Of a DNA stretch of 64,000 nucleotides, positions 1 through 64,000 are shown one piece after another. This DNA is from Anisus vortex (lineage: Eukaryota > Mollusca > Gastropoda > Planorbidae): the NCBI GenBank assembly GCA_949126835.1, contig OX421505.1, positions 7,820,587 to 7,884,586 on the forward strand, read 5' to 3'. Below the pieces are notes generated by a model, which did not search any database, was not told where the DNA came from, and was given only the letters and a program-made list of their open reading frames with translations. Within the stretch, counting starts at the first letter, position 1; every line of letters begins with the position of its first letter. Both the position numbers and the translations under genes were made by a program.

Positions 1-155
1 GTAAATGGAAGTGGATTGGAAAGATCAGAAGACAGTGTGGCAATACAAGCACTTGACTGGAAACTCCAGGGCAAAAGGAAAGTATGCATTTCAGACTTGG
101 AGGAGATCGGTCATAGGCGAGGCAAATGCTGTTGGCCACACAAGGACACAAATTA
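1..155 (+). pseudogene. non-LTR retrotransposon RT C-terminal fragment
   Basis: This stretch is nearly the same sequence as 27473-27627, where the frame reads a typical LINE C-terminal tail (WIGHALKRSEDSVAIEALDW, then an R/K-rich linker). Here the same residues are visible (W-K-W-I-G, then ALDWKLQGKRK in frame fragments). The copy is cut by the left window edge and ends at CACAAATTAA, where it joins sequence that lies about 560 bases further on in the 27-28 kb copy. It is a dead fragment and the left end of a segmental duplication. Confidence 0.6.
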
Positions 156-289
156 AGTTATAGTATAATTAAGCTTATCGAAATAATTAAAGTATTATTC
201 ATAGCAGTAGAACAAAAGTATAATAGTGAAATGGAATTTAAACTACAAGTACTGCCTCTTGACGTCTTCATCGCTCAAACTCTAAACTC

Positions 290-500
290 TGTTAAACTAA
301 ACTAACTTGGCCTCCTTACATTATTAGTTTTAAATTCCAAACTCCGAAAAACTAAACTAACTTGGCCTCCTTACATTATTAGTTTTAAATTCCAAACTAC
401 GAAAAAGTAAACTAGCTTGTCCTCCTAACATCATTAGTTCTAAATTCCAAACTCCGAAAAACTAAACCAACTTGGCCTCCTTACATAATTAGATTCAAAC
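290..500. repeat. ~60-bp tandem repeat, about 3.5 copies
   Basis: The motif ACTAAACTAACTTGGCCTCC, followed by TTACATTATTAGTTTTAAAT, recurs about every 60 bases. The same repeat lies in the paralogous block at about 28305-28480 with different point changes. Confidence 0.75.
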
Positions 501-1158
501 TGTATGCTTCTAATTACAATGACATTATGTATGGAGTTACTGTCTGGACTGGTTCACTTCTAATAAATCACTCAAAAAACCCCTTGATAAATTATTAGGT
601 GAATGAAAACATTGAACGCATATGCACTCGTGTCAAGTAGACTCTCTGCACAGATGTAGTCCTGATAATTTATATTATTAATGAAATGATGCTCACCGTT
701 AGTTATTAACTGGGTTGACCTCCACATGCGAAGAGTCGGCAGCTAGAATCGACGGATACCATCGGAAAGTTTTTTCAAAGCCCATCTTAAATGGCTCAGC
801 GCAGGTAGGAAGAAGGAATAAATCGAGACAGAAGAAACAGAAGACTACTATATAAATGGGTAAATCAGGCTGTCTTTCATTGCTTCTACAAGACCCTGAC
901 GAGTTGTAAGAGATTACACAGCAGTCAACAATGACCCCAGACCCTTTTCCAATCCAGTTTAATGGAAGTGACCATCTGAACCCAAACAACTCCAAGTGTT
1001 GCAAGATATTGAATGGCTCCATCAATTGCTGCATTGTGTTCACTATTTGTACCACGTCTAGGATATTATGCTGATTCTATACCTTCCAACAAATGTATCT
1101 ATGCTATCAACTCAACCCATTTTATTCGTTGTAGTGTGAGTTTGAAGTGTGGGCATCT
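500..1158. other. non-coding paralogous sequence, no gene seen
   Basis: The stretch matches 28490-29080 of the second block at high identity with small indels. Its open frames (for example one on the minus strand at 699-1055) are not conserved in the other copy and show no recognisable domain. Confidence 0.6.
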
Positions 1159-1313
1159 ACTTAGATCATAGGTTCTCAACCTTTTTCGGCTCACCGACCG
1201 GTTTTACAATTTTTTTGGCTCACCGCCCCCTACCCCCCCCCCCCCCAACAACCCCCGTAGTACATGTTTTAGTAAAAAATGTTTGTATGGTGGCATATAT
1301 TTAATTCCTATTT

Positions 1314-2267
1314 GTGACCCGTTCCCACAAAAGGAGACATAAGTGGTTTTTTCAACATTTTAAGTTATATATATATCGTTTGAAAGGGCATTGAATAGAC
1401 TTTATTTTAATACCAAATTTATTATTATACGTCAATATTTCATTTTTCTATGACACTTACTATCACTTAGAACTAGTCAGACAAAAAAACAAGAGTTTCG
1501 AGAAAAGGCGTTTTAAAGTTAATGCATTTGAAAATGTCTAAACTCTATAGCAACCAGATTCGTAATATCTATATTTACATACCAATCGAAAGGGCATTCA
1601 ATTATCTTTTTAGTGGTGTATGGTGTATATACGATATTATTTTATAATAAAACTGAACAAAATATAATAAAAAAATCACATCTCTCAAAGAATTTAGCAC
1701 TGAATCTATGCCGCTCTCCATTGTGTGAAATTGTCATAACCTCGAAAACGGAAAGCCTAAACGGTACCGCTTTGTATCCCAATAGCCAATCAGCGAATTT
1801 GTATTGGAAAAATTTGGTATCGTAACCAATGATCAATTTATAAACGAATTTTCATTGGATAGAAAGAAAGGAATTGTTTATCCCAAACTTCAGGCTTAAA
1901 TATTTTCTGATTGGTTTCTATAAATAAATAGTGATCACATAGAAATTCCCGAAAGTCTGCCCTTTTCAAGGATATATAATGTTATGGGATTCTGTCAAGG
2001 GCTTGATACAAAACAATAGGTTAAATAAAGTCGAATTTTAGTGAACTTGTCCTAAATTTTAAATCACACGTTGATCAAAATAATTAATTAAAATATTTTT
2101 AAGCAGACAAAAATACAAAACACCGATAAATTATGATTTAGAAATGGATAAACTAGTATTTACAAAGATAAAAAAAAAAATCACCGGAAAGACCCCCACT
2201 ACACAAAAACACTCGCAGCACAAAATGCTTATCGTGACTTATGTCACCTTTTGTCAGAACGGGTCAC
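1314..2267. mobile_element. nested TIR element, 954 bp
   Basis: The left end reads GTGACCCGTTCCCACAAAAG and the right end is a near reverse complement (CTTTTGTCAGAACGGGTCAC). ATTT flanks both sides (1310-1313 and 2268-2271), a possible 4-bp target duplication. No transposase frame is visible inside. Superfamily is not assigned. Confidence 0.65.
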
Positions 2268-2392
2268 ATTTGATGAGCTTTAAAGTAAAAGTAAAATGTT
2301 AAGAAAAATTTTTTTTTGTTAATGGTTTTAATTTTGTTAATGATAATACACATATCTACAAAAGTATACACAAGAGGTTTTAAAACTGAGTA

Positions 2393-3345
2393 TTAGTGTG
2401 AAGTTTGCGCCTGGTGTGTTGACAGCAGGTTGTCAATATTAGGTTCTATTATGGTTAGCAAAAGCCTCAAGTCTCCACGCTCCACTACTTGCGACTTGCT
2501 TCTTTCTTTCCGACAACAAAGTGGTAGCCTGACAGCACAAGATGAAAAGGCAATAAAAAAAAAAAGACTTTACCAAACCCTATAGTCCTGGAGAAACTGA
2601 TGTTATTTTTGCAGCCAAAACTCGTGATAGCCTTTTCTTACAAATTTCAATTTGAGTTCTTCATTGGTTGCTAATTCAATCAATGCCTCTTACAGTTGTG
2701 TAGGTAGGCCTGATTGTAATTCTTCACTATTAGGAAAAAAATCTAAAACCCAATCATGTATTTTTATGTTAATAATGTCTTGAAATCGACTGGGGAAGTC
2801 GCCAGTAAGTGCTTCGAGGTGATCACAATAAATATGAATGTCTTCTTCAGTTTTTTCTACAGATGCAAGATTGGGAAACTGATACAATTCTCCACGTCCA
2901 AAGTTTCGTTTGTACAGTTGAAGTTTTTACATAAATGGCGAAATGAAACTTTTTGTTTTGATCTCCCAGAAATTGAATGTTCATTTCATTGAACTTATTA
3001 AATAAATCTGTTAAATATGCGATATTTTTTTCTTTTTTTTTTAAAGATTTTCTCTCAGAAAATTGTTTTTGCTTTCTAGAAACTCCAACACTAACTTAAA
3101 AACCCAGTAAAATCTATTTAAACAGGCACCTTTTGGTCCAGTAGCAAACGATTGTAGTCTTCGTAATTCTCAATACACAGTTGTTTAAACACTCTCTCGT
3201 TGAATGCATTGCTTCTGATTTTTTTGTTTACTGCAGTTATTACATATTGAAGAGACTGATGAAGACTATCGCTGAGACTTTTAGCAACTAAATGTTGCCT
3301 GTGAATTACACAATGGACAGAGTTATAAGGTCTCTTTAAAAAAGA
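2393..3345 (-). pseudogene. hAT transposase (ZBED5/SCAND3-like), 3' part, broken
   Basis: Three minus-strand segments match the family in the expected order. 3118-3340 reads HCVIHRQHLVAKSLSDSLHQ and then KKIRSNAFNERVFKQLC, the middle of the RNase H-like fold. 2690-2887 reads HLEALTGDFPSRFQDIINIK, a region close to the dimerisation part. 2393-2480 reads ERGDLRLLLTIIEPNIDN and ends at a stop, the usual C-terminus. Frameshifts and stops separate the segments. The N-terminal BED finger and first catalytic region are not seen; at about 3345 the similarity gives way to unrelated GC-rich DNA. Full members are about 550-650 residues, so less than half survives. It would have catalysed cut-and-paste movement of the surrounding element and cannot do so now. 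Confidence 0.75.
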
Positions 3346-3830
3346 AACGGACGAGTCCAAAGGGCTCCAGGGCGTAATGATAGGTTTGAGCTGAGCTCTG
3401 TCCGGGCTGGAGCCACCCCACGACACGCCAAGGGCTGCCCACTGCGGTTCCCCTAAGGATCAATATCGTGGTGGCATGCCCGTATAACTGCACTGTCACC
3501 TGGTAGCACAAATCATATATCATAGGTACAGACATCCAGGCACCGGGTGGTTCTCGAAACGGGGTTGCAGCGTCCATTGCTTCCTTTCCACCGAGACCCT
3601 GTATCCTCTCGGCAGTGCAATGGGTCTCGGACCCGCTGCGGGAGCTGTCCCCAATGCGTCCGCCCAACGGTGTATTCTTAATGGGAACGTATCGGTGGTT
3701 TACACACTTCGCCAGTCTTTGAGGCCCATGGGTACAAAAGTGTCACCTAATATCAGACACAGCTATCCTAAGCCCGCTAGCTATTTGACGCACACTCGCA
3801 TTTAGTAATGGTCATTTAAGGATGCAGAGA
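3345..3830. repeat. GC-rich unidentified repeat inside the hAT element
   Basis: Base composition switches sharply to GC-rich. It starts after AAAAGAAACGGACGAG, a 16-mer that also occurs at about 52547, followed in both places by GGCGTAA within about 20 bases. It holds an open minus-strand frame (3323-3667) that I cannot assign to a family. A second mobile element or a captured fragment is possible. Confidence 0.35.
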
Positions 3831-4204
3831 CGGACACGGACTTTTTTTATGTATGACTTGATAGAGAGAATTCTTGAGACAAGTGCAGTTAGTTCATGAA
3901 TAGCGGGCCTACAAGTAGCTAGCTAACGTTCGCTCCAGACTTTACAGGACGATGCTAAGGAAGGGTCCATTAGTACTTAATCGAGCCATTACTTTAAAAA
4001 ATCAGCACGATTCCTATTTCTAATTAGTATGTTGGTTATTTAGCAGCAATTGTGTTCTACGTCACATTTCATCCACAATATAACGCCCCATCCCTTTTGC
4101 CATTCTCGGAAAATAATCTAAATATAGTAATAAATTTAGGTTAAGCCCATATACGACTTTGAATAACTTTTACATCACAATTTATTGGCTCCATAGTATC
4201 AGAA

Positions 4205-4325
4205 GTATTGATGTTGAAACCGTTTTTTTTTTCTTCAAAGCCGGTTTTCGGTTGTATAAAACCGGATTTCGGATACTCCCACCCCAAAAATCCGGTATTC
4301 CGGTTTTCGTTTAACATCCCTAAAT
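4205..4325. repeat. CCGGTTTTCGG-rich repeat end
   Basis: The block has several copies of CCGGTTTTCGG or its complement and ends CGGTTTTCGTTTAACATCCC. An almost identical end occurs at about 10195-10224 (CGGTTTTCGTTTCAACATCC). It is probably one terminus of a non-autonomous DNA transposon; the other end was not found. Confidence 0.35.
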
Positions 4326-4866
4326 CAGAAGACAATTTTATTTGCGACCTTTATATTACGACAGTTTTGCAGCATTAGCTGTGTCTGTGGAGACCTATCC
4401 TTGAGAGATAAACTGTCGCATCTCTGGCACTTGAAAGCGGGACCGTTGGAGTTGGGCAGGGGCAGCCTATGTTTTTTGTTTCGCTGCTATTTTAGCCTCC
4501 ACGATAAGGCGAATTTTGCCCTATGTCAGCATTTGTACAGGTGTGTAGGGTACCTCTCCAACCATTTCTGTTCTCAGCTATCTACGTCACAATTACACTG
4601 TTGCAATAGGTCATTAGCGGATCAGTCTATTAATTTTAATCGACTGTTCTGCTATTGACTCACCAAGCTAAATATTACTGTTACAATTATTAAGTCCTTT
4701 AATTTTTTAATTTAAAGTGTAAATCTGTTAACAAGAAGGTGTACACCACCCATTTGACCTCCACCGCCCCCCCCCCTATCGTCCCCGGGATCGTCAGCAC
4801 CCCCCAAGACCTTTTCACCGCCCCCTGGGGTCGATATCGCCCCTGTTGAGAACCTATGACTTAGAT

Positions 4867-5371
4867 GATCCTTTTTCTTTCTTGGACCAACCCTGAACTA
4901 GTGTTTTAGGAAAGGGCACCGTACTATTCCACACCGACTTCACAAAAGAGTTGTTTTTTTAAGTCTAGACTCCATGTAAACTTTATTGGCAATTCCTTAG
5001 TAAAAGCAACATAGAAATTTAAAGACAAGAAACAAAATTGCAAAAAAATTCATAATTTTAGCCAAAAACGTTTATCTATTTCTTAAATTCATGTTCAAAA
5101 ATGGATCTTATAGTAAAATAGGTAACAAAGCATGTTTCTTGATACATGTTTCCTATAAGAAGGAAAGAAAAGTCGTAGTTAACGTTTAGTTATTTTACAA
5201 TTCAATAAAGCGAACTTATTTTTATTTTTATAATGTATATAAGCAGTAGCCTTTTGCTATGTTGTAACAAAAGTGACCGCTATTGACCGTTAGTGAGCAT
5301 TAAAACGGGAGGTTAAATCCGTAGGATATGGCATTTGAGTTTAAGGTAAAAAAAAATATAAGCAAAATACG
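4867..5371. other. non-coding paralogous sequence, no gene seen
   Basis: It matches 29075-29590 closely (for example the shared stretch starting TTTATTGGCAATTCCTTAGT). No coding potential is visible. Confidence 0.6.
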
Positions 5372-5800
5372 GGACGCAACAATGTTTAATAAAAATTACA
5401 AAACTCCAAAGAGACGTAACAATGTTTAATAAAAATTACAAAACTCCCAAGAGACGTAACAATGTTTAATAAAAATTACAAAACTCCCAAGGGACGTAAC
5501 AATGTTTAATAAAAATTACAAAACTCCTAAGGGACGTAACAATGTTTAATAAAAAATTACAAAACTACCAAGGGACGTAACAATGTTTAATGAAAATTAC
5601 AAAACTCCTAAGGGACGTAACAATGTTGAATACAAAATTACAAACTCCCATGGGACGTAACAATGTTTAATAAAAATTACAAAACTCCCTAGGGACGTAA
5701 CAATTTTTAATTAAAAAAATACAAAACTCCCAAGGGACGTAACAATGTTTAATAAAAATTACGAAACTCCTAAAGGGCGTAACGATTATAAATAAAAATG
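5372..5800. repeat. 40-bp tandem array, about 10 copies
   Basis: The unit is GGGACGTAACAATGTTTAAT followed by AAAAATTACAAAACTCCTAA. Copies differ by single bases and small indels. A homologous array of about 14-15 copies with its own variants lies at 29600-30185. Confidence 0.9.
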
Positions 5801-6083
5801 CAGAAAATTACAAAATTTCATCTAAGAAATTTTAAAGCAACATCAACTCAAAACAAACTAATTCTAGACTATCAATCAATCTAGGGAACCAATCCAATAG
5901 TCTGACTTTTCTTACTTCGTGGCGTTTAGTTTTAGTTTAGTCAGTACTTGTTCAGCTCTTGTTATCACCAGACGTACTTGCATATAGAGTTTATTTCTAT
6001 GTAATACATTATTATATTTTCATCTACATAGTACGTTGATGTGTTGTAGTTTTTTTTTAAATAAATTCTACATTGCTCTATAC

Positions 6084-8290
6084 TAGAAGTCGGCAACCTA
6101 GGACACGCATGCCAGACTTGGCACGCAGAGCGATTTTTAGTGGCACGCCAGAAAGATCTCCAGAAAGAAGATTTTTTTAATGCAAACTATAAAGTACGTC
6201 GAGTGTTAATGTTCAGGAAAGTTTGTGTGCAAAGATCTCATCATTATGATTATCATTATGATATGTGATTCAAACTATTGTCAAAATAGTCGATTTGATA
6301 TTTTCTCACCTTTTATTGATTTACAGGCAATTCAACTCGCTTCTACAAGAAAGTGCTATTGAACATAGAGATCTGCTGTTGCACACATTGTTCGTTACCT
6401 TGTACGAGGTTAAGACTTGAGTAACTCACTGTTGTAGCCAATGTTTCTGAATTGAAGCAACACATTCCATTAAGCTGAACTTGGATCAAACAGCACTTGA
6501 ACTATTGGACCATTCGAGTGAATTTACTTTTAAACGGGAAATGTCTTGCCGTGAAATCAATTTCAAAACATTTAACTGCTTCTCTTATTTAAGGCATACT
6601 AAGATAGATGGATGGGTTAAGAACTTTGAAGTACTCATGTTTTCATATCGCATCAAGACTGACGGTTTGATTCCACTCCTTCTTAGATCTGGAATTTTTT
6701 CTTTTTGTGAGGTATATTAGCCATTATAAAATGCAGCAAGTTGAATTTATTACATAGACTGTTTAAATTTAAGGTTATCCTAAAGCATGTTCTTAATTGC
6801 CCGAACTAGTTTCGGTCGAATCAGGTATTGTTCAATTCGCAAGAGCTACTGTTTGCTCTTAAATGGGCTCGTGCACTTTCGCCGACATTAGGGCGAGCTC
6901 GGAAGCTCAGCGAAATGGTGCTCTTGTTTTTAACTGGTCTAATTTTAGCGCTGAGGCGAACTGCCGGATGTTAATATTGCTGCAAAATGGCTGCGCTCAA
7001 AGACGAAGAAGCTTTGGGTGTTGCGATTACATTGCACACAGATTTTGGGCAATATTGTTCAAGGCCTTGGTTTTTTTCACCCTTATTTTTATAGTCCCGA
7101 TGGAGTGGAATCCACAGGCATGGAACATTTTTCCATGCATCTATGAATATTGCTAGACTGTCCTCTGACATCTCTGGCAGCTGACTGTCTTGTGTAGACG
7201 CCATTTTTTAAAATTAAGACTAGGAAATTTTGGTGCCTTTTCGCATAATGAACGTGATTAATTCAGCCAATCAATACGCGGCTTTGTCAACATGTCGACG
7301 AAGCAATCGTTCGCCCGAATTTGGCTCGCCGATACCCCCCGAGATGTCGCTTGTCGAGCAATAGATCGCCCTGTTAAGCGCGAAAACGACGAAAGGCGAG
7401 CAATTTACGAAGCGAACCCTTGCTTGGGCTGTTCGGCGAAGTACAATTCGGGCAATTAAGAACATGCTTAACGATCATACTGGATTTCTAATTATGAATG
7501 AATATAAAACTGGCTCTAATTATAATAATAGTGTCTAAAGAATAAAGAATGGAGGCGTATTAATCGCAAGAATGCCGTTAAAACTAAAACACTAATTTAA
7601 AACAATTACAAACAATATTATGTAAAAGAATAAACAATCAACTTTATTTACAGATAAAAAAAAAGAAGATAAATCTTCGTAGCAAATTTTAAACCTAAAA
7701 AACAACATCTAAATGTGCCGATTTGCGAAAAAATCTGGAAGGAAGCTGCTTAGGAAAGTCACCTGCTGTTCTCAACTGCTAGGCTTTCACTACTTTCGGC
7801 TTTCGGGTCAACTTGCACTTGTGAACAGATTTTATAGCACATGAATGGTGTTTTAAGCATAGGCAGAGGTCACTTACACTTGACCACTCAGAAGTGACTA
7901 AATATGTACCTGACATTGAACAATTATTGTAGAGTGTAGAACATTCATGGACAATGCGCTCATTAATTGATACGCCTACCTTTAACTACATGCTTGTCTT
8001 CTTGTATAAGGCATAAATAGTATATAAATATTTATTAAAAAAAACGTTTGTTAGTTTTATAATTTTAATAAATATAAGAGGTAATTTTTTTCAATTAAAA
8101 GTTCTTAACGATTTCCTCTATACAATTATTTTGCTCATGACCGTAGTCCTGTTACGGCTCTTAAAAATGTGTCTTATAAAACTAAAATAAAAATAAAGTA
8201 AAGTCGGTTGATTTTAAGGCTGTTGACACGCTGAGTGGTGTAGAGATCCGAGTTTGGCTCACTATTGGCAAAAGGTTGTAGACCCCTGCA
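6084..8290. mobile_element. hAT-like non-autonomous element, diverged
   Basis: The left end (AGAAGTCGGCAACCTAGG, then GCACGCATGCC-type sequence) and right end (CTATTGGCAAAAGGTTGTAG, then ACCCCTG) match the ends of two other copies at 14764-14960 and 35372-36700. No clear 8-bp duplication remains. The inside is AT-rich without a transposase and holds a Harbinger-like MITE. Confidence 0.5.
6784..7468. mobile_element. PIF/Harbinger-like MITE, 685 bp
   Basis: The terminal inverted repeats are 22 bp: AGCATGTTCTTAATTGCC plus CGAA, with the exact reverse complement at the right end. TAA flanks both sides (6781-6783 and 7469-7471), a TWA-type target duplication. Short CGAA and GCGAA motifs are common inside. 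No transposase is present. Confidence 0.75.
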
Positions 8291-9530
8291 GCTTCTGAAT
8301 AATATTGAATACAAGACTGTTGTTATTATCTACTATTATCTTAGAATTATCTAGATCAAATTAGGACCCTAATGGAAAAACAACTACTTATCAGAAATTG
8401 CAAATGGCTTCAGAAAAATGCAAGATTCACTTTGAACTCTATATAAATAAAAGTTTCATAACGATGTCTATAAATATAAGAAAAACCTCTTGAACAATTT
8501 TACTTCGAGTTGCGATGTTATTCGAGTACCAATCTCCTATACTTTCTAATTTTGTTTAACATTATCGGATTTTGTAAATTTTAGTGGATCAAACAATTTA
8601 AAGACACATTTTGAAAAGGCTACAAAAAATTTAGTTATAATATGTATTCGACTCTCTACCAATGATGCAAGTTTTACCGTGAATTTTTTCAGCCATCAAT
8701 TTTCATTTAGATATTAATTTCACCATCATTTTTTACTTTTTTAATATAAAAAACACTCTGAAGCGACGAGCATAAAAAAAAGTGTAGATCTGTAGGCTAT
8801 TCTACAGTTGGTCATCAAGTGAATGAAGTCATAATGTGTCCAGTTAGTTTTCCACAAGAGATTCAAATCTCAGCGATTAGATTTTCTGAGGATGCGGGCT
8901 CCACTCTTTTTTAGTAGTTGCAGCTTCATTTGTATTCCATTTGTCCCTTGCAGACTGTCCGAAACACTTTTTTTTTCTCCTTATTAGTGGCAACAGTTTT
9001 TATTCTGGAAAAAAGTTTCCACTTTTAATCGTTTAAAATAAATGCCCAATTTAAATTCTTTAAAAGTTGTTTTCCCATGACTCGACCCCACATATTATGC
9101 CCTTACTTTGGTTTCTTCCAAAGGATTCTCTCTTCTATTTGGAGAAGACCCATAGATCCCAGTTTTTTTTTATCATTGAAAATGCAACTTTGTTTTCTCA
9201 ACGAGTCCCCACAATTAGAAAAATGGATTTAATTGGAGCGGCGTCCCCCACCCCCCGACTTATGCTCCATCTCGCTCCACTAAGGCGTCAATACTGGTAG
9301 TTAAGGATTTCTTGCTTCAGTTTGAATCAAGGTGTGAAATTATACTTTGACCATTAGGCTGTGCACTTTCATGCCCCTATTTAAACCCATCTGCTCTATT
9401 ACAGCTGAACTACAATACACTAAGGTTGTAGGCGTGATAACATATTATTATTAAGATCTATAAAGAAATTAAGAATTAAAAAAAAAATTGCTACTTGCAT
9501 CATATTTTATTTCTATTTGTATCTATTAAG
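8291..9530. other. no gene seen
   Basis: The stretch is AT-rich with short homopolymers. The frame at 9067-9300 has no recognisable domain and is probably chance. Confidence 0.5.
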
Positions 9531-9539
9531 TTAATTTTA

Positions 9540-9764
9540 ATCCATTTTGTGTCAGAGTTAATTTGCTGGTTGACATTTGATTTGCTATTAAATTTTGACA
9601 TTTGAATTGCTAGTTGAAAGTTGGGTATCAACTTGCTAGTTCAGTGTTAAATCTGGAGTTGATAGTTGAGAATTGACTGTTGACTTGCTAGTTAATTTTG
9701 GCATATGAGTTGCTAGTTGATAGTTGAGTTTCAACTTGCTAGTTCAGTGTTAAATGTTGAGTTA
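9540..9764. repeat. degenerate GTTGA / CTAGTT repeats
   Basis: Variants of TTGCTAGTTGATAGTTGA recur irregularly for about 230 bases, directly downstream of the lectin stop codon. It may form much of that gene's 3' untranslated region. Confidence 0.6.
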
Positions 9765-12700
9765 CTAGTTGAGTTTTTTTATGGTGAATTCGGGCTTTTC
9801 ACAAACGTAATGATTTTTCCGCGCACAGCCAACATCTGCTAATTTGTGAAAATTTCGGTAGGTATGGGCGCACACTGGATTAGAATTACTATTTGGATCA
9901 CCTGTTTAAAGAAATACAGTAAGTCTTATACTTTAAAAAAAAAAAAGTTAACTGAACTCTTTAATGCCGACACTTATCTATAGTTATATATGCATTTAAT
10001 TTTACTGTTAAGAAATTATTTTGTTTGAATCAAACATTTTTTTAAAATATTTTTTCCAGAAAAAAAAATAGTCTAAATACTACTAATAATAATTCGTGGA
10101 ACACCATATTTGAATTATTTCCTCCCAGTTTTCAACAAAACAGAAGTTCGGTTTCTAGCTAGAAGACCGATTTTCGGTTTCAAAACCGAAAATTGTATTT
10201 ACGGTTTTCGTTTCAACATCCCTAATCTAGTTGTATATACATGCATTTGATATCATCTATACAGAATTAACCAAAAGCAGTGTAATAGATGCATTACTAG
10301 CGTTGCTGTCTGAATTTTGAAAGTTGACATAGATATTCAGATGATGACCGAACGTCAATATCAGTTTCGGTCGAGACCGAAAGCAAACCGAAAGCTAACT
10401 TTTTGGCTTCGGCCGAAACAGAAACTATGCCGAAAGAGACCATAGAGTTGCGTTTATGTTATTACGACATCTATTCAAAATTGATTTTAAATAAAACTAT
10501 ATTTAAAAGTCAAAATTTACTGCGTTTGATTCACTGGGTGAGTGACAAAATGTGCAACAGTTAAAAATGAAGTTTTGTTGAAATTTCGAGCACCGACTCT
10601 AAACAAATCTATTTTAACCATGTAATAAATTAAACATTGTTTTTAGTATCTTCAGCTAGTTTACTTCAATTACCTGGACCGAAAAATTTACTAAAATCCT
10701 GTTTTTCCAAAACAGTGCCGTCATGCCACACCCAATGATCCTTTGAATTGATAGCATCCAAACCAACCCAATACCATCTTGCTCTATGTATATAACGTAT
10801 ATCCATCATTTTCATTAAATCAACTGTGTTGAAAACAGCCAGTCTTGATCCCATTTCTGTGTAAAGACAAAAGCTATTTTAAGATGGACCGCTAGCTCTA
10901 TTTTTAGAGCTTAAGCACTTAAGTGTTGTTCTTCCGTGCGCAGCCAATAACGTTGTCCTAACCTAAATGTCTTCTAAACTTGCCTAAAGACTTCTGCTGT
11001 ATACAACTTTCATTTTTAATCTGAATTTTTCATTGAGAAAATCATAGCGAATTACTAAACCGGAAGTATAAGTGGTAAGGATGCGATCGGAAATTCCAAA
11101 CAGAGTGTTTCAAGTTATCAAATAGCAAAAATATTTAAAGACCAAGTGAAGAGGTTTTTCTCAAAGGAACGAGATTTGGAATAGCCTCATACGGCAGTGA
11201 CGTATCACAAGGGAAATAAATAAATAAAAATAGACGCTATAAATCTATATTTAACCATTTTTAAAAAAATAAGAACCGGGAAAAGATTCAAAACATGTGG
11301 CAATAGATTAAAAACACGTGACAATATTCATTTTTCCTAGTCGGAATCCTTTATGTTACGTCACTTTCCTATATTGCCGGAAATAAAAACATCTCAAATG
11401 GCTACGAGATTTGGAGTATTCCTCCGAAAAACACACACATTTAAGTGCAAATATTGAACTAATTACTTAAAATTTATCTTTGATATTTTGTATAAATGTT
11501 TTTTCTTAACATTCAGATACTGAATACACAATTTACTATCAAAATCAAATGTTAACTCAATTTTGATAAAAAGCTCTTCACTTGGTCTTTAAGCAATCAG
11601 TCCATCTTGTAATAGTCTTTGGTAAAGAGAAAAAAATATAAAACAATAAAATGTATCATACATTACTTCATTGTTATTTTTAAAAAGAGCTAAAGTTATT
11701 CATTATAAATATTTAGAGAAAACTAAAACATATATTTGTCTCCACAAATAATCTAGAAATAATCTCTAAAAAAAAAAGTATCGCTTTGGACCAATTTAAT
11801 CCATACGGCCGAGAAGCAGCGTTCACAAATTTCTGTGGCCGCGCCCCTAATAGCATGTACCCATTAGAGCTCGGTAGACTCAGGGACACCCTCCAGACCC
11901 ATGCGTTTTAAATCCTGCGTATCGCTTTTGGACCGATTACGTGCTATCGACAAATTACTATAAAAATATAAATGTAAAAAAGGCATTCGATAAGGTCTGG
12001 AAAGAAGGTCTAATCTTAAATCTATTAAACAACTATATATCCAACAAAATGTTAAACTTGATTGCAGAATACCTAAAAAATAGCAAAGCTATAGTCAACA
12101 TGCAAAGGAAAAAGGAGCAACATAGCAACAATTTAAAATGGAGTTCCCCAGGGAGGTGTACTGTCACCCACACTATTTCTCATTTTCATAAATGACCTAA
12201 TTCAACATATTCCTAGAAAAGTAAAAAGCAACATGTACGCCGACGACCTTGCTCTAATAAGCACAGAAGAATATATAGGCACCTCAAAATTTAGGCTACA
12301 AGATGCACTAAATAACCTCAACCTATGGTCCAAAGAATGGGGAATGACCATAAACTCAAAAAAGACTACATACTCAATTGTCTCTCTATCTACTAAAGTA
12401 CAAAGCCTCAAACTGATTTTAGACAAAACAATCTTTGAAAAAAAAATGACAATCCCACATATCTAGGAGTTACGTTTGACCCAAGACTAACCTGGAAAAA
12501 TCAAATAGAAAACACAGAAAAAGGGAATCCAAAGACTAGCTTTGATGAAAAAACTTGCTGGCTCAGGCTGGGGTGCAAATCACTCTATCTTGAAAAAAAC
12601 ATACACCAGTTATATAAGGCCTACCCTAGAATATGGAGCCACAGTGTTGGGTTCGGCAGCCCAATCGAACCTCCGAAAAATAGACAAAGTTCAAAACCTA

Positions 12701-14649
12701 GGACTTCGAATCATAACAGGAGCAATGAAAACTACCCCGATCAGAGCAATGGCGGATGCAACTAACCTAAGCTCTATGGAAACTAGACGAGAAACCAAAA
12801 TCCTTACTCACTTCACCAAGTTAGAAGCATCAGGACATCCCCCTCTAAAACCCAAGCTACTCAAAACATACTCAACCAAAAGACATCAAAGATCCAATTC
12901 TATACAAGAAGCCAAACATCTAAAAAGTAAATAGAAAATAGAAAACATTGCAATTGAACCTACTCAACCCCTCAGCCACTTCCCACCCTGGGACCCAATC
13001 CCTCCTCTAAAAATCAGAGTCGAACTAAGCAACATGGGAAAAAATTCTGACTACACACCCGAAATACTAAAAGAATCAGTAAACAACATCATTAGAGAAC
13101 AATACCCCCAAAATTCATGGACCAGAGTATATGCTGATGGGTCATCAGAAAACGATTCGAAAAATGGAGGAGCCGGCATTCTCACAGAGTGGCCAAATGG
13201 AGAACTCTTAAAAAAAGACACTTTCACAGGTAGCCTCTCAGATAGCACTGGAGCAGAAAGAAAAGCAATAGAGCTTGCTGCAAATATACTAACAAGCCAC
13301 ACTCAATCCCCCAACAGCCGGACTGTCATCTTCACTGACGCCAAAACAGTGCTCCAGTCTCTAAAAAAAACAAATGCCCTGATCAACCAGTCACTCGGTA
13401 CAAAACTTTTAAAACTTAGCAAAATAACTAAAGAACTGGTTCTCCAATGGATCACTGTGCATATACAAAATGAAGGAAATGACACTGCCGACACCTTAGC
13501 TAAAGCTGGTGACAGACAAAACCAGACAGACCCATCTCTACACCCGAAGAAATTAAGGCAGTACTCAAAAGGAATGAATCCGAAAGATGGTCTGAGCTGC
13601 AACAAAACAACCCAAAGATTGATGCTTACAACAAACTCTCCCGCCAATTTCAACACATCATCTTCAGACTAAGGACTGGTCACAACAGGCTAAAGCAACA
13701 TATGTTCCGCAAACTACGAATCGGAGCAAGCGAAATGTGCCCCTGCGAAACAGCTCCCGAAAATGTCGAGCATGTCCTTCAGACCTGCCCTCTGTATCAT
13801 TCTACCCGGTCAGCCATTTGGCCCCTGGTGGCTACTTTCAACGACAAACTGTTCGGTGGACTAGAGCAACTGATAGCCACGGCGCAGTTCATTACAACTA
13901 TCGGACTTGTTTTCTGAATTCTCCCAATCATAACATTTGAGAACGAAGAAGAAAAAGAAGAATTACTCAAATTGTTAGTCTCGTTAATTTACATTTAGCT
14001 TTGTTTATAAAATAAATTAGTCAAGAGTTGCGTTTCTTGGTTATTAAAAAGACACAATGCGTAGAAACAAAAAAATACGAAAATTATTGTGCATCTAGCA
14101 ATCGTTTTGACATTTTAAATAGGTGACTCTTCACGTCTGACTTTCACAATACATCGGTTTATTCTGTAAACATTTTTGGAAATGAAATCAAATTTAATCC
14201 CTTACAACTTTTCGTACAACCAGTAACGCAGCACACATACATGTTTTGAAGCAAATGATCGAATGAGACCGGAAATGTTTTATTCTTCGACCTTTTATGC
14301 ATGCATAATAGTTAAGACATATATCTAGAAATGAAATACACATATTTATAGATCAAAGGCACGGATATCTAGATAACAAACACACATCGAGATAACAAAT
14401 ACACATATTCTCTATAAAAACAAACAAACATAATATCTAGATGTCAAGTCTTATACAAACCTTGGCATTTAGTGTCAGCGTCAACAAACGACAATGTATG
14501 ATGTGACCAAAAGTAACACATTTCTGATTCACCATACCTATCATGAACGTAATCTTGAAATTGATGACACTTGAAAGCGTTTATTGTCACCAGCTTTCTT
14601 TTTGCAATGGACACATTCTTAGTGTTGTAAAGTGCATTCATGTCCTTTA
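9765..14649 (-). CDS. C-type lectin domain protein, three 3' exons
   Basis: The exons are complement(14461-14649), complement(10674-10856) and complement(9765-9901). All junctions follow GT-AG and phase 1: CCAAG|GTTTGT to TTACACAG|AAATGG, then CCAG|GTAATT to AAACAG|GTGATC. Joined, they give one C-type lectin domain. Exon one has SEMCYFWSHHTLSFVDADTK, exon two has EMGSRLAVFNT and the WIGL-type core YWVGLDAINSKDHWVWHDGT, and exon three has PVCAHTYRNF, then GCARKNHYVCEK and a stop after 10 more residues. The disulfide cysteines are in place. The sugar-site motif is DPN rather than EPN or QPD, and the usual WND is not seen, so calcium-dependent sugar binding is uncertain. An acceptor before exon one (CTTTAG at about 14650-14655) implies upstream exons, perhaps a signal peptide, that I did not find. 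Invertebrate lectins of this sort are usually secreted recognition proteins. The 3.6-kb first intron carries a MITE, a SINE and a LINE. Confidence 0.8.
10155..10224. repeat. CGGTTTTCGG repeat end, second copy
   Basis: It shares its last 30 bases, with one indel, with 4295-4323 and has the same CGGTTT-rich character. It lies in the second lectin intron. Confidence 0.35.
10225..10640. repeat. intronic block shared with 41750-42180
   Basis: Sequence from GTTGTATATACATGCATTTG through GCGTTGCTGTCTGAATTTTG and on to the exon is paralogous to the region just beyond lectin pseudogene exon 2 at 42.2 kb. Positions 10232-10290 are a single-copy version of what has become a seven-copy 66-bp array at 41.4 kb. 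Confidence 0.75.
11139..11588. mobile_element. TTAA-flanked piggyBac-type MITE, copy 1
   Basis: The ends are AGACCAAGTGAAGAG and its reverse complement, with TTAA at 11135-11138 and 11589-11592. The length is 450 bp, the same as the copy at 35855-36304. Paralogous blocks at about 30957 and 45310 lack it, giving natural empty sites. No coding capacity is present. Confidence 0.9.
11780..11935 (-). repeat. tRNA-derived SINE fragment
   Basis: The order of pieces (GGACCAATTTAATCCATA, GAAGCAGCGTTCAC, CCCATTAGAGCTCGG) matches the SINE family seen at 45497, 50660 and elsewhere. It sits at the same place in the lectin intron as the SINE at 45497, so it was probably inserted before the duplication. 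Confidence 0.7.
11941..13962 (+). pseudogene. I-type non-LTR retrotransposon, 5'-truncated
   Basis: Order of pieces: RT motif KKAFDKVWKEGLI (about 11965), the catalytic box MYADDLALIS (12233-12262), thumb and C-terminal RT sequence to 12930, then an RNase H domain in frame 13034-13672 with YADGSS, an AERKAIE glutamate, FTDAKTVLQSL and NDTADTLAKAG supplying the D-E-D-D residues. A zinc-binding tail (CPCETAPENVEHVLQTCP) follows at 13738-13791. RT plus RNase H plus this tail is typical of the I clade. The reading frame is broken by a shift in an A-run near 12440, a TAG near 12932 and a shift near 13600. The 5' half (ORF1 and endonuclease) is missing. It ends in a short GAA-rich tail (GAACGAAGAAGAAAAAGAAG) instead of poly(A). 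It lies in the lectin intron and is inactive. Confidence 0.85.
13975..14310. repeat. intronic block paralogous to 46866-47215
   Basis: Shared strings such as AGTCAAGAGTTGCGT and CTTTTATGCATGCATA, in the same order and orientation, tie it to the right end of the second lectin block. No gene is seen in it. Confidence 0.7.
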
Positions 14650-14763
14650 CTAAAGAATGGAAGACAATTTTATGGATCCTAATAAATGGAAACTACACTT
14701 TAATACAAAAATGATTAGATATTAAGTATAAAGTATTTAAGTCAATAATGTTACGCCTTAGAC

Positions 14764-14960
14764 CAGGGATCTGTTACCTACGGCACGCGTGCCAGACTTG
14801 GCGCGCAGAGAGATTTTAAATAGCACGGGTAAGACCCATTGAAAGGCAATTCAAGTCTCTTCTACATGGAATTACGTGCTAGAGCAGGTTGACCTTTATG
14901 ATGTTGGCACGTTGAATGAATTAGGAATCCTACTTCTATTAAAAAGGTTGCAGACCCTGA
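14764..14960. mobile_element. hAT-like element, internally deleted copy
   Basis: It starts CAGGGATCTGTTACCTACGG and ends AAAAAGGTTGCAGACCCTG, matching the termini of 35372-36700 but with under 200 bp in total. A clean 8-bp duplication was not found. Confidence 0.6.
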
Positions 14961-15109
14961 GTATTTTTATACTTCTTCTTCTACTGACCAGGTTGAAGAG
15001 CTGTTGGCTCTCTTGCAGTCAATACCAAACAAACACATTTATCCCCTTTTTTAAACTGTTTTATAATGTTATTGCGTGTGTCTGTAATCGTAGGGGGAAG
15101 GGAGGCTGC

Positions 15110-15345
15110 ATTTATGTATGTCTTTTTAGCTTGGGTCATTCTAGTGGGATGTGGACTACTGATGATTAGCTTAAGAACTATCTGACACATCGCGGGTTCT
15201 AGCCCGGCCACCGACGGATCCCTGTCGCCCTGCAGGAGTTTTGGGCCTGTAAACATATTTGCGCCAGCAGGCAGCAGTGTGTTTACAGAGCGCACTGAGC
15301 ATGCTGAAATAGCATGGATAGAAGCGCTATATAAGTAACCAATTT
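15110..15345 (+). repeat. SINE-like repeat with LINE-type tail
   Basis: A Pol III B-box-like string (CGGGTTCTAGCCC) lies at about 15192, and the repeat ends GAAGCGCTATATAAGTAACC. The GCGCTATATAAG motif is also at the 3' end of the LINE at 19205-19460 (complement strand), which suggests a shared tail. Confidence 0.5.
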
Positions 15346-15349
15346 AATT

Positions 15350-15640
15350 TTTTAAGACATTACATGTACGATGTGGATTACTGTTGGTTAGCTTTGGACA
15401 TTCCATGTAAGATGTGGTCTACTGTTGGTTAGCTTTGGACATTTTATGTAAGATGTGGTCTACAGTTGGTTAGCTTTGGACATTTTATGTAAGATGTGGT
15501 CTACTGTTGGTTAGATTTGGACATTTTAAGTAGGATGTGGTCTACTGTTGGTTAGCTTTGGACATTTTATGTAGGATGTGGTCTACTGTTGGTTAGCTTT
15601 GGACATTTTATGTAGGATGTTGTCTACTGTTTTATGTGCG
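15350..15640. repeat. 41-bp tandem array, about 6-7 copies
   Basis: The unit reads TTAGCTTTGGACATTTTATG followed by TAAGATGTGGTCTACTGTTGG, with a few substitutions between copies. Confidence 0.9.
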
Positions 15641-16139
15641 CATGAACTGCGTCAGTTAAGAGGGTGTGTCAAGTTTATTCTGTTTAGATTTAGGATGGAT
15701 ACTATATGTTATGTTCTTATTAAACTAAAATATAATACACTGTTTTTTTTTCAGGGAGAAACTTTATGTTGTCTTTTTTGTTGGATATGTTCAAATCAGT
15801 GCACACTTTTCTTCTACTGTTTTCATTGTGCTAACAGATTTAACCAGCATTCTGTAAAAATTATTTTAGCATAATTTTGACTGGAATGGATTGCCTGAAC
15901 AAACAAGCAAAACCGGTAAATTAACATCAGTTAAAACACAAATCAAAATGCAAGACTAGATTCAGATTCATAACCATAAAACTCAATAATCTTCTTTATA
16001 GGAGGAGCGTCTGTAATATATAAGAAAAGATCAGATAATCGCCTAGCTCAGTAATTTTGGCTGAACCATCTTCGTGGATAGTAAAAAAAATTAGTAAAGT
16101 ATCCCATCAGAACAAATTGATCCATATTGATCTGAAACA

Positions 16140-16365
16140 GCGTTCACCAGTTTATGTGGCCACGGCATACTAGGTGATTGTGTGGCCAGCAACCGCCTTT
16201 ACTTTACCCCCAACTAAGTTACCCATCAGAGCTGGGAAGACTCAGGGGCACCCACCAGACCAGGGAAAAAAATCACAGCCCGCACCCGGCTTCGAACCCA
16301 GGACCTTCGGTACGCCAGCCGTACGCGCTGCCGCACGGCAACCGTGCCCCACTGCTTCGTAGAAA
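16140..16365 (-). repeat. tRNA-derived SINE
   Basis: In the minus orientation it has a tRNA-like head with a B box (CTGGGTTCGAAGCC) and a body ending CCGTGGCCAC. It carries the CATCAGAGCTGGGAAGACTC segment shared by the other copies. Confidence 0.75.
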
Positions 16366-17040
16366 TGAGTGGCTATTTATGGGTGGCTTACTATTAATTT
16401 TAATGTCCCTTCTTAAAGGTCTAACGAGTTTGATGATTTAGTAAAGCTGGTGTTGTTTATTAACATTTTTTATGTTTGGTTATGTTTATGTAACGCGCAC
16501 AGTAAGATGTCTATCTCAATCTTTTTAGTTTATCCAACTCTGGCGCACGTTGTTAGAGCTGAGTGTCTACAAGACCAACAGTCGAGATTACCGTGTCAGA
16601 ACCATCCTACTGGGGCAGCTCCAACCTTGTACCATTATTGTGCAATCTGGAGTTTTGTCAAACCGCACCCCACAAGGAAAGTTGACAAGTTTTATCAGCT
16701 TGTGTGTTATAACCAATACACATTCTACTAGTTACTAGTTGTTTCTATTAGGACATGGAATTTCAGACTAGGCAGTGAGCTTATTCTTTCAGATTGTCAT
16801 ACCCATAACCCCGATACATACACTTGAGTGAGCATATTATAGTAAACTTATCAGTATAGTTGTAAATAGATTTTAAGCCTTAAGTAGCCTACCATTACTG
16901 CCGCAGAAGTAACACATATAAAAGTAACATCTAAAATGTAACATCTTAAAATCTTAAACCTTAAAGTACCATCTCATCAGTAACGTAAAAAATAGTACAA
17001 CGTTAAAAGTATCACGCATATCTCTTTAATGTTTTCTTTC
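16366..17040. other. no gene seen
   Basis: Frames at 16450-16738 have no recognisable domain. Short stretches such as TAAAAGTAACATC recur near 16910. Confidence 0.4.
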
Positions 17041-17165
17041 TATTAACTTGTATTTTCTGTCTGTCTGTTTGCTTGCTTGGTTGGTTGCTTGCTTGATAGC
17101 AAAACTTTGCATCGATTTTTCGACCACTTTTCGTGGTCCAACCGAGCTGAAATTCGGGCAGCAGA
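17041..17165. repeat. CTGT/CTTG simple repeat and adjoining repeat
   Basis: CTGTCTGTCTGTTTGCTTGC runs into AAACTTTGCATCGATTTTTC, which carries a short inverted repeat (CGACCACTTTTCGTGGTC) that could fold into a hairpin. Confidence 0.5.
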
Positions 17166-19199
17166 CTTGTCAAGACTAACAATACATTCTATTAAATTTT
17201 CAGTTAAAAAAACTTAATTATACTATACTTGTGACAATATTAATTTCTTAAAAGGAAAGTATAAGAAAAATTTTGGTTTCACGTAAAAAATGCCTGTGCA
17301 ACTTTTTATAGTTTTTCGGCGCAAAGCTAGAAAAAAAAAGGATGCACTAAGATTATTTTTAGAACAATGGGCTTTATTCACAAGTCCTTAGCGATAGCAT
17401 TTTGGTCACGTGATGTACAGACTACAAACAAATAATGGCGTCTTTCGCCTCTATTTTATCTGTATCAATGCTTATTAAAAACATTGAATTTAGAGACATT
17501 ATATAACGGCACAGATGTCTTAAACACTGCACATGGGTGAGATTATAACATATCCACATGAAAATGGTTTTTAAAAGCCAAACATTGTTTAATCATGGAG
17601 AGATTTAGGCCTATTGGGTGAGTGACTTTCGAAGCGACAGTCGACACTATCGACATCGAAGTATACTATACTATAGGCATACAGTCTACAGAGTTAGCCT
17701 ACAGAGAACGACTTGTAATGGTATAATTACCATATGTATGAATAGTGGAAGCAACATTGAAGAAAATGTCTGTCATGTGAACAGCATAGGCCTACTAGAC
17801 AATTCAGGAAAAGTAGGTAGGCCTATTACTTTTACTTTTAATTGTTAATTGACTTCCTCATTTTTATTAGGCCTACGTTCCATTTAAATTGTACTAGAAG
17901 AGAAAGTTGACAGTTTAGTTTAGTTAACGTAAAGACTTTATTAAAGTGTAAAGTAAAGTTAATTGTAGCCTAGGCATTGATGAAGTTAAACTGATTTAAG
18001 GCCGACCTATGAGGACTTATTTTATTTGATGAAATTATTTAGCCTAATCATCATATTTGAGTCATTTAGTAGGCATATTGCCTATGGCGGCTATGGTATG
18101 TCCGGTATGATGATTTAGGCTAGACTTTCAGATTAGTTGTTTTTTTTGTAGTCACATTTCGTGACATATTGTAGACCTAGCTTTAATTTTAATTTAATTG
18201 TCATTGATAGGAGAGTATATCCCCCATATACTATAGCCCTATCCTATACCTATAGTCTTTAGAGGCATGTGATAAGATATAGGCCTAATCAAACCTATTA
18301 ATAATTAGTCAATATTCATTGGCATGCTGCAGCTGGTATATAGGCTATAGATTAGGCCATCATTAGGCTATAGATATATCAGCACCACTGCTTTGAATAG
18401 TCTTATTATCTTAGAACAGTTTTTTAAACTACATAAAATTAAAACTATTAAAAATACAAATGTAAAGCTTGATGCCAGTAGCCTTACATACTATAGGCCT
18501 ATTGTTATTGTTGTTCGTCCGTCGTGTTCGACAATGACCATTTTTTTGTAGTCCGATGGATGACTAATGATTTGCGCATGTTAGTTTGTTTAAAGTGAAG
18601 AAGAGTTGCACAGCGTTGACCTCACTCTCTTGTCCGGGCCCACCAGTTGCCAGTGGCAAGAACAAGTCTAGATGACCGGCGATGGGCTCAGATGCAGTGG
18701 ATGACCAAGATGTGCTACGTGCCTCACCTTGCTCTACGCGCTCCACAGTGCATTGCTGTAGTATTTTAGGATTAGCCTATATTGTATGATGAAGCCAATA
18801 CACATTTTGGTGTGACGGCTATATAGTCCTATATATTAATATGAAAAAAAACTAAAACTAAATGACTTTTTTTATTATGTAGATATAGGCCTAGACTATG
18901 TAATATATATTTTTTACTTGATTAATATTTTTTCATGTAAAAGAATATTCCTCCCTTCAACTTCAACATTTGATATATCATATATGTTTCAATTGAGATA
19001 AAAATGCTACAAGTAAATCCTATATACATATATTAATATTGTATTTATATAAATATAGGACATAATAGGGCCTACCAGTATATAAATCCAACATTTATTT
19101 ATATCAGGTTAAATCGTATTATAATTGTTACAAAGTGTCAGCTATACCTATTTGTTATTGCATTAGATATATTAGTTAAGCAATAATAGTATTAATATA

Positions 19200-19465
19200 T
19201 AATAATAATAATAATAATAATAACGGTGCTTATATAGCGCATATCCCGTTGGTGACAGTTCTATGCGCAGACGACAGTTACAGAATACAGACAGACAACG
19301 AAATATATAGTAATACGCTAATTCTGCTGACGAAATAGGTGAGTCTTCAGCCGGCTCCTGAAGGTGTCATAGCTAGGGCTCTGGCGAAGCTGTAGTGGGA
19401 GGTGATTCCAAGCGGACGGTCCTGCGTAGGAAAATGAACGTTCGCCAGCGGACACTAGCCTCACA
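19200..19465 (-). pseudogene. non-LTR retrotransposon 3' end (CR1/L2-like)
   Basis: The minus frame reads ERSFSYAGPSAWNHLPLQLR followed by QSPSYDTFRSRLKTHLF, the standard C-terminus of CR1/L2-type reverse transcriptases, then a stop at 19318. About 100 bp of 3' UTR follows, ending at a (TTA)n tail on that strand (TAATAATAATAATAATAATA on the plus strand). Everything upstream is missing, which is usual 5' truncation. Confidence 0.8.
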
Positions 19466-19560
19466 CGAGGGAGGGATATAAGGATAATAAGGATAATATA
19501 AGAAAATTTTATTATCTGCAAATTTAATGGATGTCTTGTTTTCAATTGACATTATAATTA

Positions 19561-19845
19561 TTGAATAGGGGCATGGGGCCATGCAGCTGCACGTTCGGCT
19601 GGTGTACCAAAGTTCCTGGGTTCGAATCCTGGTTAAGTCTATAATTTTTCCCATGTTGGGGTGTCCATGAGTCTACCCAGCTCTAATGGGTACCTGACAT
19701 TAGTTGGGTAAATTAAAGGCAGCTGTGCATAGTGCTGTCCAAACAATCCTCTAGTATGCCGTGGCCACAGAAACTGGTGAATGCTGCCTCACCTGACCTA
19801 TGGACCAATATGGGTCCGACAGGCACTTTACTTTAGGCCTATTGA
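19561..19845 (+). repeat. tRNA-derived SINE, near full length
   Basis: The head has a perfect Pol III B box (GGTTCGAATCC, 19619-19629). The body carries CTCTAATGGGTACCTGACAT and GCCGTGGCCACAGAAACTGG. It ends near AGGCACTTTACTTT. It is oriented opposite to most other copies. Confidence 0.8.
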
Positions 19846-20219
19846 ATTTAGAAGAAAAATGTATATGACGTGTTACATTTTGTTTCCCAACAGGTTATTG
19901 AAGCAGAATGTTGATGCAGGGTGCACGAAGACAGCTTGTTGCAAGTACAATTTTGGAAGTTTAGCTGCAATATAATCCTAGAGGAAAAAGAATTGTATAT
20001 GTTGCACCCTAAGACCACCCTCCTCTATACATAATATCAGTCTACATCTAAATAAAATTCTATCTTTATTTACATCACATATTTTGTTGTAATTTATGTT
20101 TTATTGAGAATTATTTATATATATAATTATATTTCAACTTTCAAAAAATTAAAAATGAAACTTAAAATATTTTTCTTTTTTTTTTTAATTTAATACAATA
20201 AAAAAATCTGAGTATAATG

Positions 20220-20435
20220 TCAGCACTTTTTCTTCCTTGAAAAATATATTATTGACTATCCTTTGCTGGATATAATTGAAACACAGTCTTCTTTAACAGC
20301 ACATGGTCAAATTTTCTGTAAGCAGTGTCATAAACTGATGCAAGAACTTTTTCTCATGTCTGGCAGCTAACATCATTTTGTATTTGATGATCCACATGGA
20401 CATTTGTTTCAAAGATTGACACATTCAGTCTAAAT
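20220..20435 (-). other. possible second exon of a small membrane-protein gene
   Basis: A strong acceptor (TTTTTTTTCTATTTAG, minus strand) precedes an open stretch reading LNVSIFETNVHVDHQIQND and then VSCQT before a TGA. After the TGA the same frame stays open for 36 residues (EKVLASVYDTAYRKFDHVLL and on). Joined to the exon at 23639-23767 through an alternative donor (AA|GTATTT) the frame is kept. I do not recognise the product. It may be a pseudogene, or the TGA may be the true end of a short protein. Confidence 0.35.
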
Positions 20436-20892
20436 AGAAAAAAAATAATTTATAAGCCAACATATTACATTTACAGCACAAATGTTCCCTTTTCAAATTT
20501 TACTACAATACATAGTTTTCAAGATAATACTTAAAAAAATAAAATATTTATAAAACATATAATCATACCCAAACTTTTAACTTATGTATGTTAATTTGTC
20601 TTATACTTATAGTTATAGTAATGCAATGGAACTAAATATAATTTAGTTAGTTATTCCATTTTATTAGTGTAATTAATTATTTTATGTCCAATAAACATAT
20701 GCACAATCAACAAAATTTAACACTAAAAGAAAAAGAAATGGCCCAAATTCATAATATGTCTATTTAATTATGCTTATCGGTCAATGGTAGGCCTATGTGA
20801 TGAAAATGACTATGAAATGATCCACTTTTTAGCTGACCACTACCGGTACATAAAATATAAATTAAAAATAATAAGAAGCCTTCTACTTCACT

Positions 20893-21300
20893 ATGTGGAA
20901 GAAGATAAATAGTACTGGAAAAAGGGGGGGGGATTGGGGTAGGCCCTACTTATTTAAAACTATAAAGGGATTAAGTTTTGTTGAATCATGTAAGTTTGAA
21001 GCAAAATTAAAATACATAATATATATTATATATTCACTAAAATCAGTCCTATTTCTTTGGATGATGATTCCAAATAAATCAATCAGTCCCTCATCAATAT
21101 TACCATTTAAATTGATTGAAATTTCTTCTGCACTGCCCTTTCATCTAACAATACCCGGTAACAATAATCAATTCAAGTTTAACACACAAAAGTATAAAGA
21201 ACACAGTAATTGCAAAAATACTGCTCAGTTCTTAATTTACTTATTAATTAAGTGGCCACATTGTTCTTTTGTTACCGTACCATTTTAACTTTAACAACAA
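20893..21300. other. no gene supported
   Basis: A 131-codon plus-strand frame exists but has low-complexity AT-rich composition, no domain and no splice context, so it is not called as a gene. Confidence 0.4.
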
Positions 21301-22474
21301 GAGTAATAGATGCAAAATGGATTAATTCTGTACATAGGCCTATATAACTCTTAATATTTATATCCGATTGATATAGGTTATTAAACATATATGGGAGTTA
21401 ATTATTATAATATGAATTATAATGAGGCCTATAGGTCCATGCATGCAGCACCAGGATGTGTCTAATGTTCATCCAAGGCAGAGCAATAGCCCCAGCTCTA
21501 GTCTAGGCTAAGCCTAATAATACTACAGACTATAGTCATAGTAACACAGGTCATATCATATTGTATAGCCTAATCAATATGGAATTTATACATAGGACAT
21601 AGGCCTACATATGACATATATATATGATAGGCCCATAGTTAGCCTATAACTCGATCTATATATTATATAGTCCTAGTATATAGTGTAGGCTTAAATGTAG
21701 TAGACCTAATGACTAATGATTGCCTTTGCCGGCCTTAGCCTACCTAGCCGTTCAGCCTAAAGACTAAGCAGAAGCTCGTGCCTAAGCCTAATTTAAATAA
21801 TTTTATATAGCCTAGCCTATTATAGGCCTACATATATTATATAGCCTTGTAGGCCTAATATATAAATAGTTTAATTGGCTTTTCATTATCCTAGCAGATA
21901 GCAAATATCGCATTGGATTCCATTTTATAATAAAAATAGCCTATTCATTATCATTATTATAGATAGCTAGGCCTACGGGTTATTAAAGTATAAAGTTAAT
22001 TGGCAATTAATGAGTTGACAACACAGTTGTAGGGTATTATCTAATCACACATACAAATTGAAATATGCATAACTGCATAAGAGAATGATTTTTAAATTTT
22101 ATGAGATCATTTTATCATTGACTTAAGCTAAGAAGATCTAGGCCAATGGCAAGTACACTTACCGTCGCTTAGGCCTAGCAGTGAAAGGTTTAACTTGACA
22201 AGGAAATCTCCGTCTTCGTTTACGAAGTGTTTGGAACATAATATACTCTGTTATTATGTCTTCTTTTGGCATGCCATGCATTTAAGACGTTTGTATCTAT
22301 CAGCGGATATCGATGAAAACATAGTTTATTTTTCTTTAGTGAAGATTTAACGTCGGAATCCTATCACACTAAGACAACTTCTTATAATTTCTTCTTTATC
22401 ATTATGTAAACAAACACTTCCTGATCAGTACATCACGTGACCCGGAAATACTTGTGAATAATACCCATTCATAC

Positions 22475-23600
22475 GGAGTAAGAAGATATTTTTGAGATTT
22501 GCGACAAAGATATTTTTCTGCACATGTTTTATTTCCAGTAGTCAATCAATTATTTAATTACATGATGGTAAACTTAGTTTGGAAAGAAAGGGAGTATAAT
22601 AAAAACTTCGTTTTTATGGGTTTGGAATAGTCACGAATTCATTCGACCAATTTGCGAATCGCACGTCCAACATGGCTGCCTCTCCCGGAAGAGACGGAAG
22701 CTAGAAAAAAAAGGATGCGCAAAAGCGAAGCGACAATCGTGGCTTCATGCATTTTTTTTTTTAAAAAGTGCAATCGTTATAATAAGATATGTATTTGCCG
22801 ACATTACCGATTCGAAATTTTAGTTTTGTAGTGAAGTGGAAATGGTAAACTTAGTTTACAAAGAAAGGGAGTATAATAAAAACTGTGTTTTTATGGTTTT
22901 CTTGTTTAACTAGTAGTATAAACCAATTAATACCACTTTAGTCTGCACCCGAGTTAAAAGGGCAGAACCATGCAAACATTTAACTATTTTCGCACTTGTT
23001 TCCCTTCTTTCCAAATGTAACAAGCACCGGTTGTATTAAACCCCAATTTCCCTCCCGCCTGAAAGGGAGGAAACTATGTAAAATAACTTGTAAATAAAAA
23101 TAACAACTGTTGTTCCCCTTTGTACCAAAACCTACAAAACTTTAAATTATACCCTAACTAATTGTTTTATCAATTTAAATAAATTAGCATTTTGATAAAT
23201 GCAGTATGCATGAGAGTGAATGGGAAACACTGCTATAAGTTTTTAGAATGAAAGGACGTACGAATGAAAAAACCATGTTATTTGTCAGGTAATGTCTTCT
23301 ATCCTTTAGTTTTGTAAATTGAAATAACTGTCTCTTATCCATTCTAGATAGCTAACATAATATAATGTATATAACTGTCATTGTAAATGCAAGTTCCATA
23401 AATAAACTTTGTTGAAAAAAAAAAATAAACCAATTAATTCAAACGCTAAAGATGCAAGACGTTCACTAAATCTTCACAATTCCTTTTGGGGTATTTCAAA
23501 ACTTCCAAGCCAACCCTGCCGTAAAGTGTTAATATAATATAATAGCCCGGCGTCTACAGAAGCAATTAAAGCTTTTGGAATCAATTGTACATTGAGTTCT
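22475..23600. repeat. non-coding; 60-bp direct repeat 280 bp apart
   Basis: The string ATGGTAAACTTAGTTTGGAA, continuing to AAAAACTTCGTTTTTATGG, at 22564 recurs with few changes at 22841. CGGAAGCTAGAAAAAAAAGG at 22697 also resembles 17320. No gene is evident. Confidence 0.5.
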
Positions 23601-23638
23601 TCAATATATAATAAGACTTAATTAATTACTAAATACTT

Positions 23639-23767
23639 ACTTAGTACAGCAAGAGGTATTACCAACATAATAGCAATACAAGATGCCATTATGAGAGTTG
23701 TGTTTATTCCAGCAAACCTCAATGTTGAATGTGCAGCAATAGTTTGTTCTAATGTATTTTGAGACAT
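23639..23767 (-). other. possible first coding exon, small membrane protein
   Basis: The minus frame starts ATG TCT CAA and encodes MSQNTLEQTIAAHSTLRFAG, then INTTLIMASCIAIMLVIPLA and VLS before a donor (CTAA|GTAAGT or a site 5 bases on). The hydrophobic run looks like a signal anchor or transmembrane helix. A diverged second copy with the same start lies at 49557-49700 on the plus strand. The family is unknown to me; duplication with flanking sequence suggests either a real gene or a widely copied repeat. Confidence 0.4.
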
Positions 23768-24410
23768 GAACTAAAGATTGACCTGTCAACATTTACTCTT
23801 GACAGTGGCGTATCCAAAATTAAAATGTAAAGCAAGGAAGCAATAAGTGGTAACTATTTGTAGGAGGGGGATTGGGATCTAAAGTAAAATGTACTAGCAG
23901 ATTGGGGAGGTGGGCTAACAGCAAGCGCATTATGAACTCATGCGAAAATTCATCATTAACTATTAGAAAACACTATATTTGAATCGAACTATGAAAAGGT
24001 AAAAATTAAATATGATTTATTAAATAATTACAAGTTTTAAAAGTATTTATTTCTAAACGAAAATTGAATCGAGCACAATTAATCATTTGAGTTTAGAATT
24101 TTATGATAGCACAGCACTGAGACATTAGACATTTATTAAAACCAATTCTTGGTCTATTACATAACTATACAAAGAAACCTTTTAAATTATTGCAATATGT
24201 TAAAACAGCATAAAGTATCTTTCGCTGCTTGTTATTAATCCAGAGTAAAAGAAGATTATCAACTTTCTCTCAAATTTCATGTTACCGCGGAGACACCGTT
24301 AGGACCGAGGAAAAAGTCCACAATTTAACTACACATACAATTAAAAAAAACATCACAAACAAGAATTATAAACATTTGATAGAGTTTCATTTTAGGTTTT
24401 TAGTTCAGCC

Positions 24411-24700
24411 ATTTAGTGAAGATTTGAAAGCCGGCACAATGGGGTCAGTGATGGAGGCCTGGTCCAGGCTGTTCCGCAGCCTAATGGCTGACAGAAAAGA
24501 ATATTTATAGACGTCGGTGCGTGCGTGTGGGACATGCAGTTTGAGCTGATGACCTAGGGTAGAGCGGGACACCTGTTGGATGCGACCTGGCTGTGTGGAT
24601 ATTTCTACGTGGCCATTCATGATCTTGATCTGCAACTTAGTTACGGCTTTAGCCACATTGACTGATTCGAGCAACTCTTTTTTTTTTATAAATAATTAAT
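24411..24700 (-). pseudogene. non-LTR retrotransposon RT C-terminal fragment
   Basis: The minus frame reads HARTDVYKYSFLSAIRLRNS followed by LDQASITDPIVPAFKSSL, the terminal motif of jockey/CR1-type ORF2 proteins (D-x-Y-K-Y-S-F-x-x-x-x-I-R-x-x-N-x-L). No RT core is nearby. Confidence 0.65.
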
Positions 24701-25404
24701 GGTATAGTAACTTTTGGCTTTCCTGTACTCATTAGCGACGTCACAAACACGAACGCCCTTTTTATGTTTCAAAATAATAATTTGGCAATTTATTTCTTTA
24801 CCTCCACTGTGCCTCCTAGCGGCCCCACTACCTTTCTTCGAAGTAATTATTGATGGTGTTAACAATGACAATATTGAAAGGGATAAACTTTAAAAAAACA
24901 TTGCCACTGATAAGAAATATGTTACTGCTGCTGTGTAGTAAGGCCAATGAAATCGATGTTGCGCAGGCGCGCGAAATTAGGCTACTAGGCTAGCGCTAAG
25001 GAATGTTAGTACTACGAGGTCTTCGTTTATACTTTAAGCTATCGATTGTGCCAAACGTTAAACCTTCCTATCTAACTCTCTCCTTCATTCGTAAACGGAT
25101 GCATTTCTTTTACCAGAGACAAAAAAAATTCAATGTTGAAGTTCGTAACCTGAATAGTTCGTAACCTGAGGCGTTCGTAGCCTGAATCGTTCGTAAACTG
25201 AGACGTTCGTCGTAACCCTATGTACCGGTGCTTTAAACTTTATATAATATTCTCATAACTGATTTAATTTCACTCTTTTGGAACCAAATAAGTCTAAGTG
25301 GTACCTTTGGATGAAATTTGAATACGCCATTCAATTTTTGTCTCATTTTTAGTAAGTAAGAAAAAAAAACGTGTTAGTAAATCAACAAATAGCAAACCAC
25401 GACT

Positions 25405-25495
25405 TAGAGAAAGAAAAGAAGGGAAGAGAGAGAGAGAAAGAATAAGAGAGAGAAAGATGGAAGAGGAAGAGAGAGAGAAGAGAGAGAGAGCAGAC
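25405..25495. repeat. (GA)n-rich simple repeat
   Basis: Long runs of GAGAGA broken by AAG and GGAA. It directly abuts the 3' end of the LINE fragment that follows. Confidence 0.85.
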
Positions 25496-25497
25496 AT

Positions 25498-25735
25498 GGC
25501 ATCCGTCCGTCTCGGGAGACGATGGTGTAGCTTCATAGGTGAGGTGAGTCTAACTGCACCGCCAAGAATATCTGTGTAGGCCAACCCGGGAGTGGCAACC
25601 CCTGTCGCACTTGAGACATTTAAAGGCGAACGGCTGTTGAGCTGTGTCCGCCTCGCTCATTTCGGGAGGCAGTTTCATTACGCTCAATCTCTGCGCAAGT
25701 TGTACCACGTCTATCTCCAGGTTCCAGGTTTACCT
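25498..25735 (-). mobile_element. 3' fragment of the LINE family seen at 42302-44960
   Basis: The sequence runs in parallel with 42308-42550, including the 3'-terminal hairpin (CGTCTCGGGAGACG), GGTGTAGCTTCA, and the coding part for the C-terminal zinc-finger region. It is a 5'-truncated copy. Confidence 0.8.
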
Positions 25736-25737
25736 AT

Positions 25738-27240
25738 TGTTACGAAACGTAAAACTCATACATTGCATTGTTATTAAACAAATATTAATCATTTGACTGA
25801 ATTGCCGTAAAAGCGATATAAAACATTCCATAGACCAAGGTCTTAGGTTTTCCCAATTTAATTAGAACGTTGCTTCTTCAACCTCAATAACAAACACGAT
25901 CTGATCACGCAATCGACAGCCAAGGCCACTGGATTTACCCAAGTAAATAGGGCATTGTTGTTGTTTTTTTCCCAAAAGTCTCGTTCTCGGACAAGATGGC
26001 CGACATTGTTGAGTGGTTGTAATCGGATACGTCAGAAAACATTAATATTTTATTATATAGTATAATGAACTCTCGTGTATTCGTAGGTAGTATCGAAATG
26101 ACCCATGAGATAGACCCACGCGTAGCGGTGGACGGTTTAGTTTAGTTCTCTGCCAGCCTCCGACAAGTAAACATGCTAAATCTGTGCTCTGAGTCTGAGA
26201 TAAACTCCTATTGATTTGTAATATGAAGGATTCAATATTATTTTACAATTAGCCTCAATGCTAGTCAAAGCTTATTGAAGATATTTCTTATTAATTGGAT
26301 TATGTGTTATTCTTAATTATGTGTGTATAATATCACTCGGATTGGCACTTGATAATTTTGTAATTAAACCAATTATTCGTTGCTTTTACACAACTTGGTT
26401 TACGTCGATCTATCAACGTTGTCTACATTTGAGTGTGTGTTACTTATACAACTATAGTAATTACCAATACCACAACTCAACACCACGATACTTGCTGTAT
26501 AATATGAGCCAAAAGTAATTATACCTGAAGGAAAATCAAATGAAACTCTACTCTACGTTATGTAGGTTGCCAGAGGATATTTGGAACCAGGAATACCTTA
26601 GACTACAATAAATTAATATCAGAATGAAATAATAAAACCATCACCAAGTGAAAGTATAATCACACTAATTATAACAATATAATAACTATAATTTCATGAA
26701 CTGAATGGGGGCTCTAGCCGAAATAACACTATAACTACCATTTGACCAGGTGTGATGGAACACATGGTGGCTCGTTCCAGCAATTAAATACTGCCACGTA
26801 ATAAAATGATGTCTCGTGAATGGATTATATTATAGTGGATATTCCGTCACGTAATACTATATACACCAATACTAAAAGCCTTCAGTAAACACTGTAATTA
26901 AAACCACTTAATAGACATGTCACATTATAAGGTCGCTCGTTAAAGGAGACTTTATCGCATTGAACTCAATGTAGTAAGAAAACATTGATTTTATTATCTT
27001 TTATTTCACAGCAGCGACGATCGTCTTCATTCACTGTTTGACATTGTACGTTATAGTCGCTCTTTCTATGCAGGCTGCTATTGCGTCCTACGCTTGAGTT
27101 TATCAATACTTTAAAGTTTCAATAATTTTTCAGTGCAGGTTCCTAGTTACTCATTTAATTTACATATAATTCTAAGACTTATTTCACGTGTCCTGGATTA
27201 CAATCTTTATAATAGCGTTAGAACTTCAAGTTAATTTTAA
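25738..27240. other. unassigned; possible LTR-type sequence
   Basis: It starts TGTTACGAAACGTAAAACTC, a Gypsy-LTR-like beginning, and has a line resembling a primer-binding region (TGGGGGCTCTAGCC, near 26707). I could not find a matching second LTR, so this is only a suggestion. A YY1-like site (ACAAGATGGCCGACAT) lies at 25992. No gene is evident. Confidence 0.25.
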
Positions 27241-27244
27241 ACTC

Positions 27245-27690
27245 TTATTTTAAATATAACCAGAATATTTAATAGAAATGTAAACGCACTTCTGCTATAT
27301 GGCTCTGAGACCTGGAGAGTTGTCAAGGTGAACACTAACAAACTCCAGACATTTGTAAACAGATGCCTGAGACGCTTCCTGAAAATTCGACGGTTGGAAA
27401 CACTGTCATGCGTCAACCTATGGGATAAGAACAGACAGAAACCCATCGACAACAGCATCAAAAGCCGTACATGGTATTGGATTGGACACGCTTTGAAAAG
27501 ATCAGAAGACAGTGTGGCAATAGAAGCACTTGACTGGAAACCCCCAGGGCAAAAGGAAAGTGAGCAGACCAAAGCAGACTTGGAGGAGCTAGGCAAAGGT
27601 TGTTGGCCTCACATGGACACAAATTAAGGGAGACGCCCAAGACCGAGACCGCTGGAGAAGTGTATATTTGCGGTCATTTTAAATATCTAT
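27245..27690 (+). pseudogene. non-LTR retrotransposon RT C-terminal fragment
   Basis: The plus frame reads ALLYGSETWRVVKVNTNKLQ, then TFVNRCLRRFLKIRRLETLS, and later WYWIGHALKRSEDSVAIEAL, the standard sequence downstream of the RT thumb in a common metazoan LINE type. It ends with remnants of the W-R-S tail near 27650. The RT core is missing upstream. The part from 27473 to 27627 is duplicated at 1-155. Confidence 0.8.
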
Positions 27691-27982
27691 AAGCACATTT
27701 TTCGTTCGGTTCTTGTTAATTGCGGAAGATTTTCTAATAATAATGTGTATATGTAATATTTTTATATTTTTTATCACCACTTAGTGTATTTAAAAGACAA
27801 CATATTATTTACATCATTTTTTTTTCCAATATTTTTATTATATAATTTTATGTCTAGGTAACGTTTCCATTGAAGCTCATAATCCATTTCCTTCTTTTAA
27901 TTAATTAAAGAGTATGTCAAGGGGCACGCAAAATTATAAGTCCGTCCCTAATTATATTTCATGCTGAAGGTGCAAATAAAAT

Positions 27983-28179
<197 letters not shown>

Positions 28180-28185
28180 TAAAGT

Positions 28186-29595
28186 AAGTTATAGTATAAT
28201 TAAGCTTATCGAAATAATTCAAGTATTATTCATAACAGTAGGTCATAAAAAAAAATGTGAAATGAAAGTTAAAAAACTACAAGAACTGCCTTTTGACGTT
28301 TTCATCGCTCAAACTCTAAACTCCGTAAAACTAAACTAACAGGTCCTCCTTACAAAATTAGTTTTAAATTCCAAACTCCGATAAACAAAACTAACTTGGC
28401 CTCCTTACATAATTAGTTTTAAATTATAAACTCCGAAAAACTATACTAGCTTGGCCTTCTTATATAATTAGATTTAAACAGTATGCTTCTAATTCCCAGT
28501 ACTTTATTTATGGTTTGACTGTCTGGACTGGTTCAATTCTAATAAATCCCACTTGTTAAATCATTAGGCGAATGAAAACATTGAACGCATATCCACACGT
28601 GTCCAGTAGACTCTCTGCACAGATGTAGTCCTGATAATTTATATGATTAATGAAATGATGTTCTCCGGGCTGAACTCCACACGAGAAGAGTCCGCAGGTA
28701 GAATCGACGGATACCATCGGAAAGTTTTTGCAAAGCCTATCTTAAATGACTCAGTGCAGGTAGGAAGAAGAAATAAATCGAGACAGAAGAAACAGAAGAG
28801 TACTATATAAATGGGTAAATCAGGCTGTCTTTCATTGCTTCTACAAGACCCTGACGAGTGGTAAGAGATTACACAGCAGCCAACAATGACCCCCGACCCT
28901 TTTCCAATCCAGTTTAATAGAAGTGACCATCTGAATCAATTGCTGCATTGTGTTCACTGTTTGTACCACGTCTAGGATATTATGCTGATTCTATACCCTC
29001 CAACAAATGTATCTATGCGATCAACTCAACCCATTTTATTCGTTGTAGTGTGAGTTTCAAGTGCTGGCGTCTACTTAGATGATATTTTTTCTTTCTTTGA
29101 CCAACCCTGAACTAGTGTTTTAGGAAAGGTCAGCGTACTATTTAACACCAACTTCAAAAAAGAGTTGACTTTTTAAGTCAGTCTAGACTCCATGTAAACT
29201 TTATTGGCAATTCCTTAGTAAAAGCAACATAGAAATTTAAAGACAAGAAAAAAAAATTCAAAAAAATTCAAAATTTTAGCCAAAAACGTTGATCTCTTTC
29301 TTAAATTCGTGTTAAAAAATGGATCTTATAGTAAAATAGGTAACAAAACATGTTTCTAGATACATGTTTCCTATAAGAAGGAAAGAAAATACGTAGTTAG
29401 CGTTTAATTATTTTACAATGCAATAAAGCGAACTTATTTTTATTTTTATAAGGCGTGTAGGTAGTAGCACTTTGGCTATGTTGCATCAAAAGTGACCGCT
29501 ATAGACCATTATTGACAGTTAAAATGGCAAGTTTAATCCGTGCGATATGGCATTATGGATTAAGGTAACAAAAAAAAAACAAAAAAAAAAAAAAT
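28186..29595. repeat. segmental duplication of 156-5370
   Basis: The order and orientation match the first block, including the ~60-bp repeat (28305-28480). It lacks the hAT element, and CTACTTAGATGAT at about 29071 is the intact target. No gene is seen. Confidence 0.85.
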
Positions 29596-29599
29596 ACGG

Positions 29600-30185
29600 G
29601 ACGTAACAATGTTTAATACAAATTACAAAACTCCTCAGGAACGTAACAATGTTTAATACAAATTACAAAACTCCTCAGGAACGTAACAATGTTTAATACA
29701 AATTACAAAACTCCTCAGGAACGTAACAATGTTTAATACAAATTACAAAACTCCTCAGGAGCGAAACAATGTTTAATACAAAATTACAAAACTCCTCAGG
29801 AACGTAACAATGTTTAATACAAATTACAAAACTCCTAAGGAACGTAACAATGTTTAATACAAATTACAAAACTCCTAAGGAACGTAACAATGTTTAATAC
29901 AAATTACAAAACTCCTCAGGAGCGAAACAATGTTTAATACAAAATTACAAAACTCCTAAGGAACGTAACAATGTTTAATACAAATTACAAGACTCCTAAG
30001 GAACGTAACAGTGTTTAATACAAATTACAAAACTTTTAAGGAACGTAACAATGTTTAATACAAATTACAAAACTTTTAAGGAACGTAACAATGTTTAATA
30101 CAAATTACAAAACTCCTTAGGAACGTAATAATGTTTAATGAAAATTACAAAACTCCTAAGGAACGTAACAATGTTTAATAAAAAT
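29600..30185. repeat. 40-bp tandem array, about 14-15 copies
   Basis: The unit is GGAACGTAACAATGTTTAAT followed by ACAAATTACAAAACTCCTCA. Copies fall into subtypes (CCTCAGG, CCTAAGG, TTTTAAGG) grouped in blocks, pointing to local unequal exchange. Confidence 0.95.
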
Positions 30186-30419
30186 ACAGACAAGGACAAA
30201 ATTTCTTAGAAATTAGAAATATTTAATCAACATCAAAACAAAACAAACTGTAAAGTACCAGGACAAGGATACTGTTAATTTTATTTATGACACAATAAAA
30301 TATCCCTTGTGAATGCGCTCCTCAACTAACATTCAATTGAACTAAAGACAGGGTAGCGCTTTACTATTACAAGGACCAAAGACAATAATATATATAGATC
30401 TTATATGTTCTCTTTCTCT

Positions 30420-31010
30420 TTCCGTGCGCAACCAATAATGCTGTCTCAAATTACTTCTACGCTCCTACGTTTGCATTAAAGGTTTCCGCTGTATAAAACT
30501 TTTGATTTCAATTTTAATTTTTCATTAAGAAAATCATAGCGATTAAATAAAACGGAAGCGTACAGTCAGGGCCGTATTTAGGTTTGTGGGGGTCCTGTTC
30601 CTAAATTTGTGGGGGCCCCTCGTAACCTCGCTACAGCTGCCTTCCGACATTGTTGTGTTAGCTTGTGTAGTGTTGCTTATACTGAATGATAACCAGTAAC
30701 CCACTCTGTTGAATCATATATTTATGTAGCCTTGTAACCTCTGTTGGCTATAAATGATACAAAACTATTCTAATTGCCGAAAGAAAAGACTAAAAAAATA
30801 TATTTTTGGAATCTGTGGGAGCCCATTTTGTGTGGAGGCCCCTGTTTCTTAGGAACATGTGGAACATGCCTAAATACGCCACTGTGTATGCCTACAGTAC
30901 AAAAGGGAATCGGGAATTTCGAAAAGAAGTCATTCGAGTCATCAAATAGCAGAAATATTAAAGCAAGCATTTCATCTTATTATAGTCTTTGCAAGGACGA
31001 ATGTTTACCG
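30420..31010 (-). repeat. third copy of lectin intron sequence
   Basis: TTTCCGTGCGCAACCAATAA, continuing to TTTCATTAAGAAAATCATAGC, matches 10930-11050 and 45115-45235. The lectin exon itself is not in this copy. A hAT-like MITE interrupts it. Confidence 0.65.
30567..30886. mobile_element. hAT-like MITE, about 320 bp
   Basis: The ends are CAGGGCCGTATTTAGG and CCTAAATACGCCACTG (inverted repeat with two mismatches). It interrupts the lectin intron copy, which continues on both sides. GCGTACAGT on the left and GCCTACAGT shortly after the right end may be a blurred target duplication. Confidence 0.55.
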
Positions 31011-31719
31011 TCTTGTTGTCATTTATATAAACAAAGCCGCTGCACAGCGGAAGTTCTACATGTGCTTCTTAATGTATTTGACCGCGACTACTCTTTTTGG
31101 AGTTGACAATGTGTAAAAAAAAAGACAATAGCGGACTTATTAATCACGAGCAAAATTATTCACTTTATCACATCTGCAAATGTGTTTTACTATTTTTAAA
31201 CATCTGTACGGCTTGGCGTATACTAATTACAATAATATTTTTTGTCTTGATATTGATATATCAAATTGTGGAGTATTTTGTTACATAAAACACTTCGACA
31301 GTGAATACCCTAACAAGCGCAACCACAGGCTAAGCCAGATAGTTTGTCCTCGTCCATTGTAACAACGTAGGTACGCTTGTATTAAATTGTGTAAGCAGAA
31401 GGATAGTTCCGCATGAACATAAAGCTTACTACTTTGTTGATTGTAAAATTTTCGACACTGGAATTTCCTCGTTGACAATAGGCCTACTGGACATTTCTTT
31501 GAACATGTTGTTACAGGCTTAGGATATAAATAGAACAATACACTGAACATTGTTCCTTCATTGATAGTATTAGTACCGAAAAAGCGGATGAAGGTATGAC
31601 CTTCGAGATATTAATTTTAATTGAATAATAGCTCTATCGTCCACTTAGTGGACACTGAGGTTTTGGCTTGTTTGTAAGTCGTTGATTGACTTTCTGAACC
31701 TTCGAAAAATAAAACCTGA

Positions 31720-31870
31720 TTTTAGATTATCAAACTATCTGCGGAACCAATGAGATTAAGAGACGTTTCTTTCCTCGTAGGATTTAGTTTTTGTTTAGTT
31801 CTTGTTAATCTCTTCTTATCACCAGACGTCTTTTCATCTCGAGATGTTTTTTCTTATGTAATGTTGTCAA
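31720..31870. repeat. block paralogous to 5860-6010
   Basis: TTATCACCAGACGT and the flanking GGATTTAGTTTTTGTTTAGT-type sequence match the start of the inter-repeat region after the first 40-bp array. It shows the duplication continued past 30.2 kb before being interrupted. Confidence 0.55.
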
Positions 31871-31984
31871 GGTTTTGTCGAAGTTTTTCACGCAGTTTCG
31901 GCTTCCGAAGACCGTGCAAAAAGACTAAAGTATTAATTTCACATCTGGTTTGCTCAAGCAAGTGATGAAACAATTAGAACATGT

Positions 31985-32476
31985 ACATTTGCATATCATT
32001 CTAAAGGTCAAGGTGCTCTTGAGAGATTCCATCAGACGCTCCAAACCATGACGTAGACCTACTGTTTGAAACATGATAAAGATCTGATAAAGGTTTCCAT
32101 CTACTCTTGTTCACAGCCAGAGAAGCAATTCAAGAATCGCTTGGTTTCACCCTGTTTGAAATGGTGTTTGGACATGCAGTGCACGGCCCACTGAAACACC
32201 TGAAAGAGACTAGGATGTCACATAGATCATTTAACTTAACTAGTAAGAGATGTGATAAAGAATTATTTTCTAATATTGCAAAGAAAACCAATGAGGTTCA
32301 TGTTGGCACTGCAAATCCTATTAAGCAACCCCCTTAACGGGTAAATCCTATTAAATTAGAGTTGATCCGCGCTGAAATCCAAAACATGTTGGAGAAAGAT
32401 ATTATTGAGCATAGTACAAGTAATTGGAGTTCGCCGTGTATATTAGCCCGACAAGAAAAGATTCAACAGTTTTTTT
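31985..32476 (+). pseudogene. Gypsy-type LTR retrotransposon pol remnants
   Basis: The first part reads AYHSKGQGALERFHQTLQTM (about 32000) and AAREAIQESLGFTLFEMVFG, typical Gypsy integrase. The second part reads NPIKLELIRAEIQNMLEKDI followed by IEHSTSNWSSPCIL (about 32345-32450), the start of Gypsy RT. Stops and shifts break both. In intact Gypsy pol the RT precedes integrase, so the order here is reversed, through two overlapping copies or a rearrangement. A piggyBac element interrupts the RT piece at 32477. Confidence 0.7.
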
Positions 32477-32480
32477 TAAC

Positions 32481-34244
32481 CCTAGCCGTACTTCGATATT
32501 TTGCATACATATTGTACTTCGTGTTCCATTTTTTGGGTCATACTTTTACATAGAGAAAATATTAGTGTTCCCTTTTTTGGGTCATACTTTTTATACAGAC
32601 AAACTATTTCTAACACACTTTAGCATTGGAGAATAAGATAAAATCATACAAACTATTTCTAACACACTTTAGCATTGGAGAATTATATAAAATCATACAT
32701 CTTATTGACTTTAAGCACATAAAATGTCATTTATTGATGAAAAATCTCAAAATAAAAGATTTAAACAGAAATAACATCAAAGATATCTTTCTTTGAGCCT
32801 TCATAGTCATCATGGTTTAAGCATCACAATTCTTGCAATTCAGCATGGCCTTGGCTCTGTCCTAAAACTCGTGGGATTGGGGACATCGCACCTGTGTATA
32901 TGAATATGATACACTTGAGAGGGTAGTACGTTTCTGAGTCACAGATCCAGAACAACTTCAGGCCGTACTTTGCAGGTTTGCTTGGTATGTACTGTATAAA
33001 TGAGCAACGCCATCTGGAGGGTATGAGCTGCTCATCCACAGTCAGTGAAGCTCCAGGAACATAGTATTTTTGGAGGTTGGTATGGTGGAGGTCCAACACT
33101 TTGCTGATTGGAGCGAGCTGGTCAGTTTCTTGTCTTCTGTGACGGGTGTCTTTGTTGTCAAACCTCAGCTGGAAACATCTGTTCTTCGACATTGTGGCTC
33201 GCACAAAATCTTGCCCGATGAGGGGCTCCCAAATTGTAGTCAGGTTTACTTTGCTCTGTTTCTGAGCACCCAGGAAGACAAGAATATCGATGAGCCCTCT
33301 GATCTCTACATCGTCTGTCTCCTTCCATGCATCTCCTCTCTGCCCTTTTCCTTCTTCATTTGTGTATTTCACAATCAGCTTGATCATGTCTCGAGAAATG
33401 AAAAGATCAAAAGTCTCTGCAGGGCTTGTGGCATCGTGTGTGTTTGGAATACGATTCCGCAGAAGAGTCACAATATTTGACCTTGTAGTTTGAGCATTTG
33501 GTGCCGTAGGGGTACTTTTCAACTCTGTGCCATCTTTCCCATAGTAACTTCTTGTTCTGACTACAGTTCCATCAACTAATTCTTCAGAAATGGAAGAGTT
33601 CAAGTTTGGGTCAATGCTTTCTTCCTCACTACTATCACTAGATCGAGAATCATCATCACTATCATCACTGAAAGGGACAAACTCATCTTCATCACTCATT
33701 TCACCTTCACTATACTGATCAGCATCAGCATTATCTTCTTCTCTGTCAATAGCTCTGACTTGATCAACATGATCTCCTGCATCATCAACTCCAACTTGAA
33801 GTAAATCAAAAATATTTCTGCTTGAACCAGGCCTAGCTTCTTCACCAGCCGCCATTTTGATTTTACTCCAGGGGAGATAATTAACAATGCCTGCTTGAAC
33901 TAACATAAACAAAGAATATCTATAACTTGTGATATATGACTCCTCTATATAAAAGTATGACCCAAAAAGTGGAACATGAAGTGTGACTGTGCATTTACTT
34001 TTTTTTCCCTATTTATAAGTATGACCCAAAAAATGGAACACGAGGTACGATTTGAGTATTTTTTTTTTCTTGTCAATTGCTCTAAAATGGAAAACCTAAT
34101 ATCAAGGACAATATTATTTTATGATGTAAAAATGGTTAATTTGAGATGTCACAGAAGATGGATAGTGTAGTTTGACTGGTTGCTGAGCAAGTGTGTAAAC
34201 AAACCCTTGTGTTCCCTTTTTTGGAACACGAAGTATGGCTAGGG
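32481..34244 (-). mobile_element. piggyBac transposon with TTAA duplication, 1764 bp
   Basis: TTAA flanks both ends (32477-32480 and 34245-34248). The left end is CCCTAGCCGTACTTCG and the right end is its near complement CGAAGTATGGCTAGGG. Each end also has two subterminal copies of a GTGTTCC...GGGTCATACTT motif (32519 and 32565 on the left; about 33953 and 34017 on the right). A 40-bp direct duplication lies at about 32600-32690. It holds one truncated transposase gene and is inserted in a Gypsy remnant. Confidence 0.9.
32824..33855 (-). CDS. piggyBac transposase, C-terminally truncated
   Basis: The likely start is the ATG at 33855 (MAAGEEARPGSSRNIFDLLQ), 19 codons inside the longest frame, because this Met sits in a good AAAATGGCGG context. 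The protein has a strongly acidic N-terminal part (SDEDEFVPFSDDSDDDSR), then the conserved piggyBac core: ISRDMIKLIVKYTN, FLGAQKQSKVNL, and TVDEQLIPSRWRCSF with the first catalytic Asp, then PSKPAKYGLKLFWICD. Family members are about 550-600 residues. This frame ends at 343 residues soon after FIYTGA, so the second and third catalytic Asp and the C-terminal cysteine-rich finger are absent. Internal deletion is the simplest cause. It could still bind DNA but should not cut. Confidence 0.85.
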   Translation of the reverse strand: MAAGEEARPGSSRNIFDLLQVGVDDAGDHVDQVRAIDREEDNADADQYSEGEMSDEDEFVPFSDDSDDDSRSSDSSEEESIDPNLNSSISEELVDGTVVRTRSYYGKDGTELKSTPTAPNAQTTRSNIVTLLRNRIPNTHDATSPAETFDLFISRDMIKLIVKYTNEEGKGQRGDAWKETDDVEIRGLIDILVFLGAQKQSKVNLTTIWEPLIGQDFVRATMSKNRCFQLRFDNKDTRHRRQETDQLAPISKVLDLHHTNLQKYYVPGASLTVDEQLIPSRWRCSFIQYIPSKPAKYGLKLFWICDSETYYPLKCIIFIYTGAMSPIPRVLGQSQGHAELQEL

Positions 34245-34248
34245 TTAA

Positions 34249-35160
34249 GAACCCTACATGCTCTGTAAAGTTATTTTGTTTAAGTTGTTCATATGCAAGT
34301 TGCTTTTCAGTCTAAATTAAATTTGAAGCCTAATTTTGAGCAGGCTTATTTTTAGATCAGTTTTACAACTAAATTTCGCATCTTTTTGGTCTCTCTTATT
34401 TCTTTCATTTGAAGTCGAAGTATTAAAAATTTGGTAACCCTACGTCTATCGGTCTGTTTCTCTAATGGGAGCGTTCAGAATCAGTGGGGAAATCACAGGT
34501 TCTTTTTAGTTTCTCAAGACGTAGAAGGCTGCGCCGACGACTAGCGTTAGGCGTTTGTTGTTGAAGTTGTAGGTGCAAGCGATATTCGGGATTTGGAAAA
34601 CAAATAGGTCTGTGATTCGCCTTTGACTAATTAGCGTTTGCAAGTCATTTAGTTTTAATATTAACACTTAACATGCCAAAAAATTTACAAAACTCTTTCT
34701 GTATGCCAATTTCGACTTTAGTCGAAAATCATGGTGGTCTTTAAAAAATGGTTCAAAACCTTAACCTAATAGTCCGAGGTACAGATTTTGGATCTTGTAC
34801 CATGACTGGCATGACTTTCTTGACCTCAATCACCAGTCTTTTCGGTATTATTTTTTGTAGGGGTCACATGGCGAAGCGTCCGTTATAACTTTACATAACA
34901 GTACTAATATACGAATGAAGGATTAACTTTGACTAGAAGAAAAAACTTTATTATTACTATTTACATGAGAGACAAACATAAAATTCTAAGCTGCTTTGTG
35001 GATAACGTAAAAGCACTCTTTCCTTCAACGGACGAATTCTGTGACGTCACAGACTTTTATGACGCGTTATGGCTATGATGTACAAAACTTTAGAATGGCG
35101 TCGATGTTACAAGTACCGTACTATATTGTTTATGATTATCTTGGCACTGAAACCGTTTCT
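34249..35160. other. no gene seen
   Basis: Possible continuation of the LTR-element remnant, but I recognise no domain. Confidence 0.4.
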
Positions 35161-35264
35161 GTGTCCTGTTAGGTTCAGTCTACGGCTTGTTCTTATGTAA
35201 ATGTGTTTTTATGTGCCCTGTTATAATTTCTGTGTGTTCTTGTGTAAATGTGTTTATATGTGCC
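35160..35264. repeat. ~45-bp minisatellite, left half (split by a transposon)
   Basis: TTCTTGTGTAAATGTGTTTA and TATGTGCCCTGTTATAAT-type units recur here and again at 38402-38490, on the other side of the inserted element. Confidence 0.75.
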
Positions 35265-35371
35265 CAGGGCCCTCGAGAGAAAAAAAAGATGCCGGTACGA
35301 GATCTTTTCTACCCCCCCCCCCACCACACTTTTTTTCTAACTCTAGTCATATCTAGATGATTTATTTATAT

Positions 35372-36700
35372 CAGGGATCTGCAACCTTAGGCACGCGTTC
35401 CAAACTTGGCATGCAGGGCGATTTTCAATGGCACGCGAGAGACCTCCAAGATGTGTTTTTTTTATATTGATAATAAGACAACATTTTGCGGTTCTGAATG
35501 AGGAAAACTGACTGTGGAAGCCGATGTTTCTGAATGACATAGCGATACATTTAAGTGAGTTGCATTTACAAACAGAACATTTTTTGCCATCACTGTTGAA
35601 TCAAATGTGGAAATTTTTTTTCTATTAAAGGTAGATAATTAACCAGTTTTATTTTAGCTAATATTTCTAATATGTTCCTTTTTTTTTCTTTAAAAAAATG
35701 GCTTACAATTAACAAACTTTGACATGATCAAACTGTAAAAAGTATTTGAAAATTATATAAATATTAAAAGACTAAAGCATGTATAATATGTATATTTTCA
35801 AACATTACGTTAACTACCCAGATTGTATAATTACTACGTATCTATTCAGCTTAAAGACCAAGTGAAGAGCTTATTATCAAAATTGAGTTAACATTTGATT
35901 TTGATAGTAAATAGTGTATTCAGTATCTGAATGTTAAAAAAAAACATTTATACAAAATATCAAAGATACATTTTAAGTAATTAGTTCAATATTTGCACTT
36001 AAATGTGTGTGTTTTTCGGAAGATTACTCCAAATCTCGTAGCCATTTGAGATGTTTTTATTTCCGGCAATATAGGAAAGTGACGTAACATAAAGGATTCC
36101 GACTAGGAAAAATGAATATTGTCACGTGTTTTGAATCTATTGCCACATGTTTTGAATCTTTTCCCGGTTCTTATTTTTAACAAAATGGTTAAATATAGAT
36201 TTATAGCGTCTATTTTTATTTATTTATTTCCCTTGTGATACGTCACTGCCGTATGAGGCTATTCCAAATCTCGTTCCTTTGAGAAAAACCTCTTCACTTG
36301 GTCTTTAACTATAGTAGTGACATGTTATATAGCGATCACAATATAAATAGCATTTGCAAGTGTTAGATCATCATCTTCACTATAAAATGATTAGATAATT
36401 ATTACCATAAATATGAAAGTATAGTAATAAAATAATGTATTTAATATAAATGCAAATAAAAATGATGATAATCACAAACACGTTAATGTTGTATTAAATA
36501 GAAAAGCCTTAACGATTTTCTGTATAAATAATCTCCCATTGCTTTTGGCCTTGGTCTTGCTACAGTGTTAAAATAATTGTCCTATAAAAATAATTTTAAA
36601 TAAAGGATAATGGAGCAGTTTGACTTTTAGGCTGTTGGCACGCTGAATGATTTAGAAATCCTACTTTAGAACACTGTTAGCAAAAGGTAGCGGACCCGTG
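35372..36700. mobile_element. hAT non-autonomous element, middle of the nest
   Basis: It starts CAGGGATCTGCAACCTTAGG and ends AAAAGGTAGCGGACCCGTG. ATTTATAT flanks both ends (35364-35371 and 36701-36708), a clean 8-bp hAT duplication. It is the same family as 14764-14960 and 6084-8290. Confidence 0.85.
35855..36304. mobile_element. TTAA-flanked piggyBac-type MITE, copy 2
   Basis: It has the same 450-bp length and the same ends as the copy at 11139-11588, in reverse orientation. TTAA is at 35851-35854 and 36305-36308. It is the innermost level of the nest. The two copies differ by only a few bases, so movement was fairly recent. Confidence 0.9.
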
Positions 36701-37124
36701 ATTTATATTACATATGTTTGAAAAATCAGGAATTTTTTTAAAAGATCTGTGGACCATTTATTTTGTGAGTGTAATCATTTCAATCACAGCCTTAAATGTC
36801 TATTACAAAAATACTTTAATCAAGTACATAGTTCTTAGTTTAAATTATTGTGATTGTTCCTCCGCTTCAGTATTGATCTTGCAAATAATATTACAAAGAT
36901 GTGTAAAATGGGAAAAGTGACTCTCGCCTATGGTTGATGATTAATTTGGTTCTAAAGAACTCCTTGATAGAGAGCACACCGTTACCTAGCTAGGTACATC
37001 CTAAATAGTAAAGGTCATAGGTCAACCACATGATCGAAGCTTAAAAAAACAGTGATGCTAAAAAACGGTTCATTAAAGTGGTCAACAAGGGATAAGTTGT
37101 ATATAGGCCTATGATTTGATAGAT

Positions 37125-37245
37125 GGCATAACCCAAAACATCAGGGAATGGACAGGTATACAACTGCGCGACGCATTGAGAAAGGCCGAGAGACGGGAGG
37201 AATGGAGGAGGCTGGTGTACATGTCATCTGTGGCGCCCTAACTGT
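37125..37245 (+). pseudogene. LINE C-terminal fragment
   Basis: The frame reads MAQNIREWTGIQLRDALRKA followed by ERREEWRRLVYMSSVAP and a stop, the well-known last residues of an RTE/Rex-like LINE ORF. Nothing upstream is kept. Confidence 0.7.
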
Positions 37246-37389
37246 CCAACAGACTACAGGATATGTAGGATGTAAGTAGGTAGGATACACCCAAAAACTG
37301 CCGATAATTTATGGTTATAATATAATGGATGTGGCGTTTACCATATCTGATCAGTGTACCTATTATCTTATTCATTACATAAGCTCCTT

Positions 37390-37860
37390 CTTTAAAGAAG
37401 ATTATTGAAATTATTGCGTCCTACGCACGTCCATGGTTTGAGTCTAGTGCTGCATTTCTATTAGTGTTGAAAATGATAAGTTAGTGGTTTTCCTAGTTTG
37501 TTCAGGCAACAAATTCCATGCCCGGATGCCAATCGGGATGAAAAAGTAGGCTACTTGTGTGCGTTTGTTATCGTATATTCACATAAGGGATAAGGAAAGT
37601 GTTTTTGTCTTTATGTTTATCTGAGCATCGTAACAGATTGTTTTTGTGTTGTATTTCTAAATTAGAGTTTAATGCCTTATGTATTATTACTACTTTACTC
37701 TGTGCCCTTCTGTCCTCTAGTGTTTCTAGTTTTAGTGATTCAACTATTGGTGTTACTCTTGTCAGTTGTAAATATTCACCAGTAATGTATGTTGTGTAGT
37801 CAAATGTAAGGTTAGATCTGCAGTTGACACATAGGTCTACATTTTTTTGTAAAGACTCTT
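37390..37860 (-). pseudogene. LINE 3' fragment, same family as 51560-51990
   Basis: It parallels 51570-51830 base for base over several hundred positions (TTGCGTCCTACGC, TCGCATAAGGGATAAGGAAA-type strings). In the 51-kb copy the minus frame gives the YEYSFFPSGIQAYFGL tail of a LINE ORF. Confidence 0.6.
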
Positions 37861-38401
37861 CCTAAAATACATTTTGTTAAATGATAAAAAAAAATGTGTT
37901 TTAAAATTTCAATAGGCCTACATTTGTCTAAAATTCTGTTACCTTCAACAGGAAATCATTAAAGTGTAAAAGGATCGACTAATTAGCTTTGACTGCCATA
38001 CTAGTATGCAGCGATATAAAGTATGTAGGCCTGGGATACTAAGCTAACAGAGAGAACTGTAAGCCTGTAAGGTCTTATAGATGTAAGTGTCTCTGGTGAG
38101 AAATAATAAGAAAAAGAAATCCTAAATGCTATGGAAAATAATTAGGCCCTTTATTACAACTAGAGGCATTTGTGCATATTTAACAAAATGTTCAAGTACA
38201 CATACAAAGAAAACCAAAACTAAGTGCCACCAGCGCCACGTGATATTGGAGGTTTTGGGGCATCTCCTCTTAGTTTAATAGCAACAATTAAACAATAATT
38301 GCCCATTTAATTTTAAATTTTAATATTCATGGGCTCCTTAAACTCTCATGGGCCCCGGTACGGCGTACCGCCGTTTCCCCCCCCCCCTGTCGTGGGGCCT
38401 G

Positions 38402-38490
38402 TATGTGCCCTGTTGTGTTTACAGCGTGTTCTTGTGTAAATGTGTTTTATGTGCCCTGTTATATTTACAGAGTGTTCTTGTGTGAATTTG
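38402..38490. repeat. ~45-bp minisatellite, right half
   Basis: It continues the repeat interrupted at 35264: TATGTGCCCTGTTGTGTTTA, then GCGTGTTCTTGTGTAAATG. Confidence 0.75.
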
Positions 38491-38539
38491 AAATATATTT
38501 TTTCTATTATCAATACATGTATTGACTTTTATTGTAAAT

Positions 38540-39850
38540 TAAATTGAGCTATGGTTTATTCAATTGTTTATCGTTATGATTCCGATTCGGGTAAGGAATA
38601 TAATTATGACAGTTATGTGATTTAGAGGATACTAATAATTTAGATTTCGAAAGTGATTCAGATGGTGAGATTGATTTAGCCTGAGAAATCAGTGCTATTT
38701 CTAGCTCCAATGTACCTGCTCGCATTTATGACAAAACGGTTGAGAGGCGTAAAGGTAGCATTGCATCAAAACAGCTTATTCTGACTGGGACGTGTTAGGA
38801 ATGATTTTGTTGAACTAAAAACGAATAGCTGTCCTCATTCAAGAGTAGACAATTTGTTATTGTAGATGTTAACAAATTTTGAGGCTGTTGATTTTTCCTG
38901 ATACTCTAATGAAACACATTATGAACAAGTTGTGAATGAATGTCAAAAGAGAAAAATGTGTTGTGAATGGTGGATCCCACAGCATTTCTTGCTCTTCATG
39001 TAGCAATGGGCTTGTGCAGCAAATCATCAATAGATGGTTATTGGGCTACAGGACTTTGGCTCACATGCCATTTTACTTCAGTGATGGGGAGAAATAGATA
39101 CCAAATTATAAACTCGTGTCTTCATTTCAATGGATAAGATCCGCTCTTCAAACTGCGATCGTCATGGGACAATAAGCCTCCACTATACCGACAAGTTCAT
39201 GGACCTGGACAAGCTCTTTCAATTTATGAGTCTATGGTGACAGGACGTTGTTTGCTCAAACAGTGCATCCCATCTATGACAACTAAATGGGGCGTAAAGG
39301 CATTCATGTTCTCTGATTCCAAGTTATTCTACTATTGTGGTTTATAATTTACACAGGGAAAAAGACTTTCATTGGAAGAAGGCAATAATTTGATCTGATT
39401 TGCAGATAATAGTGAAAAGGCCACATCATCTACACAGACAATTACATCATCAGATTTATGCTAGATCAAATGTGAAAAAGCTAGGCACAAAATTCTTGAA
39501 AATTCAAAGTCTTATCCAAAAGAACTCAAAGGAAAAAAAAAGGTTAACAAGTGATCCTCCTATCTTTGCTGAATCGAATTACTTGATGTCACAACGTTTC
39601 AAGATCGCAAGCGTCTCAGTATTACATGTTTCTATCAACTGTGGGAGGCAATACAACTACAGCAAAGCGTGTTCAAGACAGAAAACTACCAGAGGGTTAC
39701 AGAGAAATAATTAAAAAAACTACCAGAATTACAATGATCACAAGGGTGGTGTTGATCAGTTTGACCAAATGAAGGTTAGCTATTGCTATCCTCACAAATC
39801 AATCAGGTCGTTCCACTCAATCTTTCATTATACACAGAAATAATTTTGAT
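38540..39850 (+). pseudogene. piggyBac-derived transposase pseudogene
   Basis: In pieces it reads the whole family core: an Asp/Ser-rich N-terminal part (about 38600), ALHVAMGLCSKSSIDGYW (about 38995), NRYQIINSCLHFNG (about 39090), DNKPPLYRQVHGPGQALSIY followed by ESMVTGRCLLKQCIPS (39168-39275), TKWGVKAFMFSDSK, and far downstream YNDHKGGVDQFDQMKVSYCY (39729-39788). The Asp of VDESM is replaced (here Y-E-S-M), and at least six in-frame stops occur. It is not the same family as the element at 32.5 kb. The flanking ends were not identified. Confidence 0.75.
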
Positions 39851-40439
39851 AAATAAATGGACTTATTGGTTATAGATAAACAAGGACGCTTCCATGACAG
39901 CTAAAAAAAATTTAGCGAACTGATACTTGAATCCCTTATTCAGAACCAAGTAACTAGGCCGTGACGAAAGAGCACTGCTACTTCCCCGACCCTTAACATT
40001 GATGAGAGTCTAACCGCACGTTTATTTCCCAATATATAAAGTCAAAACTTACAAACCAAACTGTCTTGTTTGTAAATCCTGCAATAAAAAAATTCAAACA
40101 ATATGTGCCTTTATATTTGCAACGTCCATCTCTGCATTGTGCCAGGTTGTTTTTATCTGTATCATACGTCAGTGAATTATATCATTGATGGACGCTACAG
40201 CAGTAAATGAGTATAATGTATTGTTTAAAAAATTTATAGTTCTGCACAATTGTCTCTATTTGTATTTTGATTGTATATTGATTCTATTATTTGTTTTCGA
40301 AGCAAAAAATTAATCTTTTGTAGGTGTTGTAATTAAATTGTATAAATGTATAATGTTTAGCTTTTCTTTGATATATAATCTAGGTTAAGTTACACACTAA
40401 ATTTGTCAATAAAAAGTTTTCATTTGAAATAAACCCTCA

Positions 40440-41400
40440 AGGACCAGTTCTTTCTTTTATAGGTTTATTACCATATTGCTTAAAAACTGCACGAGAAAAA
40501 TAATGCCTAAAAAATATTAGATTTTGACTAAAAATGTCACAAACTCAAGATGGCTGCTTAGGTCACGTGGCGCTAATTTGCATGAGAATTCAATTTTCCA
40601 ATGTGTTCTTATATTCTACATATATGGTAAGATTTCATTACTCAGTAGTGACTAATTACATATTTATATATGTTTAAAATAGTCTAACCAGTTTTGGTCA
40701 AGTGACAGAAAATTGAAAAAAATCGTTTCACAATTCATTGGCAAAACAAGGGGCAAAATGAAATAAAAAATATTTTCGTATTGTCGAATTTCGTTTTTAG
40801 ATTTAGCTTTATCTACTGGCTATGTTTCTATGTTGTAGCAGTGCACTCATATTTGTCGATGGTTCTCAAAGAAGAAAAACAAGTGGACAAAAGTACATAT
40901 TTTTCTATAAATCTCACAATTTCAAGATGGCCGCCATGGTCACGTGATATCAATTTGCATGAAAACGTTATATTTTAGTATGGTATTTTGTTTTACATAT
41001 ATGGTAGAGATTTCACAAGGCGATATTGAACTGTTACCGATTTGTACATATTCAAAGATACTAACCAGTTTTGGTAACCTAGCTGAAAATTGAGCAAAAT
41101 CGTTTCAAAATTCATGGGCAAAGCAAGGGGCGAATAGGAATAAAAACAACTTTTTTATTGTTGAATTTGTTTTTTTTTACTTAGTGTGGTCTACTAGCTA
41201 TGTTTTTATACTGTAATAGTGCACTCATATTTGCCGATGGTTCTCAAAGAAGAAAAAAAGTGGACACAAGTACATATCTTTCTATAAATCTCACAATAAC
41301 AAGATGGCCGCAATGGTCACGTGACACTAATTTGCATGAAAACTTTTTTTTTTAGTATGGTATTATGTTTTACATATATGGTAAAGATTGTATGCTTCCA
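40440..41400. repeat. 377-bp tandem repeat, about 2.5 copies
   Basis: CAAGATGGC occurs at 40546, 40923 and 41300, exactly 377 bp apart. Each time a GTCACGTG E-box and an ATTTGCATG octamer follow within about 45 bases. Units also share TTCTCAAAGAAGAAAAA and TTTACATATATGGTA. Confidence 0.85.
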
Positions 41401-41411
41401 CATAAGTCCAT

Positions 41412-41872
41412 TAATTTTTTATTTCATTTTATTCAGAATAATTCCACAAGCAGAGTAACAGATGCAGCTGTATATACATGTATTTTATTTCATTTTATTC
41501 AGAATAATTCCACAAGCAGAGTAACAGATGCAGCTGTATATACATGTATTTTATTTCATTTTATTCAGAATAATTCCACAAGCAGAGTAACAGATGCAGC
41601 TGTATATACATGTATTTTATTTCATTTTATTCAGAATAATTCCACAAGCAGAGTAACCGATGCAGCTGTAGCCTATATACATGTATTTTATTTCATTTTA
41701 TTCAGAATAATTCCACAAGCAGAGTAACCGATGCAGCTGTATATACATGTATTTTATTTCATTTTATTCAGAATAATTCCACAAGCAGAGTAACAGATGC
41801 AGCTGTATATACATGTATTTTATTTCATTTTATTCAGAATAATTCCACAAGCAGAGTAACAGATGCAGCTCT
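41412..41872. repeat. 66-bp tandem array, seven copies
   Basis: The unit begins TATTTTATTTCATTTTATTC and ends GCTGTATATACATG. Copies start 66 bp apart (marker ATTCAG at 41431, 41497, 41563, 41629, 41700, 41766, 41832), one having a 5-bp insertion. Because 66 is a multiple of three, a spurious open frame runs through it. Confidence 0.95.
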
Positions 41873-42301
41873 GGCGTTGCTGTCTAAATTTTGAAAGTTA
41901 AAATAGATATTCTGCTGATGACCATAAGTCAACATCAGTTTCGGCCGAAACCGAAACTATGTTGAAAGAGGTCATAGAGCTGCGTTTTGAGTTATTAAGA
42001 CATCTATTCAAGATTGATTTTAAATTAATCGATATTTAAAAGGCAAAAGTTACAGAGTTTGATCAACTGGGTGGAAGATAAAACGCGTAACAGTTAAAAT
42101 GAAGTTTTATTGAAATTTCGAGCATCGACTCTGAACAATTCTATTTTAACAATGTAATAAATTAAACATTTCTTCAATTAGTTTACTTCAATTACCTGGA
42201 ATCCAAAATTTACTGTGATCCTTTCTTTCCAAAACACTTCCGTCATGCCACACCCAGTGATGCTGTGATTTGAGAGCATCCAAACCAACCCAATAATATC
42301 T

Positions 42302-44960
42302 CCCGTCGGCATCCGTCCGTCTCCAAGAGACGATGGTGTAGCTTCACGGCAAAGGTGACCAGCTGTACCGCCGAGAATGGCTGTGGAGGCCAACTTGGGA
42401 GTGACAATCCCTGCCGCACTTCAGGCATTTGAAGGTGGATGGCTGTTGTAATAGAACCTTCCGCCTCGCTCTTTTCTGGATGGCAGCCTCCTTGCGCCCA
42501 GTTTCTGCGCGGGATGTGCCAAGCCTGACTGCGAGCCTCCAGGTTGGTCGGTCAGAAGCTTGGCATTCCCATGTGTCAAGGTCAATTGAGCTCTCGTTCA
42601 GGTCCCTTTTGCAAAGGTCCTTGAAGCGCAGTTTTGGGCGCCCTATCTTCCGGTGGCCTTCGACCAGTTCTCCATAGAGGAGGTCTTTAGGAATGCGACC
42701 TGCATTCATCCTTTTCACATGGCCGAGCCACCTGAGGCGTTTCTCACTGAGCACAGCGTGAAGGCTGCTCATGTTGGCTCTCTCCAGCACCTCTGTGTTG
42801 GAGACCCTATCCTGCCACTTGATCTGCAGTATGTTCCGTAGGCACCTCATATGGAAGCTGTTGAGTTTCTTCTCGTGCCTCGCGTAGGTGGTCCATGACT
42901 CACAGCCATACAGGAGAGTACTGAGTACGCAGGCGTGGTAGACGCGCAGTCTGGTCCTCTCGGTGAGGCTGGAGTTGTCCCACACTCGCTGTTTTAGTTG
43001 GGCAATGACTGTGGCTGCCCTGGCGATCCTGCTGTTGATCTCCAAGTCGATGGACTGTGAACTCGAGATAATGGACCCGAGGTAGGTGAAGTTCTCGACA
43101 ACCTCCAAGGTGTGTCCATCGATGACAATGTTTGGAGGGGTCTCCGTGCCCTGAGCCATGACGTTTGTCTTTTTCAGGCTTACAGTGAGGCCGAACTCCT
43201 TGCATGCATGGGAGAAGCAAGTGACGAGCTGCTGGAGTCCGTCTTCGGTGTGTGATGTCAAGGCTGCATCATCATCGAAGAGCATCTCGCGAATGAGGAC
43301 CTTTGTGACTTTGGTCTTGGCACGAAGGCGCGCTTTGTTGTAGAGCTTGCCATCAGACCTGGTGTGAATAAAAACACCCTCGCTGCAGTCCTTGAAGGCG
43401 TGTTGGAGGAGCATGGAGAAAAAGATGCCGAAGAGTGTAGGCGCGAGTACGCAACCCTGCTTTACTCCGCTGCTGACTGGGAATTCCTTGGAGGTTGCGC
43501 CATTGTAGCAGACAGTGCTGTGCATGTTGTCGTGGAAGGACCTGACCACCGCAAGCAGGTGTGGGGGACATCCGATCTTCTACAGCAAGCTGAATAGTCC
43601 GCCTCGGCTGACCAGATCAAATGCCTTTGTGAGGTCGATGAATGCTATATAGAGTGGCATCTGCTGTTCCTGACACTTCTCCTGGAGCTGGCGTAGTGAG
43701 AAGATCATGTCAACCGTTGATCGACCAGCCCTGAAGCCACACTGTGACTCTGGGTAGATGCGTGAAGCGAGGGTCTGCAGGCGGTTAAGGATGACGCGGG
43801 CGTACGCTTTACCAACGATACTGAGGAGGGAGTTGCCCCGATAGTTGTTACAGTCGCTCCTGTCACATTTGTTTTTGTACAAAGTGACGATGTTAGCGTC
43901 TCTCATATCTTGTGGAATGTAACCCTGTTCCCAGCAAAGGCATAAGAGGTCGTGAAGTTGCTGTAACAGGGCTGGTTTCCCGCACTTTAGTACTTCTGGT
44001 GGGATTCCGTCGCTCCCAGGTGCTTTACCACAGGCGAGACGGTCGATGGCCTTGCTGAGCTCATCCAAAGTGGGTGGAAAGTCAAGCTCCTCCATGACCG
44101 GCAGGTCTGATATCGCTCTGAGAGCGGAGTCTGTTACAGTGTTCTGCGTTGCGTACAGTTCACGGTAATGCTCTACCCGCCTCTGCATCTGCCTTTCGGG
44201 ATCGGTGATAACCTCGCCTGTTTTGGACTTGAGGGGGGCTGTCTTAGAGGGGGTTGGACCTATTGCCTTCTTGATGCACTCGTACATCCCTCTTGCTTTG
44301 CCTGTTTCGGCAGCTGTCTGAATGCTGTCACAGATATTCAGCCAGTAGGTATTGGCACAATGACGGGCAGTCTGCTGGGCTTTGCTCCTGGCAGCCCGTA
44401 GAGCTTGTAGTGTACTGGGGCAAGGCTTAGCCTTGTAGGCCAAAAGGGCTTTCCTCTTAGCCTCTGTCACGGGTTCCATTTCCTCCCAATGGGCCTCGTA
44501 CCAGTCAGCATTCTTCCGCTCTTTCTTCCCGTAAACAGTAATGGCTGCTTTGTACATGGCGTCGCGGAGGCGTGGCCACTTGGAGTTGATGGTGTCATCA
44601 GCTGTTTCCACTTTGAGGGCACCGTCGAGTATGCTAATGAGCTGTTGGGTTTTCTCGGGGTTTCTGACACAGCTGGTTTTGATGCGTGGGCGGCCCTTCT
44701 TCTTTGAGTGGTGCAACTTCTTCGTCGTTAGGCGCACCTTGCTCGCCACGAGGGCGTGGTCCGTGTCGCAGTCTGCACTATGGTAACTACGTGTGAGGAG
44801 GACGCTGCCAATGTCCGCTCTTCTAGTTAGGACAAGATCAAGTTGATGCCAGTGGCGAGAGCGAGGGTGTCTCCACGACACCTGGTGTATTTCTTTGCAC
44901 TTGAAGAAGGTGTTGGTCACGTACAGACCGTGATGGCACGAGAGCTCAAGCAGTCTGGAA
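42302..44960 (-). mobile_element. non-LTR retrotransposon with 10-bp TSD
   Basis: AATAATATCT is present at 42292-42301 and 44961-44970. The 3' end (at 42302 on the minus strand) has no poly(A) and carries a small hairpin (GTCTCCAAGAGAC) close to the terminus. The 5' end stops inside the endonuclease domain, the usual sign of incomplete reverse transcription. GC content is far above that of its surroundings. Confidence 0.95.
42344..44930 (-). pseudogene. LINE ORF2: endonuclease tail, RT, zinc finger; one stop
   Basis: The frame starts in the C-terminal part of an apurinic-type endonuclease (HQLDLVLTRRADIGSVLLTR, then DTDHALV). An RT domain follows: GKAPGSDGIPPEVLK, NNYRGNSLLSIVGKAYARVI, QCGFRAGRSTVDMIF, AFIDLTKAFDLVSRGGLFSL, SSGVKQGCVLAPTLFGIFFS and the catalytic box LFDDDAAL. 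After the thumb (YGCESWTTYARHEKKLNSFH) come GRPKLRFKDLCKRDL and a C-terminal finger CLKCGRDCHSQVGLHSHSRR. A single in-frame TAG (43580-43582) breaks an otherwise open 860-codon frame. The box reads FDDD where family members have FADD, a second probable lesion. The clade is not certain. It made the cDNA copy during target-primed integration and is now inactive and 5'-truncated. Confidence 0.9.
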
Positions 44961-45496
44961 AATAATATCTATCTCTATGTATAAAACGTATTTTCATGAT
45001 TTTAAATAATTCAGCAGTGTTGAAAACAGCCAGTCTCGATCCCATTTCTGCGTAAAGACAAAGACTATAATAAGATGGACCGCTTGCTCGTTTTTTAGAT
45101 CTTAGGGGTTGTTTTTTCATGCGCAGCCAATAACGTTGTCCTAAATGACTCCTAAACTTGTCTTAAGACTTCTGTTGTATACTCTTTCCATTTTAATCGT
45201 AATTGTCCATTGAGAAAATCATAGCAAATTGCTAAACCGGAAGTGCAAGTGAACAGGGTGCCATCGGAAATTCCAAAATATAGTGTTTCAAGTTATCAAA
45301 TAGCAAAAATAGGAAAGCAAGCGGTCCATCTTGTTATAGTCTTTGGTAAAGAAAAAACAGATAAAAGAATAACATTTCCCTTAAATTTGTTCATTGTTAT
45401 CTTTAAAAAGAGCTTTAGTTAGTTATTCATTATAAATATTTAGAGAAAACTAAAATATATATTTGTCTACACAAAAAATAATTATAAAAAAAAAGC

Positions 45497-45725
45497 ATCC
45501 CTTCGGACCAATTTGATACATACGGCCGAGAAGAAGTGTTCACAAGTTTCTATGGCCTCAGCATTCTGGGAGATTGTGTGACCAGCACAATTCCCAGCCG
45601 CTTTAACTTTGTCCTGACTAATATCAGGTACCCATCAGAGCTCGGTATATTCAGGGACACCCCCCAGGAACAAACCCTAAAGTACGCCAGTCGAACGCGC
45701 AGCAGCTCGGCCACACCGCCCCCAA
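45497..45725 (-). repeat. tRNA-derived SINE
   Basis: It occupies the same site, orientation and offset as the SINE at 11780-11935 in the paralogous lectin intron, and retains CCCATCAGAGCTCGG. The tRNA-like head is mostly missing. Confidence 0.75.
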
Positions 45726-46865
45726 ATAATATCTATAAAATAAGATCTAAATATAAATAGATAGCGTTGAATAATTTCTAAAAGATATTCTAAAATAAAT
45801 TAAATAATTGGTAGTATCTGCTTTCTTAAATAGTCTAAATATATTTGACATACCGCACTACATAGGCCGCCATCTAGTCAATTTGCAAATGAAAGACTAA
45901 GCTACGCTATGCTAATAACTTTAATTACTATACATTCAACAATAAATACCAAGGAAATAACAACAACATATATATAATTTTAGATTACAGTTCAACTTAT
46001 ATACAGTTTTAGGAAAGCTCTTTTTGATTGATGACTTTACATTGTTTCATTTGTATAGGTTGCTACAGGTTGTTGTCTAGGATTGTTGATTCTAAGCCTT
46101 CATACAAATGATATGAAGAATATACAATTGAAGAAACTTGTTTATCAAAGAAGACAATATTTAATCATAAAATAACAGAAATAAACAGAAAAAAAAGATG
46201 ATGAAATAATAATACGTCTACTTCTCTCTCAATTTGTCAACACACTCCTCTGTCTAATACACACGAAAACAGTCTAGCATAATATATCATCATAACTTCC
46301 GACCAATGGGAATGCCAACGCACAATATGACCAAGTGACCTCAGTCCACGCAGACACAAACAACTTCAATGGACCAGTCATCATGATCCAAGTTTTACTT
46401 TGACGTAACAAGGTATAATTGAGATCATTTATATTTTGAAATGTTTGCTACCGAGAGTCATAAAGAATCCTATGTGTTTATATAAAATCGAGATATTTGG
46501 GTCCATATAGGCTAAATACACAGATTATTATTAGACTTGTTCTAGTAGGCCTATGTGAGTCTGATTTCTATTAAGTTTATTTTAATTTACGTTATTGTAA
46601 GACTTAGATCCTCTAATTGACAAGTCTTAATTAGGTGTGACCTTTTGAACAGGGGTGATCGTGAACTTCCGGTGAAATTTACCGCCATTTTCGTTAAAAA
46701 AAAAACAAGCTTTTGATGCTGTATTACAATTGATTTCAACATCGACAGCAAGTTCTGGTCTTTTAGAAATATACAACGGCTACAAGATTAGTTATGAGGA
46801 ATCCGTTTTTAACATCAAAAGTGAGTAGGCGATAATTAATACCCATAGTGTTAGTCGCGTTTGAT
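45726..46865. other. no gene seen
   Basis: AT-rich sequence without recognisable domains. A YY1-like ACCGCCATTTTCG lies at 46681. Confidence 0.4.
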
Positions 46866-47215
46866 TAAATTTAACTTTTGTTTATAAAATAAGTTAGTCA
46901 AGAGTTGCGTCCTTTGTAATTAAAAAAACACAATGCGGAAATTCATTAAAAAAAACAACAAGAAAATTCTTTTGCATCAAGCAATTAGTTTGGGATTATA
47001 AATAGGTGATTCTTCAAATCTGACATTCACAATCTATTGTTTTCTTTTGGCGCCATCTTTTTGGAAATGAAATAAAATTTAATTCTCTACATATTTTCGT
47101 AGCCTACAACCAGTAACATAGCACACATGGCAGACATATTTTTTTTTTATAATGTGATCGAATTCGACCGGGAATGTTATTTTTTGAGAACTTTTATGCA
47201 TGCATACACGTTAGG
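46866..47215. repeat. intronic block paralogous to 13975-14310
   Basis: This is the last recognisable part of the second lectin block. Similarity stops before the place where the first lectin exon would be expected. Confidence 0.7.
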
Positions 47216-47460
47216 ACTTGTCAATGGCGTTTGATTTCCTGCATTTCATTATATTTATGTCATTCATTTTACATAATATTAGGTTAAATAGACTTTTTTA
47301 AAAGTCACGATTATAAGTATATATTTATCAGTGATAACGGCTATTACTTCACAGCTAACACGCGTAAGTTTAAAGTTCTGGTATATTTACATATTTTAAT
47401 CTTATTTAAATGGGTCAGCGTATTAACTTCAATTGTGTTTTAAAGATTCTCTTAGAAGGC

Positions 47461-47955
47461 CTCTAATATGTAGAAGGTAGACTGGCGCGGTAGACGTATT
47501 GTCTGGTAGAAGAACATGCGCGGTAGACGTGATGTCTGGTAGACAAACTGGCGCGGTAGACAACTGGCGCGGTAGACGTATTGTCTGGTAGACGAACTGG
47601 CGCGGTAGACGTATTGTCTGGTAGACGAACTGGCGCGATAGACATATTGTCTGGTAGACGAACTGGCGCGGTAGACGTATTGTCTGGAAGATGAACTGGC
47701 GCGGTAGACGTATTGTCTGGTAGACGAACTGGAGCGGTAGACGTATTGTCTGGTAGACGAACTGGTGCGGTAGACGCATTGTCTGGTAGACGAACTGGCG
47801 CGGTAGACGTATAGTCTGGTAGACGAACTGGCGCGGTAGACGTGTTGTCTGGTAGACGAACTGGCGAGGTAGACGTATTGTCGGTAGACAAACTGGCGCG
47901 GTAGACGTATTGTCGGTAGACGAACTGGCGAAGTAGACGTATTGTCTGTGTCACG
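47461..47955. repeat. 33-bp GC-rich minisatellite, about 15 copies
   Basis: The unit is GTCTGGTAGACGAACTGGCG followed by CGGTAGACGTATT. The length is a multiple of three and several frames stay open (for example TSTAPVRLPDN repeated on the minus strand), but different frames are equally open and indels switch between them, so it is not called as coding. Confidence 0.9.
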
Positions 47956-49550
47956 TGGCGGGGGTGATTAGACCACTTAATCACCACGTAAACTTTATAA
48001 GTTGGGGTTAGATTTGCACCTGAGCCTCCTGTGTGTCGTGCCTTCTGTATGATTAAGTAAAAGTGACTGAATTATGTCACGCTGTGTGGCAGGCAGGCTC
48101 GTATGTGTATTCTCTCCTTCTTATAAGAGTGGTCTGCAAAAATAGATAAGAGATGAATTATTCTCTTCTATTATTGTTGGCTGCGTGTTGTCTTAAGGGA
48201 TGCGCCAGAGTACTTTGCTAGAGTTTAACGTATTGATGATCGAATTTATATGTAAGTGTGTAGAATTCCATGGCTCGTCTGAGGTAATTATGCAGAGGTT
48301 TGGCTATACTAAACACATATAGACTTCACAACATCGATTATAGTCATTAGAGAACACGAGCGGAAACATTATATTCTGAAGTTTATTCACATTAAGACTG
48401 AGTATACCGTTGCATATATATCGTACATAATATCCTAGGTACATTGTCCAACAATATAAACAGCAAAGATTAAGATTTAGATACAGACTTAGGGTCGGAG
48501 CCTTCACAAAGGCCTCGGAGGGGCCCAGACGGGACCCACTCCGCTTTCACGACCGCCTAGCTAGCCTGTCCGTAAAACTCTACCTTCAATCTATAACTAA
48601 AACTAAAAGCATTAATAGTAATAGTCACGTGATATAAAATGGGAGGATAGGGGGAAATGTACACGTTTAGTCTGATTGACAGGAGTAGGGAAAGCATGGG
48701 GAGAGGGGTGGGGGATGGTGGGTGCGAGTGGCGGTGAGGGGGAGGGGCGAAGAGGCGGTCAGCCATCCAAGGTAATTCTTATCTTCCGGTGGCGCCTTTG
48801 TTTAAGCAACAAAGGGGGTTTTGACCAGGGAACGAGCCCTTAGAGGTCTATTTTCAAATACATGTTATAGGTGAGGAGGGACCGGGGGGGGGGGGGGTCA
48901 GAGACGGTGGGTTCAGGAATGACCTTGACCTGTTTCTCGATCGTCCGTGGTACGGGGGGGTGGGGGCGAGACGTAACCATGTTACACAATTTAGAATGGT
49001 GGGCATGATATAGACTTAGTAACAATGACAATATACATGAATGGAAACTAAAGTCAATATAAGTAATATACTTATGGGCATGCCGAGCATATACATATAT
49101 GTAAATAAAATTCAATGCAAGCAAAATACTTTAATGTTAAATATAGGAGATAGAAAGGAAAGACACATTCTTACTCCAATCAGACATGCAAGATTGTGGC
49201 AATGTTGTCAGTGGTTTGTACGTACAGATGATATGATTATAGTATCTTGTAAGAGCTGATTACATCTAAGACCTTTCTTAGTTGCGTTTGACGTTAATCT
49301 TCTCCCAAAACGCCACAAATTATTCATATTAAATGGAAGTTTATCGATTTTAATTATACTGTGGGTAATTATAGCTTTGTCAGCACCCTAAGCATGACGT
49401 ATAGTTGAGGCCGGACTTAGATCTTGTGTGAGTAGAGTATGTTTCCATCACCTCTCCCAAGAATTTGTACCAGTTTATCTGCCTCTTTGCTTTACATTTT
49501 AATTTTGGATACGCCACTGTTAAAAGTAAATGTGGACAGGTCAACCTTTA
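47956..49550. other. no gene supported; contains G14 tract
   Basis: A run of 14 G lies at 48884-48897 and other G-rich patches at about 48690-48745 and 48950. They could form four-stranded structures. CAGTGGCGTATCC-type sequence at 49505-49519 (complement) is also found at about 23805 and resembles a hAT terminus. Confidence 0.4.
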
Positions 49551-49556
49551 GTTCAT

Positions 49557-49700
49557 GTCTCCAATAACATTAGAACAAACTATCGCTGCACATTTAGCAT
49601 TGAGGTTTGTTGGAATATACACACGACTCATAATGGCATCTTGTATTGATGGTGTATTGGCCGTTTCTGTTGTGGTACTAAGTAGTGTAGGCCTATGTTG
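49557..49700 (+). other. diverged paralogue of the exon at 23639-23767
   Basis: It reads MSPITLEQTIAAHLALRFVG, then IYTRLIMASCIDGVLAVSVV. Flanking DNA upstream (GGACAGGTCAACCTTTAGTT) is also shared. A polar D-G replaces part of the hydrophobic run and no donor follows at the expected place, so this copy is probably dead. Confidence 0.4.
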
Positions 49701-50655
49701 TCACTCCGTATAACCCAATGAGCCTAATTGACATCTGAATAATGTCACTTCCCCTTATGTATACCAAGCTGATTACAGTGGGAAATGCTTGACTTAGTAG
49801 TCAATGAGACTAATTGGTTTTGCCACACAGAAAAAAAAATGTGTTTGCCTTAACAATTGTAATAAAAACTGGAAATATTTTTTTTGTGTTTTTTGTGTGT
49901 TTCAAATTGGATTTAACAAAATCAAACAAAAAAGTTCGAAGTTACTATGAAAATAAAAATCGCTACAGTCCTTTTGCTGATGTGATGGTCCTAGCAAACT
50001 TTTATCCATACTTTCATCCATTCATTTCATAAACAATGAGGAGGTTAATCCTGACCAAAGAAAAGACAACTTTGAAAAATAAGAACATGGCTGGCCTTAC
50101 TTTAAAAAAAAAAAACACTAATGCTAGCTTATTTAAACTGGAGAATTTAATAGCTTTGATGAAATGATGATTCCAATCTGTGGGAAGTTTAGTCAGATGA
50201 AGCAGTATAAAAATGGAAAAGCCTCATCCCTGAGGATTCAAAGTCCAGTGTCGTACCACTTCTAAAGGTATAGTTTACGACTTTGAACTTACTTTAAAGT
50301 ATTACCAGGGTGCCACGCGGTAAGTACTAGTACTTATATTATGCATTTGTTCTCGCATAAGGGGTAAGGAAAAATTAAAAGGGGATAAGAAGTACAATTA
50401 CACACACGTACTAACTGCTTCAGTGCAAATAAATCATTCACTTCATCGCATTAAGGCTTGGTCACTTAAAATTTAAAACAACAACTCAAAAAGCCACTTA
50501 ATGAATCATTTAATTGAACCAATTTACTAATTTAATTTTATGTACATGAAAGAATATTTACATTAACTGTTATCATTATTTAAAAATGTACAAAATACAC
50601 AGGTATATAATATCTAGTAAACATTGTTGATGTTTAAAGTTGTTGAAATGATGTT
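49701..50655. other. no gene seen
   Basis: AT-rich; TTGTTCTCGCATAAGGGGTA near 50348 is a small piece of the LINE family at 51.6 kb. Confidence 0.4.
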
Positions 50656-50659
50656 TAAA

Positions 50660-50948
50660 TCACCTAGTATGCCCTGACCACAGATACTGGTGAACGATGT
50701 TGCTGATATGTTCGGGTATTTTCCTTTCTTTTTTTTGTCTGCACCGACACCCATGTATAAAGTGATGCCAGCACAATGAACAGTCGCCTTTACTTTACAC
50801 AAACTAAGGTCAGGTACCCATCAGAGCTGGGTGGACTCAGGCGCCACAGACTCTAGGAAATAATCCGAGTCTTCACCAGGATTCGAACCCAGGGCTTTCG
50901 GTACGCCAGTTGAACGCGCTCGCTGCCGATCGGCCAACGTGCCCCATT
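50660..50948 (-). repeat. tRNA-derived SINE, near full length
   Basis: On the minus strand the head starts GGGGCACGTTGGCCGATCGG (A-box-like TGGCCGATCGG), a perfect B box is at 50879-50889 (GGTTCGAATCC), and the body has CAGCTCTGATGGGTACCTGA and GTAAAGTAAAGGCGACTG. It is a retroposon, not a tRNA gene, since no acceptor-stem pairing or anticodon arm is evident. Confidence 0.8.
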
Positions 50949-51559
50949 ATGTTACTTTAACATGATATAATATATTTTAAAAGAGGCCACGCAGGGTAAA
51001 AATGAAAATAACCAAACCAACATTAGAAAAAGAAAAAAAAGCTTTCGGAAAAAGCTGGTTTAAACAGCAGTAATGACACATGAGTGCAGAAGTCACGAAA
51101 ACATTACTGCAGATGACATGACACACGGCTCTTCAACAAAACAAACGGCTGCTGAAGTTCTGCCTTTTGTCTGTCTTCCATAGCCCTCTAAAACCAAGCG
51201 GTTTGCCTTACTTAATCGCTTACTGTCCGTACTGCCGTTGGCGCATAGGGCAGCAACAAAGTCTTTCCATCTTTGTAAAGTGCGATAATTCCGATCGTAC
51301 CCCAGGAGTGACTTTTGGTCGTCCTCTATCTTTTTTTTTTAACAATGGCTATCTCCAGAGAGTCCAGGACTAAACCAGAGCTTGGCATCAAACTCCCTCC
51401 TCTCCAGCTCTGCGCTCTTTTTGCGAGCTCACTTACGTCTTCGTCCAGTTTATCCTCCGCCTTTAGCACCCATAACCCGCCACAGAGACGTCAAAACTGA
51501 TATCATTTCCTATGAAGAGTTCTCTATATATTTATATTATATATACATTACAGACCCTC

Positions 51560-51990
51560 CTTCTATAAAGAAGATTATTGCGTCCTACGCTCATCCGTGG
51601 TCCAAGTCTAGTATTACATTTTTTATTAATGTTTTAAATGATGTTAAGTTACTGGTTTTTCTGGTTTGTTTATGCAACCCAAAATATGCCTGAATGCCAC
51701 TCGGGAAGAAAGAGTACTCGTATGCATTTGTTCTCGCATAAGGGATAAGGAAAGTGTTTTTATACTTATGTTTATCTGAGCATTGCAACAGGTCGTTATT
51801 GGGTTGTATTTCTAAATCAGAGTTTTTTATGTACTTTACTCTTTGCGCTTTTCTCCTTTATTTTTTCTAGGTTTAGTGATTTGACTAGTTTAGTGAATAT
51901 TTGCTAGTAGTGAACCTCGCAGCCCGTTTCTTTTCATGTGGTGCTCTTGCTGCAAACGCAATTGTTTGAGTCTCTGTTTTAGTCACTTGT
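51560..51990 (-). pseudogene. LINE 3' fragment
   Basis: The minus frame at 51591-51788 reads KNTFLIPYARTNAYEYSFFP followed by SGIQAYFGL, the tail typical of CR1/jockey-like ORF2. It is paralogous to 37390-37860. Confidence 0.65.
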
Positions 51991-52900
51991 ACTCCCGTCC
52001 TGACTTGAAACTCAGTTTTCGCTCCGTGAGAAGCCTACGCCATCCTTGATCATAATTTTTTCATTAGGACGAATGATTCAAATCTACTACTATATATAAC
52101 TACTTTTACCGTTGGCATAACGGGCGATTTCTTTGTTTTGTTCTAGGTGTTTCATTGGTCGTCGCTGAGGTTTTTTTCACAAAAAAAAAGAACGTGGGGA
52201 CGGGGGAGTAAGAGAAATTTCTCTTACGAGCTTTATTACGTCCCCTTGAAGTTGTAGTCGCTAATATTACTCTGTATTAACTCTTTCGGTACGCTCTGAA
52301 AATAAAAATAAAAACGATGTACGCTTTGAACGCTATAAAACAACAAAAAAATGTTCAAATTTTACGTTACATTCATTTATTACATTCTTTTAGTTCTAAC
52401 TTTAGAGCTGTTTAATGTATTCCTGTAACCAGCCTCTCACATTTTATCCATTCAGAACCCTACTTCCCCCCTCAGCCAACCCATCTTTCCCGTCCCTTTC
52501 CACAAATATTGAGTTTATGGTACCGATCTTGTAAGTGTCGAAAAAGAAACGGACGAGGGCGTAACAGTGTAAGGGAGTGCATCAAGATTCTGTCTGAGAC
52601 TAACAAAAGGTACGGGCTCCACAGTCATCTGCACTACTCTGTTTCTCCCCACCTGTGAATTTTCCCTGGTGCATTAACACGGTGGCGCGCTCGTATTCCT
52701 ACACCATCGGCTGATGGACTGAAACAAATTCAGGGCCAAGAATCCTATATATTTATATATACCTATATATTTATATATACCTATTGTAAATACAGGTGTT
52801 TCCTGGTTGTATTTAAAGTCAGATCATCATTCTATAAAATGTTCCATATTTTGTAGTTTTTTTTTTTGTAACCGTAAATCGATCTAGAACACAGTGTATT
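51991..52900. other. no gene seen
   Basis: It includes AAAAGAAACGGACGAG at about 52547, which recurs at 3345, and a short TATATATTTATATATACC repeat at 52745-52785. Confidence 0.4.
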
Positions 52901-52904
52901 CAGT

Positions 52905-53033
52905 GTATACCCTTCAGACCAAACTGATCAAAGGGCCGGTGAAGCAGCGTTCACCGGTTTCTGTGGCCACGGCATGCTAGAGGATGTGTGGCTAGCACAA
53001 TGCCCAGCCGCCTTTACTTTATCCCAACGTAGG
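52905..53033 (-). repeat. SINE 3' half
   Basis: Same family: CCCTTCAGACCAAACTGATC, then GAAGCAGCGTTCACCGGTTT and GTGGCCACGGCATGCTAG. It stops at 53033, where the next block starts. Confidence 0.75.
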
Positions 53034-53066
53034 CAACAAAAAGACAAAAAGGTAATCTCTACTAAC

Positions 53067-53205
53067 CTGCATGATCTTTGCTCTGTCTATGAAGATCTTT
53101 ATCCAGGTGTACAGCGGCAAGGATTTGATCTCACGCATCTCGTACAACACGGAGTTCAGGCCATCCACGCTCTGTCTCTGGCGGCGCTTGGCAAACACCT
53201 TAAAC
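53067..53205 (-). CDS. plausible internal exon of an unrecognised host gene
   Basis: On the minus strand a 139-bp open segment is bounded by an acceptor (GGAACCAG|G) and a good donor (ATGCAG|GTTAGT). It encodes FKVFAKRRQRQSVDGLNSVL, then YEMREIKSLPLYTWIKIFID and RAKIMQ. Composition is richer in G and C than the neighbourhood, and the codons look like real coding usage. Length, splice sites and composition favour a real exon, but I cannot name the protein and found no partner exons. The acceptor's pyrimidine tract is weak. It lies about 115 bp from the edge of the large palindromic element, which would therefore sit in the intron upstream of it. Confidence 0.5.
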
Positions 53206-53271
53206 CTGGTTCCAGTAAATACATGGTTTCAGTAGAATAACAAACGATATTGATATGTATTCCCTATTAAA

Positions 53272-53319
53272 GCAAAGTACCCTTCGGACCAAACCTATCA
53301 TAGGGCCGTGAAGCAGCGT
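53272..53319 (-). repeat. SINE 3' end, interrupted by the palindromic element
   Basis: CCCTTCGGACCAAACCTATC, then GTGAAGCAGCGTT, breaks off exactly where other copies would continue CACCGGTTTC. Confidence 0.65.
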
Positions 53320-53340
53320 TAGTAGTGTAGTAGGGTCGTT

Positions 53341-53520
53341 TCGAGGAGTATTTGAGGCGTACGCCTCGAGGTGTACGCCTCAGTTGACCTTTGACCTTTG
53401 ACCCGGAAGTGACCTTTGACCCGGAAGTGACCTTTGACCCGGAAGTGACCCCAACCGGAAGTCGTTGTACCGGAAGTGACGTCATCCAAGATGGCGTCTT
53501 GTCGTGTTGTTATACGAGGG
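53341..53520. promoter_or_regulatory. dense cis-motif cluster at the element's outer end
   Basis: In order: a perfect 14-bp palindrome GAGGCGTACGCCTC and a near copy, TTGACCTTTGACC (a DR1 nuclear-receptor-type site on the other strand), three 18-bp units of TGACCTTTGACCCGGAAG, two more CCGGAAGT ETS sites, a consensus CRE (TGACGTCA at about 53477) and CAAGATGGCGTC (YY1-like). Motif matches are seen directly; function is inference. Confidence 0.55.
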
Positions 53521-55560
53521 TTTTTTAATTAAGGGTAATACGGTCAGCGGTTCTAAAATTATTTTTCCTATTGTCTTACAATGATTGATTTTCCCATTGT
53601 CTTACAATGATTGACACATGTCATATTATTTCTCCCATTGTTTCATAATGGTCTTTATAAGGTTCAGCGGTTCTAAAATTTTATAATTATTTGATAATAT
53701 TAATTAATTGGTTATTTTTATAGTGTTCTTAATAATTTTCAATAGTAAAAGGCTTTTTTCAATAAGTTTATTGTGATTTTTGCCCTCATTACCATCTTTT
53801 AAGCGATAATTGTCTTGTAAGGGTCATTATTAATTACTTGGAGACAGTAATTATCTTAATTTTATACTTAACTAATTAACGAATTTTAATTTTTATAGCC
53901 ATAACTATCATGTAAAGGAGCGTTTATTAATTACCAAGGGCCCTAATTATCACATTTTAATCAATAATTCTTTAATAACGTGCCTTTTTACTTACTTGGA
54001 CACAGTAATTGTATACTTTATTAATTAACTAATTATTATTTGAATAGCCATAATTAGCTTGTAAAAGGGCGTTTATTAATTACAAAGGGTTCTAATTATC
54101 AGATTTTAATCAATAATTCTCTAATAACGTGATAATTAATTACTTGGACACAGTAATTGTCTTAATTTATTCTTAACTAATTAACTATTTTTATACATTT
54201 TTACTTACTTGGACACGGTAATTTTCTTAAAATATTCTTAACTAATTAACTAATTATACTTTTTATAACCCTAATTAACTTGTTTTTAATTACTAAGGGG
54301 GTGTAATTATCACTAAATAACCCCTAAATATTTATTTATATACATTTTTACTTACTGGGGTACAGTAATTTTCTTAATTGTATACTTTATTAATTAACTA
54401 ATTATAATTTTTTTAACATTAATTAGCTTGTAAAGGGGCGTTTATTAATTACAAAGGGGCCGTAATTATCACTAAATAGACCACATTTTATATACTTTTT
54501 TACATTTTTACTTACTTGGAGGCAGTATTTTTCTTTATTCTTAATTAATTATCTAATTATAATTTTGAGTCATAATTACTATTTTATAATTTTCTTTTAA
54601 ACATAATTATTTTTAATTTGCATTGATAATCAATGTTTTGAAAGTCTAAACATATATCCTTTAACATTTTTAGAACCCCTGAGGCGCTTATTCACATCGC
54701 TGTCTAACTTTTTACCTGAGCAGCTGTTTATTTTTATCGCTCAGCGCGTCTTTTAATGACTTTTTCAGCTGTTGTGGAAATTCTTTTGTAGTGCTGTTCT
54801 CGCTCGCGCTGTTAATGACTTTTTCATCTGTTGAGAAAAGTCTTTTGATCTCGCTTTACTCGCTTTTTAATGACCTGGTGTGAAAAAGAGATAAAACTGC
54901 CCTTTCAAAGTCTGCTATGGGAGATAATTCAAGTAGCACTAAAAGTTTTTTTCTTTACAACTTACGTTTCCCAGATATTTTTTTTTTTTTTTTTTTTTTA
55001 TGTTTTTTTTTTTTTTTATCATTTGGATTAGTTTTGGGGTTATTTTTTCTTTGTATTTCGAGTATTCGTTTTTTAAATATTTCGCTTTTCAATTTAAATA
55101 ATTTCAATTGTTTAATCGTTAACTGCAATGTTTGACTTACTATAACATCATTATTCCCTTTATTTTATACTTACCTATTTTAAATGTGTATCTTTTGAAT
55201 TTAAATTTTCTTAATTTTCTATTGATAACTGAATTTTAAGATTCTTTATTTACTTACTAAAAGGCGTGATTTTCTTTTTTTTTTTTAAACTTATATATTT
55301 TACAATTTAAACGATAAGTAAATACAATTTTTTACGTACTAAAACTAGTAATTTCTATATTTTATACGAAATTAATTAACGAATTTTATTTTTTTTAAAG
55401 TCATACATATCTTGTAAGGCGAGTTTTTACTTATTAAGAGGCGTATATTTCTTTAATTAAGGCTTACATTATATAACTTTTGTTTAAATTCTTTAATAAG
55501 TCACCCTTTTTATTTACGAACTTTATACTTACATAGTTAACATTTGTATCATTTAATTAT
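53521..55560. repeat. AT-rich degenerate tandem repeat (~170-190 bp)
   Basis: Recurring strings TTAACTAATTATAATTTTTA, GCTTGTAAAGGGGCGTTTAT, TTACTTACTTGGACACAGTA appear at least four times between 53820 and 54560, then decay. From 54992 on it is mirrored at the right window end. No gene is visible. Confidence 0.7.
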
Positions 55561-55904
55561 TCTTTCAATTTTAATTGATAATACATGTAAATATATTTTA
55601 CTCAACTAATTTAAAATTTTCCCTTTTAAACATACGTATTTCTAATGTGAATTGATAATCATTGTTTTAAAAGCCTAAACTCTAAACATTTTTAGAACTC
55701 CAGGACAAAATATAAAGTCCAGATCTTTTGATCGTTCACAAAGTACATTATTTTAGTGTATGCGTATTTTGAATAACTGTCTAATAAGTGTCTCTTTAAC
55801 TTTTAAAAGTCAGTTTGTTAAATGGTTGTATCTTTTAATTTTTGTCGTGTAATTTTTACTTAATAGGATTAAACATTTTAAAATTTAAGTAACTTAAGTG
55901 TTTC

Positions 55905-56260
55905 AAGTGATGTCCAATATGGCGGGTCAGAAGGGGGCGGATCCAAGATGGCCGATCCGAGTGTTCCATGTGATTATTTTTGTGTAGTGTTACACGTGAT
56001 TTTATCATCGTGGTTTAATTAAAGATACCGGAAAACAAGATGGCGTCCGATGTACGTGGCATACAAGGGCAGTAACCGTGTAATTAAATTTGTAATTTTT
56101 GTATTTTTAATTAACTTTATGGTTGTAGACAAGATGATGGAAGGGGTGTATTGAAGTTGTTGACTCCACTGTTCCACATGCTGATGAACCGGAAGTAAGA
56201 TGGCGTCCGATTTACGTGGCATACAAGGGCAGTAACCATGTAAATAATTTTTTAAACAGT
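55905..56260. promoter_or_regulatory. YY1/ETS-like motif cluster with 46-bp duplication, left arm
   Basis: TCCAATATGGCGGGTC, GATCCAAGATGGCCGATC, and two copies of AAGATGGCGTCCGATNTACG continuing to GGCATACAAGGGCAGTAACC (56037 and 56198). One copy is preceded by ACCGGAAGT. It is located beyond the 3' end of the Bcl-2 gene. The mirror is at 62732-63087. Confidence 0.5.
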
Positions 56261-56359
56261 AAACAAAGAAAGTTTTAATTTTATTTTTTTTTTATTTGCG
56301 TTCAAGTACATCAAACAGAGAATAAAACAACAACAACATGACTGGTAGTTTATTTATTT

Positions 56360-57071
56360 TTATAATATTCGATTCTCAGTGTTCAGGATTTGTAGAGCGA
56401 AAAGTGCACAAAGTGTCAAGATCCCAATGCCTGCAGCAGCACAGCCTAGGATTGTCTTAAGTGAGGGCCAAGAGCTGCCATTTTTATTCTCACCTCTACC
56501 AGACTTGAATTCCAAAAACCCTTCCTGTGTTGAAGAAGATGGAAGCTAGTTTAATATACGCTTTTATATTTAACTTTCTATAGGATGATTTTTGTTTAAA
56601 GAGTGTCTTTGTTACTCTTGTAAACCTATTACTTACCCAGTTATTATGACTATTTAGCCAACTCGACAAATGTATATCAATATATGTTGTTAACCATTCT
56701 AGAAGATTATCTACTAGGTGGTATTTCTTTAGTTGAAAACACCGAGCTGCAAATTGACCCGAAAAGTCAAACAACGCCACAATTCGTCCCCAATTTATAT
56801 CCTCACAAAATATTTCTATAACGATCGATGTGAAAGTGTCATACGCATTGTCATCAGTTATGACTAGACCATCTATTAGGTTATCAAATCTATTCTTAAA
56901 TCGTTCTTCAAATTCATCTCCTAGTATTCTCATAGCATTTTGAACAGAATTCGGAGTGTTGATAATACTTTCATGCCGACCATCGTTTCTCCAAGTATAC
57001 CCATTGCATTGTAAACGATATTTTATGTAATCCACCGCAATGCTACGCGTATTTTCATGTCCTATAGACAT
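56360..57071 (-). CDS. Bcl-2 family anti-apoptotic-type protein, left copy
   Basis: The CDS is complement(join(56360..56524,56637..57071)), the exact mirror of the right copy and identical in protein as far as I can see. It encodes 199 residues: BH4 at 8-27 (TRSIAVDYIKYRLQCNGYTW), BH3 at about 43-58 (NAMRILGDEFEERF), BH1 at about 85-107 (DINWGRIVALFDFSG), BH2 spanning the intron (SWLNSHNNW then EGFLEF), and a C-terminal hydrophobic helix (ILGCAAAGIGILTLCALFAL) with a short tail. Such proteins sit on outer mitochondrial and ER membranes and hold Bax-type partners in check. Four BH regions plus the anchor fit the pro-survival Bcl-2/Bcl-xL type, but Bax-like function cannot be excluded. The 112-bp intron has GTAAGT and TTCTTCAACACAG. 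The gene points away from the palindrome centre. Confidence 0.9.
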
Positions 57072-57239
57072 ATTATTTTCACGAGAACTAATAAGAATTA
57101 CAAAAATAACCGTTTTACTTAACGAAAAACCACAACACTTTTAAACAACTGAATAAGGAAGACTACATAATTTTATAAAAATTTGCTGAATAGTGGAAAA
57201 AGACCACCATCTGACAAGCAAACATTTAACGAGCAGGTG

Positions 57240-57555
57240 TTAAACAGCTGCCCGCTAGGCGCTGACCAAGGTAACGACTTCCTGTCCAGGTGTTGAATCC
57301 ATTATCGGGCCGTCGCCCGCTGTGCCAGGTAATGGCTTCCTGTCCAGATGTTTTTGCACTTACCTGACCGTGAGAAAACCTAAAAGCTAACATTCCCACG
57401 ACCAGGGTAATGGTTTCCTGTCCAGGTGTTGAATCAATTATCTGGTCGCTGGGCGCTGACCAAGTTAACGACTTCCTGTCCAGATGTTATTGCACTTACC
57501 TGACAGTGAGAAAATCTAAAACCTAACATTCCCAGGGTCACGCCAAACCTAACCG
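57240..57555. repeat. ~180-bp duplication with ACAGGAAG sites, upstream of Bcl-2 (left)
   Basis: Two copies of a block containing CTTCCTGTCCAGGTGTTGAA and TTGCACTTACCTGACNGTGA, with four CTTCCTGTCC (ETS-like) sites in all. It lies 170-480 bp upstream of the start codon, where a promoter would be expected. The mirror is at 61437-61752. Confidence 0.6.
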
Positions 57556-57639
57556 TCAACAACGTTCCCACTTTTTTAATTGTCTTCTTCAATCTCTGCC
57601 TTTTTTTACTAACTTCTTATCTCTTTCTCGAAAAAAATT

Positions 57640-58985
57640 TTAAGTACAATTTCTCAAACTCTCCCTCTCTCAAAAAACTTTGTAGACAACCTTTTTTAAA
57701 ATTTTTCTCTCTCGCAAAAAAACTTTGTAGGACACCTTCCCAAAATCTCTCTCTCCAGACAAACTTTTTTAAGTACGTCTTCCCAAAATCTCTCTCTCTC
57801 CTGACAAACTTTTGTAAGTTCACCTTCCCAAAATCTCTCTCTCCTGACAAACTTTTTTAAGTACAACTTTTCAAACTCTCTCTCTCCTGACAAACTTTTT
57901 TAAGTTCACCTTCCCAAAATCTCTTTCTCCTGACAAACTTTTTTAAGTACAACTTTTCAAACTCTCTCTCTCCTAACAAACTTTTTTAAGTACAACTTTT
58001 CAAACTCTTTCTCTCCTAACAAACTTTTTTAAGGTCACCTTCCCAAAATCTCTCTCTCCTGACAAACTTTTGTAAGTTCACCTTCCCAAAATCTCTCTCT
58101 CCTAACAAACTTTTTTAAGTACAACTTTTCAAACTCTCTCTCTCCTGACAAACTTTTGTAAGTTCACCTTCCCAAAATCTCTCTCTCCTGACAAACTTTT
58201 TTAAGTACAACTTTTCAAACTCTCTCTCTCCTAACAAACTTTTTTAAGTACAACTTTTCAAACTCTCTCTCTCCTGACAAACTTTTGTAAGTTCACCTTC
58301 CCAAAATCTCTCTCTCCTAACAAACTTTTTTAAGTACAACTTTTCAAACTCTCTCTCTCCTGACAAACTTTTGTAAGTTCACCTTCCCAAAATCTCTCTC
58401 TCCTGACAAACTTTTTTAAGTACAACTTTTCAAAGTCTCTCTCTCCTAACAAACTTTTTTAAGTACAACTTTTCAAACTCTCTCTCTCCTGACAAACTTT
58501 TTTAAGTTCACCTTCCCAAAATCTCTCTCTCCTGACAAACTTTTTTAAGTACAACTTTTCAAACTCTCTCTCTCCTGACAAACTTTTTTAAGGTCACCTT
58601 CCCAAAATCTCTCTCTCTCCTGACAAACTTTTTTAAGTTGAAGTTCACCTCCCCAAAATCTTTTACACTCTCGACAAACTTTTTAAGTTGAAGTTCACCT
58701 TCCCAAATCTTTGACACTCTCGACAAACTTTTTAAGTTCACCTTCCCAAAATCTTTCACACTAGCTCTCGCTTGACAAACTTTTTCTTAGTTCACCTTCC
58801 CAAACTCGCAATCTCTCCCGACAAACTTTTTTAACTTCACCTTCCCAAAATCTTTGACACTCTCGAAAACTTTTTAAGTTGAAGTTCACCTCCCCAAAAT
58901 CTTTTACACTCTCGACAAAATCTTTAAGTTAACCTTCCCAAAATCTTTCACACTAGCTCTCGCTCAAAAACACTTTTTCTTAAAA
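57640..58985. repeat. 43-bp-class minisatellite, left arm
   Basis: The unit is TCTCTCTCCTGACAAACTTT, then TTTAAG, with two alternating endings: TACAACTTTTCAAAC (A type) and TTCACCTTCCCAAAATC (B type). About 28-30 units. The order of A and B types is irregular and is mirrored exactly in the right arm. Confidence 0.9.
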
Positions 58986-59312
58986 GCTTTCCCACTCTCG
59001 ACAAACATTTTAGGACACCCCTCCATGGACTTCGGTCTAACAGTATCCATCTCTCTGTCTCCAACTCTTTCTCGCCCCATCTCTTCTTCTAACAAAACTT
59101 TAAGTTAACACAATCCTAACGATCACGCATTCCTTCTTTCTGCCTTGCTCAATCTCTGTATCTCTTACTTCATTCTTCTCTCAAACTCTGTCTCTCTCTT
59201 TCCTGCGTGCCATCTTTTACTTGTCTCATTGTCAGTACTTACTTTCCTTACTCTGTCTACACTTATTTCTCTCTTCGTCTCTTTTCGCTAACAAAACTTT
59301 GTGTTAACCAAC
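58986..59312. repeat. CT-rich inner end of left arm
   Basis: It holds a ~190-bp block (TTCTGCCTTGCTCAATCTCT, then CTCTCAAACTCTGTCTCTCT) that is repeated, diverged, in the first half of the spacer. Confidence 0.6.
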
Positions 59313-59679
59313 CCTAACACGTACACATTCCATCTTTCTGCCTTGTTCAATCTCTGTATGCCTAACTCTTACTTCATACTTCTCTCAAACTCTGTCTCTC
59401 TCTCTAAAAACACTTTATGTTCAGCAAACCCTAAAACATATTCCACTTCACAGCGTTCCCTCTTTCTGCACTATAATCATTTTGATATGTAATTGATTTA
59501 GGAGATATTTCTATGATAGGCCTGAGAAGGAAAGTAATGGGAATGACAAGGGTTGTATAGGTGGTGAGTGGCATTATGTGTTACGAAAATTATTCCCACT
59601 ACTATTAGTAAATGTTGGTTAGGTAATTAACGTTTCCATAGATAGTTTGGTAAAATTTGGCAAAATTTAGACAGTAATA
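59313..59679. other. asymmetric spacer at the palindrome centre
   Basis: The first half (to about 59420) is a second copy of the CT-rich block in the left arm, so it has no partner on the right. The second half is ordinary AT-rich sequence. A 367-bp unique loop lets the arms pair as a stem. No gene is visible. Confidence 0.85.
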
Positions 59680-60005
59680 GTTGGTTAACACAAAGTTTTG
59701 TTAGCGAAAAGAGACGAAGAGAGAAATAAGTGTAGACAGAGTAAGGAAAGTAAGTACTGACAATGAGACAAGTAAAAGATGGCACGCAGGAAAGAGAGAG
59801 ACAGAGTTTGAGAGAAGAATGAAGTAAGAGATACAGAGATTGAGCAAGGCAGAAAGAAGGAATGCGTGATCGTTAGGATTGTGTTAACTTAAAGTTTTGT
59901 TAGAAGAAGAGATGGGGCGAGAAAGAGTTGGAGACAGAGAGATGGATACTGTTAGACCGAAGTCCATGGAGGGGTGTCCTAAAATGTTTGTCGAGAGTGG
60001 GAAAG
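59680..60005. repeat. GA-rich inner end of right arm
   Basis: Exact reverse complement of 58987-59312 in the positions checked. Confidence 0.8.
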
Positions 60006-60006
60006 C

Positions 60007-61352
60007 TTTTAAGAAAAAGTGTTTTTGAGCGAGAGCTAGTGTGAAAGATTTTGGGAAGGTTAACTTAAAGATTTTGTCGAGAGTGTAAAAGATTTTGGGG
60101 AGGTGAACTTCAACTTAAAAAGTTTTCGAGAGTGTCAAAGATTTTGGGAAGGTGAAGTTAAAAAAGTTTGTCGGGAGAGATTGCGAGTTTGGGAAGGTGA
60201 ACTAAGAAAAAGTTTGTCAAGCGAGAGCTAGTGTGAAAGATTTTGGGAAGGTGAACTTAAAAAGTTTGTCGAGAGTGTCAAAGATTTGGGAAGGTGAACT
60301 TCAACTTAAAAAGTTTGTCGAGAGTGTAAAAGATTTTGGGGAGGTGAACTTCAACTTAAAAAAGTTTGTCAGGAGAGAGAGAGATTTTGGGAAGGTGACC
60401 TTAAAAAAGTTTGTCAGGAGAGAGAGAGTTTGAAAAGTTGTACTTAAAAAAGTTTGTCAGGAGAGAGAGATTTTGGGAAGGTGAACTTAAAAAAGTTTGT
60501 CAGGAGAGAGAGAGTTTGAAAAGTTGTACTTAAAAAAGTTTGTTAGGAGAGAGAGACTTTGAAAAGTTGTACTTAAAAAAGTTTGTCAGGAGAGAGAGAT
60601 TTTGGGAAGGTGAACTTACAAAAGTTTGTCAGGAGAGAGAGAGTTTGAAAAGTTGTACTTAAAAAAGTTTGTTAGGAGAGAGAGATTTTGGGAAGGTGAA
60701 CTTACAAAAGTTTGTCAGGAGAGAGAGAGTTTGAAAAGTTGTACTTAAAAAAGTTTGTTAGGAGAGAGAGAGTTTGAAAAGTTGTACTTAAAAAAGTTTG
60801 TCAGGAGAGAGAGATTTTGGGAAGGTGAACTTACAAAAGTTTGTCAGGAGAGAGAGAGTTTGAAAAGTTGTACTTAAAAAAGTTTGTTAGGAGAGAGAGA
60901 TTTTGGGAAGGTGAACTTACAAAAGTTTGTCAGGAGAGAGAGATTTTGGGAAGGTGACCTTAAAAAAGTTTGTTAGGAGAGAAAGAGTTTGAAAAGTTGT
61001 ACTTAAAAAAGTTTGTTAGGAGAGAGAGAGTTTGAAAAGTTGTACTTAAAAAAGTTTGTCAGGAGAAAGAGATTTTGGGAAGGTGAACTTAAAAAAGTTT
61101 GTCAGGAGAGAGAGAGTTTGAAAAGTTGTACTTAAAAAAGTTTGTCAGGAGAGAGAGATTTTGGGAAGGTGAACTTACAAAAGTTTGTCAGGAGAGAGAG
61201 AGATTTTGGGAAGACGTACTTAAAAAAGTTTGTCTGGAGAGAGAGATTTTGGGAAGGTGTCCTACAAAGTTTTTTTGCGAGAGAGAAAAATTTTAAAAAA
61301 GGTTGTCTACAAAGTTTTTTGAGAGAGGGAGAGTTTGAGAAATTGTACTTAA
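60007..61352. repeat. 43-bp-class minisatellite, right arm
   Basis: Reverse complement of the left array, with the same irregular order of unit types. Short frames through it (MSGERDFGK-type) are translations of the repeat and are not genes. Confidence 0.9.
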
Positions 61353-61436
61353 AATTTTTTTCGAGAAAGAGATAAGAAGTTAGTAAAAAAAGGCAGAGAT
61401 TGAAGAAGACAATTAAAAAAGTGGGAACGTTGTTGA

Positions 61437-61752
61437 CGGTTAGGTTTGGCGTGACCCTGGGAATGTTAGGTTTTAGATTTTCTCACTGTCAGGTAAGTGC
61501 AATAACATCTGGACAGGAAGTCGTTAACTTGGTCAGCGCCCAGCGACCAGATAATTGATTCAACACCTGGACAGGAAACCATTACCCTGGTCGTGGGAAT
61601 GTTAGCTTTTAGGTTTTCTCACGGTCAGGTAAGTGCAAAAACATCTGGACAGGAAGCCATTACCTGGCACAGCGGGCGACGGCCCGATAATGGATTCAAC
61701 ACCTGGACAGGAAGTCGTTACCTTGGTCAGCGCCTAGCGGGCAGCTGTTTAA
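61437..61752. repeat. ~180-bp duplication with ACAGGAAG sites, upstream of Bcl-2 (right)
   Basis: Mirror of 57240-57555. GGACAGGAAGTCGTTA and GGACAGGAAGCCATTAC carry the ETS-like core. It lies in the presumed promoter region of the right Bcl-2 copy. Confidence 0.6.
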
Positions 61753-61920
61753 CACCTGCTCGTTAAATGTTTGCTTGTCAGATGGTGGTCTTTTTCCACT
61801 ATTCAGCAAATTTTTATAAAATTATGTAGTCTTCCTTATTCAGTTGTTTAAAAGTGTTGTGGTTTTTCGTTAAGTAAAACGGTTATTTTTGTAATTCTTA
61901 TTAGTTCTCGTGAAAATAAT

Positions 61921-62632
61921 ATGTCTATAGGACATGAAAATACGCGTAGCATTGCGGTGGATTACATAAAATATCGTTTACAATGCAATGGGTATACTTG
62001 GAGAAACGATGGTCGGCATGAAAGTATTATCAACACTCCGAATTCTGTTCAAAATGCTATGAGAATACTAGGAGATGAATTTGAAGAACGATTTAAGAAT
62101 AGATTTGATAACCTAATAGATGGTCTAGTCATAACTGATGACAATGCGTATGACACTTTCACATCGATCGTTATAGAAATATTTTGTGAGGATATAAATT
62201 GGGGACGAATTGTGGCGTTGTTTGACTTTTCGGGTCAATTTGCAGCTCGGTGTTTTCAACTAAAGAAATACCACCTAGTAGATAATCTTCTAGAATGGTT
62301 AACAACATATATTGATATACATCTGTCGAGTTGGCTAAATAGTCATAATAACTGGGTAAGTAATAGGTTTACAAGAGTAACAAAGACACTCTTTAAACAA
62401 AAATCATCCTATAGAAAGTTAAATATAAAAGCGTATATTAAACTAGCTTCCATCTTCTTCAACACAGGAAGGGTTTTTGGAATTCAAGTCTGGTAGAGGT
62501 GAGAATAAAAATGGCAGCTCTTGGCCCTCACTTAAGACAATCCTAGGCTGTGCTGCTGCAGGCATTGGGATCTTGACACTTTGTGCACTTTTCGCTCTAC
62601 AAATCCTGAACACTGAGAATCGAATATTATAA
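61921..62632 (+). CDS. Bcl-2 family anti-apoptotic-type protein, right copy
   Basis: The CDS is join(61921..62355,62468..62632), 199 residues. Exon one ends at codon 145, a Trp (AAC TGG|GTAAGT), and exon two starts GAAGGG after TTCTTCAACACAG. The join completes BH2 as SHNNW|EGFLEF. Bcl-2 family genes of many animals carry an intron at this same Trp, so the structure is ancestral and argues that the gene was taken from genomic DNA rather than from an mRNA. Key residues: BH3 L-x-x-x-G-D-E core as RILGDEF, BH1 NWGR at 93-96 with the Arg that usually binds the BH3 Asp, and a C-terminal anchor. Two AATAAA signals follow at 62634 and 62638. The unspliced frame would stop at 62496 without the anchor. 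Both copies are free of damage. Confidence 0.92.
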
Positions 62633-62731
62633 AAATAAATAAACTACCAGTCATGTTGTTGTTGTTTTATTCTCTGTTTGATGTACTTGAACGCAAATAA
62701 AAAAAAAAAAAAATTAAAACTTTCTTTGTTT

Positions 62732-63087
62732 ACTGCTTAAAAAATTATTTACATGGTTACTGCCCTTGTATGCCACGTAAATCGGACGCCATCTTACTTC
62801 CGGTTCATCAGCATGTGGAACAGTGGAGTCAACAACTTCAATACACCCCTTCCATCATCTTGTCTACAACCATAAAGTTAATTAAAAATACAAAAATTAC
62901 AAATTTAATTACACGGTTACTGCCCTTGTATGCCACGTACATCGGACGCCATCTTGTTTTCCGGTATCTTTAATTAAACCACGATGATAAAATCACGTGT
63001 AACACTACACAAAAATAATCACATGGAACACTCGGATCGGCCATCTTGGATCCGCCCCCTTCTGACCCGCCATATTGGACATCACTT
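62732..63087. promoter_or_regulatory. YY1/ETS-like motif cluster with 46-bp duplication, right arm
   Basis: Mirror of 55905-56260; it lies just beyond the Bcl-2 polyadenylation signals. Confidence 0.5.
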
Positions 63088-63089
63088 GA

Positions 63090-64000
63090 AACACTTAAGT
63101 TACTTAAATTTTAAAATGTTTAATCCTATTAAGTAAAAATTACACGACAAAAATTAAAAGATACAACCATTTAACAAACTGACTTTTAAAAGTTAAAGAG
63201 ACACTTATTAGACAGTTATTCAAAATACGCATACACTAAAATAATGTACTTTGTGAACGATCAAAAGATCTGGACTTTATATTTTGTCCTGGAGTTCTAA
63301 AAATGTTTAGAGTTTAGGCTTTTAAAACAATGATTATCAATTCACATTAGAAATACGTATGTTTAAAAGGGAAAATTTTAAATTAGTTGAGTAAAATATA
63401 TTTACATGTATTATCAATTAAAATTGAAAGAATAATTAAATGATACAAATGTTAACTATGTAAGTATAAAGTTCGTAAATAAAAAGGGTGACTTATTAAA
63501 GAATTTAAACAAAAGTTATATAATGTAAGCCTTAATTAAAGAAATATACGCCTCTTAATAAGTAAAAACTCGCCTTACAAGATATGTATGACTTTAAAAA
63601 AAATAAAATTCGTTAATTAATTTCGTATAAAATATAGAAATTACTAGTTTTAGTACGTAAAAAATTGTATTTACTTATCGTTTAAATTGTAAAATATATA
63701 AGTTTAAAAAAAAAAAAGAAAATCACGCCTTTTAGTAAGTAAATAAAGAATCTTAAAATTCAGTTATCAATAGAAAATTAAGAAAATTTAAATTCAAAAG
63801 ATACACATTTAAAATAGGTAAGTATAAAATAAAGGGAATAATGATGTTATAGTAAGTCAAACATTGCAGTTAACGATTAAACAATTGAAATTATTTAAAT
63901 TGAAAAGCGAAATATTTAAAAAACGAATACTCGAAATACAAAGAAAAAATAACCCCAAAACTAATCCAAATGATAAAAAAAAAAAAAAACATAAAAAAAA
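63090..64000. repeat. AT-rich outer part of right arm, cut by window end
   Basis: Reverse complement of 54992-55902, including matching homopolymer lengths (A15 at 63975-63989 against T15 on the left). No gene is visible. The element continues past the window. Confidence 0.85.

What the first reader, a model, noticed from the sequence alone, without database searches (positions are those of the whole stretch)
53320..64000. Giant near-perfect palindrome carrying a complete Bcl-2 gene in each arm
Seen directly: positions pair as x and 118992-x from 54992 to 64000, with a 367-bp loop, and each arm has an intact two-exon Bcl-2 family gene pointing outwards. Known: foldback elements have long inverted arms made largely of tandem repeats, and some DNA transposons capture host gene pieces. 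Inference: this may be a foldback-like element that has domesticated or hijacked a cell-survival gene. I know of no described mobile element with this cargo.
Basis: partly seen in the sequence, partly recalled or inferred. Interest (0 to 1): 0.93.

Follow-up and report, generated by a model that had tools for sequence, protein, structure and literature searches.

The report
Palindromic mobile element with anti-death genes
A snail-like animal's genome holds many copies of a large back-to-back mobile DNA element, apparently descended from a virus-like Polinton, that carries captured genes of kinds that block cell death; this suggests a genomic parasite that may keep its host cell alive for its own benefit.

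Summary
The palindrome is real and is a mobile element. In this 863-Mb genome its tip motif occurs 358 times (control 0); 90 of the 100 listed places form 45 inward-facing pairs, median 14.4 kb. Fifteen of 16 copies examined have a perfect 6-bp target-site duplication, and a paralogous empty site lies beside the window copy, which spans 19.4 kb (window 53321 to about 72723).

It looks like a non-autonomous Polinton/Maverick derivative: a 15.1-kb Polinton here has a 6-bp duplication and similar tips, and the ICAD gene begins with that Polinton's ATPase start. One cargo-free copy keeps a PolB-tail fragment. Bcl-2 groups with this genome's cellular gene. Planarian Burro elements are a precedent for apoptosis motifs in transposons. 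That Polinton enzymes move it, and that the cargo blocks cell death, is inferred.

The parts
52908..53026 (+). paralogous empty target site: the two flanks joined without one AGCGTT match it at 104 of 119 positions
53315..53320 (+). left copy of the 6-bp target-site duplication AGCGTT (right copy starts at C14:7893310, window-equivalent 72724)
53321..64000 (.). inserted element, cut by the window end; continues to window-equivalent 72723 (C14:7873907-7893309, 19,403 bp)
53321..53352 (+). element tip AGTAGTGTAGTAGGG...; its motif has 358 places in the genome
53321..59312 (+). left arm
53782..54566 (.). AT-rich tandem repeats of 149-160 bp in the outer arm
56637..57071 (-). Bcl-2 gene, left copy, exon 1 (145 codons)
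56525..56636 (-). Bcl-2 intron, left copy, GT-AG, 112 bp; the cellular gene has a GT donor after the same residue
   Evidence: cellular gene by eye
56360..56524 (-). Bcl-2 exon 2, left copy, with hydrophobic tail (by eye) and stop
57264..57534 (.). two copies of a 136-bp repeat, left arm
57732..58853 (.). 43-bp tandem repeats, about 25 copies, left arm; in the fuller copies they lie between the starts of the Bcl-2 and ICAD-domain genes
59313..59679 (.). loop: remnant of the normal centre; the two ICAD-domain genes that flank the centre in fuller copies are missing here
59680..64000 (-). right arm, continues to window-equivalent 65658
60238..61259 (.). 43-bp tandem repeats, right arm
61458..61728 (.). 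two copies of a 136-bp repeat, right arm
61921..62355 (+). Bcl-2 gene, right copy, exon 1
62356..62467 (+). Bcl-2 intron, right copy
62468..62632 (+). Bcl-2 exon 2, right copy, with stop

Best explanation
The feature is one of many copies of a non-autonomous, palindromic derivative of a Polinton/Maverick (a virus-like DNA element with its own polymerase and integrase). Shown: it inserts as a unit with a 6-bp duplication; it shares a like tip and short gene stretches with a full Polinton in the same genome; it carries a Bcl-2 gene whose nearest relative is this genome's cellular gene, and a stand-alone ICAD C-terminal domain fused to a Polinton ATPase start. Inferred: its tips are used by Polinton integrase, and perhaps PolB, supplied in trans. 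Inferred: its captured genes hold back apoptosis upstream (mitochondria) and downstream (caspase-activated DNase), so that the cell survives while element DNA replicates. The two arms of a copy stay alike because one serves as template for the other, either in a hairpin replication intermediate or by gene conversion in the chromosome.
For: Tip motif 188 forward and 170 reverse hits, control 0 and 0; 45 tip pairs among the 100 places listed, median 14.4 kb. Perfect 6-bp duplication in 10 of 10 copies and in 5 of 6 others. Empty-site paralogue. Full Polinton at C1:21417090-21432212: PolB frame, integrase with rve and Chromo domains and an ATPase with Pox_A32 and Adeno_IVa2 matches over their cut-offs, 1.3-kb terminal repeats 99.3% alike, duplication TGCGTA. 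Three of six palindrome tips match its tip at 22-23 of 32 positions, more than any of 27,968 background stretches (maximum 20). The ICAD gene shares 55 of 62 bp with the ATPase start: 14 bases before the ATG and 16 codons, 14 of 16 residues. One cargo-free copy has a 74-bp match to the PolB tail (59 of 74). DFF-C match 38.3 bits, cut-off 25. All 55 exon hits in seven copies open. Element Bcl-2 forms one clade (100/98), sister to the cellular gene (98/93). dN/dS 0.21-0.37 in six comparisons between the main and the 89% class, p 5e-6 to 3e-3.
Against: No transposition or expression was observed. Apart from the tip, the ATPase start, two short AT-rich or centre stretches and the PolB tail, the fetched palindrome arms do not match this Polinton, and PolB runs away from the near tip in the Polinton but towards it in the palindrome; the true helper may be another family. 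The other three of six tips match at 18-20 positions, which some background stretches also reach. PolB is a weak Pfam match (30-34 bits, cut-off 25.8); hmmscan of a 1285-aa piece found nothing at 0.01, nor did PHROGs. The C1:45.77M copy has inverted flanks and no duplication. Only 17 of 45 listed tip pairs hold one of the 150 best Bcl-2 hits (150 of 416 candidates were scored). The 89% Bcl-2 class used for selection is weakly supported as a clade (87/84) and was not shown to lie in elements of this kind. The one within-class pair of the main class tested is not distinguishable from neutral. 34 of 150 Bcl-2 hits carry stops (hand count).
Confidence: 0.76

Rival explanations
1. The same mobile element, but moved by a different, unidentified integrase element; the Polinton fragments were picked up secondarily.
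For: Only small parts of the palindrome match the sampled Polinton; that Polinton's tip does not fit the 22-base palindrome motif. Only one of seven PolB places was examined at its ends.
Against: Several links point the same way: tips, 6-bp duplication, ATPase start, PolB tail in a cargo-free copy.
Confidence: 0.12
2. The cargo is kept by selection on the snail rather than on the element: a dispersed extra set of survival genes serving host immunity or stress tolerance.
For: Purifying selection between Bcl-2 classes fits host benefit too; all seven copies read are open.
Against: Many copies with exact duplications fit selfish spread; the ICAD domain is fused to a Polinton gene start.
Confidence: 0.1
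3. The genes are neutral passengers that merely ride on a successful palindrome.
For: 28 of 45 listed tip pairs hold none of the 150 best Bcl-2 hits, among them all 15 of one tip class; one of these was read in part and has neither gene. The main-class pair tested has dN/dS 0.41, not significant.
Against: Both genes open in all seven copies read, as far as fetched; dN/dS 0.21-0.37 between classes.
Confidence: 0.17
4. A classical Foldback or TIR transposon of a cut-and-paste superfamily.
For: Long inverted arms partly made of tandem repeats.
Against: 6-bp duplications in 15 of 16 copies; FB elements make longer ones (recalled); sequence shared with a PolB/integrase element.
Confidence: 0.03
5. 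A one-off inverted duplication or an assembly artefact.
For: Arms nearly identical.
Against: Like units at other places with different flanks and exact duplications.
Confidence: 0.01

Closest known systems
Polinton/Maverick elements (and adintoviruses, recalled)
   Same: Similar tip, 6-bp duplication, ATPase start and PolB-tail stretch shared with a full Polinton of this genome
   Different: No polymerase, integrase or capsid gene found in the fetched copies; nearly the whole element is an inverted repeat; carries Bcl-2 and an ICAD domain
Burro giant Gypsy retroelements of planarians (PMC6431247, passages seen)
   Same: Mobile element with apoptosis-regulator motifs (BCL2-like, BIR)
   Different: LTR retroelement with the motifs inside a polyprotein; here they are separate genes with introns in a DNA element
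Adenovirus symmetric recombinants (SYREC; recalled only, one library search listed no paper on them)
   Same: Palindromic genome with viral ends at both tips flanking host DNA, in a virus with protein-primed replication
   Different: Arose in cell culture (recalled); not known to me as a germline element with many copies
Pack-MULEs and gene-capturing Helitrons (PMC6431247, passages seen)
   Same: Non-autonomous or capturing elements with host gene pieces
   Different: Mostly gene fragments, other transposition enzymes, no giant palindrome
Viral Bcl-2 proteins of herpesviruses and poxviruses (recalled; PMC7695858 seen in a search listing only)
   Same: Captured Bcl-2 in a parasitic DNA genome
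   Different: Here with an intron, in an integrated element, beside an ICAD domain

Membership tests
Polinton/Maverick (as non-autonomous derivative) | 6-bp target-site duplication | tested here: met
   15 of 16 copies; 6 bp for rve integrases of Polinton-like viruses is stated in PMC12220804, passages
Polinton/Maverick (as non-autonomous derivative) | terminal inverted repeats with tips like those of an autonomous Polinton | tested here: met
   three of six tips at 22-23 of 32 positions, above the background maximum of 20; the other three at 18-20, within background
Polinton/Maverick (as non-autonomous derivative) | sequence derived from Polinton genes | tested here: met
   ATPase start, 55 of 62 bp; PolB-tail match in one cargo-free copy
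Polinton/Maverick (autonomous) | own PolB, integrase, ATPase and capsid genes | tested here: not met
   tblastn of 11 Polinton frames (PolB and one capsid-like frame incomplete) against six fetched pieces found only the ATPase start, five times
Foldback (FB) family | relation in sequence or duplication length to FB elements | tested here: inconclusive
   6-bp duplications differ from the length recalled for FB; no FB sequence was compared
Bcl-2 family | Bcl-2 domain, BH4 region and membrane tail | tested here: met
   PF00452 4.3e-24; BH4 below its cut-off (18 bits, 20.5); tail seen by eye in exon 2; anti-apoptotic activity not testable here
DFF45/ICAD | C-terminal domain DFF-C | tested here: met
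   38.3 bits, cut-off 25, residues 32-105
DFF45/ICAD | full protein with N-terminal CAD/CIDE-N domain | tested here: not met
   only DFF-C found in the 120-aa protein; a single-domain derivative, not a full ICAD

The most novel reading that the evidence does not exclude
A satellite of an endogenous DNA virus that lives as a germline palindrome: it uses the Polinton machinery, has put Bcl-2 and an ICAD domain into the slots of the Polinton's PolB and ATPase genes, and spreads by keeping Polinton-active cells alive, while hairpin replication renews the identity of its two arms at each round.
Probability: 0.35. Interest if true: 0.96.

Novelty: new variant of a known kind. Interest (0 to 1): 0.92.

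Why it matters
Here an element carries inhibitor-type genes that act at opposite ends of one death pathway, one of them joined to a Polinton gene start; Bcl-2 matches at no fewer than 150 places, and the ICAD domain is in all seven copies read. It makes testable whether transposons, like viruses, must defeat cell suicide; it suggests how a virus-like element can turn into a palindromic satellite; and it offers a series (cargo-free, cargo-bearing, possible helper) in one genome. If expressed, the 116 of 150 Bcl-2 matches without stops (hand count) could also affect cell survival, immunity or tumours of the host.

Tried and rejected
Assembly artefact, one-off duplication and classical Foldback were considered and set aside (see rivals). 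No relative of the Bcl-2 or integrase proteins was found in viral contigs (records of this genome may be left out there). Rfam and tRNA scans of the window were empty. The PF09033 family search of the genome found nothing, not even the element's own exons, and its controls were silent, so it says nothing. PHROGs and Pfam did not recognise the presumed capsid frames; their names are guesses by eye, as is that of the protease. A whole-genome protein search for the ICAD domain did not complete, so its copy number and its donor are unknown. A search of PMC4028283 for duplication and repeat terms found no passage. Prior-art searches. I saw only the listed papers (0 to 20 a call, of up to 57,412 that held enough terms) with titles and starts of abstracts; none of those named a DNA transposon with Bcl-2 or ICAD cargo.
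Full report
What the window holds. The palindrome is present as described: 4321 bp per arm inside the window, three mismatches, a 367-bp loop. Each arm has an outward-facing Bcl-2 gene with two exons. The whole genome (G000, 863 Mb in 159 contigs) places the window on C14.

It is a mobile element. The Bcl-2 frame matches 150 scored places out of 416 candidates, many as minus/plus pairs 2-13 kb apart. The tip motif has 188 forward and 170 reverse hits against 0 and 0 for the reversed control. Only 100 places were listed; 90 of them form 45 inward-facing pairs of 8.1-19.3 kb, median 14.4 kb. Of these 45 pairs, 17 hold one or more of the 150 best Bcl-2 hits and 28 hold none; of the 44 such hits on C1-C5, 32 lie inside a listed pair. 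I read both ends of 16 elements: six found by Bcl-2 and ten chosen from tip pairs. Ten of ten have a perfect 6-bp duplication (one is CCCCCC in a run of C), and so do C14, C17, C4:28.3M, C9:6.8M and C16:8.6M. The exception is C1:45.77M, where the palindrome runs on into about 3.3 kb of flank on both sides. The window copy is flanked by AGCGTT, and a diverged copy of the uninterrupted site lies just outside it at 52908-53026 (104 of 119 positions).

The window copy is rearranged. Fuller copies run tip, AT-rich repeats, Bcl-2 reading outwards, 136-bp and 43-bp repeats, ICAD-domain gene reading inwards, a centre of minisatellites, then the mirror image. In the window copy the centre with both ICAD-domain genes is reduced to the 367-bp loop, and a third arm with one ICAD-domain gene follows, so that it holds three Bcl-2 genes and one ICAD-domain gene.

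The second gene. Two exons (L013:508-678 and 792-980, and their mirror) give a 120-aa protein that matches DFF-C, the C-terminal domain of DNA fragmentation factor 45/ICAD, at 38.3 bits against a cut-off of 25. A search of solved structures gave nothing better than E 0.37, and a protein search only an 84-aa hit that is 100% identical over 48% of the query. Its first 16 residues resemble the start of the ATPase of a Polinton in the same genome: 55 of 62 bp agree, 14 bases before the ATG and 16 codons, up to the start of the nucleotide-binding loop (loop by eye); tblastn finds this start, 14 of 16 residues, at five places in the palindromes.

The Polinton. PF03175 found seven places with frames of 858-1516 aa, 30-34 bits, cut-off 25.8; pairwise blocks are 92.9-99.96% alike. 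I read one to its ends: C1:21417090-21432212, 15,123 bp, terminal repeats about 1.3 kb and 99.3% alike, duplication TGCGTA on both sides. It has an integrase (rve 1.3e-13, Chromo 1.1e-9) and an ATPase with Pox_A32 and Adeno_IVa2 matches over their cut-offs. Against this: a 1285-aa piece of the PolB frame gave no Pfam family at 0.01 and a 1276-aa piece no PHROG; polymerase motifs were seen by eye; capsid and protease names are guesses. Relatives of the integrase are common in public data (3820 proteins).

Linking the two. The 32-base tip of the Polinton agrees with six palindrome tips at 23, 23, 22, 20, 19 and 18 positions. Of 27,968 background stretches none reached 21; 2 had 20 or more, 7 had 19 or more, 28 had 18 or more, and 2, 4 and 16 for the reverse complement. 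A 31-bp match joins the palindrome centre to the stretch before PolB, and a 67-bp AT-rich stretch beside the ATPase gene recurs behind the ICAD gene. One element of a tip class without Bcl-2 hits (C1:30.40M) was read over 5 kb of one side: it keeps the skeleton, shows no trace of either captured gene by tblastn at E 10 beyond one 33-column chance match, and has, where Bcl-2 would be, a 74-bp match to the tail of PolB (59 of 74); by eye the residues go on alike to a stop at the matching place. All 15 listed pairs of this tip class lack the 150 best Bcl-2 hits; 14 of them were not read, and diverged Bcl-2 in them is not excluded. PolB reads away from the near tip in the Polinton but its tail reads towards the near tip in the palindrome, so the arm is not simply a Polinton end.

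Origin of Bcl-2. PF00452 ranks C1:17433409 first; its exon 1 ends at the same residue with a GT donor (by eye; its exon 2 was not sought). In a tree of 26 rows the 20 element-type rows form one clade (100/98), sister to this gene (98/93), with B. glabrata P0003 outside (the bootstrap had not fully settled). With the shared donor site this points to capture of genomic DNA from the host lineage rather than of mRNA. The donor of the ICAD domain is unknown.

Selection. Of 28 exon-1 sequences, 24 full-length open ones (17 distinct) were used; L032, L043, L044 and L047 were dropped for being cut, stopped or gapped. Over 54 pairs with at least 15 differences the median dN/dS is 0.28, range 0.21-1.75. 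In one search the six comparisons between the main class (window, L031) and the 89% class (L039, L041, L042) give 0.21-0.37 with p from 5e-6 to 3e-3; they are not independent. Element against cellular gene is 0.29-0.39. Within the 89% class it is 0.8-1.6 and for the one main-class pair 0.41, none significant. The 89% class is weakly supported (87/84) and was not shown to sit in elements of this kind, so part of that constraint could date from elsewhere. By hand count 116 of the 150 hits have no stop; the query includes intron, so some stops are harmless. All 55 exon hits in the seven fetched copies are open (one is cut by a piece end).

Concerted arms. In a 1.46-kb single-copy stretch (13 arms) the two arms of one copy differ at 0-0.21% (six copies), arms of different copies at 0.41-3.87% (72 pairs), without overlap. 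Among 12 Bcl-2 pairs with any stop, eight list the same stop codons in both arms and four do not (hand count; positions not compared). Arms are therefore kept equal within a copy. Copying through a hairpin during replication and gene conversion in the chromosome both fit; the inverted flanks of C1:45.77M suggest that events of the second kind happen.

How it most likely works. Polinton integrase, supplied in trans, joins the AGTAGT tips to staggered cuts 6 bp apart (duplication shown; enzyme inferred). Bcl-2 would hold back mitochondrial release and the ICAD domain would bind caspase-activated DNase (inferred from family knowledge; the isolated domain could also disturb folding of the DNase). 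The benefit to the element would be survival of cells in which Polinton DNA replicates (inferred, not tested). The close analogy is a satellite of a DNA virus with a palindromic genome.

Novelty. A transposon with apoptosis motifs is known: Burro (PMC6431247, passages). In ten searches of the held library (listed under Tried and rejected) no listed title or abstract start named a DNA transposon with Bcl-2 or ICAD cargo; lists were capped, and subscription papers and preprints are not held. Hence a new variant of a known kind. On checking this report against the calls I widened the dN/dS range and added the 17-of-45 count, and therefore moved the main confidence from 0.78 to 0.76 and the passenger rival from 0.15 to 0.17.

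Noticed in passing
L012:932 to L014:2735 (C1:45770932-45792735): The palindrome of this copy extends about 3.3 kb beyond the element into the flank on both sides, with 99.6-99.9% identity, and has no direct duplication: a later inverted duplication or conversion.
   Followed up: partly
L079 (C1:30406500-30411500): Palindrome of a tip class without Bcl-2 hits; a stretch like the tail of PolB lies in the place of Bcl-2. 15 of 45 listed pairs share its tip; only this one was read, on one side.
   Followed up: partly
L039-L043 (C1:72.40M, C17:31.21M, C12:17.70M, C7:7.98M and 8.94M): Bcl-2 copies about 85-90% identical; two loci are plus/minus pairs facing inwards, the C1 pair not between listed tips; on C7 several copies lie far apart. 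Possibly another element family.
   Followed up: partly
L069-L075: A Polinton family with seven PolB places, frames open up to 1516 aa; two lie 10 kb apart on C5.
   Followed up: partly
P0002, P0004: Snail-like Bcl-2 proteins from sources with longest contigs of 8.1 and 52 kb read through the intron position without a break; they may be intron-free copies.
   Followed up: no
P0003: A Bcl-2 protein of Biomphalaria glabrata is named heat shock protein 30C by its source.
   Followed up: no
window 32824-33912 and 42344-44920: By eye, a piggyBac-like transposase frame and pieces of a non-LTR reverse transcriptase; not tested.
   Followed up: no
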